Origin: Bosea sp. BIWAKO-01
Lineage (GTDB): Bacteria; Pseudomonadota; Alphaproteobacteria; Rhizobiales; Beijerinckiaceae
Length of the DNA stretch: 64,000 nt
Direction of reading: 5' to 3'
Assembly: GCF_001748145.1 (NCBI RefSeq)
Contig: NZ_BCQA01000001.1
Coordinates: forward strand, 5,172,501-5,236,500
The notes under the pieces were generated by a model, which was not told where the DNA came from, ran no database searches, and saw only the letters and a list, made by a program, of their open reading frames with translations. Shown here one piece after another: positions 1 through 64,000 of the stretch. The number at the start of each line of letters is the position of its first letter. The first letter of the stretch is position 1. Made by a program: the position numbers and the translations under genes.

Positions 1-30
1 ATCGCATCATTATGGGAATATTGAGCAATA

Positions 31-54
31 TGGCGGCGGCCTGGGCCGCCGCCA
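31..54 (-). terminator. Hairpin terminator after the secreted hypothetical gene
   Basis: A perfect 11-bp inverted repeat (arms 31-41 and 44-54) lies 8 bases beyond the stop codon of the leftward gene at 62-541. It is GC-rich; what follows on the minus strand is AT-rich but is not a clean T-run, so the termination strength is inferred. Confidence 0.55.
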
Positions 55-61
55 GAGCGTG

Positions 62-541
62 TCAGCTCTTCAGCTTGGCGTTGCACTGGCTCCAGTAGCC
101 GCCGCCCTTCTCGATCCATTTCAATGTGCCGTTGGCGTTGGCGGTCTTGTTGGCATTGTACTGATCGGCGCAGGTCTTCAGCCGGGCTTTGCCCGGCGAC
201 TCATCCGTGTATTTCTGCGCGACCGTCTTGGGGAACACTGCCGGCTTGGCCCGCGCAGGAGCGGCGGCAGGCTTGGCTCCGGGCGTTGCCGGTGCGGCAG
301 CTGGAGCCGGAGCTACGGGAGCATCCTGGACAGCTGCGGCCGCGTCGCTCTCTGCGGCATCGTCATCACCGCACTGGGCCTTGCGGAAATCGTTCCACTT
401 CTGGCCCTTCAGAGTATTCGCCTTCTTGGCGTCCTGATACTTCGTACTACATTCCTTCATCGTCAGTGCCTGGGACGGTGAGGAAAAGACGGTCGCGAGC
501 ACGAATGCCGACGCGGCTGCCAGGATCACTTGTCTAGCCAT
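62..541 (-). CDS. Conserved hypothetical secreted protein with Ala/Pro-rich middle
   Basis: The product is 159 residues. Residues 1-25 form a clear Sec signal peptide (hydrophobic core, cleavage after SPSQA). The mature part has two similar cysteine-containing segments, one at the N-terminus (MKECSTKY, WNDFRKAQC) and one at the C-terminus (LKTCADQY, YWSQCNAKL), joined by an Ala/Pro linker of about 50 residues. Four regularly placed cysteines suggest disulfides in the periplasm. I chose the ATG at 541 over an upstream in-frame start because a GGGAGA ribosome site lies just before it and the signal peptide begins there. Proteins of this build are common in rhizobia; no function is known to me. 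Confidence 0.75.
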   Translation of the reverse strand: MARQVILAAASAFVLATVFSSPSQALTMKECSTKYQDAKKANTLKGQKWNDFRKAQCGDDDAAESDAAAAVQDAPVAPAPAAAPATPGAKPAAAPARAKPAVFPKTVAQKYTDESPGKARLKTCADQYNANKTANANGTLKWIEKGGGYWSQCNAKLKS

Positions 542-707
542 GGTCTGGTCTCCCAATGCCCGGCCACCGCCGGCTCGGAGATGGCACTCCATTTTCGCGG
601 TTCAGGCAAGCGTCGAGGGCAAGATCGTGCGACCGCGCAGTCGCAGGCCGTTTGTCCGGCGCAAGGTCGAGACCGTATCCGCCGAACAACCCGCAGTGCG
701 GTGCCAC

Positions 708-1541
708 CTATCCGAGTTCCAGGGTGGTCACCCCGAACAACTCGGGCGCCAGAGGAAACGGTCTGCCGAGATACATTCGCGTCGTCTCGAAACCAGGCCG
801 AAGGCCAGCACCGACCAACATGTCGATGAACCGCTGCCGCGCGGCTGGAACGTCGATATAGACGTCGCCCTCCACAGCAGAGCCCAGATGCTGAACGAGC
901 GTCGCAGCCGTCGCGTGGTCGATTGCGGATAGCGCGCCGATTTTCCAGCCTGAACGGCACTTGCGCATCACCCCGTACCCGGTGACCGCGCCATCCGAGG
1001 TTGCGACGCACGCTCGATGCGGCGGCATGAGCCAGTGCCTCAGGAAGGTGTCCCGCGATTCCGGAAAAACCCTTCGGTCAAAGGCCATGACGTGGAGCAG
1101 AAGATCCGGGCTGACGTTGTTCACCATCCGGCTATCAACCGGGAGCCGCGAAAAGGCACCTCCGAAACGGATAGTTCGGTAGGCAGGCGCAAAGCCCTTT
1201 CGACGGTAATTCTCGAATTGTTCGTCAACTCCGTCGAGCCCGATCGTGCGCCCAGCAAGCCGCGCCATGCCGGCCTCCCAGACGGCCTTGCCGTGACCGC
1301 AGCCGCGCATGTCGTGGCGGCAGATATAGAGGCCGATGAAGCCGTAGCTCGTACCATAGGCAACCGCCGAGATGCCGGCGACCATCTCGCCGTCGACGAA
1401 GGCACCGATGAAGCCCTCAGGGTCGGTCGCGCGGAACGCCGCAGCGTCATTGAGGCCGGGATTCCAGCCCTCGTCCGCCGCCCAGTCCATGAGTTGCGCG
1501 ACTTCAGGCATTTCGAGCTTGCGAATGAGATGCTCGCTCAT
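708..1541 (-). CDS. GNAT-family N-acetyltransferase with a second C-terminal GNAT-like domain
   Basis: The product is 277 residues. The N-terminal 130 residues look like a GNAT acyl-CoA transferase: a beta strand with GFIGAFVDGEMVAGISA, then GLYICRHDMRGCGHGKAVW, which matches the acetyl-CoA pyrophosphate loop (R/Q-x-x-G-x-G/A). The second half (about 150-277) resembles the accessory acyltransferase domain of the YitH type, ending in RMYLGRP. Such proteins acetylate small amines or protein N-termini; the substrate cannot be read from sequence. It stands alone, leftward, with non-coding gaps of about 150 bases on both sides. Confidence 0.8.
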   Translation of the reverse strand: MSEHLIRKLEMPEVAQLMDWAADEGWNPGLNDAAAFRATDPEGFIGAFVDGEMVAGISAVAYGTSYGFIGLYICRHDMRGCGHGKAVWEAGMARLAGRTIGLDGVDEQFENYRRKGFAPAYRTIRFGGAFSRLPVDSRMVNNVSPDLLLHVMAFDRRVFPESRDTFLRHWLMPPHRACVATSDGAVTGYGVMRKCRSGWKIGALSAIDHATAATLVQHLGSAVEGDVYIDVPAARQRFIDMLVGAGLRPGFETTRMYLGRPFPLAPELFGVTTLELG

Positions 1542-1688
1542 TCAGCTATGGGCCTATCCCGTATGACGATTTGCATGGAGCCAGTTTAGCGCCATGCGCT
1601 CGATATTGCATAGGCAGCGGACCAGAGGCGTAGGCCGCGCCGGCACGCAGTCGGCTGCATGATCCCCTGTGCGACAGCTTGCCGTTCT

Positions 1689-2330
1689 TCAGGCCGGGGC
1701 GTGAGCCTGCAGATGGCGGGCGTAGCGGGTGAGCGGCAGGCAGATGACAAAATAGATCAATGCAACCAGGCCATAGACGGTGAGAGGCTCAAAGGTCGCA
1801 TTCGAGATGGCGTTGGAGGTTCGCATCAACTCGTCGAAGCCGATGATCGAGGTCAGCGCCGTGCTTTTGACGAGTTGCACGAGGTAGCCGACCACAGGCG
1901 CTCGTGTGATCGCAAAGGCCTGAGGCAGGATCACGAGCCGCATCTGGTTGGGATAGTGCAGGCCAAGGCTTTTGGCGGCATCCCATTGGCCCTTTGGCAG
2001 GGCCTCGACCCCGCCGCGCCAGATCTCCGCGAGATAGGCGCTGGCGCAGAGGGTCAGGGCGACGACAGCAGCGGACCAGGGTTCGATGCGGAAACCGATC
2101 AGCGGAAGCCCGAAGAAGACCAGGAACAGCTGCATCAGCAGGGGCGTGCCCTGGAAGAGCCCGATATAGAGCTCGGCGACATGACGCAGCCAGTGACGGG
2201 ATGAGACCCGTGCCAGCAGGATCGCCATTCCCACCACGCCACCGCCGATGAAGGCGACAATCGAGAGCAGGACCGTCCAGCGTGTCGCGAGCAGCAGGTT
2301 GCGCAGGATGTCCCAGAAGGTGAAGTCCAT
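1689..2330 (-). CDS. Polar-amino-acid-type ABC transporter permease (second of a pair)
   Basis: The product is 213 residues with about five membrane segments and the HisM/GlnP-type EAA loop (EIWRGGVEALPKGQWDAA), which contacts the ATPase. It is the last gene of the leftward operon and its start codon overlaps the stop of the preceding permease by one base, a sign of translational coupling. With that permease it should form the heterodimeric channel for the receptor encoded at 3002-3799. Substrates of this family are amino acids, opines or guanidino compounds; the neighbouring ureohydrolase favours the last kind, as inference. Confidence 0.88.
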   Translation of the reverse strand: MDFTFWDILRNLLLATRWTVLLSIVAFIGGGVVGMAILLARVSSRHWLRHVAELYIGLFQGTPLLMQLFLVFFGLPLIGFRIEPWSAAVVALTLCASAYLAEIWRGGVEALPKGQWDAAKSLGLHYPNQMRLVILPQAFAITRAPVVGYLVQLVKSTALTSIIGFDELMRTSNAISNATFEPLTVYGLVALIYFVICLPLTRYARHLQAHAPA

Positions 2331-2998
2331 CAGGACGCCCCCCCGATCAGGAATTTCCGTCCGGTCAGGCCCAAGATGCGGCGCAACCCAATGCTCAGCG
2401 TCAGATAGACCATGGTGACGACGAAATAGGTCTCGAAGGCGCGGAAGCTGCGCGCCTGCAGCATGTCCGCCTCATAGGTCAGTTCGCGCACCGAGATCTG
2501 CGACACCGCCGCGGATTCCAGCATCATGATGATGACCTGGCTCTGCAGTGCCGGGAAAATCACCTTCAGCGCCTGCGGCAGGACAATCTTGACGAAGACC
2601 AGCGCGGGTCGCAGCCCAAGTGCGCGGCCGGCCTCCCTCTGACCAATGGGTACGGCATCCAGCCCCGCAGCGACGATCTCGGTGCCATAGGCCGAGAGGT
2701 TGATCGTCATCGCGAGGATCGCTGCGACTGCAGGATCAAGCCGCAGGCCAAGGCTGGGCAAGCCGAAGAAGATGAAGAAGAGCTGGACCAGAAACGGCGT
2801 GTTCCGGATCAGCTCGACATAGCTGCCGACCATGCCGCGCAGCCAGGGAGAGCGGCTGCGCACCGCCGCTGCCCCCAACACACTGCAGACCGTTCCAAGC
2901 ACGGTCGTGACGGCGATCAACCCCACCGTCGCCATCGCGCCGCGCGCGATGGGTTCGGAGGCCTGGCTCAGCCAGTCGAAGTTGAGGCTGTAGGCCAA
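2330..2998 (-). CDS. Polar-amino-acid-type ABC transporter permease (first of a pair)
   Basis: The product is 222 residues, a HisQ/GlnP-family inner-membrane permease with the EAA loop EIVAAGLDAVPIGQREAGRA and about five hydrophobic segments. The first codon is TTG (LAYSLNF in plain translation); no ATG occurs before residue 22, which is inside the first membrane segment, so the TTG start is preferred. The gene follows the receptor gene by 3 bases and overlaps the next permease by one. Confidence 0.88.
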   Translation of the reverse strand: MAYSLNFDWLSQASEPIARGAMATVGLIAVTTVLGTVCSVLGAAAVRSRSPWLRGMVGSYVELIRNTPFLVQLFFIFFGLPSLGLRLDPAVAAILAMTINLSAYGTEIVAAGLDAVPIGQREAGRALGLRPALVFVKIVLPQALKVIFPALQSQVIIMMLESAAVSQISVRELTYEADMLQARSFRAFETYFVVTMVYLTLSIGLRRILGLTGRKFLIGGAS

Positions 2999-3001
2999 GC
3001 T

Positions 3002-3799
3002 TCAGAGATCCTTGGGATCAAGCGGCTTGCCGAGCCACTTGAGCGAGGCTTTGTTCAGCGTGCCATCGGCAAGCAGCCTGGCGACAATCTCGTTGAGTGC
3101 CTGCTTGAGACGCGGCTCGTCCTTGTTCAGCGCGATATGGTCCGGCGACGTCATCAGCTGGAATTTTTGCTCGGGCTTCAATGTCGTCTGGCGCGAGAGC
3201 ACCTGGGCGCCGACATCGTTGCCGACGACCATCAGCTGCGCCTGGCCGGAAATGAAGGCCTGGATGACGGAGTTGTAGCTGTCGAAGCGCTTGATGTCGG
3301 CGGAGGGCGGCGCAGCCTCGGTGAGCGACGTGTCTTCCAGCGTGCCGCGGCTCACCGCGATCGACTTGCCCGCGAGGTCCGCCTTGCCTTCGACCTTTAA
3401 GGCCTGCGGGCCGATGACGGCGATGTAGTAGGGGGCGTAGGCGGCCGTGAAATCGATGACCTTCTCGCGCTCGGCGCTGTGGCCGACGCTGAGCAGGATG
3501 TCGACCCGACGCTCGGTCAGATACGGGATGCGGTTCTGGCCGGTTACGTTGACCAGGTTGAGCTTCACCTTCAGCGCGTTGGCTATGGTCTCGGCGATGT
3601 CGATGTCATAGCCCTTGAGGCTCATATCGGCGCTGGCCGATGAGAAGGGCGGAAAATCCGCGAAGACACCGACCTTCAGGGTGCCTGCCTTCGTGATGTC
3701 GTCGAGAGCGTCGGCACGAACCGGGGCCGTCGCAAGGCCGATGCCGGCCAGCAGGCTGAGTGCCAGCAGCGATGTCTTGATCGAGGAGGTCGTGGTCAT
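3002..3799 (-). CDS. Polar-amino-acid-type ABC transporter periplasmic binding protein
   Basis: The product is 265 residues: a signal peptide (about 1-28, ending APVRA), then a bacterial extracellular solute-binding family 3 domain (LKVGVFADFPPFSSASADM near the N-terminus, GYDIDIAETIANALKVKL, and the RVDILLSVGHSAEREKVIDF segment). It would deliver its ligand to the two permeases directly downstream. I chose the ATG at 3799 rather than the one at 3808, because the AGGGAAGG ribosome site is too close to the latter. The operon has no GlnQ-type ATPase dedicated to this module. Confidence 0.88.
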   Translation of the reverse strand: MTTTSSIKTSLLALSLLAGIGLATAPVRADALDDITKAGTLKVGVFADFPPFSSASADMSLKGYDIDIAETIANALKVKLNLVNVTGQNRIPYLTERRVDILLSVGHSAEREKVIDFTAAYAPYYIAVIGPQALKVEGKADLAGKSIAVSRGTLEDTSLTEAAPPSADIKRFDSYNSVIQAFISGQAQLMVVGNDVGAQVLSRQTTLKPEQKFQLMTSPDHIALNKDEPRLKQALNEIVARLLADGTLNKASLKWLGKPLDPKDL

Positions 3800-3823
3800 A
3801 TCGTTCATCCTTCCCTGAGAACG

Positions 3824-4927
3824 CTAGAGTGAGGCGGCAAGTCCGGTCGCGTTGCCGGACGGCATGGTGATGCAGGCATCGACCGGAAAGCCGATCGTCA
3901 CGGCCTGACCTGGGCCAAGACCGTCGCCGACACGGTTGGCCTGCATCACGAGAATCTGCTCGCCGCCGGCCATCTCGACCAGGATCTGGCGGGTGGAGCC
4001 GAGCAGGGCGACATTGAGGATCCTGCCCTTCGCACTGTTGGCCATTCCAGCCGGATCAGCATCGGCGGCGGTGGACAGGATGATGTTCTCGGGGCGGACA
4101 CAGATGTCGATTGCGTCCGATGGGCAGTCCGGCACGGTGAGCGACAGGCCCGATCGGCTCAGAGCCCGGGCGAGGCCGGTTTCGCGCCGCGTCACCTGGG
4201 CTTCGATCCAGTTGGTGCGCCCCATGAAGTCGGCGGCGAAGCGCGAGCCGGGGCGACCATAGACGTCCGACGGGGCGCCGACCTGGACGATACGGCCCGC
4301 CTGCATCAGGAAGACGCGTTCACCAAGGCTCATCGCCTCTTCCTGGTCATGGGTGACGACCATCGCCGTCGAATTGACGGCGGCCAGAACCTGCTTGAGT
4401 TCGGCGCGCAGATCCTGACGCAGCTTGGCGTCAAGCGCGGAAAGCGGTTCGTCGAGCAGGATGAGGCCTGGCCGCGTGGCCAGGGCGCGGGCGAGGGCGA
4501 CGCGCTGCTGCTGGCCTCCGCTGAGTTGATGCGGCCGGCGGCTGCCGAACCCCTGCAACCTTACGAGCGCCAGCATCGCCTCGACACGATCGGGAATCTC
4601 GCGCCTGTCAGTGCCGCGGTGGCGCAGTCCGTAGGCAATGTTCTCCGCAACGGTCATGTGCGGGAACAGGGCATAGTGCTGGAACAGCAGCCCGACATTG
4701 CGCTCATAGGGCTTGAGTGCAGTGACGTCGCGGCCTCCGATGCTGACCGTGCCGTGGTCGGGCCGTTCGAAGCCGGCAATGACCCGCAGGATGCTGGTCT
4801 TGCCGCAGCCGCTCGGCCCGAGCAGAGCAACGGTTTCGCCGGCGGCGATCGAGAAGGAAACGTCATCGACGGCTGTAACGGCACCGAAGCGACGGCTGAC
4901 TCTGTGAAATTCGACGGCGTTGCTCAC
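3824..4927 (-). CDS. PotA-like ABC transporter ATP-binding subunit with TOBE domain
   Basis: The product is 367 residues. Walker A is GPSGCGKTS (about residue 38), the signature is [15 protein letters not shown], and Walker B is [12 protein letters not shown]. The C-terminal 120 residues form the TOBE regulatory domain seen in PotA/FbpC/CysA-type ATPases. It energises the spermidine/putrescine-type permeases encoded just upstream (gap 10 bases). It is the only ATPase in an operon that carries two transporter modules, so it may also serve the amino-acid-type permeases downstream, but such cross-use between families is unusual. Confidence 0.92.
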
Positions 4928-4937
4928 GGCGTGACCC

Positions 4938-5771
4938 CTATGAACGAAACAGCCCCTGGCCCAACAGGCGGTCGAAACCGACGAAGCGCTCCAGAACGAT
5001 GATGAGGACGGCGCTGACCGCCATCAGGAGAACGGCAGCGGCTGCGATCGTGAGATCGAAGGACGCGCGCATGTTGCTGACGAGGGCGACCGGCAAGGTG
5101 TAGGTCGACGGGTCCGTCAGGAACATGCTGACTGCAACGTCGTCCAACGATACGGCGAAGGCGAAGACTGCGCCTGTGATCATGCCGCTCCGGATCAGGG
5201 GCAGCGTGATGTTCCAGAAGGCCTGGCGTTCCGTCGCGCCAAGGACCAGTGCCGCTTCTGTCAGGCGCCTGTCCCGACCGGTCAGGCTGGCGAGCACGGT
5301 GCGCACGACATAGGGCAGGGTGATCACGATATGGCCGCAGAGCAGTCTGGTGAAGCCGTCGACGATGCCGATGCGCGACAGAAACAGCAGCAACGCAAAG
5401 CCGATCACCACCGCCGGCACGATGAGCGGCGAAAGGAACGCGGCCATCAGCAGCGAGCGACCGGGAAAATTACTGCGATCGAGCGCGACCGCGGCGGCCG
5501 TGCCGACCAGCACATCGACGGCGGTCGTGAGGACGGCGATCTTGAGGCTGGTCGCCAGGCCGGTGGTGACGTAGTCGAGCGAAACCAGCTTCTCGAACCA
5601 GCGCATGGACAGCGCCGGCGGCGGTAACGGGCCAAGAAAGCTGCGGGCGTCGAAGGCGAGCAGGCAGGTGACCAGAAGCGGCGTCACCAGGAAGGCGAGC
5701 ACCAGAACCAGCATGGCAATCATCGCGCCACCCAGGAGCCGGTCGCCAAGGCGCTTTGCGCTACCGGTCAT
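4938..5771 (-). CDS. Spermidine/putrescine-type ABC permease (PotC-like)
   Basis: The product is 277 residues with six predicted membrane helices and the binding-protein-dependent transport EAA motif (LTEAALVLGATERQAFWNIT). The stop of the upstream PotB-like gene overlaps its ATG in the ATGA form. It pairs with that gene to form the membrane channel. The family moves polyamines, iron or opines; the substrate here is inferred from the nearby ureohydrolase. Confidence 0.9.
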   Translation of the reverse strand: MTGSAKRLGDRLLGGAMIAMLVLVLAFLVTPLLVTCLLAFDARSFLGPLPPPALSMRWFEKLVSLDYVTTGLATSLKIAVLTTAVDVLVGTAAAVALDRSNFPGRSLLMAAFLSPLIVPAVVIGFALLLFLSRIGIVDGFTRLLCGHIVITLPYVVRTVLASLTGRDRRLTEAALVLGATERQAFWNITLPLIRSGMITGAVFAFAVSLDDVAVSMFLTDPSTYTLPVALVSNMRASFDLTIAAAAVLLMAVSAVLIIVLERFVGFDRLLGQGLFRS

Positions 5772-6658
5772 GAGCGCGAGCCCCTATGACGCTGCACCAG
5801 CGAAACCAGAGACAGCACGAGCAGCGAGATGGCGAGCATCACGATCGAGACCGCGGCGCCGCTGGGATAGTTCGCGACGTCGCTGAAGCGTGTGTAGATC
5901 GTATTCGAAAGGAACAGAACGCGCCCCTTGCCGAGCACCATCGGAATGACGAAGGCGCTGATCGAAAAGGTCATGGCGATCAGGAATGCCGAGACCAGCC
6001 CGGGCAGGGCCAGCGGAACCGTGATGCCGAGATGGGCCTTCCAGGCCGGGGCGCCCAGCGACTGGGCCGCATCGCAGAAGCGAGGATCGATATTCTGGAT
6101 CGTTCCCAGAAGGGTCAGCGTGCACATCGGCACGATCGCATGCAGCAAGCCGGCTGCGACCAGGGTCTCTGTGTACCAGCGACTTGTCGGAGAAATCCCG
6201 AGCGCCAGAAGCAATGGACGAGCAACCCCGACCGAGCCGAAGGCCAGTTCGAGCGCGTAGGTGCGCACCAGCATGCTGAGCAGTATCAGCATCACCAGAA
6301 GGCCGATGCAGGCGGCGCGCTGGCGCGGCGAAAACCGCCGCACGATGCAATAGGCCAGTGGAAACGCCGCCAGCAGTCCAGCAAGGGATGCCGCTGTGCT
6401 CAACTTGAAGGTTTCGTAGAGCACGCCCGCGAAGGAGGGCGTCGCGAGCTCGCGATAATTCTCCAACGTCAGAGGGGCATTGGCGGCCGAGCCGACCCGG
6501 CCCGGCACATATTGCTTGAGGCTTTCCAGCACGAGCCCGAACAGGGGCAGGGCAAAGATGGCGAACAGCAGCAGCAAGCCTGGCGCGAGCAGGAAGAATG
6601 TCGCGCGGGGCGGCGCAGGGATCGCGACCGGCGCGTCTTGGACTGGGATGGCGGTCAT
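5768..6658 (-). CDS. Spermidine/putrescine-type ABC permease (PotB-like)
   Basis: The product is 296 residues: a short cytosolic tail, a first helix at FFLLAPGLLLLFAIFAL, a periplasmic loop, then five more helices with the EAA loop DAAQSLGAPAWKAHLGITVP. The same frame stays open upstream to 7429, but that stretch reads the receptor gene out of frame, so I start at the ATG at 6658. A GTG at 6667 overlapping the receptor stop is an alternative start. Confidence 0.88.
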   Translation of the reverse strand: MTAIPVQDAPVAIPAPPRATFFLLAPGLLLLFAIFALPLFGLVLESLKQYVPGRVGSAANAPLTLENYRELATPSFAGVLYETFKLSTAASLAGLLAAFPLAYCIVRRFSPRQRAACIGLLVMLILLSMLVRTYALELAFGSVGVARPLLLALGISPTSRWYTETLVAAGLLHAIVPMCTLTLLGTIQNIDPRFCDAAQSLGAPAWKAHLGITVPLALPGLVSAFLIAMTFSISAFVIPMVLGKGRVLFLSNTIYTRFSDVANYPSGAAVSIVMLAISLLVLSLVSLVQRHRGSRS

Positions 6659-6663
6659 GGCAC

Positions 6664-7731
6664 TCACAGCAGTGGCGCGATGTCGGACTCCCAGCGTTTG
6701 GCCCAGGCATCCTGCTGGCCCAGCACGACCTTGTAGTCCGGCACATGCACGAAACTCTCGAACTCCTTTGGCGTGAAGGAGAGGTGAGCCAGCTCTGGCG
6801 GTATGGCAGCCTTGCTGTTCAATGGCGCTTCGCCAGCCACCTTCGCGTAGAGCGTGCTCATTTCGGGGCTGATCGCAAAGTTGATGAAATCGCAGGTCGC
6901 CTTGCGGTTCGGCCGGTTCTTCATGACGGCAAAGCCGCTTTGGTAGAGGAAGGTCGCCATGCCTGCCTGTTTGGTCAGGCGGGTGATCTTGAAATTCTTG
7001 GCGACCGCAGCCCAGCTCGGCTCGGCAAAGAAGCCGACGGAGGTCTCGCCGGACGTGAATGAGTTGGTGAAATCGACGTCGGTCACGGCAATTCGGCCGA
7101 TATTGCCGGACTTCGCCAGGTCCTTCATCAGCTTCCAGCCCGGCTCCATATTGGATTCGTTGCCGCCGCCCTGCAGCGCCAGCGCGACGATCTGCAGCAT
7201 CATGCTCTGGGTCGGCCCGGGCCAGCAGATCGCACCTTTGAGGCGCTTGTCGAAGAGGTCGTCGATCTTGCTGATGGCGAAGGGGGCGGTGTCGGTCCGG
7301 TAGCCGAAATACATGCCCCCGATCGCGCGGGGCACTGCTTTCACATTGCCCTTGGCATCCCGCATCATGATCTTTTCCGGGATATCGGCCAGATTGGGGA
7401 TATCGGCCGCCGTGATGGTCTCGACCCAATCCTCGGCGATCATGCTGTTGAAGGAACCCTCCCAGCCGGCGATGTAGTCATAGTCGACCTTGGGCCAGGC
7501 CGCTTTGATCTTGGGCAGGATCGCTCCGGCTCCGCCCTGGTGCAGGACCCAGTTGAATTGCGCAGCAGTTTGCTTGGTGGCGACCTGCTTCATCGCCTCC
7601 ACGACGTCGCCGCCCCACTCGACAGCGGTGAGGCCGCTCGCGGTCTGAGCCCTGGCCACATGCGGCCAGGCGAGCCCTGCGGCGCCGGTCGCGCCCATCA
7701 GGGACAGAAGATGTCGGCGTGTCATCGTCAT
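6664..7731 (-). CDS. PotD-like periplasmic binding protein with Tat signal
   Basis: The product is 355 residues. The N-terminus MTRRHLLSLMGATGAAGL is a twin-arginine (Tat) signal, so the protein is probably exported folded. The mature part is a family 1/8 extracellular solute-binding protein like PotD or ferric/opine receptors (LTAVEWGGDVVEAM, GSFNSMIAEDWVETI). It is the first gene of the leftward transport operon and lies 170 bases downstream of the LysR gene on the same strand. Confidence 0.87.
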   Translation of the reverse strand: MTMTRRHLLSLMGATGAAGLAWPHVARAQTASGLTAVEWGGDVVEAMKQVATKQTAAQFNWVLHQGGAGAILPKIKAAWPKVDYDYIAGWEGSFNSMIAEDWVETITAADIPNLADIPEKIMMRDAKGNVKAVPRAIGGMYFGYRTDTAPFAISKIDDLFDKRLKGAICWPGPTQSMMLQIVALALQGGGNESNMEPGWKLMKDLAKSGNIGRIAVTDVDFTNSFTSGETSVGFFAEPSWAAVAKNFKITRLTKQAGMATFLYQSGFAVMKNRPNRKATCDFINFAISPEMSTLYAKVAGEAPLNSKAAIPPELAHLSFTPKEFESFVHVPDYKVVLGQQDAWAKRWESDIAPLL

Positions 7732-7901
7732 GGTGTCAGGTCCTTCGCGCCAGAGGGTCGAGGGGCCACAGGCTGTGCCGATCGTGCGGGACGATCAGGC
7801 TCCCGAGCCGTTCAGAGACACGATTGCACTCACAAGCAGGGCGCGGCGGTAGGGCGAAAATGCTTGTCCGGCTATAAGCGGGCGTGAATGCCGGGACCGG
7901 T

Positions 7902-8759
7902 TCAGGGGCGGCGCAGGTCGCTCTGCTGCGCGATGAAATCCGAGAGGTAACGCGCTTCGCCCGGCGCGCCGGTCCGGGAATAAAGCCCGATGCTGACCTC
8001 CACCGGTTCAGGCAGTCCGGCGGCATGGTCGAGCACCCGGCAATCCTCCGGGATCGTCGCCGCGATCATCGGGCCGATGCCGATGCCGACGCGCACGGCA
8101 GTCGCCATGGCAACCAGCGTCGAGGCTTCGCAAACGATCTTCCACTGCAGGTCATGACCCGACAAAGCGGTGAGCGCCGGCGTGCGCCAGGGGCAGGATT
8201 CCTCGAACATGATGATCGGCAATGGCGAACTCGTAGAGATCACCATGTCCGAGCGCACAACCCAGAGCAGCCGGTCGGACCAGACCAGGGTTGGCTTGCG
8301 GTTGAGCCGTGTCGTGTCGCAGACCACGATGTCGAGCTTCTCGTTCTCGAACATCGCGGCAAGGCGCTTGTTCGGCTCGACGATGATATCGATGTCGACC
8401 TTGGGGTTCTGGTCTCGAAAGGACTTCAGGATTTCGATGAGACGCGTCGCGGCGAAATCCTCGACGACGCCGAGCCGAACCCGCCCTTCGATCATCTTGC
8501 CGTTGAGGCGTTTTCCGATCTCGCTGTTGAGTCTCAGGATTTCGCGGGCATAGGGCGTGAGCAGAACGCCGTTATTGGTCAACTCAAGGCCCTTCGAAGA
8601 ACGCTCGAACAGGTCGCTCCCGAGCAGTTCCTCGAGCTTGCGAATCTGCATGCTGACCGCCGCCTGTGTGCGGTTCAGCGACAAGGCGGCGCCATTGACC
8701 GTTCCGACTTCAGCAACGGTCAGGAAGGCGCGCAGCAGATAGGGGTCGAGTTCCAGCAT
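7902..8759 (-). CDS. LysR-family transcriptional regulator
   Basis: The product is 285 residues. Residues 1-62 form the LysR winged helix (AFLTVAEVGTVNGAALSLN, then QAAVSMQIRKLEELLGSDLF). Residues 90-285 are the ligand-binding domain. It sits between the transport operon (same strand, downstream) and the divergent ureohydrolase gene, the usual place for a LysR activator of both. Its effector is probably the transported compound or its breakdown product (inference). Confidence 0.9.
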   Translation of the reverse strand: MLELDPYLLRAFLTVAEVGTVNGAALSLNRTQAAVSMQIRKLEELLGSDLFERSSKGLELTNNGVLLTPYAREILRLNSEIGKRLNGKMIEGRVRLGVVEDFAATRLIEILKSFRDQNPKVDIDIIVEPNKRLAAMFENEKLDIVVCDTTRLNRKPTLVWSDRLLWVVRSDMVISTSSPLPIIMFEESCPWRTPALTALSGHDLQWKIVCEASTLVAMATAVRVGIGIGPMIAATIPEDCRVLDHAAGLPEPVEVSIGLYSRTGAPGEARYLSDFIAQQSDLRRP

Positions 8760-8768
8760 GCGGCCCGC

Positions 8769-8788
8769 ACCATATCATCGAAGATGGT
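8769..8788. promoter_or_regulatory. Possible LysR operator between regulator and ureohydrolase gene
   Basis: The inverted repeat ACCAT-N10-ATGGT lies 10 bases before the LysR start, in the 212-base gap shared with the divergent ureohydrolase gene. Its size fits the dyad type bound by LysR proteins. It is a single short repeat, so chance is possible. Confidence 0.3.
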
Positions 8789-8971
8789 TCTACGCAGCCA
8801 TACCGGCAGGTTTGCAGCCACCCGCCCGAGCGTCGTCAGACCGCCGCCGGGAGGAGGCAAAAGAGGGGCCTGTTCAGTTTCGTTTATAGGGCCGCGTGCG
8901 TTTTCGCCGTTCCGGCCGCACGGCTCTGGTGCCAGCCTTCCGGGCTTCCGCATCATTCCCCGCAGGTTGCC

Positions 8972-10012
8972 ATGCCCTTCGACAATGCCGCCCTTGACCG
9001 CTTGCGCCAGCGCTACGCTTCGGCCGGCGGTGGCGAGATGCACGATCCACATTTCAAGGCCGTCGCGGACACCATCTTTCAGGGTTCGGACCGGCGCAAA
9101 TGGCCGTTCGCCGATCCCGCGACCTTCCTCGACGCTCCCTTTCTCGCGGACGGGCTCTCGGCCGAAAAACTCGCCGGGCTCGACGTCGCATTAATCGGCG
9201 TGCCGATGGATCTGGGCGTGACCAACCGTGCCGGCGCCCGGCTTGGGCCCCGCGCTGTCCGCGCCGTCGAGCGCATCGGACCATACGAGCATGTCCTGCG
9301 CGTCGCCCCGCTCGGCCCATTACGTGTCGCCGATGTCGGAGATATCGCGCTCAGCAGTCGCTACAGCCTGGCTGATTGCCATGCAGATATCGAAGCCTGC
9401 TACCGCATGATCGGCGAAACAGCGACGATTCCGCTCTCGGTTGGAGGCGACCATTCGATCACCGGCTCAATTCTGAAGGGGCTGGGCGCCAGGCGCCCGG
9501 TCGGCATGATCCATATCGACGCGCATTGCGATACCGCCGGGCCCTACGAAGGCTCGAAATTCCATCACGGTGGCCCGTTCCGGGAGGCGGTCCTGGCCGG
9601 CGTGCTCGATCCCACGCGGACGGTCCAGATCGGCATTCGGGGTGGCGGTGAATATCTCTGGGAGTTCTCCTTCGATTCCGGAATGACCGTGATCCATGCC
9701 GAAGAGGTTGGCGCCATGGGGCTTGCCGCGGTGATCGAGAAGGCGAAGGCCGTGGTCGGTTCCGGACCAGTCTATGTCTCCTTCGACGTCGATAGCATCG
9801 ACCCGGGCTTCGCCCCTGGTACCGGCACTCCCGAGGTCGGAGGGCTCTTGCCGCGCGAAGTGCTGGAGATCCTGCGTGGGGTCGCAGGCGTCGACATCAT
9901 CGGCGGCGATGTCGTCGAGGTTGCTCCACAATACGACCCGACGACCAATACCGCGCAAGTGGCGGCGCAGATCCTGTTCCAGTTGCTCTGCCTCGTGGCC
10001 TTCAAGAAGTGA
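8972..10012 (+). CDS. Agmatinase/guanidinobutyrase-family ureohydrolase
   Basis: The product is 346 residues. All three binuclear manganese motifs of the arginase/agmatinase fold are present: GGDHS (about 158), DAHCD (about 182) and SFDVDSIDPGFAPGTG (about 269), so the enzyme should be active. It would hydrolyse a guanidino compound to an amine and urea. Length and the N-terminal extension fit agmatinase, guanidinobutyrase or guanidinopropionase; sequence reading does not separate them. It is divergent from the LysR gene and the ABC operon, suggesting import and breakdown as one system. Confidence 0.85.
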   Translation: MPFDNAALDRLRQRYASAGGGEMHDPHFKAVADTIFQGSDRRKWPFADPATFLDAPFLADGLSAEKLAGLDVALIGVPMDLGVTNRAGARLGPRAVRAVERIGPYEHVLRVAPLGPLRVADVGDIALSSRYSLADCHADIEACYRMIGETATIPLSVGGDHSITGSILKGLGARRPVGMIHIDAHCDTAGPYEGSKFHHGGPFREAVLAGVLDPTRTVQIGIRGGGEYLWEFSFDSGMTVIHAEEVGAMGLAAVIEKAKAVVGSGPVYVSFDVDSIDPGFAPGTGTPEVGGLLPREVLEILRGVAGVDIIGGDVVEVAPQYDPTTNTAQVAAQILFQLLCLVAFKK

Positions 10013-10350
10013 CCCTGCCCTAGGCTGATCGCAGCGCAGATCAATTCTCTGGCTGTCGCCTTCCGCCTTTCAGCGATCCCGGGCCCCTGGTTCAGCGTGC
10101 CTGATCTGTACAGGACCGGTGTCCGGGCGCCCGGTGGGGAGGCGGTGGTTTCACGGGCGACTGGTGTCTCCTACACGGAAAAGGGCGGCGGCGATTGCCG
10201 CTGTACCCTGCTGGCTGCCGACACCAGCAACTGGACGATCATGAAGGGCTGTCGGGTCGGTGGTAGCGCCCGCAACGCCTGGACGTTCAGCGACGATTGA
10301 GACAGGTCGAGCAATATTGCATTTATGGTCGTTAATATGCATTATGAGGC
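10013..10350. other. Gap of 338 bases with one doubtful small reading frame
   Basis: A GTG-started frame on the plus strand (10097-10300, 67 residues, three cysteines, C-terminal WTFSDD) is the only candidate here. It has no good ribosome site, and its frame remains open back to the ureohydrolase stop. It may be a gene remnant. I see no repeat or RNA gene. The aconitase promoter should lie in the AT-rich last 60 bases. Confidence 0.3.
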
Positions 10351-13020
10351 ATGATTCCAAACCCATCCTCGACTTCCAGGACAAGCCGCCTTGCCGGCCG
10401 TGACTATGTGGTTGCGGACTTGCAGGCGACGCTCGGGACCGACCTCCTTCGCCTGCCGCATGTCCTGCGCATTCTCGCCGAAAACGTCATTCGGCAGCCT
10501 ATGGGAGCTGACGAGCGCAAAGCGGCGTTGCAGGGCTTTCGCGGCTGGCTCGCGAGCGGGCGTTCGGATGTCGAGATCGCCTTTTTGCCAGGTCGTGTCC
10601 TCATGCATGACACGACCTGCACTCCCGCGCTGGTCGATGTCGCAGCCATGCGCGACGCGATCGCCGAAACCGGCGGTGATCCCAGGCAGCTCAGCCCGAT
10701 CCTTCCGGTCGACGTCTCGGTCGACCATTCGCTGGGCGTCGATCTCTCCGCGTCGCCGGACGCGATGCGCGTCAATCTCGAACGGGAATACAAGCGAAAC
10801 GGCGAGCGCTACCGCTTTCTCAAATGGTCGACGCTGGCCCTTGACGGCGTCCGGGTGCACCCGCCCGGCACCGGCATCATGCACACGATCAATCTGGAGC
10901 AACTCGCGACAGTCGTCGCGCCCCACACCGTCGACGGCCGGCTTTGGGCGGCTCCCGACACGCTGATCGGCACCGACAGCCACACCCCGATGATTAATGG
11001 CATCGGTGTGCTCGGCTGGGGCGTTGGCGGGCTCGAGGCCGAGAGCGTGATGTTCGGCATGCCGGTGATGATGCGCATTCCCGAGGTGATCGGCGTGCGC
11101 CTGATCAACCGCCTGCGTGAAGGCGTCAGCGCGACGGATCTCGCGCTGACGGTGACGCAACGGCTGCGTGCCCAGGGCGTTGCCGGCGCATTCGTCGAGT
11201 TCTTTGGGCCAGGGGCTGCGACACTGTCGGGCGGTGAGCGCGCTGTCATCGCCAATATGGCGCCGGAGTTCGGCGCCTCGACCGGATATTTTCCGATCGA
11301 TGACGCGACGCTGGCCTATCTCGCTCAAACGGGTCGCAAGCCGGAGCATATCGCGTTCGTCTCTGATTACGCTCGGTCTCAAGCCCTCTGGTTCGACCCG
11401 CAGGCGCAGCCACGCTTTACCGAGATCGTCGAGATCGATCTGGCGGCGGTCTCGATCAGCCTCGCCGGCCCGCGCCGACCGCAGGATCTGGTCGCGCCGG
11501 ATGAGGTGGTTCCCGCGCTCGAGTCGATGCCGCAGGCGCAGGCGCCCGGGATCGGATTGCCACGCTTTCCCGTCGCGATTGCCGCGATCACAAGCTGCAC
11601 CAATACGTCCGATCCGCGGCTGCTGGTGGCCGCAGGCCTGGTGGCACGCAAGGCACGCCAGCTCGGCCTCAAGCCCCCCGCCTGGGTCAAGACATCACTC
11701 GCACCTGGTTCACCCGCGGCCGAGCGCTATCTTCGGCGTGCCGGCCTGCTCGAGGAACTCGAGGCGCTCGGCTTCGGAATCGTTGGTTATGGCTGCACCA
11801 CCTGCATCGGAAATTCCGGCCCACTTCATCCTGTAATGGATGAAGCCGCCCGCGCGGGCACGGTCCTTCCTGTCGCGGTCCTGTCCGGCAACCGCAACTT
11901 TCCCGGCCGCGTCCATGGCCAGATCGATGCCGGCTTCCTGGCCTCTCCGGCGCTGGTCGTCGCCTATGCCCTCGCGGGTGATGCCGATCGCGACATCACC
12001 AAGGGCACTCTCGCAACCACGGCCGCAGGAACCTCTGTCGACCTGGCGATGCTCTGGCCGAGCGGAGCCGAGATCGATGCCGCGCTTGTGCAAGCGCTTG
12101 AGCCCGTCGACTTCGCGCAGGCGTTCGCACAGGCCTCTGCGAGCAGGAACTGGACGGAGCTCGATGCGCCGGCGAGCCCAGGGTTCCCCTGGGATCCGAC
12201 ATCGACCTATCTGCGTCCGCCGCCCTTTGCCCGAGCAGATCACCCGGCCCGGCTCGGCCATTACAGCGCCCACCCACTGATCGTGCTCGGTGACGACATC
12301 ACGACGGATCACATTTCCCCAGCAGGCCAGATCCCGTCCGAGAGCGAGGCCGCGCAATGGCTGATCGCACAGGGCCAGGATGCCCGAGACCTCAACGTCT
12401 ATGCCTCGCGGCGAGGCAACTGGGAGGTCATGCTGCGCGGCCTCTTCACCAATCGCACGGTCGTCAACCGTCTCGCGCCAGGCATCGCACCCGGCTCGAC
12501 CGTCCATGTTCCGAGCGGCGAGACCCTGCCGCTCTGGCGAGTGGCCGAGCGCTATCGCCAGTCGGGGGAGGCGACGGTCGTCGTCGCGGGTGAGCGATAC
12601 GGCACCGGTTCGTCGCGCGACTGGGCGGCCAAGGTTCTCGGCCTGCTCGGTGTCGCAGCGGTTCTGGCTGAGAGTTTCGAGCGCATCCACCGGTCCAACC
12701 TGATCGGGATGGGCATTCTGCCGCTGTCGCTCTCGGCCGGGGAGGGCGTCGAAGCGCTGGCGCTTGCGCCAGGCGACATGATCGAGATCGAAGCCCTGCC
12801 GCACGCCATCCTTCCGCGCTGCGAGGTGCCGGCAAGGCTTCATCGCAAGACCGGGCGTAACCAACCGCTTTTCCTGCGCGCCGCAGTCGAGACCGCGCTC
12901 GAATGCGCGACGCTGCGCGCCGGCGGCATCATTCCATTGATCCTCGGGCGCCACCTGACGGCACCCGCCACGTCCTTCACCGTCAGCGGCGAAGAGTTGC
13001 CCGGCCAAGCGCGGGCGTAA
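10351..13020 (+). CDS. Aconitase-family hydratase (AcnA-like paralogue)
   Basis: The product is 889 residues, full length for AcnA/IRP-type aconitases. The 4Fe-4S ligands are visible as SCTNTS (about 415) and [13 protein letters not shown] (about 478), and the active-site segment GTDSHTP is intact. The C-terminal swivel domain has [12 protein letters not shown]. Several segments that are near-invariant in housekeeping AcnA differ here ([25 protein letters not shown]), so I read it as a paralogue. Context (tricarboxylate-type receptor and GntR gene just downstream, same strand) suggests it acts on citrate or a related tricarboxylate in a catabolic cluster. Confidence 0.85.
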
Positions 13021-13064
13021 CCGGCGCAATCGCGCCCAATCCAACACGATCGGGGAGGATCGAG

Positions 13065-14033
13065 ATGACCATCGGCAGAATTTTCGCAGCGGGCCTGCTT
13101 GCCGCGATGGCGATGACGCCAGAACTGGCGACGGCCCAGACGCCGCCGCAGGAACTCAAGATCATTGCTCCCGCGGGGCCAGGCGGTGGTTGGGACGGCG
13201 CCGCCCGCTCGATCCAGCAGGTGTTGACCGAGACGAAGGCCGTTCGCGGCGTACAGGTCACGAATGTCACCGGTGCCGGCGGCACGATCGGGCTTGCCCA
13301 GTTCATCAACGGAGCCAAGGGTGATTCGAGCCAGCTCCTGGTCAACGGGATCACCATGGTCGGGGCGATCCTGACCAACAAGTCGCCGGTCACGCTGGAC
13401 CAGGTGACGCCGCTTGCGCGTCTCACCGGCGATCCGCTGGTCATCGTCGTTCCCGAGACGTCGCCGCACAAGACGATGAAGGACTTCCTCGCCGCGATCA
13501 CGGCCGACGTCGCTCGGGTGACCTGGGCCGGCGGATCGGCGGGAGGCGCCGATCATATTCTTGCAGCGCTCGTGACGAAGGTGGCCGGCGCTGATGCCGG
13601 CAAGGTGAACTATGTCGCATTCTCCGGTGGCGGGGAGGCGCTCGCGGCCATGCTCGGAGGCCGTGTCACGGCCGGCGTTTCCGGCTATGGCGAATTCGAG
13701 GGCCAGATCAAGGCCGGCAAGCTGCGCGCGCTGGCCATTTCCTCGGGCAAGCGGCTGGATAGCGTCGATGTACCGACGCTGAAGGAGCTCGGCTACGATG
13801 TCGAGGTGGTCAACTGGCGGGCGGTCATGGCCGCGCCGGGCATCAGCGCCGAACAGAAGGCTCAGTTGACCAAGCTCTTCGATACGATGGTTGCGAGCGG
13901 CGAGTGGAAAGCGCTGCTGAAGGCGCGCGGCTGGGACGATTACTATCTTGCCGGGGAGCCCTTCGCAGCCTTCCTCAGGGAAGAGCAGGTTCGGGTCGGC
14001 GACATCCTGCGCACGATCGGGCTGGTGAAATAG
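13065..14033 (+). CDS. Tricarboxylate-type (TctC/Bug family) periplasmic binding protein
   Basis: The product is 322 residues: a signal peptide (1-25, ending LATAQ) and a Bug/TctC fold with the ligand loop [22 protein letters not shown] ribosome site precedes the ATG at 13065. It follows the aconitase gene by 44 bases. No TctA or TctB membrane partner is nearby, so it is an orphan receptor that either docks with a transporter elsewhere or acts as a sensor. A carboxylate ligand is expected from the family. Confidence 0.87.
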
Positions 14034-14051
14034 GCACCTTGCCTGCGAGCC

Positions 14052-15008
14052 ATGTCATCACCTAGAGCCACAGTCGGGCGCGCTGGCGCCGGCAGGGCTG
14101 GGACGATGGCAGGCAGTGGGAGACGAGACCTGGCGACCCCGCTCGCTGCTCGGATTCTCGATCAGATCCGAGAGGGGCATCTGGGCACCGGGACACATTT
14201 GCGCTCACAGGATATCGCGACGCGTTTCGGCGTGTCGCGCTTTCCCGTCGGTCAGGCCTTGCAGCTGCTTGCCGAGAAGGGCGTCCTGAGCCACGAGCAC
14301 AATCGCGGCTATTTCGTCGCCGAGGGAACGCCTCCCTCCGGCGAAGCCCTTGGCCTTGCCGAACCCGACAGTGTGACGAAGGCCTATTTCCGCATCGCCG
14401 ACGACCATCTGTGCGGCCGGTTGTCCGAGCAGGTCACCGAGTCCGATCTCAGGGACAGCTACGAGCTGACCCGCGCCGAACTCAATGCTGTCCTGACGCG
14501 GATCAGCCAGGAGGGCTGGGCCGAGCGCCGCCCGGGCTATGGCTGGAGCTTCACGCCGGTTCTCACCACCCCGGAGAGCCTCGAGCAGACCTACCGTCTG
14601 CGGCTGGCGCTGGAGCCTGCAGCATTGCTCGAACCCGGCTATCATCTTGCGCCCGAGAGCATCGCGGCTTGCAGGGCTGCCGAGCGCAGGCTCCTCGACG
14701 GGGCGATCGAGACAGACAGCGCGGACGCACTCCACGAACGCGGTGTCCGCTTCCACGAGACGATCGTCGCCGGCTCCGGAAATCCGTTCTTCCTCGAGAC
14801 GATCCGGCGGATCAACCGCATCCGCCGGCTGCTCTCCTATCGTTCGATGCTCGACCGCAAACGCTATCGGAAGCAATGCGAGGAGCATCTCGCCATTCTC
14901 GACAGCCTGGCCGCGGGCCGCCAGGAGGAGGCGGCCGAGAGGCTGCGGCAGCATCTCGGCCATACCATCGAGAACCTATCCAGCATCCGGCCGCTCCTCG
15001 CCCCCTAG
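14052..15008 (+). CDS. GntR/FadR-type regulator with two winged-helix domains
   Basis: The product is 318 residues. Residues 25-92 are a GntR winged helix (IATRFGVSRFPVGQALQLL). Residues 107-170 look like a second, diverged winged helix (YELTRAELNAVLTRISQEGW, then RRPGYGWSF as the wing). Residues 178-310 are an all-helical FCD ligand domain with a His-containing metal/carboxylate site. It lies 18 bases after the receptor gene, in a three-gene unit, and likely controls it in response to a carboxylate. A downstream ATG at 14106 is an alternative start. Confidence 0.83.
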   Translation: MSSPRATVGRAGAGRAGTMAGSGRRDLATPLAARILDQIREGHLGTGTHLRSQDIATRFGVSRFPVGQALQLLAEKGVLSHEHNRGYFVAEGTPPSGEALGLAEPDSVTKAYFRIADDHLCGRLSEQVTESDLRDSYELTRAELNAVLTRISQEGWAERRPGYGWSFTPVLTTPESLEQTYRLRLALEPAALLEPGYHLAPESIAACRAAERRLLDGAIETDSADALHERGVRFHETIVAGSGNPFFLETIRRINRIRRLLSYRSMLDRKRYRKQCEEHLAILDSLAAGRQEEAAERLRQHLGHTIENLSSIRPLLAP

Positions 15009-15059
15009 CAGGCCCGCAGGCGCAGACGCGCAGCGTCCCGAAGGGGCGCGCAAGCAGAC

Positions 15060-16073
15060 TCAGCGCTCGACGACGACCTGTTCGAGCAGCGCCATGGCGG
15101 CAGCTCCATCGGCCGCGTTCGGTGCCATGGTCGGCTCGCCGCGCGCAGCACGGACGAAGTCGCCGAGAAGCGCGTGATAGCCCTTGTGGTCCTCGTTTGC
15201 CGCAGCTGTCAGATTTGGCTCCCAGACCAGGGTGTCTTCGCCGTCGATCAGGCTGGCCTCGGCCCGTGAGACCTTGAAGGGGGGCGCCCTGAAATAGCGA
15301 ACCTCATGAACATTGCGGACCTCGACGCGGGCGTGGTCGCCCATCACTTGCCACCATTCCATCGGCGTGCCGCGCGACTGATGCGTACCCATGACCAGGG
15401 TGCCGATGCCGCCATTGGCAAAGCGGAAATCGACATGGAGCAGCAGCTTGCCGGGTGCCAACTCGTGCCGCCTCGCGCTCACGCTCGTGACCTCGCCCAT
15501 AAGGTGCGGCACGAGATCGAAATAGTGCACGCAATGATGCAGGTAGAAGCCGGAATAATCGGGATCTCCCGCGAAATAGGTCGGCGCCGTCATGTACTCG
15601 CCGAGGAAGCTCGCGGTTGCGCCGAATTCCTTCGTGCCAATGACGTTGGCGGCAATGCGGTTGGCCGTCGAATAGCGCTTCATGAAGCCGAGCACGACCG
15701 GCACCTTGCGGCTCGCAGCCGCTTCCGCGAGTTCGGCCGCTTGTCGCGCCGTCGGCGCCGGCGGCTTCTCGATGAAGAGCGGCAAGCCGCGTGCGATCGC
15801 TGCCAATCCGATCTCGTGATGCAGGGCAGGACCGACCGCGAGGCCGACCGCGTCGAGATCGCCACGGGACAGCAGGCTGCGCCAATCGCGCAGGCGAGCG
15901 GCCTCGGGAACGCCGTAGCGCCGGCCGGTCGTATTCAACCGCGCCTCATCCGTGTCGCAGAGCGCGGTGATCTCGACATCATGCCGCGTCAGCTGCGGCA
16001 GCAGCATCTCGTTGGCATGGAGGCCGCAGCCGATCCAGCCGACCCGAAGCGCGCCTGTCCTTGAACCGGTCAT
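15060..16073 (-). CDS. Gfo/Idh/MocA-family NAD(P)-dependent oxidoreductase
   Basis: The product is 337 residues. The Rossmann fold begins with VGWIGCGLHANEML, and the family motif EKP appears as FIEKPPAPT (about 96), giving the catalytic lysine. The C-terminal half is the alpha/beta substrate domain. It is the last gene of the leftward sugar operon, and its ATG overlaps the stop of the epimerase gene (ATGA). It probably oxidises a sugar or cyclitol hydroxyl; the exact substrate is unknown. Confidence 0.87.
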   Translation of the reverse strand: MTGSRTGALRVGWIGCGLHANEMLLPQLTRHDVEITALCDTDEARLNTTGRRYGVPEAARLRDWRSLLSRGDLDAVGLAVGPALHHEIGLAAIARGLPLFIEKPPAPTARQAAELAEAAASRKVPVVLGFMKRYSTANRIAANVIGTKEFGATASFLGEYMTAPTYFAGDPDYSGFYLHHCVHYFDLVPHLMGEVTSVSARRHELAPGKLLLHVDFRFANGGIGTLVMGTHQSRGTPMEWWQVMGDHARVEVRNVHEVRYFRAPPFKVSRAEASLIDGEDTLVWEPNLTAAANEDHKGYHALLGDFVRAARGEPTMAPNAADGAAAMALLEQVVVER

Positions 16074-16957
16074 GCCGTCCTCCCGGCGAATGCGAGTGCA
16101 GCCTTCAGGAAGGCGATGCTGGCCGCCAGCGGTTCGTCTTCGTTCTCGGTGGGCGCACGCCACTGGGCCAGGGGGGTGCCCGCTCGCTCATCGCGGCGTC
16201 GGAACGGCTCGAGCACGATCGGCCCGCGATAGGCGACGTCGCGCAATGCACGGGCGATCGTCGGCCAGTCGATATGGCCGGAGCCGACGAAGCCGCGATT
16301 GTTCTCATTGGCCTGGAAATGCAGGAGTTTCGATCCTGCTTGCCGGATGGCATCGGTGAGATCGAACTCCTCCATGTTCATGTGGAAGGTATCGAGCATC
16401 ACGCCGACGGCGGGATTGCTCACGCGCTCGACGATTTCGAGCGCGTGACGGGTCGTGTTGCAGATATCGGTCTCGAAGCGGTTGAGCGGCTCGACGCCGA
16501 ACTGGACGCCGGACTCGGCCGCGCGCTTCCCGGCCTGCGAGAGGCCGGCGACGATCGCATCGATGCGGCGCTTGCGCTCATCGTCGTCGACGGGGGCGGG
16601 AGCTCGGCCTGCGAAGACGAGAGGGGCGCCATAGAGCGGCCCCCCGACAATGGCTGCGCCGAGGGCTGCGGCCACATCGACGCATGTTTCGAGATAGGTG
16701 ACGCCCGCGTGGTGGGCGCCGGCATCGGCGCTGGCGAGGTCGCGGTTGAGGTTGACCCGGGCTGCGAGCACGCAGGAGAGCCCGGCATCGGCGATGGCCG
16801 CGCGGGTCTCGCCCAGATCGAGTTCACCCGGCTCCGGTACCAGCAGCTCGACGACATCGGCTCCGGCCCGTTTCATCCGCTGGAAGCAGCCGAAATGCTC
16901 GCGCGTGAACGGCCGCGCGTAGAACATCGAGATGACCCCGATCGGATTTGTCGTCAT
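16070..16957 (-). CDS. TIM-barrel sugar isomerase/epimerase (D-tagatose 3-epimerase-like)
   Basis: The product is 295 residues with an AP-endonuclease-2-like TIM barrel. The metal-site motifs VEPLNRFETD, GVMLDTFHMNMEE and PIVLEPF match the Glu-Asp-His-Glu set of tagatose/psicose 3-epimerases. It would epimerise or isomerise a ketose or related intermediate. Start and stop both overlap neighbours by four bases (ATGA), so it is translated with the operon. A much longer open frame upstream reads the permease gene out of frame and is ignored. Confidence 0.85.
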   Translation of the reverse strand: MTTNPIGVISMFYARPFTREHFGCFQRMKRAGADVVELLVPEPGELDLGETRAAIADAGLSCVLAARVNLNRDLASADAGAHHAGVTYLETCVDVAAALGAAIVGGPLYGAPLVFAGRAPAPVDDDERKRRIDAIVAGLSQAGKRAAESGVQFGVEPLNRFETDICNTTRHALEIVERVSNPAVGVMLDTFHMNMEEFDLTDAIRQAGSKLLHFQANENNRGFVGSGHIDWPTIARALRDVAYRGPIVLEPFRRRDERAGTPLAQWRAPTENEDEPLAASIAFLKAALAFAGRTA

Positions 16958-17790
16958 GATTTCACCGCACCGGCTGTGAGCCCGCCCACGAGCCGCCTTT
17001 GCACCAGAAGGAAGAGGAAGGTGACCGGTAGCGCGATCAGCGTGCCGCCGGCCGTGAGAAGGCCCCACTGGATGGTGAACTCGCCGATGAAGAGCTGGAG
17101 CGCGACCGTGACGGTGCGCACCGCCTGGCCCGAGAGCATCATCGCGAAGAGGTATTCGTTCCAGGAGGTGATGAATATGTAGATGCCGGCCGTGACGACG
17201 CCGGGCATCAGCAAGGGCAGGATGATGAGGCGGATGGTCTGCAGGCGGCTGGCGCCGTCGATCATCGCCGCTTCGTCGAGATCCTTGGGGATCGCATTGA
17301 AATAGCTGGTCAGCATCCAGATCGCGAAGGGGATCGAGAAGGTCGAATGACCGAGAATGACGCCGAGATAGGTGTCGATCAGCCCGAGCCGGCGCATCAT
17401 CAGGAAGAGCGGGATGATGAGCAGCACGACAGGGAACATGTTGATGACGAGGAAGCCGGTCAGGAGGCCCCTGCGTCCGGAGAAGCGGAAGCGCGAGAAG
17501 GCATAGGCCGCGGGGATGCTGACCCCGAGGCCGAGCACGCTGGCGCCGACCGCAATGATCAGGCTGTTGCCCAGGCTGCCGGCGAAGCTCGTGCGGGCAA
17601 TCAGATCGCGGTAATGCTCGAGTGTCGCCTCGCGTGGCCAATAGTGGAGCGGCCAGGCGGAAAGCTCCGCCTGCGGCTTCAACGAGGTCAGGATCATCCA
17701 GGCATAGGGGCCGAGCGCGAAGAGAACGATGAGGAGGACGGGAAGCTCCACCTCCAGAATCCGCCGGCTTCGGGTGCGTCGTTCGATCAT
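16954..17790 (-). CDS. Carbohydrate ABC transporter permease (MalG-like)
   Basis: The product is 278 residues with six predicted helices and the EAA loop DEAAMIDGASRLQTIRLIIL typical of MalG/UgpE-type permeases. It overlaps both neighbours by four bases. It forms the channel with the MalF-like subunit encoded just upstream. Confidence 0.92.
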   Translation of the reverse strand: MIERRTRSRRILEVELPVLLIVLFALGPYAWMILTSLKPQAELSAWPLHYWPREATLEHYRDLIARTSFAGSLGNSLIIAVGASVLGLGVSIPAAYAFSRFRFSGRRGLLTGFLVINMFPVVLLIIPLFLMMRRLGLIDTYLGVILGHSTFSIPFAIWMLTSYFNAIPKDLDEAAMIDGASRLQTIRLIILPLLMPGVVTAGIYIFITSWNEYLFAMMLSGQAVRTVTVALQLFIGEFTIQWGLLTAGGTLIALPVTFLFLLVQRRLVGGLTAGAVKS

Positions 17791-18692
17791 GTCTCGATGC
17801 CCCGGGCCGCCCGCCTGACATAGAGATAGACGACACCCAACAGCATAGCCGTGAGGATCAGCGCCAGCGCGGCGCCATAGCCGAACTCCATGCTGCTCGA
17901 TGCGCGCAGGAAGGCGTAGAGCGGCAGGGTATGGGTGGCGTAGCCCGGTCCGCCGCCGGTCATGACCAGGATGACGTCGAGCGAGTTCGCAACCCAGATC
18001 GTGCGCAGCAACAGCGCGGTTGCGATGACATCGGCGATCGAGGGCAGGGTGACGTAGAAGAGCTGCTGTCGGGCGGTGGCGCCGTCGATCTCGGCTGCCT
18101 CATAGAGCTCGGCGGGAACCGTCTGCAGGCCGGCCAGAATGGTGACGGCGAAGAAGGGGAAACCCTGCCAGATCAGCGCCAGCATGATGGCGTAGAGTGC
18201 GGTATCGGGCCGCGCCAGCCAGGCGATAGGTGCGGCGATCAGGCCCAGGCGCATCGCGATGTCGTTGATGACGCCGAGATTGAAGTCGTACATCCAGGTC
18301 CACATCAACCCGATGATGACGCTCGGCAGCGCCCAGGGAATGATGACGAGCGAGCGCGCCAGTCCACGCCACCAGAAGCTCTGGTTGAGCAGCAGGGCTG
18401 CGGCGAGCCCAAGCAGGAACTGCAGGCCGACAACTCCAATGATCCAGATGAAGGATTGGCCCAGCGAGATCCAGAAAACCTCGTCTCGCGCGATCCTGGC
18501 GAAATTGCCCAGTCCGACGAAGCGGGCGTTGTCGGGATCGTAGAGCAGGTAGTCCTGCAGACTGAGCCAGGCGGTCTGCGCTACGGGAATCAGGACGACG
18601 CCCGCCGTGACCAGGATCGCTGGCAGCAGGAACCAGAAGGGCGTCAGGCTGCGGCCGAGGGGCTGCCTGTGCGCGAGGGGGAGCGAAGCCAC
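17787..18692 (-). CDS. Carbohydrate ABC transporter permease (MalF-like)
   Basis: The product is 301 residues with about six helices and the EAA loop YEAAEIDGATARQQLFYVTL. It starts with GTG at 18692; the ribosome site is weak. It follows the sugar receptor gene by 63 bases. The operon encodes no MsmK/UgpC-type ATPase, so a shared ATPase from another locus is expected. Confidence 0.9.
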   Translation of the reverse strand: MASLPLAHRQPLGRSLTPFWFLLPAILVTAGVVLIPVAQTAWLSLQDYLLYDPDNARFVGLGNFARIARDEVFWISLGQSFIWIIGVVGLQFLLGLAAALLLNQSFWWRGLARSLVIIPWALPSVIIGLMWTWMYDFNLGVINDIAMRLGLIAAPIAWLARPDTALYAIMLALIWQGFPFFAVTILAGLQTVPAELYEAAEIDGATARQQLFYVTLPSIADVIATALLLRTIWVANSLDVILVMTGGGPGYATHTLPLYAFLRASSSMEFGYGAALALILTAMLLGVVYLYVRRAARGIET

Positions 18693-18755
18693 GATTCAAA
18701 CCTGTCGAAACGAGGGCTGGAGGCGGCAGACGGAGCCCGGCTGCCGCCAATCTCG

Positions 18756-19976
18756 TCAGCCGTGAAAATGCTGCTCGATGGCACGCATCATCTCGTCAGG
18801 CTGGATCTGCCCGAGCAGCGCCCTTTGCATGTTGGCCGGCCAGACCCGGGCGATGAAATCCGGCGTCTTGGGCGAATCCGGCAGCGAGGCCGCGAATGGC
18901 AGCGAGGCCGCGCTCGCATCGACGAAGCGCTTGGGGTGCAGCGTCCAGTCCTTCGCCGCCGAGGTCGCGATCGGCAACTGCCCGGTGAACTTGTTCAGAA
19001 CCACGTTGTTCTCCGCCGTGGAGAGGAAGGCGCACCATTTGAAGGCGGCCTCCCTGGCCTTGCTGGCGGCGAAGACGGCGTTGGACTCGTCGCCGAAATA
19101 GGTCCAGCCCTTGCCATCCGGGCCTCGCGGGACCGGCACGGCCGAAACCTTGTCGCCGAGCACACCGACGATCTCGTTGGCCGAGCCGACATGGTGGATG
19201 GTCATGGCAGTCCGGCCGGCCTTGAAGGTATCGACGATCTGCCGGAAGCTGTCGGTCGGAGCCGAGGCCGGCACCACCTTGTCCTTGACGCTGAGATCCA
19301 CGAACCAGCGGTTGGCTGCGAGCGCCTTGTCGCTGACCATTCCGCCCTTCTCGAAATTGGCGCCGCCGCCGAGAACGAACGGGCCCCAGTGGTCGAAGCC
19401 GCCTGCGCCGCCACGCAGGCCGAAGCCCGAGACATCGCCCTTCGTGAGCGCTTTGGCCGCCGCACGGAATTCATCGAAGGTTGCCGGCGGTTTCAGCCCC
19501 GCCTGCTCGAACAGGTCCTGCCGATAATAGAGATAGAGCACGACATATTGCAGAGGCAGGTAATATTGCTTGCCGTCGGCGCCCCTGTTGATCTTCCAGA
19601 TGTTGTCCGCAATGTCGCTGCGCCCGGCCCAGCCGGCGATCAGGTCATCGATCGGGGAAAGCGCCTTCATCTGCTGGAAGCGGGCAGCCCAGGACAACCG
19701 CACCATCGCGCAGTCGGGTCCGTTGCCGGCGACGAGGGCGGCGAAGAGCCGGGTCTGGTAGTCGTTACCTCCGCCCCAGGGGATGCTCTCGGCCTGGACC
19801 TTGATGCCGGGGTTCGCTGCCTCGAACTTGGCGACGAGTTCGGCCGGCGAATGCTGCGGATTGTCGAAGTGATACCACCAGCGCACCGTCGTGGTGCCTT
19901 GGGCGATGGCGGGGCGGGCTAGAGGGCTGGCGAGAGCGCTGGCGCCCGCTAACTTGATGAAAGTCCTGCGTTCCAT
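18756..19976 (-). CDS. Sugar ABC transporter substrate-binding protein with Tat-like signal
   Basis: The product is 406 residues, an extracellular solute-binding family 1 protein (MalE/UgpB type). MERRTFIKLAGASALASPL is a twin-arginine-type signal. The mature start has VRWWYHFDNPQ and the family segment VAKFEAANPGIKVQ. The ATG at 19976 has a GGAGG site ahead of it and is well supported, although it lies 28 bases inside the end of the upstream esterase gene. Ligand: a sugar or polyol (family inference). Confidence 0.9.
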   Translation of the reverse strand: MERRTFIKLAGASALASPLARPAIAQGTTTVRWWYHFDNPQHSPAELVAKFEAANPGIKVQAESIPWGGGNDYQTRLFAALVAGNGPDCAMVRLSWAARFQQMKALSPIDDLIAGWAGRSDIADNIWKINRGADGKQYYLPLQYVVLYLYYRQDLFEQAGLKPPATFDEFRAAAKALTKGDVSGFGLRGGAGGFDHWGPFVLGGGANFEKGGMVSDKALAANRWFVDLSVKDKVVPASAPTDSFRQIVDTFKAGRTAMTIHHVGSANEIVGVLGDKVSAVPVPRGPDGKGWTYFGDESNAVFAASKAREAAFKWCAFLSTAENNVVLNKFTGQLPIATSAAKDWTLHPKRFVDASAASLPFAASLPDSPKTPDFIARVWPANMQRALLGQIQPDEMMRAIEQHFHG

Positions 19977-20935
19977 GGTTGGTTTCCTCCGGTTTTTTTA
20001 TCGTTGAGGTGGTTGGCAATGTGGCGGCCACCAGCGGTGATCATGTCGGCCGCGGCAGTGAGTTCCCTGCTCATGCGCAGGCAGCCATGCACGACGCCGG
20101 GAACATGATCGAAACGGTAGGGCACGCCGGCTTCGCCCAAGCGCTGGGCCAGCCGGATGGTGTCGTCGCGTAGCGGATCGAGCCCTGCGGCGGAGAGATA
20201 GAGCGGCGGCAAGCCGGCGAGGGCAGCCCGGCCAGGCGCGGCCAGACTCAGCGTCTCGTCCGGCTCGTCGCCGAGGAAATTGTTCCAGTACCAGCGCATA
20301 TTCGCGCTGGTGAGCAGGTAGTCGCCGCCACCGAAGGCCGCATGGCTCGCCGTCGAGAAGTCGGGCTCGTAGCAGCCGTAGAACAGCGCGGCGGCGGATA
20401 ACGGCGGCAAGCCCTCATCGCGCCGGCGCAGCAGCGCTGCCAGCGCTAGATTGGCGCCTGCGGAATCGCCAGCGATCGCGATCCGTTCCGCCGGAACGGG
20501 CGTGCCCAGCCCACCACGTTCGACTAAGGCGATGGCGGCCAGAACATCGTCGAGCGGGGCCGGGAACGGGTGTTCGGGAGCAAGCCTGTAATCGACGCCC
20601 AGCACGGCGCAGCCCGCTGCCACCGCGAGATTGCGCATCGTGCCGTCATGGGTCTCGATTGAGCCGAAGGTCCAGCCGCCGCCATGCGCATAGACGATGA
20701 CGGACGCTGCCTGCGCGCCTTCAGGCCGGTAAAGCCGCGCACGCATCGCGCCGGCATCCGTGGGAATGACCATATCGCTTGCCGGGATCGCCGGAGCGCC
20801 CTCGCTCCACGGCAAGGTTGCGGCATCGACGGTTGCGCGCGCCTCGCCTATCGGAGCGGAGCGGAAATCGAAAGCCGGACCGGCGCGCAGCCGCTCCAGA
20901 AGCACCTGCATCTGCGGATCGATCCAGGTCGTCAT
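19949..20935 (-). CDS. Alpha/beta-hydrolase esterase of the hormone-sensitive-lipase family
   Basis: The product is 328 residues. The oxyanion-hole motif HGGGW (about 85) and nucleophile elbow GDSAG (about 155) are both present, and a late HGCLR supplies the catalytic histidine. The enzyme probably removes acyl groups from small esters, perhaps from the sugar the operon imports. It starts in an ATGA overlap with the GntR stop. Its last 28 bases overlap the start of the receptor gene; the C-terminal tail is longer than the fold needs. Confidence 0.87.
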   Translation of the reverse strand: MTTWIDPQMQVLLERLRAGPAFDFRSAPIGEARATVDAATLPWSEGAPAIPASDMVIPTDAGAMRARLYRPEGAQAASVIVYAHGGGWTFGSIETHDGTMRNLAVAAGCAVLGVDYRLAPEHPFPAPLDDVLAAIALVERGGLGTPVPAERIAIAGDSAGANLALAALLRRRDEGLPPLSAAALFYGCYEPDFSTASHAAFGGGDYLLTSANMRWYWNNFLGDEPDETLSLAAPGRAALAGLPPLYLSAAGLDPLRDDTIRLAQRLGEAGVPYRFDHVPGVVHGCLRMSRELTAAADMITAGGRHIANHLNDKKTGGNQPWNAGLSSS

Positions 20936-21585
20936 TCGGCGGCTCCGTCACGCAGGACGATCGTGTCGATATGCTCCGCCATCGCCTGCGACAGGCCTTC
21001 GCCATCGCGGGCCTCGAGCAATGCGAGCAGTATCCCATGGCGCGCAGCGGTTTCTGCGAGCGGGCGGCGATGACCGGGTGCCCAGAGCTTCGAACGGTGC
21101 GAGTGCAGGGTGCAGCGGGTCAGGATCTGTTCGAGCGCATCCAGTCCCGACAGGCGGAAGATCGTCAGGTGGAAAGCCATATCGAGGATGATCAGGGCAT
21201 ATTCGTCGCCGGCTGCGGCGACGGCATCCATGTCGGCCTGTATCGCGTATAGCCGCTCCAGGCTGTCCCGCTCGACATGCTGCACCGCCCGCAAGGCGCC
21301 GCGAATCTCGATACGGCGGCGCAGGGCCAGAATTTCCTCCGCCTCCTCCGGATCAAGCCTGGTGACCATCGTGCCGCGATGGCCGGAGCGGGTGACGAGC
21401 CCGTCCTCCTGCAAGCGCAGGAGCGCCTCGCGGATCGTGCCCTGGCTGCAACCATGCTCGCGCGCCATGCCGAGCTCGGTGAGCGCGCTCTCGGGGCGCA
21501 GCTCGTTCAGCATGATCTGGCGCTTCAGTGACTCGTAGACGACGTCACGGGGCCTTCGAATCTGGTTTGGAATGAGCGCGTTCAT
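20932..21585 (-). CDS. GntR-family regulator with FCD domain, first gene of the sugar operon
   Basis: The product is 217 residues. Residues 13-75 are the winged helix (LGMAREHGCSQGTIREALLRL), the rest a helical FCD effector domain (FHLTIFRL with its metal-site His). I start at the ATG at 21585: upstream in-frame starts lie beyond a palindrome and promoter. No ribosome site precedes this ATG and the predicted transcript begins about there, so the mRNA may be leaderless. It likely represses its own operon and releases on binding a sugar acid. Confidence 0.85.
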   Translation of the reverse strand: MNALIPNQIRRPRDVVYESLKRQIMLNELRPESALTELGMAREHGCSQGTIREALLRLQEDGLVTRSGHRGTMVTRLDPEEAEEILALRRRIEIRGALRAVQHVERDSLERLYAIQADMDAVAAAGDEYALIILDMAFHLTIFRLSGLDALEQILTRCTLHSHRSKLWAPGHRRPLAETAARHGILLALLEARDGEGLSQAMAEHIDTIVLRDGAAE

Positions 21586-21621
21586 CAATATCGATAATGA
21601 TATTGATACAGACGGTGTCAA
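21584..21621 (-). promoter_or_regulatory. Promoter and GntR-type operator of the sugar operon
   Basis: On the minus strand TTGACA (21616-21621) is followed, after 17 bases, by ATTATC (21593-21598). A perfect 9-bp inverted repeat ATCAATATC-N6-GATATTGAT (21584-21592 and 21599-21607) brackets that -10 element and touches the start codon. Repressor binding there would block polymerase directly. Confidence 0.65.
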
Positions 21622-22100
21622 GTGAGCTTTCATGGAATGCGTCCGAGCCCTTGACCATGTGAGGTGAGGCAGCTGCGACCACCGGGGAGGCGTCTCGAAG
21701 AAGTCTTTGCAGGTCAGGGCGTTATCGTCGGGAGGCGACGCAATCGTCACCGACGAGGAAGGATTCGCTTCATCGCTGCCTGCAGCCATGAGGCAGCGAT
21801 GAAGCGGCGGCCTCCGTGTCTGAAGTGTTCGCCGGAGGGAGCCAAACAATGAGCGCGCGCATCTTCGGCCGGAGCGCACCCAAGCGCTCATTCTTGAAAT
21901 TCATGATTGATAGAAGCGCCTGAAGGGCCGCGGACCGGGCGGTTGCAGCGCATTCCTGCAGGCTCAGGTGGCGAAAAATGTCCATCCGAGTCGGATCGCG
22001 TCTGGAAGAGCAATCCTTTCCCAGCGGATCAACTGGCTTCCCAATTTTGCCGCGGGGAAGCGTCAAGCCTCTGAAGTTCAGCGCAAACCACTGATCTTGC
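21622..22100. other. Gap of about 480 bases without a supported gene
   Basis: Apart from the 16-bp inverted repeat at 21766-21806 I see nothing convincing. Short open frames on both strands (for example 21664-21852 plus and 21770-22066 minus) have no recognisable motifs or ribosome sites. Confidence 0.5.
21766..21806. repeat. Perfect 16-bp inverted repeat with a 9-base loop
   Basis: The arms at 21766-21781 and 21791-21806 are exact reverse complements. The repeat lies in the long gap between the GntR promoter and the tRNA gene. There is no T-run on either side. It may be a transcription terminator, a small-RNA hairpin or a mobile-element relic. Confidence 0.7.
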
Positions 22101-22175
22101 TGGTGAGCGGGGAGGGGATCGAACCCTCGACCACATGATTAAAAGTCACGTGCTCTACCACTGAGCTACCCGCCC
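22101..22175 (-). tRNA. tRNA-Lys (anticodon UUU)
   Basis: The minus strand folds as a 75-base cloverleaf. The acceptor stem GGGCGGG pairs with CCCGCTC (one G-U), the D stem begins TAGCTC, the anticodon loop is CTTTTAA with UUU as anticodon, the T arm is GAGGG-TTCGATC-CCCTC, and the 3' CCA is encoded. Nothing is out of place. Confidence 0.95.
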
Positions 22176-22187
22176 TCACAGGCCGCT

Positions 22188-22216
22188 GACATACGGACGC
22201 CCCGCGCGCCGGTCAA
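22188..22216 (-). promoter_or_regulatory. Promoter of tRNA-Lys
   Basis: TTGACC (22211-22216) and TATGTC (22188-22193) are spaced by 17 bases and end 12 bases before the tRNA 5' end on the minus strand, a normal arrangement for a stable-RNA promoter. Confidence 0.6.
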
Positions 22217-22285
22217 CATCGTTCGCACACTCCGGTCATTGTTCGATGGCTTTGAGATATGGCAGAAGCGCTCCGGAGGATCCGC

Positions 22286-23266
22286 ATGACCGATTTGCCC
22301 ACCCTGTCCGAGATCAAGGCCGCCAAGGCTCTTGTGGACACTGTCTTCCCGGGAACGCCGCAATATGCCTGGCCGCTGCTGAAGCAGCGCCATGGCTTCG
22401 AAATCGTGGTGAAGCACGAAAATCACACGCCGATCGGGGCTTTCAAGCTGCGCGGCGGCATCGTCTATCTCGACCGGCTGAAGCGCGAGCGCCCGCATGT
22501 GAAGGGCGTCGTCTCGGCGACACGTGGCAATCACGGCCAGAGCATCGCGATGGCTGCAAGCGGAGTCGGGCTGCCTTCGGTCATTGTCGTGCCGCTCGGC
22601 AATGCTGTGGAAAAGAACGCTGCGATGAGGGCGCTCGGAGCCGAACTGATCGAAACCGGCCGGGATTTCGACGAGGCTAGGGCTGCAGCTCAGCAAATCG
22701 CCCGCGAGCGCAGCTATGAGATGGTGCCATCCTTCCATCGCGATCTCGTCTGCGGTGTCGCAACCTATGCGCTCGAGCTCTTCACGGCGCGGCCGAATCT
22801 GGCGCGCGTCTATGTCGGGATCGGACTTGGCTCGGGAATCTGCGGGTTGATCGCGGCCCGTGATGCGCTCGGCATCAAGACCGAGATCATCGGCGTCGTC
22901 TCGGACATCGCCGATTCCTACGCCCGCTCGGTCGAGGCGAAACAGGTCGTCCCGGTCGAGGATGCGCCGAGCTTTGCCGACGGGATTGCTGTTCGGATGC
23001 CCGATGCCGGAGCTCTCGCGATCATCCTCAAGGGTGCGGCGCGGATCGTGCGCGTCAGCGAGGATGCGATCGCCGAGGCGATCCGGAACTATTATCTCGA
23101 CACCCATAATCTCGCGGAAGGCGCGGGGGCTGCGCCGCTGGCGGCAGCAGCAGCCGAATCCGAACTCAACCAGGGCGCCTCGGTTGGCGTCGTCCTTGGG
23201 GGCGGCAATATCGACATGCCGGTCTTCCGCAAGGTTCTTGCCGGGGAAACCCCTCGCATTGGCTAG
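22286..23266 (+). CDS. PLP-dependent threonine dehydratase-family enzyme
   Basis: The product is 326 residues, a fold-type II PLP enzyme. The lysine motif is GAFKLRGG (about 56) and the phosphate-binding loop is GLGSGICG (about 181). It lacks a C-terminal ACT domain, so it is of the catabolic type. Likely reactions are deamination of threonine, serine or 3-hydroxyaspartate; a hydroxyectoine-type dehydratase is another choice. The ATG at 22286 has GGAGGA five bases before it. It stands downstream of the divergent tRNA gene. Confidence 0.85.
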   Translation: MTDLPTLSEIKAAKALVDTVFPGTPQYAWPLLKQRHGFEIVVKHENHTPIGAFKLRGGIVYLDRLKRERPHVKGVVSATRGNHGQSIAMAASGVGLPSVIVVPLGNAVEKNAAMRALGAELIETGRDFDEARAAAQQIARERSYEMVPSFHRDLVCGVATYALELFTARPNLARVYVGIGLGSGICGLIAARDALGIKTEIIGVVSDIADSYARSVEAKQVVPVEDAPSFADGIAVRMPDAGALAIILKGAARIVRVSEDAIAEAIRNYYLDTHNLAEGAGAAPLAAAAAESELNQGASVGVVLGGGNIDMPVFRKVLAGETPRIG

Positions 23267-24341
23267 TTTGAAGGACGCTGGCGCAGCGGGCTGGAAGCGT
23301 TGGTCGTTGGCGTTTCTCGGCACGGCGCTCGCGCTGGTCCTGCTTATCTTCGGCTTCATCGCGGTGATGGATCCGTTCGGTTCACGCCTTGCCGCCGGGC
23401 AGGCGGCGCGCCCGCTGATGGATATCAACCAACGCTACATGTACCCGCAGCTCGTACGCTCGGGCGCTTTCGATGCTGCCATCTTCGGGACATCGACGAT
23501 GCGGCTGCTCGACCCCGCGGTCCTGTCGAAGGGCCTCGATGTCCGCATGGCCAATCTTGCCATGAACGCTGCCACGCCGTGGGAGCAGGTCCAGATAGCG
23601 GAGCTGTTCGCGCGCAAGTCGGCAACACCCAAGGCGGTGATCTGGGGCATCGACACGACCTGGTGCGAGCCCGACGCGACCGAACCGGCCAAACGCCTGA
23701 CTCCACGCCCGTTCCCGCCCTGGCTCTATGACGAGGCGCGCTGGAACGATTGGCCGAAGCTGATCAACCTGACGACGCTGGAAATCGCGGGCCGCCTCCT
23801 GGCTTACAAGCTCGGTTATCTGCCCGAGCGGATCCGCCGCGACGGCTACGAAGTGTTCACGCCCCCCGAAGAGACATACGATCTCGCGCGGGCTCGCTTT
23901 CATTTGTTCCAGAACTATGGCGGCACTGCTCCAGACCTGACACCGATCGCACCCGCGACGGAGGTGGCTGCGAAGGAACGGGATGGCTGGCGCTTTCCAG
24001 CGCTGGATTGGCTCGACACCGCCCTGGCGGCCTTGCCGCGGGAGACGAGCAAGCTGATCGTCCTTCCGCCCGCCCATCTCACGGCGCTGCCGCGCGAGGG
24101 CTCGGCAGGCTGGCAGCACTATGCAGCCTGCAAGGAAGCGCTCCGATCCCTGGCGGCGCGGCGCGGTGCCGTCATCGCCGATTTCGCCCATCGCTCGGCC
24201 GTCACGCAACAGGATGCGAATTACTGGGATCCGCTGCATTTCCGACTGCCGATCGCGCAGCGTGTCGAGGCTGACCTCATCGCGATCGCGCGCGGCGCTC
24301 CGGTGAGTTCGGATGGGTTCGTTCAGGTTTCTCGCCCCTGA
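23259..24341 (+). CDS. Membrane-anchored SGNH-hydrolase-like protein
   Basis: The product is about 360 residues. One N-terminal membrane helix (WSLAFLGTALALVLLIFGFI) anchors an extracytoplasmic domain. GTSTMR (about 82) resembles the serine block of SGNH/AlgJ-DltD-like proteins, and WDPLHF near the end supplies a D-x-x-H block. It may act on an acyl group of an envelope polymer, as inference. The start is uncertain: TTG at 23259 overlaps the upstream gene by 8 bases, with TTG at 23268 as an alternative. Confidence 0.6.
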   Translation: MASLKDAGAAGWKRWSLAFLGTALALVLLIFGFIAVMDPFGSRLAAGQAARPLMDINQRYMYPQLVRSGAFDAAIFGTSTMRLLDPAVLSKGLDVRMANLAMNAATPWEQVQIAELFARKSATPKAVIWGIDTTWCEPDATEPAKRLTPRPFPPWLYDEARWNDWPKLINLTTLEIAGRLLAYKLGYLPERIRRDGYEVFTPPEETYDLARARFHLFQNYGGTAPDLTPIAPATEVAAKERDGWRFPALDWLDTALAALPRETSKLIVLPPAHLTALPREGSAGWQHYAACKEALRSLAARRGAVIADFAHRSAVTQQDANYWDPLHFRLPIAQRVEADLIAIARGAPVSSDGFVQVSRP

Positions 24342-24382
24342 TCGTTAACGCGGCATAAACCACGCAAGGATAGCCTGCCGGC

Positions 24383-24694
24383 ATGGTCGTTCGCCGTGGT
24401 CTCAGATCCTTTTTCATCACGCTCGCGCTCTATCTCGTATCGAGTGGAGCGATCGGCTACTTCATGTTCCATGCCCAGCATGGCTCGCGTGGGCTCGAGG
24501 CCCGCGGCGGCCTGCAGGAATCGCTGCGGGTCATGGAGGATGAGCTCAAGGAGCTCACCACGGAGCGCAAGAGCTGGGAGCAGCGCCTTGCCCTGATGCG
24601 TGACGAAGCTGTCGATCGCGATCTGCTGGAAGAGCGCGCGCGCGCGTCGCTCGGCCGGATCCATCGGAACGATGTCATCATCATGGGGCGCTGA
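24383..24694 (+). CDS. ftsB: Septum formation initiator FtsB/DivIC family
   Basis: The product is 103 residues: a short cytosolic tail, one membrane helix (FFITLALYLVSSGAIGYF), then a periplasmic coiled coil (about 45-75) and a conserved basic tail. This is the FtsB/DivIC layout; the protein joins FtsL and FtsQ in the divisome. The place just before pdhA is the usual one in Hyphomicrobiales. Confidence 0.82.
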   Translation: MVVRRGLRSFFITLALYLVSSGAIGYFMFHAQHGSRGLEARGGLQESLRVMEDELKELTTERKSWEQRLALMRDEAVDRDLLEERARASLGRIHRNDVIIMGR

Positions 24695-24723
24695 GCAGCG
24701 GGAAAAGCCGCAGAATAGTTCCG

Positions 24724-24785
24724 GTTACATCGATTAACTGGATTCAAGTTAATACACGAAAGCGTAGAAATATCAGCGATGTAAC
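24724..24785. promoter_or_regulatory. Nested inverted repeats upstream of pdhA
   Basis: An outer perfect 9-bp repeat (GTTACATCG at 24724-24732, CGATGTAAC at 24777-24785) encloses an inner perfect 7-bp repeat (ATTAACT at 24733-24739, AGTTAAT at 24747-24753). Both lie in the 175-base gap before pdhA. They may be binding sites of a dimeric regulator of the pyruvate dehydrogenase operon. Confidence 0.45.
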
Positions 24786-24869
24786 TCATGTTGCATTGCG
24801 AGATACCTCCCTCGCCAAGGGGTATGTGATCCTCTACAACCAAGGTCGAATGATCTTGGAGGATCGCCG

Positions 24870-25973
24870 ATGGCCGTTGCCGCGCGCAAGACGAAAGCTC
24901 CCGCTCAAGCCAAAACCGCGGCCAAGGGCGCGGCAAAGGCCAGTTCAGCCAAGACAACCGCGGAGAAGGGGGCGGCCAAGGCGCTGAGCAACATGCCCGC
25001 CTTCACAAGGGAAGAAGACCTTCACGCCTATTACGAGATGCTGCTGATCCGCCGCTTCGAGGAGAAGGCGGGGCAGATGTACGGCATGGGCCTGATCGGT
25101 GGCTTCTGCCACCTCTATATCGGCCAGGAAGCCGTCGTCATCGGCATGCAGATGGCCTCGAAGGATGGCGATCAGGTCATCACCGGCTATCGCGATCACG
25201 GTCACATGCTTGCGACCGGAATGGAATCACGCGGCGTGATGGCCGAGCTGACCGGGCGCCGCGGAGGCTACTCCAAGGGCAAGGGCGGCTCGATGCACAT
25301 GTTCTCCCGCGAGAAGAACTTCTACGGCGGGCACGGCATCGTCGGCGCGCAGGTATCGCTCGGTGCGGGCCTCGGTTTCGCCAACTGGTACCGGGAGGAC
25401 GGCCGGGTCTCGATGACCTATTTCGGCGACGGCGCGGCCAATCAGGGCCAGGTCTATGAGAGCTTCAACATGGCCCAGCTCTGGAAGCTGCCGGTCGTGT
25501 TCGTGATCGAGAACAACCGCTACGCCATGGGCACCTCGGTCAACCGCGCTTCGGCGCAGACCGATTTCTCCAAGCGCGGCCTGTCCTTCTCCATCCCCGG
25601 CGAGCAGGTCGACGGCATGGATGTCCGCGCCGTGCGCGCTGCCGGCGAGCGCGCGATCGCGCATGCCCGCTCGGGCAAGGGTCCCTACATTCTCGAGATG
25701 CAGACCTATCGCTATCGCGGTCACTCGATGTCTGATCCGGCAAAGTACCGCTCCAAGGACGAAGTCCAGCGGATGCGCGAAGAGCATGATCCGATCGAGC
25801 AGGTGAGGGGGCGCCTCACCCGCGATTTCAAGATTGCCGAGGACGAGCTCAAGGCGATCGACGCCAAGATCCGCGAGATCGTCAACGACGCGGCCGAATT
25901 CGCAACGCATGATCCGGAGCCCGATGTCTCGGAGCTCTTCACCGATATTACGCTGGAGCACGCCCGGGCCTGA
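24870..25973 (+). CDS. pdhA: Pyruvate dehydrogenase E1 component, alpha subunit
   Basis: The product is 367 residues. It has an Ala/Lys-rich tail of about 40 residues, then the E1 alpha domain. The thiamine diphosphate motif GDGAANQG (about 188) to IENN is intact, and the loop [11 protein letters not shown] is present. With PdhB it decarboxylates pyruvate and reductively acetylates the E2 lipoyl group. GGAGG lies 7 bases before the ATG. First gene of the pdh operon. Confidence 0.97.
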
Positions 25974-26052
25974 GGCCCGGACCGCGCCTAAGTCTCTGCC
26001 GGCCTTGCCGGCATCTCCTGATCCCGCGTCCTTTCAAATTCCGGGTGTGTTC

Positions 26053-27462
26053 ATGCCGATTGATATCCTTATGCCCGCGCTTTCGCCCACCATGGAGGAG
26101 GGCAAGCTCGCCAAATGGCTCAAGGCCGAGGGGGATGCCATCAAGGCAGGCGACATCCTGGCCGAGATCGAGACCGACAAGGCGACCATGGAAGTCGAAG
26201 CGGTCGACGAAGGCATCCTTGCCAAGATCCTGGTTGCCGACGGCACCGAGAACGTCGCGGTCAATACGCCGATCGGCGTGATCGCGGCCGATGGTGAGGA
26301 TGTGAAGGCGGCTGCCTCAGGCGGCGCCAAGCCGGCGGCGGTTGCCGAGAAGCCGGCCGAGCCCGAGGCCAAGGCGGAGAAGGCCTCGGCCGAAGCTCCT
26401 GCGGCCACCACCGCACCGAGCGTACCTGCTCAGGCGAAGTCCTATGACGCGTCGAGCGAGTTCCCCGCGGGTGCGGAGGTCGTCACCATGACGGTCCGCG
26501 AGGCGCTGCGCGATGCCATGGCGGAGGAGATGCGCCGGGATGGCGATGTCTTCGTCATGGGCGAAGAGGTCGCCGAGTATCAGGGCGCCTACAAGGTCAC
26601 GCAGGGCCTGCTCCAGGAATTCGGCCCCAAGCGCGTCATTGACACACCGATCACCGAGCACGGCTTCGCCGGTATCGGCGTCGGTGCAGCGCTGACCGGC
26701 CTGAGGCCGATCGTCGAGTTCATGACCTTCAATTTCGCCATGCAGGCGATCGACCAGATCATCAACTCGGCGGCCAAGACGCTCTACATGTCCGGCGGCC
26801 AGATGGGCTGCCCGATCGTGTTCCGCGGACCCAACGGTGCTGCCGCCCGCGTCGCCGCCCAGCACAGCCATGACTACGCCGCCTGGTACTCGAATGTGCC
26901 CGGCCTCAAGGTGGTGATGCCCTACAGCGCCTCGGACGCGAAGGGCCTCCTGAAGAGCGCGATCCGCGATCCGAACCCGATCATCTTCCTCGAGAACGAA
27001 ATTCTCTACGGGCGCACCTTCGAGGTTCCGAAGGGCGACGATTTCCTGATCCCGATCGGCAAGGCCAAGGTCGTGCGTCCGGGCACGGATGTCACCATCG
27101 TCTCCTTCGGCATCGGCATGACCTATGCACTCGGCGCCGCCGAAGCCCTGGCCAAGGAAGGCATCGAGGCCGAAGTCATCGACCTGCGCACCATCCGGCC
27201 GATGGATATCGAGACGGTCATTGCCTCCGTGCAGAAGACCAACCGCTGCGTCGCGGTCGAGGAAGGCTTCCCGCAGTCCGGCGTCACCGCCGAAATCGGC
27301 ATGCGCATCATGGAAGCGGCCTTCGACTATCTCGACGCGCCGGTCGCCCGCGTCACCGGCAAGGATGTGCCGATGCCGTATGCGCATAATCTCGAGAAGC
27401 TCGCCCTGCCGAATGTCGGCGAGGTCATCGCGGCGGCGAAGGCCGTCTGCTACAGGGCCTGA
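26053..27462 (+). CDS. pdhB: Pyruvate dehydrogenase E1 component, beta subunit with N-terminal lipoyl domain
   Basis: The product is 469 residues, about 140 longer than a plain E1 beta. Residues 1-78 are a lipoyl domain with the modified lysine at K43 (ETDKATM), then an Ala/Pro/Glu linker to about 135, then the transketolase-like beta domain ([20 protein letters not shown]). The extra lipoyl domain is typical of alphaproteobacterial PdhB. I start at the ATG at 26053 where the lipoyl domain begins. Confidence 0.96.
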
Positions 27463-27466
27463 TGCC

Positions 27467-27850
27467 GTGGCGCTGACCGTCCCTGCCATGATCGCAGCGG
27501 TCGGCCTCGCAGCTGCCGGGGCCTCTGGAGCGGTCGCGTATTTCAAACCTCGGGAGCGGCTTCGGCTGCGCCCGCTGGCTCCGCCGCATCTGGCTGGCGC
27601 CCGGCTGCGCCTGCACCGCCTCGATCTCTGCGCCTACCTGCTGGCGGCGGGCGGTGTGCTGATGCTGATCCCGGAGGCAGTCCAGACCTTCGCTCCCGAG
27701 CTGATGTTCGGGAGGACGCTGGCCGGCACCGCCCTGGAACATCTCGACTATATCGCCTTCGTTTTCGTGTCCCTCAGCTTCGGCATGGGCCTGACACGCC
27801 GCCTGCTGCTCATCCAATTGGAAAAAGCGAGCCTCCAGCCATGCCCGTAA
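27467..27850 (+). CDS. Small membrane protein embedded between pdhB and pdhC
   Basis: The product is 127 residues from GTG at 27467, or 120 from ATG at 27488. A hydrophobic N-terminal segment ([20 protein letters not shown]), a basic stretch rich in Arg/Leu, a middle helix ([16 protein letters not shown]) and a late one ([16 protein letters not shown]) suggest three membrane spans. It starts 4 bases after the pdhB stop and overlaps the pdhC start by 10 bases, so it should be cotranslated with the complex. I do not recognise the family. Confidence 0.62.
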
Positions 27851-29172
27851 ACATCCTGATGCCCGCGCTCTCGCCGACCATGGAGAAGGGCAATCTCGCC
27901 AAGTGGCTCAAGAAGGAAGGGGACGCCATCAAGTCCGGCGACATCCTTGCCGAGATCGAGACCGACAAGGCGACGATGGAGGTCGAGGCCGTCGATGAGG
28001 GCATCCTGGCCAAGATCGTGGTGCCGGAAGGCACGGCCGATGTCGCGGTCAACGAGATCATCGGCGTGATCGCCGGCGAGGGCGAGGACGCCAAGAGCGT
28101 AGCGGCCCCCAGCGCCGCGCCCGCCAAGAGCGAGGCTGCGCCAAAGGTCGAGGCCAAGGCAGCCGCGGCAGCTCCCGCTGCTGCCCCGGTCGTGGCTGGG
28201 CAGCCCGCTGCGCATGCTGCCGACGGCAGCCGCCCCTTCGCCTCGCCGCTGGCGCGCCGCCTCGCCAGGGATGCCGGGCTTGATCTTGCAAAGGTCCAGG
28301 GCTCGGGCCCGCACGGACGGATCGTCGAGCGCGATATCGAGACGGCGAAGGCCGGCGGCACCGCCAAGGCCGCGCCGGCAGCCGCTCCTGCGGCAGCAGC
28401 GCCCAAGACGGTGGCCGCGCCGCTCGCGACCGGCCCCTCCGACGAAGCGGTCAAGAAGCTGTTCGAGCCGGGCTCCTACGAGGAGATTCCGCATGACGGC
28501 ATGCGCAAGACTATCGCGCGCCGTCTGACCGAAGCGAAGCAGACGATCCCGCATTTCTACGTCACCGTCGATTGCGAACTCGACGCGCTGCTGAAGCTGC
28601 GCGCAGAACTCAACGCTGCGGCACCCGAGAAGGACGGCAAGCCGGCTTACAAGCTTTCGGTCAACGACATGGTGATCAAGGCTCTCGCTCTGGCGCTGCG
28701 CGCCGTGCCGGATGCCAATGTCAGCTGGACCGACGGCGCCATGCTCAAGCACAAGCATGCCGATGTGGGCGTCGCGGTCTCGATCCCGGGCGGCCTGATC
28801 ACGCCGATCATCCGCGACGCCTGCCACAAGCCGCTGAGCCAGATCTCGAACGAGATGAAGGACATGGCGGCGCGTGCCAAGACCCGCAAGCTCAAGCCCG
28901 AGGAATACCAGGGCGGCACGTCGGCGGTCTCCAATCTCGGCATGTTCGGGGTCAAGGATTTCGCCGCGGTGATCAATCCGCCGCATGCGACGATCCTGGC
29001 GGTCGGCGCCGGCGAGCAGCGCGCCGTGGTCAAGAACGGTGCGCTGGCGATTGCGACCATCATGTCGGTGACGCTCTCGACCGACCACCGCGCGGTCGAT
29101 GGCGCACTCGGTGCGGAACTCCTGCAGGCCTTCAAGGGCTATGTGGAGAAGCCGATGGCGATGCTGGTGTGA
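27841..29172 (+). CDS. pdhC: Dihydrolipoamide acetyltransferase (E2) of pyruvate dehydrogenase
   Basis: The product is 443 residues: one lipoyl domain (1-78, lipoyl K43), an Ala/Pro linker, a peripheral-subunit-binding domain (about 133-167, [14 protein letters not shown]), a second linker, and the catalytic domain ending in DHRAVDG with the active His and Asp. It forms the core of the complex and passes acetyl to CoA. It shares near-identical lipoyl residues with PdhB, pointing to domain sharing between the two genes. Confidence 0.97.
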
Positions 29173-29182
29173 GACCCATGCC

Positions 29183-29668
29183 ATGGCGGGCGGAGACAGC
29201 GGTTCCTCTGGAAGCAATCGCCTCGCCATGGTTTCGGTCGTCGTCGCGCTGATGTCGCTAGGGGCTTCGATTCTGCAGAACGTGAATTATGCCCGCAGCA
29301 TCGACAGCGTTCAGCGGAATGTCTTGCGCGCCGAAAGCCTGCGCAGTTGCAAGGATATCATCGCCGTCTTCTTCGAGTTCCGTCTGAAAGCCGAAGCGGC
29401 AAATATGAGCGGAGAGGGCGGCATGACCAGCATCGAACTCAAGGGCCTCGCCTACAGGTTCGGCGCGCTGGGTACCTTCCTCGCCAATTTCCAGGAGCAG
29501 CCGTCGCGAGACAGGTACTCCGCACTGGCCTGGCATCTCAACCGGATCGCAGGCGAGGGCGCCAAGCTGCCCAAAGCCGAGTTCGATGCGCTTTTCAACG
29601 AGGCCGACAAGCAGTTCGGCGCAATCAACGACGATTGCGTCAAGGCTGCAACGGGCCATCTTCTCTGA
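29183..29668 (+). CDS. Hypothetical membrane-anchored protein between pdhC and lpd
   Basis: The product is 161 residues. A single N-terminal membrane segment (LAMVSVVVALMSLGASIL) is followed by a mostly helical soluble domain with two cysteines (LRSCKDII and NDDCVKAA). It starts 10 bases after pdhC and ends 27 bases before lpd, so it belongs to the operon. No known motif was found; the domain may be periplasmic or cytosolic depending on topology. Confidence 0.65.
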   Translation: MAGGDSGSSGSNRLAMVSVVVALMSLGASILQNVNYARSIDSVQRNVLRAESLRSCKDIIAVFFEFRLKAEAANMSGEGGMTSIELKGLAYRFGALGTFLANFQEQPSRDRYSALAWHLNRIAGEGAKLPKAEFDALFNEADKQFGAINDDCVKAATGHLL

Positions 29669-29695
29669 CTTCACGCAGACCGGGAGCGTCACCCC

Positions 29696-31135
29696 ATGTC
29701 CGATTACGACGTCATCATCATCGGCTCCGGCCCCGGCGGTTACATCGCAGCGATCCGCTCGGCGCAGCTCGGCTTCAAGACGGCGATCGTCGAGCGTGAG
29801 CATCTTGCCGGCATCTGCTCGAACTGGGGCTGCATCCCGACCAAGGCGCTGCTCCGCTCGGCCGAGATCCTGCATTACGGCCAGCACGCCAAGGACTATG
29901 GGCTGACGCTCGAGGGCTCCTTCAAGGCCGATCTTGCCGCCATCGTTCAACGCTCGCGTGGCATCGCCGCCCGCATGAACAATGGCGTCCAATTCCTGAT
30001 GAAGAAGAACAAGGTCGACGTGATTTGGGGCGAGGCCAAACTGACCAAGCCCGGCACGATCGTGGTCGGCAAGACGGCAAAGCCTGCCATGCAGCCGCAG
30101 GTTCCACCGCCGAAGAATGCCAAGGGCGAGGGCAGCTACACCGCCGACCACATCATTGTCGCGACGGGCGCTCGCCCGCGTGCCCTTCCCGGCCTCGAGC
30201 CGGATGGCAAGCTGATCTGGACCTATTTCGAGGCCATGGTCCCGCAGAAGATGCCGAAATCGCTGCTGGTGATGGGCTCGGGCGCGATCGGCATCGAGTT
30301 CGCTTCATTCTACCGCACCATGGGCGTCGAGGTGACGGTGGTCGAGGTCCTGCCGCAGGTCGTGCCGGTCGAGGATGCCGAGATTGGCGCCTTCGCCCGC
30401 AAGGCCTTCGAGAAGCAGGGCATGAAGATCATCACCAGCGCCAAGGTGACCAAGGTCGAGAAATCGGCGGATTCGATCACCGCCCATATCGAGGACGAGA
30501 AGGGCGGCAAGCAGACGATTCAAGCCGACCGCATGATCTCCGCCGTCGGCGTCGTGGCCAATGTCGAGAATCTTGGCCTGGAGACGCTCGGCGTGAAGAC
30601 CGATCGCGGCTTCATCGCCATCGACGAATTCTGCAGGACCAATGTGAAGGGCGTCTACGCGATCGGCGACGTCGCGGGGCCGCCGATGCTGGCGCACAAG
30701 GCCGAGCACGAGGCAGTGATCTGCGTCGAGGCGATCAAGGGCCTGCATCCGCACCCGATGGACAAGAACATGATCCCGGGCTGCACCTATTGTCACCCGC
30801 AGATCGCTAGCGTCGGCCTGACCGAGGCCAAGGCCAAGGCGGCAGGGCACGAGCTCAAGGTTGGCCGGTTCAACTTCGTTGCCAACGGCAAGGCGGTCGC
30901 GCTCGGCGAAGACAGCGGCCTGGTCAAGACGATCTTCGATGCCAAGACCGGCAAGCTGCTGGGCGCGCATATGGTCGGGGCGGAAGTGACGGAGTTGATC
31001 CAGGGCTTCGTCGTCGCCATGAACCTCGAGACGACCGAGGAGGAGCTGATGCACACCATCTTCCCGCATCCGACGCTGTCGGAGACGATGAAGGAAAGCG
31101 TGCTCGACGCCTATGGGAAGGTGCTGAACGCTTAG
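29696..31135 (+). CDS. lpd: Dihydrolipoamide dehydrogenase (E3)
   Basis: The product is 479 residues. The FAD loop is GSGPGGYIAAI, the redox disulfide is in CSNWGCIPTK (two Cys four residues apart), the NAD loop is GSGAIGIEF, and the catalytic histidine is in HPTLSE near the end. It reoxidises the lipoyl groups of the complex with NAD+. It closes the pdh operon. Confidence 0.96.
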   Translation: MSDYDVIIIGSGPGGYIAAIRSAQLGFKTAIVEREHLAGICSNWGCIPTKALLRSAEILHYGQHAKDYGLTLEGSFKADLAAIVQRSRGIAARMNNGVQFLMKKNKVDVIWGEAKLTKPGTIVVGKTAKPAMQPQVPPPKNAKGEGSYTADHIIVATGARPRALPGLEPDGKLIWTYFEAMVPQKMPKSLLVMGSGAIGIEFASFYRTMGVEVTVVEVLPQVVPVEDAEIGAFARKAFEKQGMKIITSAKVTKVEKSADSITAHIEDEKGGKQTIQADRMISAVGVVANVENLGLETLGVKTDRGFIAIDEFCRTNVKGVYAIGDVAGPPMLAHKAEHEAVICVEAIKGLHPHPMDKNMIPGCTYCHPQIASVGLTEAKAKAAGHELKVGRFNFVANGKAVALGEDSGLVKTIFDAKTGKLLGAHMVGAEVTELIQGFVVAMNLETTEEELMHTIFPHPTLSETMKESVLDAYGKVLNA

Positions 31136-31145
31136 AGATGCTGAG

Positions 31146-31164
31146 CCGGCGCTCTCGGCGCCGG
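31146..31164 (+). terminator. Hairpin after lpd
   Basis: A perfect 7-bp GC stem with a 5-base loop (CCGGCGC, TCTCG, GCGCCGG) lies 10 bases after the lpd stop. There is no clear T-run after it, so it may only weaken read-through into the small membrane genes. Confidence 0.4.
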
Positions 31165-31206
31165 GTTCGGTGATGGCAGCCTGACACACGAGAGCTGGAG
31201 ACCAAC

Positions 31207-31455
31207 ATGGATCTGCGTTCGATTATCGTCGCCATCATCATCGGTCTCGTCGCCGGCTGGCTCGCCAGTATCGTCGTCGGTGGTGGTGGGCTTGTCCGCT
31301 ACATCATCACCGGCCTGATCGGCGCTTTCGTCGGCAGCTTTCTGCTCTCGGCGCTCGGCGTGAATCTCGGAATCGGCAACCCGCTGGTCTCGCAGATCAT
31401 CACAGCGACGATCGGCGCCATCGTCGTGGTGCTGTTGGCGCGGGTGATCGCCTGA
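31207..31455 (+). CDS. GlsB/YeaQ/YmgE-family stress-response membrane protein (copy 1)
   Basis: The product is 82 residues, almost wholly hydrophobic, with three spans and the family glycine motif VVGGGGLVRYIITGLIGAF. A GGAG site precedes the ATG. The family (transglycosylase-associated proteins) is induced by stress in other bacteria; its molecular role is unclear. It is the first of three related genes in a row. Confidence 0.85.
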   Translation: MDLRSIIVAIIIGLVAGWLASIVVGGGGLVRYIITGLIGAFVGSFLLSALGVNLGIGNPLVSQIITATIGAIVVVLLARVIA

Positions 31456-31495
31456 CGGTCTGGAAACTCGCACCGCGCGAGGGCATATCCCGGCG

Positions 31496-31840
31496 ATGAC
31501 GACACGCCCGCGCACGCGCAAATCCCGTGGTCCCGACCGCGTCATCCCAGATGACAAGGTCGAGATCCTGCCTCCTGGTCGCGGCTTGCCACTGGATTGG
31601 CGGGCGCTCGCGCCGACGATCCTGCTCGGGACCGTAACAGGCTTCGTCGCCAGCCTCGTGGTGGGCGGTGGCGGGCTGGTCCGTCACGCCGTTGTCGGTG
31701 TGCTCGGCATGCTGGTCGGGCAGGGGCTGGTGCGGATCACCGGTTGGCGGGTGCGGACCGGACACGCCTTTCTCGACGAGGCGGCAATGGCGGTGCTCGG
31801 CGCGATCCTCGTGGTGCTGCTGGCCAGGTTCATCGCATGA
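31496..31840 (+). CDS. GlsB/YeaQ/YmgE-family membrane protein with basic N-terminal extension (copy 2)
   Basis: The product is 114 residues. A charged N-terminal tail of about 35 residues (many Arg/Lys/Asp) precedes a GlsB-like core with VVGGGGLVRHAVVGVLGMLVG and the ending VLLARFIA, close to copy 1 (VLLARVIA). It is a diverged tandem duplicate; the tail could bind lipid headgroups or a partner. Confidence 0.75.
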   Translation: MTTRPRTRKSRGPDRVIPDDKVEILPPGRGLPLDWRALAPTILLGTVTGFVASLVVGGGGLVRHAVVGVLGMLVGQGLVRITGWRVRTGHAFLDEAAMAVLGAILVVLLARFIA

Positions 31841-31911
31841 CGACCGGTGCAGGCCGTTCCCGGCCTGTCCGGCAGTTTCATGCTGCAGGCTGACGAAAGG
31901 GACGACAGATC

Positions 31912-32196
31912 ATGGATAGCCCCATCTACGCCGCACTCGGCACGCCCGGTTACGGCTTCTTCGCGACACTGCTGATCGGCCTGCTCGCCGGCTGGATCGC
32001 GGAGCGCATCACGTCGTCCGATCACGGCCTCTTCACCAACATGCTGGTGGGAGTGGCAGGCTCCTTCGTCGGCAGCCGCCTGGCCGAGCTGCTCGACATC
32101 CCGATCCACGGCTTCCCTCGCACCCTGGTCGCGGCTATCGCAGGCGCCTGCGTGGTGATCGTGATCTGGAACGCCTTGCGGAAACCTGCAGCCTGA
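31912..32196 (+). CDS. GlsB/YeaQ/YmgE-like membrane protein (copy 3)
   Basis: The product is 94 residues with the same three-span layout (FATLLIGLLAGWIAERI, GLFTNMLVGVAGSFVGSRLAE, VAAIAGACVVIVIWNAL). It is the most diverged of the three neighbours. The ATG has GGGACG ahead. No partner gene is evident. Confidence 0.72.
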   Translation: MDSPIYAALGTPGYGFFATLLIGLLAGWIAERITSSDHGLFTNMLVGVAGSFVGSRLAELLDIPIHGFPRTLVAAIAGACVVIVIWNALRKPAA

Positions 32197-32287
32197 CGCG
32201 ACCTCCGGTCAGGTTGCCGCCGGGCCTGATGCAGATTAGCTAGAGCAAATTGGCGCCTCTTGCAGGCGCCGGGTGACTGGAAACGAC

Positions 32288-33292
32288 ATGGCTCTCGTTC
32301 TCGATCTTCTGAACCGCGACCCGCGGCCCAATGTCGGCAATCCCAAGGCGGATGCCAAACCTGCGGCCGAGTTGCGCCATCCCGAGAAACAGAAGCGCCC
32401 GGAGAACCCCGTCCTTCGCAAGCCGGACTGGATCAGGGTGAAAGCTCCCGGCTCACCGAAATGGGCCGAAACGCAGAAGATCGTGAAGGAGAACAAGCTC
32501 GTCACGGTCTGCGAGGAAGCGGGTTGCCCGAATATCGGCGAGTGCTGGGAGAAGAAGCACGCCACCTTCATGATCATGGGCGACACCTGCACGCGGGCCT
32601 GCGCCTTCTGCAACGTCAAGACGGGCGTGCCCCAGCCGCTTGACCTCGAGGAGCCACGCAAGGTCGCCGAAGCCGTCGCCAAGCTCGGCCTCGAGCATGT
32701 CGTCATCACCTCGGTCGACCGCGATGATCTCGATGACGGCGGTGCGGAGCATTTCGCCCGCGTGATCCGCGCGATCCGCGAGGCTTCGCCTGGCACGACG
32801 ATCGAAATCCTGACGCCGGATTTCCTGCGCAAGCCCGGCGCGCTCGAAGTGGTCGTGGCGGCCAAGCCGGACGTGTTCAACCACAATCTCGAAACGGTGC
32901 CCGGCAAGTATCTGAAGGTGCGCCCCGGTGCGCGCTACTTCCATTCGCTGCGCCTGCTACAGCGTGTGAAGGAGCTCGACCCCACCATCTTCACCAAGTC
33001 AGGCATCATGGTCGGCCTCGGCGAGGAGCGGAACGAGATCCTGCAGCTGATGGACGACCTGCGCTCGGCCGACGTCGATTTCATGACCATCGGCCAGTAC
33101 CTCGCGCCCTCCCGCAAACATCATGCGGTGATCCGCTTCGTCACGCCCGACGAGTTCAAGGGATTCGAGGCGATCGCCTATGTGAAGGGCTTCCTGATGG
33201 TGTCCTCGACGCCGCTGACGCGGTCCTCGCATCATGCGGGTGAGGATTTCGCGCGGTTGAGGGACGCCCGCGCAGCCAAGTTCGGCGGTTGA
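32288..33292 (+). CDS. lipA: Lipoyl synthase
   Basis: The product is 334 residues. Both iron-sulfur sites are visible: the auxiliary cluster motif [12 protein letters not shown] and the radical-SAM motif CTRACAFC. The enzyme inserts two sulfurs into octanoyl groups on PdhB, PdhC and other lipoyl domains, which explains its place after the pdh operon. I start at ATG 32288; a GTG at 32273 is possible. lipB is not in the window. Confidence 0.96.
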
Positions 33293-33306
33293 GCGCGTAG
33301 CGTCTC

Positions 33307-33795
33307 ATGCCGATGTTCAACAGCACCCGCCGGGTGAAGCACTCGCCGGAGCGCATGTTCGCGCTCGTGGCGGATGTCGAGAAATACCCCGAGTTCCTGC
33401 CGCTCTGCGAAGGCTTGGTGGTGCGACGCCGGACGCCGCGCGAAGGTGGCGGCGAGGTGCTGATGGCCGACATGACGGTCGGCTACAAGGCGATCCGCGA
33501 GACCTTCACCAGTCGCGTCACGCTTGATCCTGCCAACCTGAAGATTCTTGTCGAGTATGTCGACGGCCCGTTCCGGCATCTCGAGAACCGCTGGAGCTTC
33601 AAGGCGATGGAAGGAGGCTGCGAGATCGCCTTCTTCATTTCCTACGAGTTCGCCAGCCGCATGCTTGGCCTGCTGATGGGGACGATGTTCGACAAGGCCT
33701 TTCGCAAGTTCGCCGAGGCTTTCGAGAGGCGGGCCGACCTTGTCTATGGCCGTGCCCGGACCGCGGTCACCGATGGCTCAGCGCCGCCTGCTTGA
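33307..33795 (+). CDS. COQ10/RatA-type START-like lipid-binding protein
   Basis: The product is 162 residues with the START-like fold (MFALVADVEKYPEFLPLCEG near the N-terminus, FRHLENRWSFKAM in the middle). Homologues carry ubiquinone and support respiration; the E. coli homologue RatA was also described as a toxin, which I do not infer here. It is 14 bases after lipA and overlaps the convergent cinA-type gene by 29 bases. Confidence 0.87.
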   Translation: MPMFNSTRRVKHSPERMFALVADVEKYPEFLPLCEGLVVRRRTPREGGGEVLMADMTVGYKAIRETFTSRVTLDPANLKILVEYVDGPFRHLENRWSFKAMEGGCEIAFFISYEFASRMLGLLMGTMFDKAFRKFAEAFERRADLVYGRARTAVTDGSAPPA

Positions 33796-34264
33796 GCATC
33801 TCGAGCGCCTCGATGACGGAGAGGCGGCGGATTTCGTCTCTCCCCTGATCGCCGAAGCGCCTTTCCCGGTGCGTGGTCATGGCAGTTGATGCGCAGCCGA
33901 AATGGACGAGCCCGACGGGCTTGGCGGCACTGCCCCCGCCTGGCCCGGCAACGCCGGTGATCGCGACGGAAAGATCGGCCTTGAGCATCGCGCGGCCGCC
34001 CTCCGCCATGGCGCGGGCAACCGGCTCGCTGACCGCGCCGTAGCTGTCGATCAGCGTCGCTTGCACGCCTGCCAGCGCAGTCTTGGCGGCGTTCGAATAG
34101 GTCACCAACCCACCATTGACGACGTCGGACGAGCCCGGGATTGCGGTAAGCGCGCCCGAGACGAGCCCGCCGGTGCAGGACTCGACCGTCGCGACGCTCA
34201 GGCCACGATCGCGGCAGATCGTCAGAACTTCGATGGCGAGGGTGGTGATCTCGGAATCGAACAT
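33767..34264 (-). CDS. CinA C-terminal-type nicotinamide-nucleotide amidase
   Basis: The product is 165 residues, corresponding to the stand-alone PncC/CinA C-terminal domain. The signature VESCTGGLVSGALTAIPGSS and the later GVAGPGGGSAAKPVG are present. It would deamidate NMN to NaMN in NAD recycling. It follows ispDF by 10 bases on the same strand, a common pairing in rhizobia. Confidence 0.9.
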   Translation of the reverse strand: MFDSEITTLAIEVLTICRDRGLSVATVESCTGGLVSGALTAIPGSSDVVNGGLVTYSNAAKTALAGVQATLIDSYGAVSEPVARAMAEGGRAMLKADLSVAITGVAGPGGGSAAKPVGLVHFGCASTAMTTHRERRFGDQGRDEIRRLSVIEALEMLKQAALSHR

Positions 34265-34274
34265 GGTCGTTGCC

Positions 34275-35522
34275 CTACTCCTCGTTCGGCAGGCGCAGCG
34301 TGGCCGTTGCCAAGGCCGCCAGCCCTTCGCCGCGACCTGTAAAGCCCATGCGCTCCGATGTCGTCGCCTTGAGTCCGACCTGGTCGAGCCGCACCCCTGT
34401 GACCTCGGCGATCCGCGCCCGGATCTGCTCGCGATACGGGCCGACCTTCGGTGCCTCGCAAACGATGCTGAGATCGAGATGGTCGATCACGCCGCCGCGC
34501 CCGCTGACGCGCTCGGCGGCAAATGCGAGAAAGCGGTCGGATGAGGCCCCGCGCCATTGCGGATCACTCGGCGGAAAATGCGTGCCGATATCGCCATCCG
34601 CCAGCGCCCCGAGAATGGCATCGGTCAAGGCGTGCAGCGCGACGTCACCGTCGGAATGGGCTCGTACACCGCGCGCGTGCGGAATGCGGACACCGCCGAG
34701 CCAGACATGATCGCCTTCGGTGAAGGCGTGGACATCATAGCCGGTGCCGACCCGGGTGGTCAGCTGCCTGCGTAGCTTCTCCTCCGCCAGGACAAAATCC
34801 TCGGGATGCGTCAGCTTCACGTTCATGGCCTCTCCAGGGAAGGTCGTGACCGCATGGCCCGCCCATTCGATCAGGGCGGCATCGTCGGTGAGACCGGTGA
34901 CAGCCGCGGCGGCTGCCGCCTCATGGGCTGCCAGCAGCGAGCGGAAGGCAAAGGCCTGGGGCGTCTGTACGCTGACGAGCTGGTCGCGCGGCGGCGTCTC
35001 GATGATATGTCCCTTGCCGTCCACACGCTTGATCGTGTCGGTGACCGGCAGGGCAGGGATAGAGGCCGAACCGTCCTGCGCGGCTTCGATTGCGCGCTCG
35101 ATCAAGGTTCGGGACGCGAACGGTCTGGCCGCATCATGGACCAGCACGGTTCCCTCGAATCCCGATGCTGCCAATGCCTGCAGGCCAAGTCGCACTGAGT
35201 CCTGCCTGGTCGCGCCCCCCGTGACGGGGCCGAGCAGCTTCCCGGACGAGAAGCCCGCGACAGCGTCGGCATAGCAGGCCTCATCACCTGCCCCGATGAC
35301 GACCACGACATGGCATATTGCCCGCTCTGCCAGCAATGGAAGCAGGGTTCGCCGCAGGACTGGCAGGCCGGCGAGAAGGCGATATTGCTTTGGCAAGTCT
35401 CCGCCGGCACGCAGGCCGCGCCCCGCCGCAACGACGAGGGCCGCCACCGACGGAAGACATGTCACTGTTTCGGACGACACGGCGAGGCTCCAGCTAGAGC
35501 CCGGTTGATAGTCGCCGGTCAT
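34275..35522 (-). CDS. ispDF: Bifunctional IspD/IspF of the MEP isoprenoid pathway
   Basis: The product is about 415 residues. The N-terminal half is IspD (cytidylyltransferase; VVAAGRG with later PKQYR, and VHDAARPF). The C-terminal half is IspF (cyclase; [29 protein letters not shown] with metal ligands). The fused form is typical of alphaproteobacteria. Start is uncertain: ATG 35522 is used here, but several in-frame GTG codons closer to [11 protein letters not shown] are possible. Confidence 0.93.
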
Positions 35523-35643
35523 GCAATCGCCAAGTGCGGCGCGAGGCGCTGCGACCATCCGCTCCGGGCTGCGGCGATATTGCATTGCAGCATTGGTTCG
35601 AAATCCCTTGCGCTGATGCAGCAATGTCCAATAAATAGCCATA

Positions 35644-36666
35644 ATGGATATTGCCTCAAAATCGGGCGACGAACTCTCCGGCATTGCCGGGGTTGCGATC
35701 GCCTCCCGAGCCTTTCTTGCGCCGATGTCGGGCGTCACCGACGTCGTGATGCGTCGCATCGCTGCACGATTCGGTGCGGGGCTCGTCGTCTCCGAAATGG
35801 TCGCATCCGACGAATTCGTGCGCGGCAGCGAAGAGGCCCGCTTGCGCGCCGAGGGGGCAGGGGTCTTCCCGCATGTCGTCCAGCTTGCCGGCTGCGATCC
35901 GCACTGGCTAGGAGAGGCTGCCCGGCTGGCCGAAGCCACCGGGGCGCAGATCGTCGATATCAATATGGGCTGCCCCGCCAAGCGCGTGACGGGCGGCTGG
36001 GCTGGCTCGGCACTGATGCGCGATCTCGACCATGCGCTTTCGCTTGTCGAGGCGGCGGTCAGTTCCGTGACCATTCCGGTGACGGTGAAGATGCGGCTCG
36101 GCTGGGATGACGCATCCCGCAACGCGCCCGAACTGGCGCACCGCGCCGTATCCGCCGGCGCAGCGATGATCACGGTCCATGGCCGCACCCGGCAGCAGTT
36201 CTACAAGGGCGTCGCCGACTGGGCCGCGATTCAGGCCGTGCGCGAAACCGGTGATTTCCCGCTCGTTGCCAATGGCGACATTCACAGCGTCGCGGATGCC
36301 GAGGCATGCCTTGAGCGCTCGGGCGCGAATTTCGTCATGGTTGGACGCGCGGCTCTGGGGCGGCCCTGGCTTGTCGGCGCGGTGGGTGACGCACTCGCCG
36401 GACGCCCGGTGACGGAGTTGAGCCCAGCACAGAAGCATGCGGTTGCGCAGGAGCATTACGAGGGCCTGCTGTCCCTGCTCGGCCGCGAGCAGGGCGTGCG
36501 TCATGCCCGGAAGCATCTGGCCGCCTATGCCGATGAGGCGGTCGCGACCGGCTGTGCCCCTGACCCCGAACAACGTCGCGCGCTTCTGACCACGGATGAT
36601 CCTCATCAGGCCCTGCGCGCGCTGGCTGCCCTGTTTTCCACTGAATGCAGCCGCGAGGCAGCCTGA
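35644..36666 (+). CDS. dusB: tRNA-dihydrouridine synthase DusB (NifR3)
   Basis: The product is 340 residues, an FMN TIM-barrel enzyme that reduces uridines in the tRNA D-loop. The family signature is APMSGVTD near the N-terminus, and the catalytic cysteine is in [10 protein letters not shown] (about 106). It precedes ntrB by 17 bases, the classical nifR3-ntrBC order. Confidence 0.94.
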
Positions 36667-36683
36667 GCGAGGAACGATTGCGT

Positions 36684-37826
36684 ATGGCGATGGCATTTGC
36701 CGACGAGGTTGGCGATGAGCGGGATTTGACCTTGCTCGATATGGTGGAAATGCAGGCGCTGAATGTCCTGCCCATGCCGGTGCTCGTCATCGGCGAAGGG
36801 CACGGCATTCTTTACGCCAACACGGCAGCGGAGGACTTCTTCCAGTCGAGCGTGGTCGTGCTCAAGCGCCAGCGCCTGGATGATGTGATCGCCTTTGGCT
36901 CCCCCGTACTGTCCCTGGTGGAGGATGTGCAGCGGCGCGGCGCCAGCGTGACCGAGTACCGACTGGATCTGGGCTCGCCCCGGATCGGCATCGAACGCAT
37001 CGTCGATGTTTTTGCCTCACCCTTGCCCAATCAGAGCGAAGCCGTCGTCCTGATGCTGCAAGAACGAACAATTGCCGAAAAAATGGACAGACAGCTGACG
37101 CATCGAGGAGCAGCCCGCTCCATCACTGCGCTCGGCGCGATGCTCGCACACGAGATCAAGAACCCGCTCTCCGGCATTCGCGGTGCGGCGCAGCTTCTTG
37201 AAGCCTCGGTGCCCGACAGCGATCGGATGTTGACCCAGCTGATCTGCGACGAGGCCGATCGGATCGTGAAGCTGGTCGAGCGTGTCGAGCTGTTTGGCGA
37301 TGAACGTCCGAGCGAGCGCGGTCCAGTCAATGTCCATGACGTGCTGGATCATGTGAAACGGCTGGCCCAATCGGGCTTCGCCCGGCACATCCGCTTCAAC
37401 GAGGTTTACGATCCTTCATTGCCGCCGGTCGCCGGCAACCGCGATCAGTTGGTCCAGGTTCTTCTGAACCTGATGAAGAATGCGGCGGAAGCCATTGGCG
37501 AACATGCGATTGATGGTGAGATCACACTGACCACGGCCTATCGCCCCGGGATCCGCATGCAGCATGCCGGCTCAGCAAGTCGGATTGCGCTGCCGCTGGA
37601 GATCGGCATCCGCGACAATGGCCCCGGCGTGCCTCACGACCTGCTGCCGCATCTGTTCGATCCCTTCGTCACCACCAAGGCGCAGGGCAGTGGCCTTGGA
37701 CTTGCACTCGTAGCGAAGGTGATCGGCGACCACGGCGGAATCGTCGAATGCGAGTCTGTGCCGCGGCGCACGACATTCCGGATTCTTCTGCCCCTGCATG
37801 AAGCGCGTCCCACACGGAGCGCTTGA
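36684..37826 (+). CDS. ntrB: Nitrogen-regulation sensor kinase NtrB (GlnL)
   Basis: The product is 380 residues without membrane spans. A PAS domain (about 15-120) is followed by the phospho-acceptor helix [12 protein letters not shown] and the ATPase boxes ([26 protein letters not shown]). It phosphorylates NtrC under nitrogen limitation, controlled by PII. I chose ATG 36684, which has GAGGAA 9 bases ahead, over one inside dusB. Confidence 0.94.
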
Positions 37827-37844
37827 GGTTCACAGGATAATTGA

Positions 37845-39296
37845 ATGCCCACGGGTAACATTCTCATCGCCGACGACGACGCCGCGATCCGCACGGTGCT
37901 CAACCAGGCCCTCGCGCGGGCCGGGTACGAGGTCCGGACGACAGGACAGGCGGCGACACTCTGGACCTGGGCAGCGCAAGGGCTGGGCGATCTCATCATC
38001 ACCGATGTGGTGATGCCCGACGGGAACGCCTTCGATCTGCTGCCGCGCATCAAGCGGGTAAGGCCTGACCTGCCGATCATCGTGATGAGCGCGCAGAACA
38101 CCTTCATGACCGCGATCAAGGCGTCCGAGCGCGGCGCATATGAATATCTGCCGAAGCCCTTCGATCTGAAGGAACTCGTCGCGATCGTCGGGAGAGCCCT
38201 TTCCCGGCCGCGCGGCGATGGCGGGCGTGCCAATGCCGTGGCCGAGCCCGATGACATTCCGCTGATCGGCCGCTCGCCGGCCATGCAGGACGTCTACCGG
38301 GCGCTTGCGAGGCTGATGCCGATCGATCTCACCGTGATGATCAACGGTGAGTCCGGCACAGGCAAGGAGTTGGTTGCCCGCGCGCTCCACGATTACGGCA
38401 AGCGCCGCAACGGTCCCTTCGTCGCCATCAACATGGCCGCCATTCCGAAGGACCTGATCGAATCCGAACTGTTCGGCCATGAGAAGGGCGCCTTCACCGG
38501 CGCACTCACCCGCTCCTCCGGTCGCTTCGAGCAAGCCGAGGGCGGCACGCTCTTCCTCGACGAAATCGGCGACATGCCGATGGAGGCCCAGACGCGGCTC
38601 CTGCGCGTGCTGCAGCAGGGCGAATACACGACGGTCGGAGGGCGTACGCCGATCAGGACGAATGTCCGCATCGTGGCGGCGACCAACAAGGATCTGCGTA
38701 TCTCGATCGCGCAGGGACTATTCCGCGAGGATCTGTTCTTCCGCCTCAACGTCGTGCCGATCAGGCTGCCGCCGCTGCGCGAGCGGGTCGAAGACATTCC
38801 GGATCTCGCCCGGCACTTCTTCTCGCTGGTTGAGAAGGAAGGGCTGCCGCGCAAGCAGATCGATTCGGAAGCGATGGACGTGATGCGGCGTTATCGCTGG
38901 CCGGGCAATGTCCGGGAACTGGAGAATCTCGTCCGGCGCCTCGCTGCGCTCTATCCACAGGAGACGATCACCGCACCGATCGTCGAGGCCGAACTGCAGC
39001 CGGCCTCCGCAAACTCGAGCTTCGCCCATAGCTCGGGGCCGGAGCGGGCGGAGACCTTGTCGGGTTCGGTCGAGCGCCATCTCGGTCAATATTTCGGCGG
39101 TTTCGGCGACAATATCCCGCCACCTGGACTCTATCACCGCATTTTGCGCGAGGTCGAACCGCCATTGATCGCCGCTGCGCTTGCCGCAACTCGCGGCAAT
39201 CAGATCCGCGCGGCCGAGCTGCTCGGGCTCAATCGCAACACCTTGCGCAAGAAGATTCGGGAACTCGACATGCAGGTGGTCCGCTCGCCACGCTGA
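37845..39296 (+). CDS. ntrC: Nitrogen-regulation response regulator NtrC
   Basis: The product is 483 residues: receiver domain (acidic pocket ADDDAA, phospho-Asp in ITDVVMPDG), sigma-54 AAA+ domain (Walker A GESGTGKE, the sigma-54 contact loop [15 protein letters not shown]), and a Fis-type helix-turn-helix ([17 protein letters not shown]). A full sigma-54 activator. A weak hairpin followed by TTT at 39311-39331 may end the ntrBC transcript. Confidence 0.95.
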
Positions 39297-39426
39297 GCCT
39301 TTGTAAGGCGGGGCAAGGGTTTCCTGCCTTTCATATGTCATATTTTGACAACACCGTTGCGGCGGCGCATCAGTGCGCCGAGCCGGGTACCCTTGCGTCC
39401 GGCATTTGCGGAGTTGTTGAGACAGA

Positions 39427-41709
39427 GTGACCGCCTCCATCAGCGATATCAGGATCACGCCGCGTGGCGAGGATACGCCGCGACGCGTCTCGGGCTGGCT
39501 CGGGGCCCTCGTCGTCGTATTCGCGCTCGTCTCGGCACTGGTGACTTTCCTTGTCCTGTCCGGCGCGACTCCCATCGTGCCAGTGCACGAGGTCGTCATC
39601 GGCGTCTTCGTGCTCAACGGCTTCCTGATCCTGCTGCTGCTGATCATCGTCGCGTTCGAGACGGCTGTGCTGATCCGGGCGAGGCGTGCCGGGGCTGCGG
39701 CCGCGGGGTTGCATGTCCGCATCGTCGGCCTGTTCAGCATCATTGCCGCCTTGCCGGCGGTGCTCGTGGCGGTGATCGCGACCGTCACCATCGAGCGCGG
39801 CCTCGAGCCCTGGTTCTCGGATCGGATGCGCGATGCCATCTTCAAATCGGTCGAGGTCGCTGACGCCTATGCGGCGGGCCAGTGCCAGTCGCTCGGCCGC
39901 GAAATCCGTGTGCTGGCGGACGATCTGACGCGGGCGAAACCTGCCTTCGATGCCGACCGCAAATGGTTCGAGAACTTCCTGACAGCCCGTGCCACGGCGC
40001 TCGGAGTCCCGGTCGCGACGATCATGCGGCCGCCGGCGACGGTCCTCGTAAGGGCGAATATCGATGTGCTGCGCGATGCACCGAAACCCGATGAAGCCGC
40101 GTTCGAGGATGCTCAATCCTCGCCCGAGCCGATCTGTGTACTGCCCTCGACCGGGCGCATCTTCGGCGCGCTGGTCAAGTTGCCGACCTATGACAACGCT
40201 TTCCTCTATGTCGCCCGTGAGGTGAACCCGCTCGCGGTCGAGTTTCCGGCCGTCGCCCGTGGCGCTGCCGTCGAGTATCTCTCGATCGATGCACGCCGGA
40301 AGGGCGTGCAGATCGCCTTTGCCTCGATGTATGCCCTGATCGCCGTCATCCTGCTGCTCTCGGCGATCTGGATCGGGCTCAGTTTCGCCAACGGGCTCGT
40401 GGCACCGATACGGCGGATGATCCACGCGACCGACCAGGTCTCCAGCGGCAATTTCTATGTCCAGGTCCCGATACGACGATCGGAGGGCGACCTCGCTCAT
40501 CTCGGTGAGACCTTCAACAAGATGACGGCGGAGCTGCGTCGGCAGCGCGACGGGCTGGTCACGGCCAGCGAAGTCATCGATCGACGACGGCGCTTCACCG
40601 AAACGGTCCTGTCGGGTGTGTCGTCCGGCGTGCTGGGCCTCGATGCCGACGGCCACATCACCATCATGAACCGCTCGGCTGAAATCCTGCTTGGCGCCGG
40701 CGGGCGTCTGCTGGGCGAGCCGATCGGTCAGGTCGCTCCCGAAATCGCAGGTTTCGTTGCCGAGGCGCTGCATAATCGGCAGAGGCAAAGCTCCGGCCAG
40801 ATTGCGATCACGCGTGCTGGCCACGACCGAATGGTCAATGTCCGCGCCGTTCGCGAAGGCGAAGGGGCCGGCGCAGGCCTCGTCGTGACGCTGGATGACA
40901 TCACCGATCTGGTCTCGGCACAGCGCACAGCGGCCTGGGCCGACGTCGCACGGCGCATTGCGCACGAAATCAAGAATCCGCTGACGCCGATCCAGCTTTC
41001 GGCCGAGCGTATCCGGCGTAAATTCGGCCGCGTGATCGTCGACGACAAGGAAATCTTCGAGCAGTGCACGGCGACGATCGTGCGCCAGGTCGAAGATATC
41101 CGGCGCATGGTCGATGAGTTCTCGTCCTTCGCGCGCATGCCAAAGCCCTCACTGGAGCGCGAGGACATCGTCGAGACGGTGCGCCAAATCGTCTTCCTGA
41201 TGCGCGTCGGCAATCCGGAGCTGACCTTGTCGGAGGACCTGCCTGCGGAGCCGGTTCTGGCGCAGTTCGACCGCCGGCTGATGTCCCAGGCGCTCACGAA
41301 TGTCATCAAGAACGCCACCGAAGCGATCGAAGCCTTGCCGATGGACCAACGCGGCCCCGGCAGGATCGATGTCTCCTTCCAGCGCCGCGAGGATGGCACG
41401 ATCATCATCGACGTCATCGATAACGGCAAAGGCCTGCCCATCGATCAGCGCCAGAAACTGCTAGAACCCTATATGACGACACGCGAGGGCGGCACCGGCC
41501 TCGGTCTCGCGATTGTCGGCAAGATCCTCGAGGACCATGGCGGCGGCATCGAACTGCTCGACCGACCGGACGTCCATGAAGGCGGACGCGGCGCGCGCGT
41601 CAGGCTCTGGTTCCCCGAAGCCGGGCCGGAGCAGCAACCCGATGATGCCGAATCCGGTGGCAAGCCCGCCGATATCGCCATGAACAAGCAGAACGGAACT
41701 CAGGAATGA
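39427..41709 (+). CDS. ntrY: Membrane sensor kinase NtrY
   Basis: The product is 760 residues from a GTG start. The N-terminus has several membrane spans (about 25-125), an extracytoplasmic domain to about 290, another span, a HAMP domain (about 320-375), PAS, the kinase helix [18 protein letters not shown] and ATPase boxes (DNGKGLP, GTGLGLAIV). NtrY responds to nitrogen or redox/oxygen signals in relatives. The ntrX start overlaps its stop by four bases. Confidence 0.94.
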   Translation: MTASISDIRITPRGEDTPRRVSGWLGALVVVFALVSALVTFLVLSGATPIVPVHEVVIGVFVLNGFLILLLLIIVAFETAVLIRARRAGAAAAGLHVRIVGLFSIIAALPAVLVAVIATVTIERGLEPWFSDRMRDAIFKSVEVADAYAAGQCQSLGREIRVLADDLTRAKPAFDADRKWFENFLTARATALGVPVATIMRPPATVLVRANIDVLRDAPKPDEAAFEDAQSSPEPICVLPSTGRIFGALVKLPTYDNAFLYVAREVNPLAVEFPAVARGAAVEYLSIDARRKGVQIAFASMYALIAVILLLSAIWIGLSFANGLVAPIRRMIHATDQVSSGNFYVQVPIRRSEGDLAHLGETFNKMTAELRRQRDGLVTASEVIDRRRRFTETVLSGVSSGVLGLDADGHITIMNRSAEILLGAGGRLLGEPIGQVAPEIAGFVAEALHNRQRQSSGQIAITRAGHDRMVNVRAVREGEGAGAGLVVTLDDITDLVSAQRTAAWADVARRIAHEIKNPLTPIQLSAERIRRKFGRVIVDDKEIFEQCTATIVRQVEDIRRMVDEFSSFARMPKPSLEREDIVETVRQIVFLMRVGNPELTLSEDLPAEPVLAQFDRRLMSQALTNVIKNATEAIEALPMDQRGPGRIDVSFQRREDGTIIIDVIDNGKGLPIDQRQKLLEPYMTTREGGTGLGLAIVGKILEDHGGGIELLDRPDVHEGGRGARVRLWFPEAGPEQQPDDAESGGKPADIAMNKQNGTQE

Positions 41710-43073
41710 GCGCTGACATTCTGGTCGTAGACGACGAAGTCGACATCAGGGAACTGGTTTCCGGCCTGCTCGAGGACGAGGGCTACCGCACGCGCAAGGC
41801 GGGATCGGCGGACGAGGCTCTGGCGGCGATCGCGGCCCGCCGGCCGAACCTGGTCTTTCTCGACATCTGGCTGCAGGGCAGCCGGCTCGACGGCTTGCAG
41901 GTGCTCGACCTGATCAAGGAGAGCCATCCGGACCTTGCGGTGGTGATGATCTCCGGTCACGGCAACATCGAGACTGCGGTGTCCGCCATCAAGAGCGGTG
42001 CCTATGACTTCATCGAGAAGCCGTTCAAGGCCGACCGGCTGATCCTGGTCGCGGAGCGCGCGCTCGAGGCGTCGCGGCTGCGGCGCGAAGTGCGCGAACT
42101 GAAGACGCGCTCGGTGCAGGCAAGCAGGATCGTCGGCAAGTCGACCGTCGTCAACCAGTTGCGCCAGACCATCGACCGCGTCGCGCCCACCAATGCGCGT
42201 GTGCTGATCACCGGCGAGCCGGGATGCGGCAAGGAACTGGCCGCCCGGACCCTGCACGAGGCCTCCAGCCGGTCAACCGGCCCCTTCATCGTCATCAACG
42301 CAGCGACGATCACGCCGGAAACGATGGAGGAGGAGCTCTTTGGCGTCGAGGGCGGGGAGGGCCGTTCCCGCCGGGTCGGAGCGCTCGAGGAAGCCCATGG
42401 CGGTTCGCTCTATATCGACGAAATCGGCGACATGCCGCGAGAGACGCAGAACCGCATCCTGCGCGTTCTCGTCGATCAGAATTTTCAGCGCGTCGGCGGC
42501 GCGACGCGCGTCCATGTCGACGTCCGCATCATTTCTTCGACCAGCCGCGATCTCGCCCAGTTGATCACCGACGGACGCTTCCGCGAGGATCTCTATCATC
42601 GGCTGAGCGTAGTGCCGGTGCGCGTACCGTCACTCTCCGAGCGGCGCGAGGACGTGCCAGAACTGATCGAGTTCTTCATGGACCAGATCTCGGTCGCGAC
42701 CGGCCTGCCGAAGCGCAGAATCGGCGGCGACGCGATGGCGGTTCTGCAGTCGCATGAATGGCCAGGCAACGTCCGCGAGCTGCGCAACAATGTCGAACGG
42801 CTGATGATTCTGACCAAGGGGGACCCGAGCGCCGACATCACCATCGAGATGCTGCCCGCCGAGGTCGGTGCCATGGTGCCGACGACGCCGTCGGGGTCAG
42901 GCGGCGAACGCTTGATGAGCCTGCCACTGCGCGATGCGCGCGAGATTTTCGAGCGTGAGTATCTGATCGCACAGATCGCCCGCTTCTCCGGAAATATCTC
43001 ACGCACGGCCGAATTTATCGGCATGGAGCGCTCGGCCCTGCACCGCAAGCTGAAGTCGCTCGGGGTCGGTTGA
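41706..43073 (+). CDS. ntrX: NtrC-family response regulator NtrX, without the GAFTGA loop
   Basis: The product is 455 residues with receiver (DDEVDIRE, phospho-Asp in VFLDIWLQ), AAA+ (Walker A GEPGCGKE, LYIDEIGDM) and Fis-type DNA-binding domain (ISRTAEFIGMERSALHRKL). The GAFTGA motif is replaced by a segment GVEGGEGRSRRVGAL. This is known for alphaproteobacterial NtrX and implies it does not act as a sigma-54 activator. Confidence 0.94.
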   Translation: MSADILVVDDEVDIRELVSGLLEDEGYRTRKAGSADEALAAIAARRPNLVFLDIWLQGSRLDGLQVLDLIKESHPDLAVVMISGHGNIETAVSAIKSGAYDFIEKPFKADRLILVAERALEASRLRREVRELKTRSVQASRIVGKSTVVNQLRQTIDRVAPTNARVLITGEPGCGKELAARTLHEASSRSTGPFIVINAATITPETMEEELFGVEGGEGRSRRVGALEEAHGGSLYIDEIGDMPRETQNRILRVLVDQNFQRVGGATRVHVDVRIISSTSRDLAQLITDGRFREDLYHRLSVVPVRVPSLSERREDVPELIEFFMDQISVATGLPKRRIGGDAMAVLQSHEWPGNVRELRNNVERLMILTKGDPSADITIEMLPAEVGAMVPTTPSGSGGERLMSLPLRDAREIFEREYLIAQIARFSGNISRTAEFIGMERSALHRKLKSLGVG

Positions 43074-43102
43074 CGGAGAGGCAGGCGCGATCTGCATGTG
43101 CG

Positions 43103-43119
43103 CCTGCGTCGAACGCAGG
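43103..43119 (+). terminator. Hairpin after ntrX
   Basis: A perfect 7-bp stem with a 3-base loop (CCTGCGT, CGA, ACGCAGG) lies 30 bases after the ntrX stop and is followed by ACTTTCT. A moderate intrinsic terminator is plausible and would separate hfq from the ntr genes. Confidence 0.45.
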
Positions 43120-43149
43120 ACTTTCTGCTGCGCATGCCTTTCGAACCAC

Positions 43150-43179
43150 TTGCATTGCAGCATATGCACGCGGTCTAAT
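43150..43179 (+). promoter_or_regulatory. Possible hfq promoter
   Basis: TTGCAT (43150-43155) and TCTAAT (43174-43179) are separated by 18 bases in the 212-base gap before hfq. The match is moderate. Confidence 0.4.
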
Positions 43180-43285
43180 GACCTATCGGTGTTCCGAAAT
43201 GCCCCGGCGCTCGGCCGGACGCTGAACGGAACGAATTGGATCGCCAACGCAACCCGAAGCGCGATCCCAACAACAGGGGCTGAAC

Positions 43286-43534
43286 ATGGCCGCAGAGCGG
43301 GCTCAAAACCTTCAGGACACCTTCCTCAATCACGTCCGCAAGCAGAAAATTCCGCTGACGATTTTCCTCGTCAACGGCGTGAAGCTGCAGGGCGTCGTCA
43401 CCTGGTTCGACAATTTCTGCGTGCTGCTCCGTCGCGACGGACATTCGCAGCTCGTTTACAAGCATGCCATCTCGACGATTATGCCCGGCCATCCGGTCCA
43501 GCTCTTCGAGCCTGAGGAAACGGACAAGGCCTGA
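43286..43534 (+). CDS. hfq: RNA chaperone Hfq
   Basis: The product is 82 residues, a complete Sm-like protein: Sm1 region with [20 protein letters not shown] and [10 protein letters not shown], Sm2 with [11 protein letters not shown]. It has the short C-terminal tail usual in alphaproteobacteria. It forms a hexamer that pairs small RNAs with mRNAs. hflX follows after 4 bases. Confidence 0.97.
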
Positions 43535-43538
43535 GGCC

Positions 43539-44924
43539 GTGGCAGGGCGCTCGGGCACGGACGACGTACCGGCCGGGGTGAAGCCGCTCGACGAGATCGA
43601 GCGCGACATCGCGGCCAATACCCGTGCCTTCGTCATCGGCCCTTACCTGCAGCGCCGTGGCGCGGCGGCGGATGCGAATCAACGCTCCTTCGCCGCGCGG
43701 CTGGACGAGGCGGTGGGGCTTGCGGCTGCGATCGATCTTTCCGTGGTCGAGCCCATCTCTGCGCTGCTGACGGCGCTGAGACCGGCGACCTATCTCGGCA
43801 AGGGCAAGGTCGAGGAGATCGCCGAGCGCATCACCAACGAGGAGATCGGCCTCGTCGTGATGGATTGCGCGCTGTCGCCGGTGCAACAGCGCAATCTTGA
43901 AAAGGCCTGGGGCTGCAAGGTCATCGACCGAACCGGCCTGATCCTTGAGATCTTCGGCCGGCGCGCCCGCACCAAGGAGGGCGCGCTGCAGGTCGAACTC
44001 GCCCACCTCAATTACCAGAAGAGCCGCCTGGTGCGGTCCTGGACCCACCTGGAACGTCAGCGTGGCGGCTTCGGCTTCCTTGGCGGTCCTGGCGAGACGC
44101 AGATCGAGGCCGACCGGCGCGTCATCCAGGAGCGGATGACCAAGATCGAACGCGATCTCGATACGGTGAAACGTACTCGTTCGCTGCATCGTGCCAGTCG
44201 GAAACGCGTGCCTTATCCGGTTGTTGCGCTGGTTGGCTACACCAACGCTGGAAAGTCGACGCTGTTCAATCGACTGACCTCTGCCGATGTCCTGGCCCAG
44301 GACATGCTGTTTGCGACGCTCGACCCGACCGCGCGCGCAATCAAGCTGCCGCATGGCGCCCGCATCATGCTCTCCGACACCGTCGGATTCATTTCGGACC
44401 TGCCGACCCAGCTCATCGCCGCCTTCCGGGCCACGCTCGAGGATGCGATCGAAGCCGACGTGCTGCTACATGTGCGCGACCTCGCTCATGACGATACGCA
44501 GGCCCAGGCGGCCGATGTGCAGGCCATTCTGAGGGATCTCGGCATCGATCCGGACGACGGGCAGCGCGTCGTCGAGGTCTGGAACAAAGCCGACCTGCTT
44601 GTTGGAGAAGAGCACGACCGGCAGCTTGCGCTGGCAGAGCTCAGGCCGGTTACCTCACGTCCCGTCCTGGTTTCAGCTTTGACGGGAGAAGGGGTTGATC
44701 GTCTGACCGACGCGATCGAAACCCGCATCGCGCGCAGCCGGCCGGTCTACCGCCTCACGCTCGAGCCCGGCGACGGCAAGTCGCTTGCCTGGCTGCACAG
44801 CAATGGCGAGGTCCTCAGCCGCGAGGATGCCGAGGACGGCGCTCTCGCCTTGACCGTGCGGCTCCCGCCGGAGCGGGAAGGGGCGTTTGGGGCGCGTTTT
44901 CCCCAGGCAGAGCGCCAAGGTTAG
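43539..44924 (+). CDS. hflX: Ribosome-associated GTPase HflX
   Basis: The product is 461 residues from GTG 43539 (the ribosome site GAGG lies in the hfq stop region). The N-terminal HflX domain has [15 protein letters not shown] and [16 protein letters not shown] with GGPGETQIE. The G domain has [22 protein letters not shown] and NKAD. It rescues or splits stalled ribosomes under stress. Confidence 0.95.
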
Positions 44925-44926
44925 AT

Positions 44927-44970
44927 CATCGGGCCAGATATCACATCGGATCCGATGTGATGGCCCGATG
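44927..44970. terminator. Inverted repeat between convergent hflX and mazG
   Basis: Outer arms CATCGGGCC (44927-44935) and GGCCCGATG (44962-44970) flank an 18-bp palindrome (44942-44959). The structure lies between two convergent genes and could act as a two-way terminator. T-runs are weak. Confidence 0.5.
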
Positions 44971-45021
44971 TGTTTGCATCGGCTTTCCCGAGAACCGCAA
45001 GCCACCTTTCGGGCCGACCCT

Positions 45022-45867
45022 CTAGCCAGAGCCGGCCTTCGCCTTTTCCGTCCGCTTTACCGCCTGCCAGAGCGCTTCCAGCTCGTCGAGCGTCGCATCC
45101 TTCGCGTCCCGACCCTCGGCGGCAAGTGCGTCTTCGATTCCCCGGAACCGGCGTTCGAACTTGGTGTTGGCCGCGTTGAGGCACCCTTCAGGGTCGGCAT
45201 CGACATGACGCGCCAGGTTGGCGACGACGAAGAGCAGGTCTCCGATCTCCTCCCGGATGGCGTCTTTGCTGCCGCCCGCAAGCGCCTCCTCGATCTCCGC
45301 CGTTTCCTCGCGGATCTTGTCCAGAACGAGCCTGGCATCGTTCCAATCGAACCCGACGGTCGAGGCCTTGGCCTGGAGTTTCCAGGCGCGGGTGAGAGCA
45401 GGCAAGGTATGGGGCACGCCCGCGAGAACACCCCTGTCCTCGCTGGTCTCGGGCAACCCGGCAGCGCGGTGCGCGGCGGCCTTGTCAGCCTTCTCCTGTG
45501 CCTTGATGCGGTGCCAGAGCGCCTTGACCTCCGCCGGTGAGAGGTCCCGTGCATCGCCGAAGACGTGTGGGTGGCGGCGGATCAGCTTGCTGGTGATCGC
45601 CTCGACCACATCGGCAAAGGCGAAGGCACCTTCTTCCTCGGCCATGCGCGCATGGAAAACCACCTGAAGCAGCAGGTCGCCGAGTTCGTCCTGGAGATCG
45701 ATCTTGTCACCGCGCGCGATCGCGTCTGCGACCTCATAGGCCTCCTCGACCGTGTAGGGCGCAATCGAAGCAAAGTCCTGCTCCAAATCCCAGGGGCAGC
45801 CGGTGCCGGGGGTCCGTAGCGCCGCCATGATCTCGATCAGCCGGGCAATATCGCGAGAGGGCTTCAA
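45022..45867 (-). CDS. mazG: Nucleoside triphosphate pyrophosphohydrolase MazG
   Basis: The product is 281 residues with two MazG helical domains; the first contains GCPWDLEQ and EEAYEVADAI with LQDELGDLLLQVVFHA, the second EEIGDLLFVVANLARH. It clears non-canonical NTPs. The start codon appears to be TTG at 45867, since the conserved N-terminus SRDIARLIEIMAALR begins there. Confidence 0.92.
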   Translation of the reverse strand: MKPSRDIARLIEIMAALRTPGTGCPWDLEQDFASIAPYTVEEAYEVADAIARGDKIDLQDELGDLLLQVVFHARMAEEEGAFAFADVVEAITSKLIRRHPHVFGDARDLSPAEVKALWHRIKAQEKADKAAAHRAAGLPETSEDRGVLAGVPHTLPALTRAWKLQAKASTVGFDWNDARLVLDKIREETAEIEEALAGGSKDAIREEIGDLLFVVANLARHVDADPEGCLNAANTKFERRFRGIEDALAAEGRDAKDATLDELEALWQAVKRTEKAKAGSG

Positions 45868-45904
45868 CGCTGCAATTCTCCAGAGGTTGAGCTACCGTCC
45901 TCCC

Positions 45905-46324
45905 ATGATTCAAGTCACCCCGTCCATTACCCTCGACGAGAGCGAGCTCGAGGAAAGCTTCGTGCGCTCCTCCGGGCCAGGAGGGCAGCATGTCAACAAG
46001 GTGTCGAGCGCGGTCCAGTTGAAGTTCGATGCGCGCCGATCTCCGTCCCTGCCGAATGATGTGGCGATCCGGCTGATGAAGATCGCGGGCAGCAGGCTGA
46101 CGCAGGACGGTGTCATCGTCATCGTCGCCCAGGCGCAGAGGAGCCAGAAGCGCAATCGCGAGGAGGCACTGGAGCGCCTGCTGGACATGATCCGCGAGGC
46201 TGCGGTCCGCCCCGAAACACGCCGGCCGACCAAGCCGACGAAAGCATCCAAGGAGCGCCGCCTGCAAAGCAAGGACCGGCGCTCATCGGTCAAGTCGGCA
46301 CGATCGAAACCTGGTCTGGACTAG
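45905..46324 (+). CDS. arfB: Ribosome rescue peptidyl-tRNA hydrolase ArfB (YaeJ)
   Basis: The product is 139 residues. The release-factor GGQ motif is in SSGPGGQHVNKVSSAVQL, and the C-terminal tail is rich in Lys/Arg (SKERRLQSKDRRSS), which in ArfB enters the empty mRNA channel. It lacks the codon-recognition domain of RF1/RF2, so it frees stalled ribosomes. It is divergent from mazG. Confidence 0.93.
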   Translation: MIQVTPSITLDESELEESFVRSSGPGGQHVNKVSSAVQLKFDARRSPSLPNDVAIRLMKIAGSRLTQDGVIVIVAQAQRSQKRNREEALERLLDMIREAAVRPETRRPTKPTKASKERRLQSKDRRSSVKSARSKPGLD

Positions 46325-46325
46325 A

Positions 46326-46883
46326 ATGAGCGGTGCCAATGGGGGCGGGGTTCCGCACAGCGCCGGTCCGCGCAAACCGCCACGGCGGATCAGTGCCGAT
46401 TATCTGCAGCGAGCGGCGATGCATTATCTTGAGCGCTACTCGGCCCCTGCCGGGCAGTTGCAGCGCGTCCTCCAGCGCAAGGTGATGATGAGTTGCCGTC
46501 ACCATGGCGACGAACCCCAATCCTTCGCCGCACTTATCGATGAAACGGTGGCGCGCTGCGTTGCGGCAGGGCTGGTCGATGACAGGCGCTTTGCGGAAGG
46601 GCGGGCGGCAACCTTGCGCCGAAAGGGGCAGTCCGCCCGCGCCGTTGCCGCGCGACTTGCGGCCAAGGGTGTCGGGCGCGAGCTGGTCGCGGAGGCGAGC
46701 CGCACCACCGAGGATGAGGAACTGGCTGCGGCGCGGATCGCCGCCCGACGCAAGCGACTTGGGCCCTGGAGCCGCAGGGACCGTGCCGAGAACCGCCAGA
46801 AGGACCTCGCGGCGCTCGCCCGGGCTGGCTTTACGATGACAGTCGCCCGCGCCGTGATCGACGGCGCGGGCGACGAAAGCTGA
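46326..46883 (+). CDS. recX: Regulatory protein RecX
   Basis: The product is 185 residues of the RecX three-helix-repeat type (LQRAAMHYLERYSAPAGQL, DRRFAEGRAATLRRKGQSA, ending FTMTVARAVIDG). RecX modulates RecA filaments. It starts one base after arfB, so the two are cotranscribed. recA is not in the window. Confidence 0.85.
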   Translation: MSGANGGGVPHSAGPRKPPRRISADYLQRAAMHYLERYSAPAGQLQRVLQRKVMMSCRHHGDEPQSFAALIDETVARCVAAGLVDDRRFAEGRAATLRRKGQSARAVAARLAAKGVGRELVAEASRTTEDEELAAARIAARRKRLGPWSRRDRAENRQKDLAALARAGFTMTVARAVIDGAGDES

Positions 46884-46906
46884 TCGCCATGTCCGGGAAG
46901 GGCGCT

Positions 46907-47887
46907 TCAGTCGAGCTTGATCTTGGCGTCGCCGACGACCTTGCCCCAACGAGCCACTTCAGCTGTGACGAACTTGCCGAAATCGGCGCCGTAGATCGCA
47001 GGAATCGTGGAGCCGTTCTTCTTCCAGGCTTCGGTGATCATCGGAGCCTTCAGCGCTTTCTCGATCTCGCCGCGCATGCGCGTCACGATCTCGTCCGGCG
47101 TGTTCTTCGGCGCCCAGATGGCGTACCAGGTCGCGACCTCGTAGCCGTCAAGGCCGGCCTCCTTGGCGGTCGGTACGTCCGGAATGGCATCCGACCGCGC
47201 CGGGGCGGCGACCGCCAGGGCACGCAGCGCACCGCTTTGCACCTGTGCGGCCGAGGAGCCAAGCCCGTCGAACATCACATCGACCTGGCCAGCGACCAGA
47301 TCCTGCATCGCTGGTCCGGCACCGCGGTAGGGAACATGGGTCAGGTTGGTCTTGGTGACGAGCTTGAAGAGTTCACCTGCAAGATGGTGCGTCGTGCCGT
47401 TTCCCGCTGATGCGTAGTTGAGTTTGTCGGGATTTTTCCTGGCGTAGTCGATCAGCTCGGCCAGCGTCTTGGCCTGGACCTTGCCCGGATGGACGACGAC
47501 AACCTGGGGCGGCTGGGCGATGACTCCAACCGGAACAAAATCGGTCTGGATATTGTAGTCGAGCTTCGGATAGAGCGCAGGCGCAATCGCATGATGCGCG
47601 GCCCCAACGAAGAAGGTGTAGCCGTCCGGAGCCATCCGCGCCGCTGCCGAAGCGCCCACCGTCCCGCCGGCACCACCACGATTGTCGATGATGATGCGCT
47701 GCCCGAGCTGCTGCTCGAGCTGGGCGGCGATCGGCCGGGCAAAGGCATCGGTGCCGCCGCCGGCCGGGAAGGGCACGATGAAGGTGATGGGTTTCTGCGG
47801 CCAGGCCTGGGCCTGCGCCGGAGCAGCGGCCGCCACGCCGAAACCCGCGGATACCGCCAGCGCAATGAGCCAGCTAGACTTGATCAT
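46907..47887 (-). CDS. Bug/TctC-family periplasmic binding protein (orphan)
   Basis: The product is 326 residues: signal peptide (about 1-25, ending APAQAQ) and the tripartite tricarboxylate receptor fold (TFIVPFPAGGGTDAFARPIA). The ATG at 47887 has GGGAGG ahead. No TctAB genes are near. It is the second orphan receptor of this family in the window; ligand unknown, likely a carboxylate or aromatic acid. Confidence 0.88.
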   Translation of the reverse strand: MIKSSWLIALAVSAGFGVAAAAPAQAQAWPQKPITFIVPFPAGGGTDAFARPIAAQLEQQLGQRIIIDNRGGAGGTVGASAAARMAPDGYTFFVGAAHHAIAPALYPKLDYNIQTDFVPVGVIAQPPQVVVVHPGKVQAKTLAELIDYARKNPDKLNYASAGNGTTHHLAGELFKLVTKTNLTHVPYRGAGPAMQDLVAGQVDVMFDGLGSSAAQVQSGALRALAVAAPARSDAIPDVPTAKEAGLDGYEVATWYAIWAPKNTPDEIVTRMRGEIEKALKAPMITEAWKKNGSTIPAIYGADFGKFVTAEVARWGKVVGDAKIKLD

Positions 47888-48069
47888 GAATGCTCGTCCT
47901 CCCTGAAACGAAACCAGGCTCTTGATGGCCATTGACGCGATGCCATTGCGGCATTCTGTATGCATCTAAATGGATTAGGGCATCGGCCGCAGCAAATGAC
48001 AAGCAAGCCATTTGGCCGATGCTACGCCCGCAATTGCGATTGCGCCGATGCCGGAGACAGACGCTTTTC

Positions 48070-48564
48070 ATGAGCCGCCTCGACAGTTTTATCCGCCGCC
48101 TCGAAGCCCAGCGCCGCATCCTCGACTGGGCGGCAAAGTCCGTCACCAACAGCAATGGGCTCGTGCTCGAGCTTGGCCTCGGCAATGGCCGCACATACGA
48201 TCATCTGCGCGAAATCCTGCCGAAGCGGGAGATTTATGCCTTCGACCGTGAGGCCAGGGCCAATCCGCGTTCGATGCCTCCGGAGAGCGCGCTGGTGCTC
48301 GGCGACATGGCAAAGACGCTACCGGACTTCGTGGAGCGCCATGGCCGCAGTGCCGCGTTGATCCATGTCGACGCCACAACAGGTGTGCCGGAACGCGACC
48401 GAATCCATCTGGCCTGGTTGCCGGAGCATGTTGCCGCACTCGCGCAGGACGATGCACTCATCATCAGCGGCTCCAATCTTGAACACCCTGCGCTGGTTGC
48501 CGTTTCACTCCCCGATGGTATCCCGGAAGGGCGTTACTTCGCCTATCGCCGCGCGGCTCCGTAA
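48070..48564 (+). CDS. Class I SAM-dependent methyltransferase (Methyltransf_17-like)
   Basis: The product is 164 residues. The SAM motif I is VLELGLGNGRTYDHL and motif II IYAFDREA. It looks like the short stand-alone methyltransferase family Methyltransf_17 found in alphaproteobacteria. Substrate unknown. It starts with ATG 48070; the frame is open upstream without a good start. Confidence 0.78.
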   Translation: MSRLDSFIRRLEAQRRILDWAAKSVTNSNGLVLELGLGNGRTYDHLREILPKREIYAFDREARANPRSMPPESALVLGDMAKTLPDFVERHGRSAALIHVDATTGVPERDRIHLAWLPEHVAALAQDDALIISGSNLEHPALVAVSLPDGIPEGRYFAYRRAAP

Positions 48565-48621
48565 AGTGCGCACTCGCAAGCCTGAGCCGATGGCCAGCCG
48601 AGGCCTGTCTGAGGAGACGAC

Positions 48622-50166
48622 ATGACCGGAGGCATCCACCACCTCACTCTGATCACCCGTGATGCGCAGGCCAATGTCGATTTCTACGTCGGCTTCCTCG
48701 GCCTGCGCCTCGTCAAGCAGACCGGCGGCTACGAGGATGCGGAGCAACTCCACCTGTTCTACGGCGACCGCCTGGGTTCGCCTGGCTCGCTCGTCACCTT
48801 TCTCGTCTGGCAGGACGGCTCGCCAGGTCGGGTCGGACATGGGCAGGTGAGCGAGATCGCGCTGGCCGTGCCACCGGCGAGCATCGGCTTTTGGCTGACG
48901 CGGGCACTGACGCAGCGTGTGCCCACTGAGGGACCGAAGCAGGAATTCGGCGAGCCCGTCTTGCGTTTGCGCGACCCCGACGGGGTGATCGTGAAGCTCG
49001 TGGGTACGGATATGGCGGCCGCGGCGCCATGGCAGGCTCCCGGGATCGCTCCCGAGGATGCGATCCGCCGGGTCCGCGGCGCAACCATCCTGTCCGAAAC
49101 GCGGGAGGAAACGACCGCCTTCGTCGCACGCTTCGGCTACCGGCCAGCCGCGGCCACGTCGGCTGTTCAGCGCATGGTGTCCGACAGTGGCGACGTCATC
49201 GATATCCGCGATGCCGGCGGGTTCTGGCCCGGTGCTCCAGGCACGGGCATCGCAGACCATGTCGCCTTCCGGGCGAGGGATGAGGCTGCAGTGAAGGCCA
49301 TCGAAAGTTCTCTGGCACGCCTCAATTCCTCGGTCACCACGCTTCACGACAGGAAATACTTCACCTCTCTCTATGTTCGCGAACCCGGCGGAACCCTGAT
49401 TGAACTGGCGAGCGACGGCCCGGGATTTACGGTCGACGAGCCCGAGGACAGGCTTGGAACCAGCCTGATGGTTCCTCCATCTGATGCCAGCCGGGCCTCC
49501 GAGATCCGTGTCGTGCTGCCGCAATTCTCCCTGCCGGGGGAACCTCGCATGACCTATCGCGATCTGCCCTTCGTGCACCGTTTCCATGTGCCCGCAACGA
49601 CGGACGGCACCACTCTCGTGCTGCTCCACGGCACCGGCGGCAACGAGGCGGATCTGATGCCGCTGGCGCACCGGATCGCGCCGGAAGCGACCTTGCTCGG
49701 CGTGCGTGGACGCAGCACCGAGGAGGGGACGGCACGCTGGTTTCGCCGATCGTCGCCGACCGAATTCGATCAGGCCGATATTCGTGCCGAGGCCGCCGCC
49801 TTCGCGGCCTTTGTCGAGAGTGCGACAAAGGATTACGGGCTGGACCCGGCACGCACGACTTATCTCGGCTATTCCAACGGCGCGAACTTCCTTGCCGCGA
49901 TGATGCAGATCCATCCTGGCCCGATCCGCAGGGCCATCCTGCTGCGCGCGATGAACGTGCTCGAACCGCCGCAGGAGACCGACCTTGCAGGGGCGGATAT
50001 CCTGATCCTGGCCGGGGCTTCCGATCCCTTTGGTGTGCAGGCAGCGGAGCTGGAAACGCGGCTGAGGCAAGCCGGCGCCCAGGTCGATGCGCAAGTGATC
50101 GCAGCGGGACATGAGCTGTCGGAGGCCGATGCGGCCGCTGCCAAGGTCTGGCTGGCGGCACGCTGA
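48622..50166 (+). CDS. Fusion of VOC ring-cleaving dioxygenase and alpha/beta-hydrolase
   Basis: The product is 514 residues. Residues 3-130 and 150-275 are two vicinal-oxygen-chelate modules (metal His in GIHHLTLI, a second His in GRVGHGQVSE, Glu in PGGTLIELAS). Residues 310-514 form a carboxylesterase/phospholipase-type hydrolase with LLHGTGGNEADL, nucleophile LGYSNGAN, Asp in GASDPF and His in AAGHELS. In Bacillus the same two activities are the separate MhqO and MhqD of quinone defence, so a role in clearing hydroquinones is plausible. Confidence 0.85.
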   Translation: MTGGIHHLTLITRDAQANVDFYVGFLGLRLVKQTGGYEDAEQLHLFYGDRLGSPGSLVTFLVWQDGSPGRVGHGQVSEIALAVPPASIGFWLTRALTQRVPTEGPKQEFGEPVLRLRDPDGVIVKLVGTDMAAAAPWQAPGIAPEDAIRRVRGATILSETREETTAFVARFGYRPAAATSAVQRMVSDSGDVIDIRDAGGFWPGAPGTGIADHVAFRARDEAAVKAIESSLARLNSSVTTLHDRKYFTSLYVREPGGTLIELASDGPGFTVDEPEDRLGTSLMVPPSDASRASEIRVVLPQFSLPGEPRMTYRDLPFVHRFHVPATTDGTTLVLLHGTGGNEADLMPLAHRIAPEATLLGVRGRSTEEGTARWFRRSSPTEFDQADIRAEAAAFAAFVESATKDYGLDPARTTYLGYSNGANFLAAMMQIHPGPIRRAILLRAMNVLEPPQETDLAGADILILAGASDPFGVQAAELETRLRQAGAQVDAQVIAAGHELSEADAAAAKVWLAAR

Positions 50167-50269
50167 AGATCCTCAGGAAGAGCTGAATGAATTGCAGGCA
50201 AACCCTTCCGTGGGCGCGGCCCATGGCTTAAAGGCGCGGGACCTCCCTGGAATTTGGTCCCGTAGAAGC

Positions 50270-51892
50270 ATGATTCGTCTCGAGAACATCGGCAAGCAGA
50301 ACGGCAAGCAGATTGTCTTCATCGAGGCATCCGCGGCGCTCCAGAAAGGAGAGAAGGTCGGCCTTGTCGGCCCCAATGGCGCCGGCAAGACAACGCTCTT
50401 CCGCATGATCACGGGGCAGGAGGCGCCCGACGAGGGCCTCGTGGCTGTCGATCGTGGCGTGACGATCGGCTATTTCAGCCAGGACGTGGGCGATATGTCC
50501 GGCCGCAGCGCCGTCTCCGAGGTCATGGACGGCGCGGGCCCGGTCAGTGCCGTCGCGACCGAGCTCAAGGAGCTCGAGACTGCCATGGCCGATCCCGACC
50601 GCGCAGACGAGATGGACGAGATCATTACGCGCTATGGCGAGGTCCAGGGACGGTTCGAGGAGCTCGACGGCTACGCCATGGATGGGCGGGCGCGCGAGGT
50701 GCTCGCCGGCCTCGGTTTCAGCCAGGAGATGATGGACGGCGATGTCGGTGCTCTCTCCGGCGGCTGGAAGATGCGCGTCGCGCTGGCCAGGATCCTGCTC
50801 ATGCGCCCAGACGCCATGCTGCTCGACGAGCCGAGCAACCATCTCGACCTGGAGAGCCTGATCTGGCTCGAGGACTTCCTGAAGGGCTATGACGGCGCGC
50901 TGCTCATGACTTCGCATGACCGCGAATTCATGAACCGGATCGTCGACAAGATCGTCGAGATCGACGGTGGGGCGCTGACGACCTATTCGGGCGATTACGA
51001 GTTCTACCAGCAGCAGCGCGCGCTCAGCGAGAAGCAGCAGCAGGCCCAGTTCGAGCGCCAGCAGGCGATGCTCGCCAAGGAGATCAACTTCATCGAGCGC
51101 TTCAAGGCGCGCGCCTCGCATGCCGCGCAGGTGCAAAGCCGTGTGAAGAAGCTAGAGAAGATCGACCGCGTCGAGCCGCCCAAGCGCCGCCAGACTGTCC
51201 AGTTCGAATTCCTGCCAGCACCGCGTTCCGGCGAGGACGTGGTCACCCTGAAGAACGTGCACAAGCGCTATGGCAGCCGCAGCATCTATGACGGGCTTGA
51301 TTTCCAGGTGCGCCGCAAGGAGCGCTGGTGCGTGATGGGCATCAACGGCGCCGGCAAATCGACGCTGTTGAAGCTGGTGACGGGAGCCACCGAGCCGGAC
51401 GACGGCACGGTCGCGCTGGGTGGCACCATCAAGCTGGGTTACTTCGCCCAGCACGCCATGGAGGTGCTGGACGGTGACGCCACCGTGTTCCAGTCGCTTG
51501 AAGACTCGTTTCCCCAGGCGGGGCAGGGCTCCCTGCGTGCACTGGCCGGCTGTTTCGGCTTTTCCGGCGACGATGTCGAGAAGCGGTGCAGGGTCCTGTC
51601 CGGTGGCGAGAAGGCCCGGCTGGTGATGGCGAAGATGCTCTACGATCCGCCGAACTTCCTGGTGCTGGACGAGCCCACCAATCACCTGGATATCGCGACG
51701 AAGGAGATGCTCATCACGGCCTTGGCGCAATATGAGGGGACCATGCTGTTCGTCTCGCACGACCGCCATTTCCTTGCCGCACTGTCCAACCGGGTTCTCG
51801 AACTGACCCCCGAGGGCGTTCACACCTATGGCGGCGGCTATACGGAATACGTAGCGCGCACGGGCCAGGAGGCTCCCGGCCTGCGGAGCTGA
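50270..51892 (+). CDS. ABC-F family ATPase (YbiT/Uup type)
   Basis: The product is 540 residues: two nucleotide-binding domains without membrane spans. Domain 1 has GPNGAGKTT, LSGGWKMRVALARIL and LLDEPSNHLDLE; domain 2 has GINGAGKST, LSGGEKARLVMAKML and LDEPTNHLD. A charged linker (about 245-315) joins them. ABC-F proteins act at the ribosomal E site. Start ATG 50270 is where domain 1 begins; the frame extends upstream without meaning. Confidence 0.9.
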   Translation: MIRLENIGKQNGKQIVFIEASAALQKGEKVGLVGPNGAGKTTLFRMITGQEAPDEGLVAVDRGVTIGYFSQDVGDMSGRSAVSEVMDGAGPVSAVATELKELETAMADPDRADEMDEIITRYGEVQGRFEELDGYAMDGRAREVLAGLGFSQEMMDGDVGALSGGWKMRVALARILLMRPDAMLLDEPSNHLDLESLIWLEDFLKGYDGALLMTSHDREFMNRIVDKIVEIDGGALTTYSGDYEFYQQQRALSEKQQQAQFERQQAMLAKEINFIERFKARASHAAQVQSRVKKLEKIDRVEPPKRRQTVQFEFLPAPRSGEDVVTLKNVHKRYGSRSIYDGLDFQVRRKERWCVMGINGAGKSTLLKLVTGATEPDDGTVALGGTIKLGYFAQHAMEVLDGDATVFQSLEDSFPQAGQGSLRALAGCFGFSGDDVEKRCRVLSGGEKARLVMAKMLYDPPNFLVLDEPTNHLDIATKEMLITALAQYEGTMLFVSHDRHFLAALSNRVLELTPEGVHTYGGGYTEYVARTGQEAPGLRS

Positions 51893-52071
51893 GCTGGCAG
51901 CGGAGCTCCCTGGCCACGGCTCGCTGAGCATTCGGCGTGGCTCTCGTCAGGCTCACGGCGGGACGCGATCGGGCCTACAATTCCAGGCTGCCATCGGAGC
52001 GAGGCATTGCCGCGATCCGCGAAGCCGCTTCGAGCGCAGCCTCTGCACTCCAATCAGAAACCACGCCGCCG

Positions 52072-53877
52072 ATGCCGCCTGCAATCGACACCATGCTCAC
52101 GACGCGGCGCCCCTTCGTGCTGCTGGAGGACCGGCTCGCGGCGGCCGCATCGGCCCAACTCTATTGTGATCCGGTCGAGGTCGTTCGATGCGACCATATC
52201 GAGGAGATCTCGTCTGCGCTCGGTAGAATCGAAGACGGCCTGTCCCGGGGGCTGCATGCCGCCGGCTTCCTGAGCTACGAGCTGGGATACGCCTTCGAGC
52301 CACGCCTCGTCGCGTCGATCCCGCAGGCGAGGGCGCTTCCCCTGCTGTGGTTCGGGCTGTTTCGGGCGCCGTTGCAGCTTCCTGCAGCGCAGTTGGACCA
52401 GGCGTTTGGAGCACTGGGGCCTCCGCCTCCACTCGGCGCTGTTCGTCCGCAGCTCGATGCGCCAGCGCACGCGGCCAAGATCCAGCGTGTGCTGGACTAT
52501 CTTCACGCCGGCGACGCCTACCAGGTCAACCTGACCTTTCCGATCGACTTTCGCTACGAGGGCGATCCCCTCGCGCTCTATGCAGCCTTGCGGTCGAGCC
52601 AGCCCGTGGCGCATGGCGGCATCGTCGCCATCGACGATGCGACGATCCTGTCGGTTTCGCCGGAGCTCTTTCTCGAGGTCGAGTCGGGGCGGGCGACGAC
52701 GCGCCCGATGAAGGGAACAGCACCGCGACGCGACGGACCGGAGGCGGAGCGCGCCGCCATGGAACAGTTGCAGGCCGACCCCAAGCAACGCGCCGAGAAC
52801 CTGATGATCGTTGACCTGCTACGCAACGATCTCGGACGGGTCAGCGCCATGGGGTCGGTCGAAGTGCCAAGCCTCTTCCGGGTCGAGACCTATCCGACAT
52901 TTCACACGCTGACGTCGACGGTGACATCCAGGTTGCGTCCTGGCCTCTCGCTCGAAGACCTGCTGCGGGCTGTCTTCCCCTGCGGCTCGATCACCGGCGC
53001 GCCCAAGCTGCGGGCGATGGAGATCATCCGCGAACTCGAGGACGGGGCGCGCGATCTCTATACCGGTTCAATTGGGCAGATCTCGCCCAATGGCGATCTT
53101 CGCTTCAATGTCGCAATCCGCACGGCTACGATCTTTCCAGGGGGTGCCGGCCGCTATGGCGTTGGCGGCGGCATCGTCACGGATTCGCGTGCTGCGGACG
53201 AGTATTTCGAATGCCTGTTGAAGGCCCGTGTCCTGACCGACCTCGCCGATGATTACGGGCTGATCGAAACGCTGGGCTGGTCGCACGAGACCGGTTTTGC
53301 ACGGCTGCCCCTGCATCTCGGCCGCCTGGACCGTTCGGCAAAGGCGCTCGGCTTCCGCTTCGACCGCGATGAGGCGGAAACGCGTCTCGCTGCGCTGGTC
53401 GAGACCTTTGCGCCGCAAGGGCTGCGCCGTATCCGCCTCGAACTCCATCGCAACGGCATGCTCGATGTCGCCGCACCAGTGCTCGCTGCCGAGCCAGACC
53501 GGCCTCTCGAGGTCGTCCTCGCCGCCGCAAGGGCCGACGAGGGCGACCCATTCCTGCGATACAAGACAACGCGCCGTCGTACCTACGAGACTGCATTTGC
53601 GGCAGCCGTCGAGCGCGGCGCCGATGAAGCCGTCTTCCAAAACCGCGCGGGCTTTGTCACCGAAGCAACGCGCAGCAACATCTTCGTCGAGCGGGACGGG
53701 CTCCTGCTCACACCGCCCCTGTCCGATGGTCTCTTGCCGGGCGTGCTGCGCCAGACCCTGATCGAGAGCGGACGGGCCCTGGAGCAGCAACTGCGGCCCG
53801 GCGATCTCGCTCAAGCCGAGCACTGGTTCCTGGGCAATAGCCTGCGCGGCTTGAGGCCCGCTCGACTGACGCGCTGA
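52072..53877 (+). CDS. Aminodeoxychorismate synthase component I fused to aminodeoxychorismate lyase (PabB-PabC)
   Basis: The product is about 601 residues. The first 390 or so residues are the chorismate-binding domain (TRPMKGTAPR, RAENLMIVDLLRNDLGR, CGSITGAPKLRAMEII). The last 200 are a class IV aminotransferase-fold lyase (PLP-Lys in LRYKTTRR; ATRSNIFVE; LLPGVLRQTL). Together they make p-aminobenzoate for folate. Start is uncertain between ATG 52072 and 52093; an upstream GTG at 51937 seems too early. Confidence 0.88.
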   Translation: MPPAIDTMLTTRRPFVLLEDRLAAAASAQLYCDPVEVVRCDHIEEISSALGRIEDGLSRGLHAAGFLSYELGYAFEPRLVASIPQARALPLLWFGLFRAPLQLPAAQLDQAFGALGPPPPLGAVRPQLDAPAHAAKIQRVLDYLHAGDAYQVNLTFPIDFRYEGDPLALYAALRSSQPVAHGGIVAIDDATILSVSPELFLEVESGRATTRPMKGTAPRRDGPEAERAAMEQLQADPKQRAENLMIVDLLRNDLGRVSAMGSVEVPSLFRVETYPTFHTLTSTVTSRLRPGLSLEDLLRAVFPCGSITGAPKLRAMEIIRELEDGARDLYTGSIGQISPNGDLRFNVAIRTATIFPGGAGRYGVGGGIVTDSRAADEYFECLLKARVLTDLADDYGLIETLGWSHETGFARLPLHLGRLDRSAKALGFRFDRDEAETRLAALVETFAPQGLRRIRLELHRNGMLDVAAPVLAAEPDRPLEVVLAAARADEGDPFLRYKTTRRRTYETAFAAAVERGADEAVFQNRAGFVTEATRSNIFVERDGLLLTPPLSDGLLPGVLRQTLIESGRALEQQLRPGDLAQAEHWFLGNSLRGLRPARLTR

Positions 53878-53888
53878 AGCCTTCGAGG

Positions 53889-54554
53889 CTAGCCAGCGAG
53901 TGAGCGCGCGGTCAGGACGAAGACGGGAACATTTCCCGGATAGGGGGAAGCGGGGAACAGGTGCTGCCAGCGTCTGAACCCGGTGAAACCCGCTCGCGTG
54001 AGCAGGTCCTGCGCTGCGGCTTCCGTCAAGCCATCATGCAGGGGTAGCCGTGCGGCAAGCTCCTCTGGATAGGTGGAACGATATTGAGGAGCCACCGACC
54101 ATAATCCGTCGGATACGAGCACGAGACCGCCCGGTCGCAGAATACGATGGGCCTGCAGCAACGCTTCAATGGGGCGCTCGAGCGTCCAGAGGACATTGCG
54201 GAGCGTGACGATATCGGCGGACGCATCAGCGATCTCGGCCGCTTCGATCGTGCTGTCCTGAAACGCAATGGCGAGGCCGGCTTGCCGAGCCACCGCACGA
54301 GCGACCTCAAGCATGTTCGCAGACCCGTCGCAGGCGCGGACGCGATGCCCCAGCGACGCAGCAAGGAGGGCGCAAGCGCCCGTCCCGGTCCCGAGATCGA
54401 CAACGTCCTTGGGGCCATCCGCCTGGAAGGCCGCCTCAAGCACGGCCTGCCAGAGCTCGCGCTGGGCAACATGGGAGGCAGCACCATCAAATTTAGGGGC
54501 ACGGGCGTTCCAGTAGTCGGTGACGCCGGCCCCAACGCTTCGCTGCATCGTCAT
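53889..54554 (-). CDS. Class I SAM-dependent methyltransferase in the B12-regulated transport operon
   Basis: The product is 221 residues with a Methyltransf_11/25-type fold: motif I VVDLGTGTGACALLAA, then VRACDGSANML and the post-motif LRPGGLVLVSDG. A GAGG site lies 9 bases before ATG 54554. The gene starts 11 bases after the ATPase gene and closes the operon led by the cobalamin riboswitch. It may modify the transported compound; substrate unknown. Confidence 0.82.
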   Translation of the reverse strand: MTMQRSVGAGVTDYWNARAPKFDGAASHVAQRELWQAVLEAAFQADGPKDVVDLGTGTGACALLAASLGHRVRACDGSANMLEVARAVARQAGLAIAFQDSTIEAAEIADASADIVTLRNVLWTLERPIEALLQAHRILRPGGLVLVSDGLWSVAPQYRSTYPEELAARLPLHDGLTEAAAQDLLTRAGFTGFRRWQHLFPASPYPGNVPVFVLTARSLAG

Positions 54555-54565
54555 CTCTTTCCACC

Positions 54566-55333
54566 TCAAAAGGGTTCGATCAGGTATTCGATGCGCCTCC
54601 GGCCCGATGCGGCGCGGCGGATGGAAACCGCGACACCAAAGACATGCTGGATCAGCGCTTCGGTCATCACGGTTTCCGGCGTCCCGGCATCGACCAGCTT
54701 GCCCGCATGCAGCACGGCGATCTCGTCGCAGAAAAGCGATGCCAGGTTGAGATCGTGCAAGGCCATGATGCAGGTGATACCCAGGCGCCTGATCAGGGTC
54801 AGAATCGATAGCTGGTGCTGGATATCGAGATGGTTGGTCGGCTCGTCGAGGATGAGTTCACTCGGCATTTGCGCCAATGCGCGCGCGATATGGACGCGCT
54901 GGCGCTCGCCGCCCGATAGCGTGTGCCAGAACTGGTCATGTCGATCGGCCATATCGACGCGTGCCAGCGCGGCCTCGACCGCGTCTTCGTCGGCCGCTGT
55001 CCAGGACGCGAGTGCGCCGCGATGCGGGGTCCGTCCGAGCCTGACGACGTCGCATACGGAGAGCTGGATTTCGGTCGTCGCCTGCTGCTCGACAAAGGCC
55101 AGGCGCCGGGCGAGGTCGTGCCGCGACAAGGTGCCGATCTCGCGGTCATCCAGCGTCACCACGCCGCTTGCAACCTTGCGCAGGCGACACAGCAGCCTCA
55201 ACAGGCTCGACTTTCCCGAACCGTTGGGGCCGATGAGACCGAGGATCTTTCCGGGTTCGGCGTGCAGCGTCACGCCGTCCACGATCATGCGCCCTCCGGC
55301 GCTCCAACGGACGTCGCGCGCGGCCAGTGTCAT
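54566..55333 (-). CDS. FecE/BtuD-type ABC transporter ATPase
   Basis: The product is 255 residues. Walker A is GPNGSGKSS, signature LSGGERQRVHIARAL, Walker B ELILDEPTNHLD, switch His in ALHDLN. It is the energy unit for the permease encoded just upstream; start and stop overlap in ATGA form. The longer open frame upstream reads the permease gene out of frame. Confidence 0.92.
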   Translation of the reverse strand: MTLAARDVRWSAGGRMIVDGVTLHAEPGKILGLIGPNGSGKSSLLRLLCRLRKVASGVVTLDDREIGTLSRHDLARRLAFVEQQATTEIQLSVCDVVRLGRTPHRGALASWTAADEDAVEAALARVDMADRHDQFWHTLSGGERQRVHIARALAQMPSELILDEPTNHLDIQHQLSILTLIRRLGITCIMALHDLNLASLFCDEIAVLHAGKLVDAGTPETVMTEALIQHVFGVAVSIRRAASGRRRIEYLIEPF

Positions 55334-56367
55334 GCCGGTCGCCTTGCGCGATAGAGTATGAAGGCGAAAGCCGGGGCGCCAAACAGCGCCGTCACGACGC
55401 CGATCGGCAGAATCTGCTGCGGCACCAGCGTCCGCGACAGGATGTCGGCCAGGATCATGAAGATCGCACCGATGATCAGGCATGCCGGGAGCAGCCGGGC
55501 ATGGGCCGGGCCCGTCAGGAAGCGCGCCGCGTGGGGTATGACGAGACCGACGAACCCGATCGTGCCGACGATGCTGACCATGGTCGCGGTCATGACGGCT
55601 GTCGTCACGAACAGCACGATGCGCACACGGGTCACCGCCACGCCCAATGCGGCAGCGGCATCCGCCCCGAAGGCGAACGCATCGAGCGCCTTTGTATGGA
55701 AGATACAGACGGCGAAGCCCGCGAAGGCCACTGGCGTGGCGAGCCAGACATCGGGCCAGCGCACGCCCCCGAAATTGCCGAGGAGCCAGAACATCACGCC
55801 GCGGGCCTGTTCGGCACTGGCCAGCGTGGTGACGATCGTCGCGGTCGCCGCATTGAAAAGCTGCGATCCGGCGACGCCTGCGAGAATCACACGGTCGGTC
55901 GCGCCGCCGGCCCCTGCGGCGAGCAAGGCGACGATGACGAGCGCGGCAATGGCGCCGAGGAAGGCACCGCCGGATATGCTGAGCGCAGCGCCGCCGAAGC
56001 CCAGGATCATCACCGCGACCGCACCCGTCGAGGCTCCGGCCGAGATCCCGAGGATATAAGGTTCTGCGAGAGGATTGCGCAGAAGCGCCTGCAGGATCGC
56101 GCCCGAAAGCGCGAGCGCACCGCCGCAGAGGGCCGCCACCACAGCCCGGCTCAACCGGTAGTCGAAGATGACGCCCTGCTGGATCGCGCTTACGGGGTAA
56201 TCGAGATCGAACAACCCGTTGCCGACGGCCTTGAAGACCGTGGCAAGCGGGATCGACATTTCGCCGATCGTCACGGCGAGCGCGATCGCGAGTATCAGCA
56301 GGGCGAAGGCGAGGATCGCTACTGCGCCCCTCGCCAACCAGTTGGGCCGAGCCACTCCATGGCTCAC
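55330..56367 (-). CDS. FecCD/BtuC-type ABC transporter permease
   Basis: The product is 345 residues with about ten membrane helices. The family segments LRNPLAEPYILGISAGASTGA and FVGLVIPHAARFL are present. FecCD permeases carry cobalamin, haem or siderophores. The upstream cobalamin riboswitch favours a corrinoid. It overlaps both neighbours by four bases. Confidence 0.92.
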   Translation of the reverse strand: MSHGVARPNWLARGAVAILAFALLILAIALAVTIGEMSIPLATVFKAVGNGLFDLDYPVSAIQQGVIFDYRLSRAVVAALCGGALALSGAILQALLRNPLAEPYILGISAGASTGAVAVMILGFGGAALSISGGAFLGAIAALVIVALLAAGAGGATDRVILAGVAGSQLFNAATATIVTTLASAEQARGVMFWLLGNFGGVRWPDVWLATPVAFAGFAVCIFHTKALDAFAFGADAAAALGVAVTRVRIVLFVTTAVMTATMVSIVGTIGFVGLVIPHAARFLTGPAHARLLPACLIIGAIFMILADILSRTLVPQQILPIGVVTALFGAPAFAFILYRARRPA

Positions 56368-57392
56368 TTGGTGAGGCCGAAGCTCTTGATGCCGTTGGCC
56401 AGCGCCTCGATACCGTCGATCGTATCAAGCCCGGCCCTGGTCGCGCCGACATCCATGATCACGATCCGCTGCTGCCGGCTGGCGTCGAGCTTGCTCGCAA
56501 CCGCGTCGGTCTTGAGGAAGTCGAGCTTGAGATTGATGTCGTCTGCCGGGAAACGCCGGCGATCCATCTTGACCACGACGATGACGGCAGGGTTGGCGGA
56601 AGCGACCGTCTCCCAACCGACCAGCGGCCATTCCTCATTGGTGGTGATGACGTTCCGGGCGCCGAGCTTCGACAGGATATAGGCAGGCACGCCATTCTTG
56701 CCGGCCAGGAAGGCGTCCCCCTTGATGTCCTTGCTGGAGAACCAGACGACGACAGGAACATCCTGCGGCTTGATCCCGGCAACTGAAGCGACCGCCTTGT
56801 CCTCGCGCGCCTTCAATTCGGCGACCAGAGCTTCGGCGCGATCGGAGACATCGAAGATCTGCCCGAACTCGCGAATATTGCGGTAGACGAGTTCCATCGT
56901 GAACATCTGCGTGCGAACGCCGTCGCCAGGCCCGGAATTGTCCTTGCCGACGCAGTCGGTGGGCGAGACGTAGGTCGGCACCTTCAGCTTCGCAAACTGG
57001 TCGCGCTTGCCGACGATGCCGTTGGGACCGATGTGCCATTCGAACATCGCAGTCACGAGGTCGGGTTCCTGGGCGACGACCGCCTCGAAACTCGGATCGT
57101 TGTCGGCAAGCCGCTTCACCTTGGCGTTGACCGCCTCATAGGGCTTCGCAACAGGGCTGAACCACACGGCTGTGCCCACGACCTTGTCGCCGAGCCCGAG
57201 TGCGTAGAGGATTACGGTCTGCGTCTGTCCGACCGCCACGACGCGCTTTGGCGCCTGGTTGAACGTTATCGTCTCCCGGCAATTCTCCAGCGTCAGCGGA
57301 TACTGCGTCGGCGCGGCCAAGGCCGCTCCGGACATCGACATGCCGATGGCTGCGACGAACGAAAGGCAAGAAAGGCGTGCGGCGCTGCGCAT
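56364..57392 (-). CDS. BtuF/FepB-like periplasmic binding protein under B12 riboswitch control
   Basis: The product is 342 residues: a signal peptide (1-27), then a TroA/BtuF-type domain (PKRVVAVGQTQTVILYALGLG, and DPSFEAVVAQEPDLVTAMF). Siderophore receptors share this fold, so substrate identity rests on the riboswitch about 290 bases upstream. ATG 57392 has a GGAGA site ahead. First gene of a four-gene operon (receptor, permease, ATPase, methyltransferase). Confidence 0.87.
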   Translation of the reverse strand: MRSAARLSCLSFVAAIGMSMSGAALAAPTQYPLTLENCRETITFNQAPKRVVAVGQTQTVILYALGLGDKVVGTAVWFSPVAKPYEAVNAKVKRLADNDPSFEAVVAQEPDLVTAMFEWHIGPNGIVGKRDQFAKLKVPTYVSPTDCVGKDNSGPGDGVRTQMFTMELVYRNIREFGQIFDVSDRAEALVAELKAREDKAVASVAGIKPQDVPVVVWFSSKDIKGDAFLAGKNGVPAYILSKLGARNVITTNEEWPLVGWETVASANPAVIVVVKMDRRRFPADDINLKLDFLKTDAVASKLDASRQQRIVIMDVGATRAGLDTIDGIEALANGIKSFGLTK

Positions 57393-57651
57393 TGAAGTCT
57401 CCGATAGCGTCGAGCGGCGGCATGCCTCGCGAGGCGCGGGGCCCTCGCATGGCTGACCCTGTAATGTAACAGTATTACAATTTTGATAGACTGCTCGATA
57501 CGTCTGCGTCAAGCGCTCTGCCGCGGCTGCGACGGCGTGGTTCAGCATCATGGACATGGAATTCATCGCTCCCCGAGATGACGAGCCGGGAGCTTGAGCG
57601 GATAGGTTCGGGGGTGTCGGTCCACGACCTGCCGCCGACGCAAATCCCCCC

Positions 57652-57866
57652 GGACACCCCGCCCGAAAGACGCTTCTGCGATCAGGGCAGGTCTCCTGGC
57701 TCGCGGGTCAGCGCTGGCTTCGCCCGGCCTTCCCGGCGCGAGAGCGCCAGTGGACGATGGGAGAAGAGCTCGCCGCTTACAGTTGCGGGGGCAGCCTCGG
57801 ATTCGGCGCAGGGCGCCTCACCGAATTCCCTCTTAGCTTCGGGCCTGGACCCGAGGAACCTTGATC
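57652..57866 (-). promoter_or_regulatory. Cobalamin riboswitch leading the BtuFCD-like operon
   Basis: On the minus strand the aptamer has the AAGAGGGAA segment, the core GCTGCCCCCGCAACTGTAAG and the B12 box GCCAGGAGACCTGCC (57686-57700). These are the conserved parts of the adenosylcobalamin-type riboswitch. A GC-rich downstream element (57652-57666) is shared with the nrdA riboswitch. It should lower transporter expression when B12 is plentiful. Confidence 0.93.
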
Positions 57867-57873
57867 GCGGCCG

Positions 57874-57901
57874 ACCATAGAGGGGCCCAAGGCGGCGTCA
57901 A
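57874..57901 (-). promoter_or_regulatory. Promoter of the riboswitch-led transporter operon
   Basis: TTGACG (57896-57901) and TATGGT (57874-57879), 16 bases apart, place the transcription start at about 57867, right at the 5' edge of the riboswitch. This shows the operon is separate from the upstream nrdB gene. Confidence 0.6.
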
Positions 57902-58009
57902 GCTGCAGGCCAGTCCGTTGGAGGCTCTGATTGCGCATGACGACGCGATTATCGAGATTGAGCCGCCTGCTGACGGAGTCCTGTAGCGCGGTGGCCCATC
58001 TTTCTCGGC

Positions 58010-59137
58010 CTACTCCCAGCTCAGGGCGCCGCCGTTCTGGTATTCGATGACGCGGGTCTCGAAGAAATTCTTCTCCTTCTTCAGGTCCATCGCCTCGCTC
58101 ATCCAGGGGAACGGGTTTTCCGTTTCCGCGAAGACCGGCGCGAGGCCGAGCTGCGCGCAACGGCGGTTGGCAATGAAATGCATGTACTGCTCGCAGAGCG
58201 CAGCATTCAGGCCGAGGAAACCGCGCGGCATGGTGTCCCGGCCATAGGCGGCCTCGAGTTCGGCAGCGTCGCGGATCATGCCGCGCAGTTCATCCTGGAA
58301 GGCCTTGGTCCAGAGATGCGGGTTCTCGATCTTGATCTGGTTGATCACGTCGATGCCGAAATTCAGATGAATGCTCTCGTCGCGCAGGATGTACTGGTAC
58401 TGCTCGGCGATGCCGACCATCTTGTTGCGCCGGCCGAGCGACAGGATCTGGGCGAAGCCGGTGTAGAACCACATGCCCTCGAAGATCACGTAGAAGGCGA
58501 CGAGGTCGCGCAGGAAGGCCTGATCGGCCTCGGGCGTGCCGGTCTCGAAATCGGGATCGTCGAGATGCTGGGTATGCTTCAGGGCCCAGGCCGCCTTGTC
58601 GGTGATCGAGGGCACCTCGCGATACATGTTGAAGAGCTCGCCCTCGTCGAGGCCGAGGCTCTCGACGATGTACTGGAAGGTGTGGGTGTGCACCGCCTCC
58701 TCGAAAGCCTGGCGCAGCAGGTACTGCCGGCATTCCGGATTGGTGAGATGGCGGTAGATCGCCAGCACGATGTTGTTGGCGACGAGGCTTTCCGAGGCCG
58801 CGAAGAAGCCGAGATTGCGCTTGATCGCACGGCGCTCGTCGTCGGTCAGCCCGTCCTTCGACTTCCACAGAGCGATATCGGCCTGCATCGAGACCTCTGT
58901 CGGCATCCAGTGGTTGTTGCAGCCGGCGAGGTATTTCTCCCAGGCCCATTTGTACTTGAGCGGCAGGAGCTGGTTCACATCGGCGCGGCAGTTGATCATC
59001 CGCTTCTCGTCGACGCTGACGCGGCCGCCGGAGCGATCGATCTCGCCGAGGCCGGTGGCATCGGCATGGGTTCCGCCGGCCGCGGCCGGATTGAGATCGA
59101 GGGCGGCGGCAGGCTTGCTGTCTGACCAGTCGAGCAT
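58010..59137 (-). CDS. nrdB: Ribonucleotide reductase small subunit, class Ic type (no radical tyrosine)
   Basis: The product is 375 residues. Metal ligands read as E116, E147, H150, E220, E254 and H257. The residue four after H150, normally the radical tyrosine, is F154 (EEAVHTHTF). All spacings equal those of the Chlamydia trachomatis class Ic protein (E89, E120, H123, F127, E193, E227, H230) with an offset of 27. A manganese/iron cofactor is thus expected. It lies 125 bases downstream of nrdA. Start ATG 59137; another at the 59167 side is less likely. Confidence 0.93.
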
Positions 59138-59262
59138 GATGAATATCCAATCGGGTCTGAATGTCATGGCCGGGTCTGCCCCGGCCGTCCGTATCGTTCG
59201 CTATCGGGCAGGGTCGGGCATCCATGCGCGCCGCGAAGGCGAGCGTGGACGCCGCGGCTGCC

Positions 59263-62169
59263 TCACTGGCAGGCTTCGCAGGTCGGATCGTCGATCGAGC
59301 AGGCGTTCGGCACGGCCATGCCATTGTCGAGCGGGATGTCGACGAGGATCGGCTTGGCCGCGACGGGGACCGTCGCCGACACCGCATTGAGCTTGCCGTC
59401 AGTGCCCTTCAGCGTCGACTTCTCGACATGGGTCGCCGAGAGCGCGCGCAGGTAATAGGTCGTCTTCAGACCGAGCCGCCAGGCGAGGCGATAGGCCTCG
59501 TCGAGCTTCCTGCCGGAAGGCTGCGCCATGTAGAGATTGAGCGACTGGCCCTGGTCGATCCATTTCTGACGGCGTGCGGCGGCGCGGATCAGCCAGCTCG
59601 TCTCGATCTCGAAGGAGGTGGCGTAGAGCGCCTTGAGATCGTCGGGGACGCGGTCGATCTGACTGACCTTTCCGTCATAGTATTTCAGGTCCGAGACCAT
59701 GACCTCGTCCCAAAGATCGCGCGCCTTGAGATCGCGGACGAGGTCGGCATTCACGACCGTGAAGTCGCCCGACATGTTCGCCTTGACGTAGAGCTGGCTG
59801 TAGGACGGCTCGATCGACTGCGAGACACCGACGATGTTGGAGATCGTTGCAGTCGGGGCAATCGCCATGCAGTTCGAGTTGCGCATGCCGGTGGTCTTCA
59901 CCCGCTCGCGCAGGCTGTCCCAGTCCAAAGTCGTCGAACGATCGAGCTCGACATCGCCGTCGCGGGCGTCGGAGAGAATGTCGAGCGAGTCGATCGGCAG
60001 GATACCCTTCGACCAGAGCGAGCCCTCGAAGCTCGGATAGCGACCGCGCTCGGCGGCAAGATCGACCGAGGCCGAGATCGCAAACCAGCTGACCGCCTCC
60101 ATCGAGCTATCGGCGAAGGCGACGGCGCCCTCGGACGCGGCGGGCAGGCGCAGGATCTGCAGCGCATCCTGGAAGCCCATGATGCCGAGGCCGACCGGGC
60201 GATGACGCAGGTTCGAGCGGCGCGCCTCGGGGATCGTGTAGAAATTGATGTCGATGACATTGTCGAGCATTCGCATCGCGGTCGCGACCGTCTTGCCGAG
60301 CCTGGCCCGGTCGAGCCCGTCGGCCGTCACATGGGCTGCCAGGTTGATCGAGCCCAGATTGCAGACGGCGACCTCGTCGGCCGAGGTGTTCAGCGTGATC
60401 TCGGTGCACAGGTTCGAGGAATGCACGACGCCGGCATGCTGCTGCGGCGAGCGCAGGTTGCAGGCATCCTTGAAGGTGATCCAGGGATGGCCGGTTTCGA
60501 ACAGCATGGTCAGCATCTTGCGCCAAAGATCGAGCGCGTTCAGGCGCTTGAACACCTTGATCTCGCCGCGCTCTGCCTTGGCTTCGTAGGCCTCATAGGC
60601 CGCCTTGAACGGCTTACCGTAGAGATCGTGGAGGTCGGGCGTCTCGTCGGGCGAGAACAGCGTCCACTGACCTCCGGCCGCGACCCGCTGCATGAACAGG
60701 TCGGGGATCCAGTTCGCGGTGTTCATGTCATGGGTACGGCGTCGGTCGTCGCCGGTGTTCTTGCGCAGGTCGAGGAACTCCTCGATGTCGACATGCCAGG
60801 TTTCGAGATAGGCGCAGACGGCGCCCTTGCGCTTGCCACCCTGGTTGACGGCGATCGCGGTGTCGTTGGCGACCTTGAGGAAGGGAACGATGCCCTGGCT
60901 CTCGCCATTGGTGCCCTTGATATGGGCGCCAAGGCCACGCACCGGCGTCCAGTCATTGCCGAGCCCACCGGAATATTTGGCCAGCAGGGCGTTGTCCTTC
61001 ACCGCCTTGAAGATGCCGTCGAGATCGTCCGGCACCGTGGTCAGGAAGCAGGAGGAGAGCTGCGGCCTGAGGGTTCCTGCGTTGAACAGGGTCGGCGTCG
61101 AGGCCATGAAGTCGAAGGAGGAGAGCAGGTCGTAGAAGGCGATCGCCCGGGCCTCGCGGTCGATCTCGCGGATCGCCAGACCCATCGCGACACGCATGAA
61201 GAAGGCCTGCGGCAGCTCGAAGCGATTGCCTCGGACATGCAGGAAATAGCGGTCATAGAGCGTCTGGAAGCCGAGATAGTCGAACTGGAGGTCGCGTTCC
61301 GGTTTGAGCGCCGCGGCAAGCCGGGCAAGATCGAAGCGTCCAAGCTCGGGATCGAGCAGCTCGTTGGCGATGCCGGTCTTCACATAGGCGTGGAGATAGT
61401 CGCCATAACGTCCTGACATTTCTGACTGTGTCGCCTGTTCCGGCCGGCCGGAGACGAAGCTCAGCGCCTCGCGGCGGAGCTTATCGAGCAGCAGGCGTGC
61501 CGAGACCTTGGAATAGTTCGGCTCGGTCTCGACGAGGGTGCGCGCCGCCAGGATCGGCGCCTGCGCCAGCTCATACTGGCTGATGCCGTCATAGAGGTTA
61601 CGCTGCGCTTCGCTCAGCACGGCTTCGGCCGAGACGCCGTCGAGCCCGGCGCAGGCTTCGCGAATGACCGTGGCGAGGCGCGCCGCGTCGAGCGGCACGA
61701 GCGCGCCGTCGGCTGCCTCCATGCGCAGCACCGGTGCGGTGGCGACCGCAGGCTTCGCTTCCGCCTTGGCGCGGGCCCGCTCCTGGGCTCGCTCCTCGCG
61801 GTAGAGCACATAGGCGCGGGCGACCTTGTGGTGTTCGCTGCGCATCAACGCGAGTTCGACCTGATCCTGCACATCCTCGATATGGAAGGTGCGGCCGGCA
61901 TCGGCGCGCCGCGTCAGCCCGGCGACGATCTGCTGGGTCAGCTCCGCGACGATGTCGTGGATCCGGCGCGAGGCAGCGGCGCTGCTGCCCTCGACCGCCA
62001 GAAACGCCTTGGTCAGCGCGACGCTGATCTTGGAGGCATCGAAGGGGGTGACACTGCCATTGCGGCGGATCACCTGGTAGCCCGGTTCCGCGGTCGATCG
62101 CGCATCGCTGCCTTGCGACGCGATCGGGCTGAACGTCTCAGGGCGGATGGTATCGGTCGCGAGGGACAT
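59263..62169 (-). CDS. nrdA: Ribonucleoside-diphosphate reductase large subunit with two ATP-cones
   Basis: The product is 968 residues. Two ATP-cone domains (about 32-122 and 143-235) precede the catalytic barrel. Active-site residues are present: the cysteine in LSSCFLTT, the radical set in NLCTEI, the partner cysteine in VAVCNLGS, the paired tyrosines TTYYLRAL, and the C-terminal redox pair CEAC. It reduces ribonucleotides to deoxyribonucleotides with NrdB. Two cones imply strong allosteric control by dATP. Its leader carries a cobalamin riboswitch. Confidence 0.95.
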   Translation of the reverse strand: MSLATDTIRPETFSPIASQGSDARSTAEPGYQVIRRNGSVTPFDASKISVALTKAFLAVEGSSAAASRRIHDIVAELTQQIVAGLTRRADAGRTFHIEDVQDQVELALMRSEHHKVARAYVLYREERAQERARAKAEAKPAVATAPVLRMEAADGALVPLDAARLATVIREACAGLDGVSAEAVLSEAQRNLYDGISQYELAQAPILAARTLVETEPNYSKVSARLLLDKLRREALSFVSGRPEQATQSEMSGRYGDYLHAYVKTGIANELLDPELGRFDLARLAAALKPERDLQFDYLGFQTLYDRYFLHVRGNRFELPQAFFMRVAMGLAIREIDREARAIAFYDLLSSFDFMASTPTLFNAGTLRPQLSSCFLTTVPDDLDGIFKAVKDNALLAKYSGGLGNDWTPVRGLGAHIKGTNGESQGIVPFLKVANDTAIAVNQGGKRKGAVCAYLETWHVDIEEFLDLRKNTGDDRRRTHDMNTANWIPDLFMQRVAAGGQWTLFSPDETPDLHDLYGKPFKAAYEAYEAKAERGEIKVFKRLNALDLWRKMLTMLFETGHPWITFKDACNLRSPQQHAGVVHSSNLCTEITLNTSADEVAVCNLGSINLAAHVTADGLDRARLGKTVATAMRMLDNVIDINFYTIPEARRSNLRHRPVGLGIMGFQDALQILRLPAASEGAVAFADSSMEAVSWFAISASVDLAAERGRYPSFEGSLWSKGILPIDSLDILSDARDGDVELDRSTTLDWDSLRERVKTTGMRNSNCMAIAPTATISNIVGVSQSIEPSYSQLYVKANMSGDFTVVNADLVRDLKARDLWDEVMVSDLKYYDGKVSQIDRVPDDLKALYATSFEIETSWLIRAAARRQKWIDQGQSLNLYMAQPSGRKLDEAYRLAWRLGLKTTYYLRALSATHVEKSTLKGTDGKLNAVSATVPVAAKPILVDIPLDNGMAVPNACSIDDPTCEACQ

Positions 62170-62270
62170 CGGCTTTCAAACCCCAATCTGTAGGGGCAAG
62201 GGCCAGGCGGAGTCGCAACGGAGAATGTCGCGGCGACGAGCGCCCGCAGACATGACCAAGCGATCCACCG

Positions 62271-62474
62271 GGACACCCCGCCCGAGGACGATTCTGCTGT
62301 CGCGGCAGGTCTCCTGGCTCGCGGGTCATCGCTCTTGTCCCGTCTTCCCAAGGCCTGGCGGCCTCAGTGACTGGTATTCTGGACAAGTACTCGCCGCTGA
62401 CAGTTGCGGGGGCAGCGCCGGTTTCGCACCGGCTTCCCTCTTAGCTCTCGATCTTGCGACTCGAGAGACCGTGA
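62271..62474 (-). promoter_or_regulatory. Cobalamin riboswitch in the nrdAB leader
   Basis: On the minus strand: AAGAGGGAAGCCGGTG, the core GCTGCCCCCGCAACTGTCAG, and the B12 box GCCAGGAGACCTGCC (62304-62318). The GC-rich element at 62271-62285 is the same as behind the other riboswitch. The nrdA start is about 100 bases further on. It is expected to shut off nrdAB when cobalamin is available, leaving reduction to a B12-dependent class II enzyme encoded elsewhere. Confidence 0.94.
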
Positions 62475-62511
62475 CCACCATATGTAGTGGCCATCGGGAC
62501 GATTCTGTCAA
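62475..62511 (-). promoter_or_regulatory. nrdA: nrdA promoter with an overlapping NrdR-box-like palindrome
   Basis: TTGACA (62506-62511) and TACATA (62481-62486) form a minus-strand promoter with a long 19-base spacer. The 16-bp sequence at 62475-62490 (CCAC, CATATGTA, GTGG) has the length and symmetry of an NrdR box and covers the -10 element. A second box at the usual spacing was not clear. Confidence 0.55.
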
Positions 62512-62749
62512 CAGCTTGCCGCAGCCTATGCGTTAGCCCTTAAAGAACGGGAATGGTCGAGCCGGCCGCTTCTGCGTCCTGTCTCCGCCATCGCGCGATG
62601 AGCCCGGGATCACCACCATCGATGCAAGCTTCCGCCGAATTGCATGCGGCGATCGGCCCTGGGGGCGTCATGGCGCAGCTGCTCGCGCTGCCGTCCCACA
62701 TGCTATGGCAGCTGAACGATGGGCATCTGAGCCCGGACATGGAGGCCGA

Positions 62750-63511
62750 ATGCGCAAGATCCTGATCATCGGAATTGGTGCCGGCAATCCCGACTATGTC
62801 ACGGTCCAGGCGATCAACGCCCTCAACCAGGCCGACGTCTTCTTCATTCCCGACAAGGGGACAGACAAGGCGGAGCTCGGACGGCTGCGGAAAGACATCT
62901 GCGAGCGCTTCATCGAAGGCTCGGATTATCGCCTGGTTTCGGTTCCGATCCCCGAGCGTTCCGCCGCTGGAACGAATTACCGGGGAAGCGTCGACGAATG
63001 GCATGCGCGTATTGCCCATGACTACGAGGTCCTGTTCACGGACGAACTCGAGGACGGCGAATGCGGAGCCTTCCTCGTCTGGGGCGATCCGACGCTCTAT
63101 GACAGTACGCTGCGGATCATCGAGCATATTCGCGCCAGGGGCTTCGCTCTCGAATACGATGTGATCCCGGGCATCAGCAGCGTGCAGGCCCTTGCGGCGC
63201 AACACCGGGTCACCCTCAACCGGATTGGCGAGCCGGTGCTGATCACCACTGGACGCAAACTCGCGGAAGGCTTTCCCAATGACCTCGATAGTGTGGTCGT
63301 CATGCTCGACGGGGACCAGGCCTTCAGGCGCGTCGCCGGTGAAGATCTCGATATCTATTGGGGCGCCTATCTCGGCACCGAGGACGAAATCCTGATCGCC
63401 GGAAAGCTCTCGGAGGTGATGGGCGATATCGAGCGCAGCCGGCGCGAAGCGCGAGAGGAAAAGGGCTGGATCATGGATACCTATCTGCTTCGGAGACGCG
63501 ACGAGGACTGA
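62750..63511 (+). CDS. cobF: Precorrin-6A synthase (deacetylating) CobF
   Basis: The product is 253 residues, a tetrapyrrole methylase-fold enzyme (ILIIGIGAGNPDYVTVQAIN; VWGDPTLYDS; YDVIPGISSVQALAA). CobF methylates C-1 of precorrin-5 and releases the two-carbon unit as acetate, a step of the aerobic B12 pathway. ATG 62750 has GGAGG 4 bases ahead. It is divergent from nrdA; no other cob gene lies in the window. Confidence 0.92.
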   Translation: MRKILIIGIGAGNPDYVTVQAINALNQADVFFIPDKGTDKAELGRLRKDICERFIEGSDYRLVSVPIPERSAAGTNYRGSVDEWHARIAHDYEVLFTDELEDGECGAFLVWGDPTLYDSTLRIIEHIRARGFALEYDVIPGISSVQALAAQHRVTLNRIGEPVLITTGRKLAEGFPNDLDSVVVMLDGDQAFRRVAGEDLDIYWGAYLGTEDEILIAGKLSEVMGDIERSRREAREEKGWIMDTYLLRRRDED

Positions 63512-63816
63512 ACGGCGCAATACGCCATCGATCGCAGGTCGCTGCCGGACGATATGGCCAGGTCCACGGGGGCAGGGCGGATGGCATCATGGCCGCGTTG
63601 GCCACTTGATCAGCCTGGTCCTGGCTCAGACCCGATGAACCGCTTCGCGGGTCTGGTGCCTTGCAATTCGCGAAGCCGCTTTGTAGGCGTTCACCATCGC
63701 CAGAGACCGGCACTCCGCGGAGCCGTTCTCTTTGGAATCACTCTGAAATACGGCGCCTATGACCGCCGATCTGCGCCCTTTCCGCCCGGAATGGAAAGGT
63801 CGCCAATGCGGCGGAC
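63512..63816. other. Gap of 305 bases before the efflux gene
   Basis: I see no supported gene, RNA or strong repeat here. Antisense open frames lack motifs. The promoter of the following efflux gene probably lies here. Confidence 0.45.
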
Positions 63817-64000
63817 ATGGACGGGATGCACTCTGGCGACAGGCTGATATCGGATCGAACGAGGCTGCTTGCGCTGCCCGTTCTGCTCTGCCTCGGCGCC
63901 TGTTCGGTCGGCCCTGACTATGTCGCGCCGGCGCAAGATTTGCCGGCGCACTGGAACGGCGCCACGTCACCTGCGCGACCGCCCGTTTCGTCGGAATGGT
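63817..64000 (+). CDS. RND efflux outer-membrane factor lipoprotein (OprM/NodT family), cut by window end
   Basis: Only the first 61 codons are present. A lipoprotein signal peptide ends in the lipobox LGAC, followed by SVGPDYVAP, which is the hallmark N-terminus of NodT/OprM-type outer-membrane channel proteins. The protein would be lipidated at that cysteine and form the exit duct of a multidrug pump. Start is ATG 63817 or 63826. The gene continues beyond the window. Confidence 0.8.
   Translation, partial: MDGMHSGDRLISDRTRLLALPVLLCLGACSVGPDYVAPAQDLPAHWNGATSPARPPVSSEW

Follow-up and report, generated by a model that had tools for sequence, protein, structure and literature searches.

The classic B12 riboswitch on ribonucleotide reductase genes is that of Streptomyces coelicolor nrdABS, which encodes a class Ia enzyme and has nrdJ as its partner. 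The class Ic reductase of Chlamydia trachomatis shares with the locus described here, from Bosea sp. BIWAKO-01, a phenylalanine in place of tyrosine in NrdB, and we know of neither a riboswitch nor an NrdJ partner in Chlamydia. The metE riboswitch follows the same isozyme logic as nrdAB but acts on methionine synthase, and to our knowledge NrdR has no part in it. For P. megaterium metE/metH, excerpts of PMC9600662 describe repression of the B12-independent isozyme by B12 via a cobalamin riboswitch. NrdR boxes on Streptomyces nrdAB are described in excerpts of PMC9110341. S. coelicolor nrdABS resembles our locus in that its class I genes carry NrdR boxes as well as a B12 riboswitch, and differs in enzyme class (Ia) and phylum (Actinomycetota). 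The optimum for NrdR boxes is given as two 16-bp boxes separated by a spacer of 15–17 bp (about three helical turns), with conserved C/G pairs 9 bp apart (excerpts of PMC12051234 and PMC9110341).

A similar arrangement exists in Cutibacterium (Propionibacterium) acnes, where, according to excerpts of PMC3848588, a single nrd-box lies over the nrdAB promoter and the 5′ UTR behind it has an annotated cobalamin riboswitch; in the same species nrdRJ has no riboswitch and class III nrdDG has one. Unlike the organism studied here, P. acnes is an actinobacterium, its nrd-box is single and an early end of transcription is suggested (same excerpts). Given this precedent, the 'double control' of nrdAB proposed in an earlier, sequence-only reading of our locus is not new as such. 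That reading also knew of no description of riboswitch control of a class Ic, Mn/Fe enzyme, and we found neither a class Ic nor an alphaproteobacterial case of a B12 riboswitch in the open-licence PMC literature; mention in subscription papers is possible. A class Ic enzyme with a B12 riboswitch is absent from excerpts of PMC3848588, PMC9600662, PMC2667541, PMC8123684, PMC4465626, PMC2864759, PMC4428469, PMC3019208 and PMC5343134, and a word search of PMC3766115 returned no 'nrd'. Our locus departs from the known cases in its enzyme class (Ic), in its alphaproteobacterial host and in an nrdAB unit whose tree suggests horizontal transfer.

The stretch of DNA analysed (the window) comprises 64,000 nucleotides, C1:5172501-5236500 of a 7.33-Mb genome. 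The features around nrdAB are:

62750..63511, plus strand: cobF, precorrin-6A synthase (TIGR02434, 376.2 bits, cut-off 195.8), divergent from nrdA
62511-62506, minus strand: TTGACA, predicted −35
62487-62482, minus strand: CTACAT, predicted −10, with a spacer of 18 to the −35
62287..62488, minus strand: cobalamin riboswitch aptamer (RF00174), covariance model score 141.5 bits, full length
62413-62408, minus strand: L5, GCCCCC, inside the aptamer
62319-62304, minus strand: B12 box, inside the RF00174 aptamer
62268..62287, minus strand: P13/L13 hairpin of the expression platform, from sequence, with predicted pairing
62279-62274, minus strand: L13 loop, GGGGTG, complementary both to L5 and to the start-site hairpin's 5′ arm
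62170..62205, minus strand: start-site hairpin next to the nrdA start codon, from a pattern search
62184-62181, minus strand: GGGG, presumed Shine-Dalgarno, covered by the start-site hairpin
59263..62169, minus strand: nrdA, encoding the large subunit (968 aa) of a class I ribonucleotide reductase, with two ATP-cone stretches
58010..59167, minus strand: nrdB, class Ic R2, downstream of nrdA
57878-57669, minus strand: second full cobalamin riboswitch (124.9 bits), preceding an importer operon of the BtuF/BtuC-FecD type
57566-56364, minus strand: substrate-binding protein, B12/siderophore importer type, behind the second riboswitch
56367-55330, minus strand: permease, B12/siderophore importer type, behind the second riboswitch

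NrdA matches PRK07207 with 1708.8 bits (cut-off 965), and NrdB matches PDB 6y2n (693 bits) and the R2 protein of the class Ic enzyme of C. trachomatis (4d8f, 458.6 bits; also 1syy). In the alignment, Phe164 of NrdB (F164) replaces the radical Tyr of R2, which is the mark of class Ic and agrees with the class assigned in the sequence-only reading; Glu126 takes the place of C. trachomatis Glu89 in chlamydial numbering. A Mn/Fe cofactor is presumed from family membership. Across 123 loci besides the window the radical position is Phe in 53 and Tyr in 63, with no NrdB hit in 7, and it is Phe in all 49 of the 49 distinct alphaproteobacterial loci of the nrdA lineage, window included. The importer genes match EitA, F420-0, BtuC and FecD models, every score being below its cut-off.

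A covariance scan of the leader matched RF00174 over model positions 1-189 of 189 (gathering score 31.5, E 1.1e-35), a score that rules out a chance match and confirms the complete B12 riboswitch that had been read between nrdA and its putative promoter. The complementarity required for an L5–L13 kissing loop (GCCCCC and GGGGTG) is present by sequence. A strict sigma-70 scan called no promoter at the nrdA leader; it requires A as the second base of the −10, and CTACAT has T there. CTACAT resembles what we take to be the alphaproteobacterial CTATAT form of the −10, and TTGACA/CTACAT is our candidate nrdA promoter. The sequence-only reading had named nrdJ and nrdR, besides the riboswitch model, as things to look for, and both are there: the genome has a single class II enzyme, NrdJ (C1:4841258-4844995; PRK07562, 2313 bits), and one NrdR (TIGR00244, 168.1 bits, cut-off 124.65), and gave no match to class III NrdD. 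Five cobalamin riboswitches (Rfam RF00174) were found in the genome, none of them matching at the nrdJ or nrdR locus. One (C1:5248952-5249176), some 14 kb away from that of nrdA, stands before the gene for the B12-independent methionine synthase, metE (frame 13188-15635 on the plus strand of locus L094).

Overall, Rfam places a riboswitch upstream of class Ic nrdA in 46 of the 49 distinct loci examined from Alphaproteobacteria. Within the order, 297 genomes were sampled and 40 had NrdA at E 1e-100 or better; 36 of these carry a class Ic orthologue (37 loci, own included), 34 of the 37 having a riboswitch immediately before nrdA (Rfam), and the remaining 4 genomes (genus g52) have an NrdA of 38% identity and a Tyr-type NrdB. 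The riboswitch is also present at 3/3 nrdA loci from other alphaproteobacterial orders (Rfam), these being the 3 besides our own that a strict NrdB search returned among 387 genomes, and at 10/10 named alphaproteobacterial loci among the NrdA relatives, one of which (L012) duplicates L096 and is counted once among the distinct loci. Among 70 loci of other relatives, only Azospira oryzae (L053, Tyr-type NrdB) has a riboswitch upstream of nrdA (pattern and Rfam). Five others (L020, L021, L025, L026 and L066) have none there by Rfam, and the other 64 have none by the pattern alone, which is not fully sensitive, having missed a riboswitch downstream of nrdB in L025 that Rfam detected. The L13 sequence GGGGTG is exact in 46/47 leaders and the L5 motif GCCCCCGCAACTG in 42/47, with L098, L100, L114 and L115 one base off each and L011 three.

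The closest NrdA relative of the window is a Beijerinckiaceae metagenome-assembled genome (MAG) at 93% identity, and the class Ic orthologue is missing from 13 of 13 other listed genomes of the window's family. In the NrdA tree (a quick tree in which 16 of 52 inner branches are open), families f15, f18, f32, f33 and f46 each appear in more than one place. This scatter, together with the absence of the gene from the listed near kin, suggests that nrdAB moved horizontally along with its leader, that is, with both sensor and operator.

Several other arrangements were seen in these loci. Cobalamin riboswitches stand head to head, one at nrdA and one divergent, 113–143 bp apart, in L098, L099, L102, L115, L116 and L129. 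The alphaproteobacterial genome G219 has two class Ic nrdA copies with a riboswitch at each, and its class III nrdD also lies behind cobalamin riboswitches (L195, 7201-7399; L196). The class Ic nrdAB of Amycolatopsis (L020, L025 and L026) branches inside the alphaproteobacterial group; none of the three has a riboswitch in the nrdA leader, and L025 has one downstream of nrdB.

The riboswitch goes together with nrdJ, which is present in 34/36 genomes of the order, 3/3 of the class and 4/5 named alphaproteobacterial genomes tested (L015-L018 are left out of this count). Among nrdJ-positive alphaproteobacterial genomes, 40 of 41 have the riboswitch at nrdA. The sole exception, G059 (L130/L197), has nrdJ and a truncated nrdA without riboswitch, which lacks about 100 first residues and adjoins foreign sequence, as either a rearrangement or an assembly chimera would produce. 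Three alphaproteobacterial genomes are without nrdJ: G258 and G282, of one genus, and G684. The first two (98–99% complete) have no riboswitch at nrdA by Rfam and no cobF above its cut-off; they carry other cobalamin riboswitches (2 and 1), and their NrdA nests inside the riboswitch-bearing group as sister to Bradyrhizobium/Afipia (97* support). G684 (L011), a single assembly of untold completeness in which neither nrdJ nor nrdD was found, has cobF and keeps a riboswitch despite the absence of nrdJ (3681-3881 of L011, 102.7 bits). Its L5 reads GTGCCC (vs GCCCCC) and its L13 GGAGTG, GCAACTG has become GCACCTG, and it is alone among the 47 leaders in lacking GGGGTG. Its 6 departures at well-conserved columns are the highest count jointly with L053, but the nrdJ-positive L110, L111 and L115 have 5 (some perhaps alignment shifts), and L110 and L111 score lower in bits (98.4 and 98.6). 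Because neither departure count nor bit score is distinctive, the argument from G684 rests on L5 and L13.

The nrdJ-less cases, two events at most and not proof, hint that the riboswitch tracks nrdJ. As we read them, B12 repression of the only reductase found would be harmful where NrdJ is missing, and the switch would then be lost or broken. Outside the Alphaproteobacteria the picture is mixed: the rule holds in Azospira, which has both nrdJ and the riboswitch, and in Larsenimonas, whose class Ic genes come with neither, and is broken by Amycolatopsis (3 genomes), where nrdJ accompanies class Ic nrdA yet nothing upstream of nrdA matches a riboswitch. The riboswitch might instead be a passenger of a B12 gene neighbourhood with no functional tie to nrdJ, as the flanking of the operon by cobF (62750-63511) and the second riboswitch (57878-57669), the nearby metE and the Amycolatopsis case would allow. 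We consider this very improbable, since the riboswitch keeps its place before nrdA in 46/49 alphaproteobacterial loci though the gene tree scatters across families, and since the nrdJ-less genomes lack the riboswitch or have both L5 and L13 changed.

The promoter region holds three sites resembling NrdR boxes:

62506..62521, minus strand: NrdR-like box 2 (CGGCAAGCTGTTGACA), 5/6 core bases, 7/16 of the consensus, overlapping the −35
62475..62490, minus strand: NrdR-like box 1 (CCACTACATATGGTGG), 6/6 core bases, covering the predicted −10
62444..62459, minus strand: possible third NrdR-like box (TCGCAAGATCGAGAGC), 5/6 core bases, in the P2-coding DNA

The 16-bp NrdR-like palindrome that had been noticed over the −10 holds up, with all six core bases, but as one of a pair rather than as a lone box. 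Box 2 stands 31 bp upstream of box 1 (spacer 15) and both have C4 and G13, as published for NrdR pairs, with box 2 weak outside the core. Across the 40 leaders scored (one duplicate among them), the box 1 core is complete (6/6) in 31, and 27 have a C4/G13 partner over the −35, 31 or 32 bp upstream (26 when only the 39 distinct leaders, window included, are counted); a randomly chosen position in the control promoters has such a C/G pair with a probability of 0.17. The partner table omits L097, L117, L119, L125 and L053, which have no TTGA in range. With a promoter spacer of 18 or 19 the partner is found in 26/29 distinct leaders, its G being given by TTGA and only its C being free, and with a spacer of 17 in 0/9.

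As controls we used 44 cobalamin-riboswitch leaders, 4 from the window's own genome and 40 drawn from roughly 87 places other than nrdA; 2 of the 44 later proved to be nrdD leaders. The best box-pair score at 31 or 32 bp averages 18.7 in 45 nrdA leaders (including one duplicate, L012 = L096, and one betaproteobacterium) vs 14.3 in controls (Mann–Whitney p 1.6e-12, overstated since related leaders are not independent). A score of 18 is reached at spacing 31 by 25/45 nrdA leaders and 0/44 controls, and at spacing 32 by 9 and 0. The nrdA leaders also outscore controls at all other spacings from 24 to 38, by about 1.7–3.1 (3.9 at 31), which makes the difference partly independent of spacing; the excess at off spacings (score 18 in 20 nrdA leaders at 29 and 17 at 33) perhaps reflects AT-rich boxes matching in a shifted register. 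Box pairs of varying strength also occur in 20 nrdJ leaders and the genome's own nrdJ, which has ATACAAGATGTCGTGT and GCACTAATCCTTGACG at 32 bp, a survey made with no control set.

The palindrome as a lone by-product of the −10 was rejected because the 44 other riboswitch promoters lack such pairs. A weaker form would have the riboswitch real and B12-responsive, the palindrome no more than an alphaproteobacterial −10 of the CTATAT kind, and NrdR without action here. Both boxes are indeed partly given by the promoter, the left half of box 1 being the −10 and the right half of box 2 the −35, and in the window box 2 has a low 16-base score (7/16). Yet 34/40 leaders retain T11 and G13 in the right half of box 1, which is presumably not transcribed, though box 1 was picked by score, and 26/29 distinct leaders with spacer 18 or 19 retain C4 of box 2, which lies outside the promoter. 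With the control promoters lacking such pairs and the nrdJ leaders, though uncontrolled, showing them, we regard this account as quite unlikely and favour a box pair bound by NrdR.

The three box-like sites are exactly 31 bp apart (62521, 62490 and 62459), the last lying inside P2. Several Bradyrhizobium/Afipia leaders match more fully at the P2 place, and nine leaders of this type have no −35 box and a −35/−10 spacer of 17, the P2 box at 31 or 32 bp being their only partner. At least 5/6 core bases are present at the P2 place in 18/42 nrdA leaders vs 3/44 controls (p 1.1e-4; L097 and L053 gave no placement and are left out). Of the three controls, L140 and L141 precede the class III nrdD of G219 and have a partner at 32 bp (4/6 core) over the predicted −10, whereas L142 lies ahead of genes for an ABC-type ATPase and a binding protein (identified by eye) and shows no partner at either 31 or 32 bp (2/6 and 1/6). 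Regrouped post hoc, the counts become 20/44 vs 1/42 (Fisher 1.7e-6), and a P2 box (5 or 6 core, 30–33 bp) occurs in 11/13 leaders without a −35 box vs 8/26 distinct leaders with one (p 0.002), both tests being inflated by shared descent, above all of the nine Bradyrhizobium/Afipia leaders. C4/G13 alone is uninformative at P2 (24/40 nrdA leaders and 29/44 controls, four offsets). We tentatively raise the possibility, doubtful as it is, that one stretch is read twice, as an NrdR operator in DNA and as the aptamer's P2 hairpin in RNA.

Downstream of the aptamer follow P13/L13 (loop GGGGUG), about 75 nt and then CCCC-loop-GGGG directly before the ATG. The arms of this start-site hairpin are GCCCC/GGGGU (inner) and UGGC/GCCG (outer), and its 5′ arm UUGCCCC resembles the UGCCCCC of L5, so that L13 could pair with either. 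Located by a hairpin-ATG pattern, it occurs in 41/45 nrdA leaders (40/44 without the duplicate; 0.56 expected in shuffles), all except L105, L110, L111 and L053. The pattern is also present in 14/44 control leaders (1.24 expected in shuffles), and the platform is therefore common to some other genes. Folding energies add little: the leader tail (166 nt) folds no better than shuffles (z −0.38), by itself the start-site hairpin stands out only modestly (z −1.41, equalled by 15/200 shuffles), and P13 by itself does not stand out from shuffles (z 0.17). Covariation is uninformative for the CCCC/GGGG stem because the stem is nearly invariant (by eye).

The start-site hairpin suggests translational repression of nrdA. 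The leader could instead work by transcription termination, Rho-dependent or intrinsic, as may happen in P. acnes, where much nrdAB transcription appears to stop before the gene (excerpts of PMC3848588). A scan of 62150-62760 found no intrinsic-terminator-like site, and an intrinsic terminator was rejected on this ground; the empty scan and the GGGG hairpin before the ATG in 41/45 leaders make termination unlikely, and hiding of the ribosome site remains our preferred reading.

We propose that nrdAB is a back-up to NrdJ whose leader is controlled by an NrdR box pair and a translational B12 riboswitch, and give this explanation as a whole a probability of about 0.72, held down by the several inferred steps that it joins and by the room that its rivals must have. 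Class Ic, B12-independent nrdAB would stand in for the B12-dependent class II NrdJ. With dNTPs plentiful, NrdR loaded with dATP/ATP would bind the box pair over the −35 and −10 and block the nrdA promoter. A transcript started there would begin with the cobalamin riboswitch, whose presumed ligand would turn nrdA off. Without B12, L13 (GGGGUG) would be free to pair with the CCCC arm before nrdA, leaving the GGGG ribosome site open; with cobalamin bound, L13 would kiss L5 (GCCCCC), and the CCCC arm would close on the GGGG before the ATG, leaving nrdA untranslated. As nrdJ has an NrdR box pair and no riboswitch, dNTP feedback would act on both enzymes and B12 would choose between them.

This model would extend the B12-riboswitch isozyme switch to a class Ic reductase in the Alphaproteobacteria, where the supply of a cobalt cofactor would decide the production of a presumed Mn/Fe enzyme. 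Genomes without nrdJ serve as natural controls, with the riboswitch missing or both sides of the kissing loop changed, and hint at the purpose of the switch. Sensor and operator appear to travel between families along with the nrdAB unit. Should the P2 operator prove real, a single sequence would serve a DNA-binding repressor and an RNA aptamer, and there would be a class of ribonucleotide-reductase riboswitches with the repressor's operator inside the aptamer.
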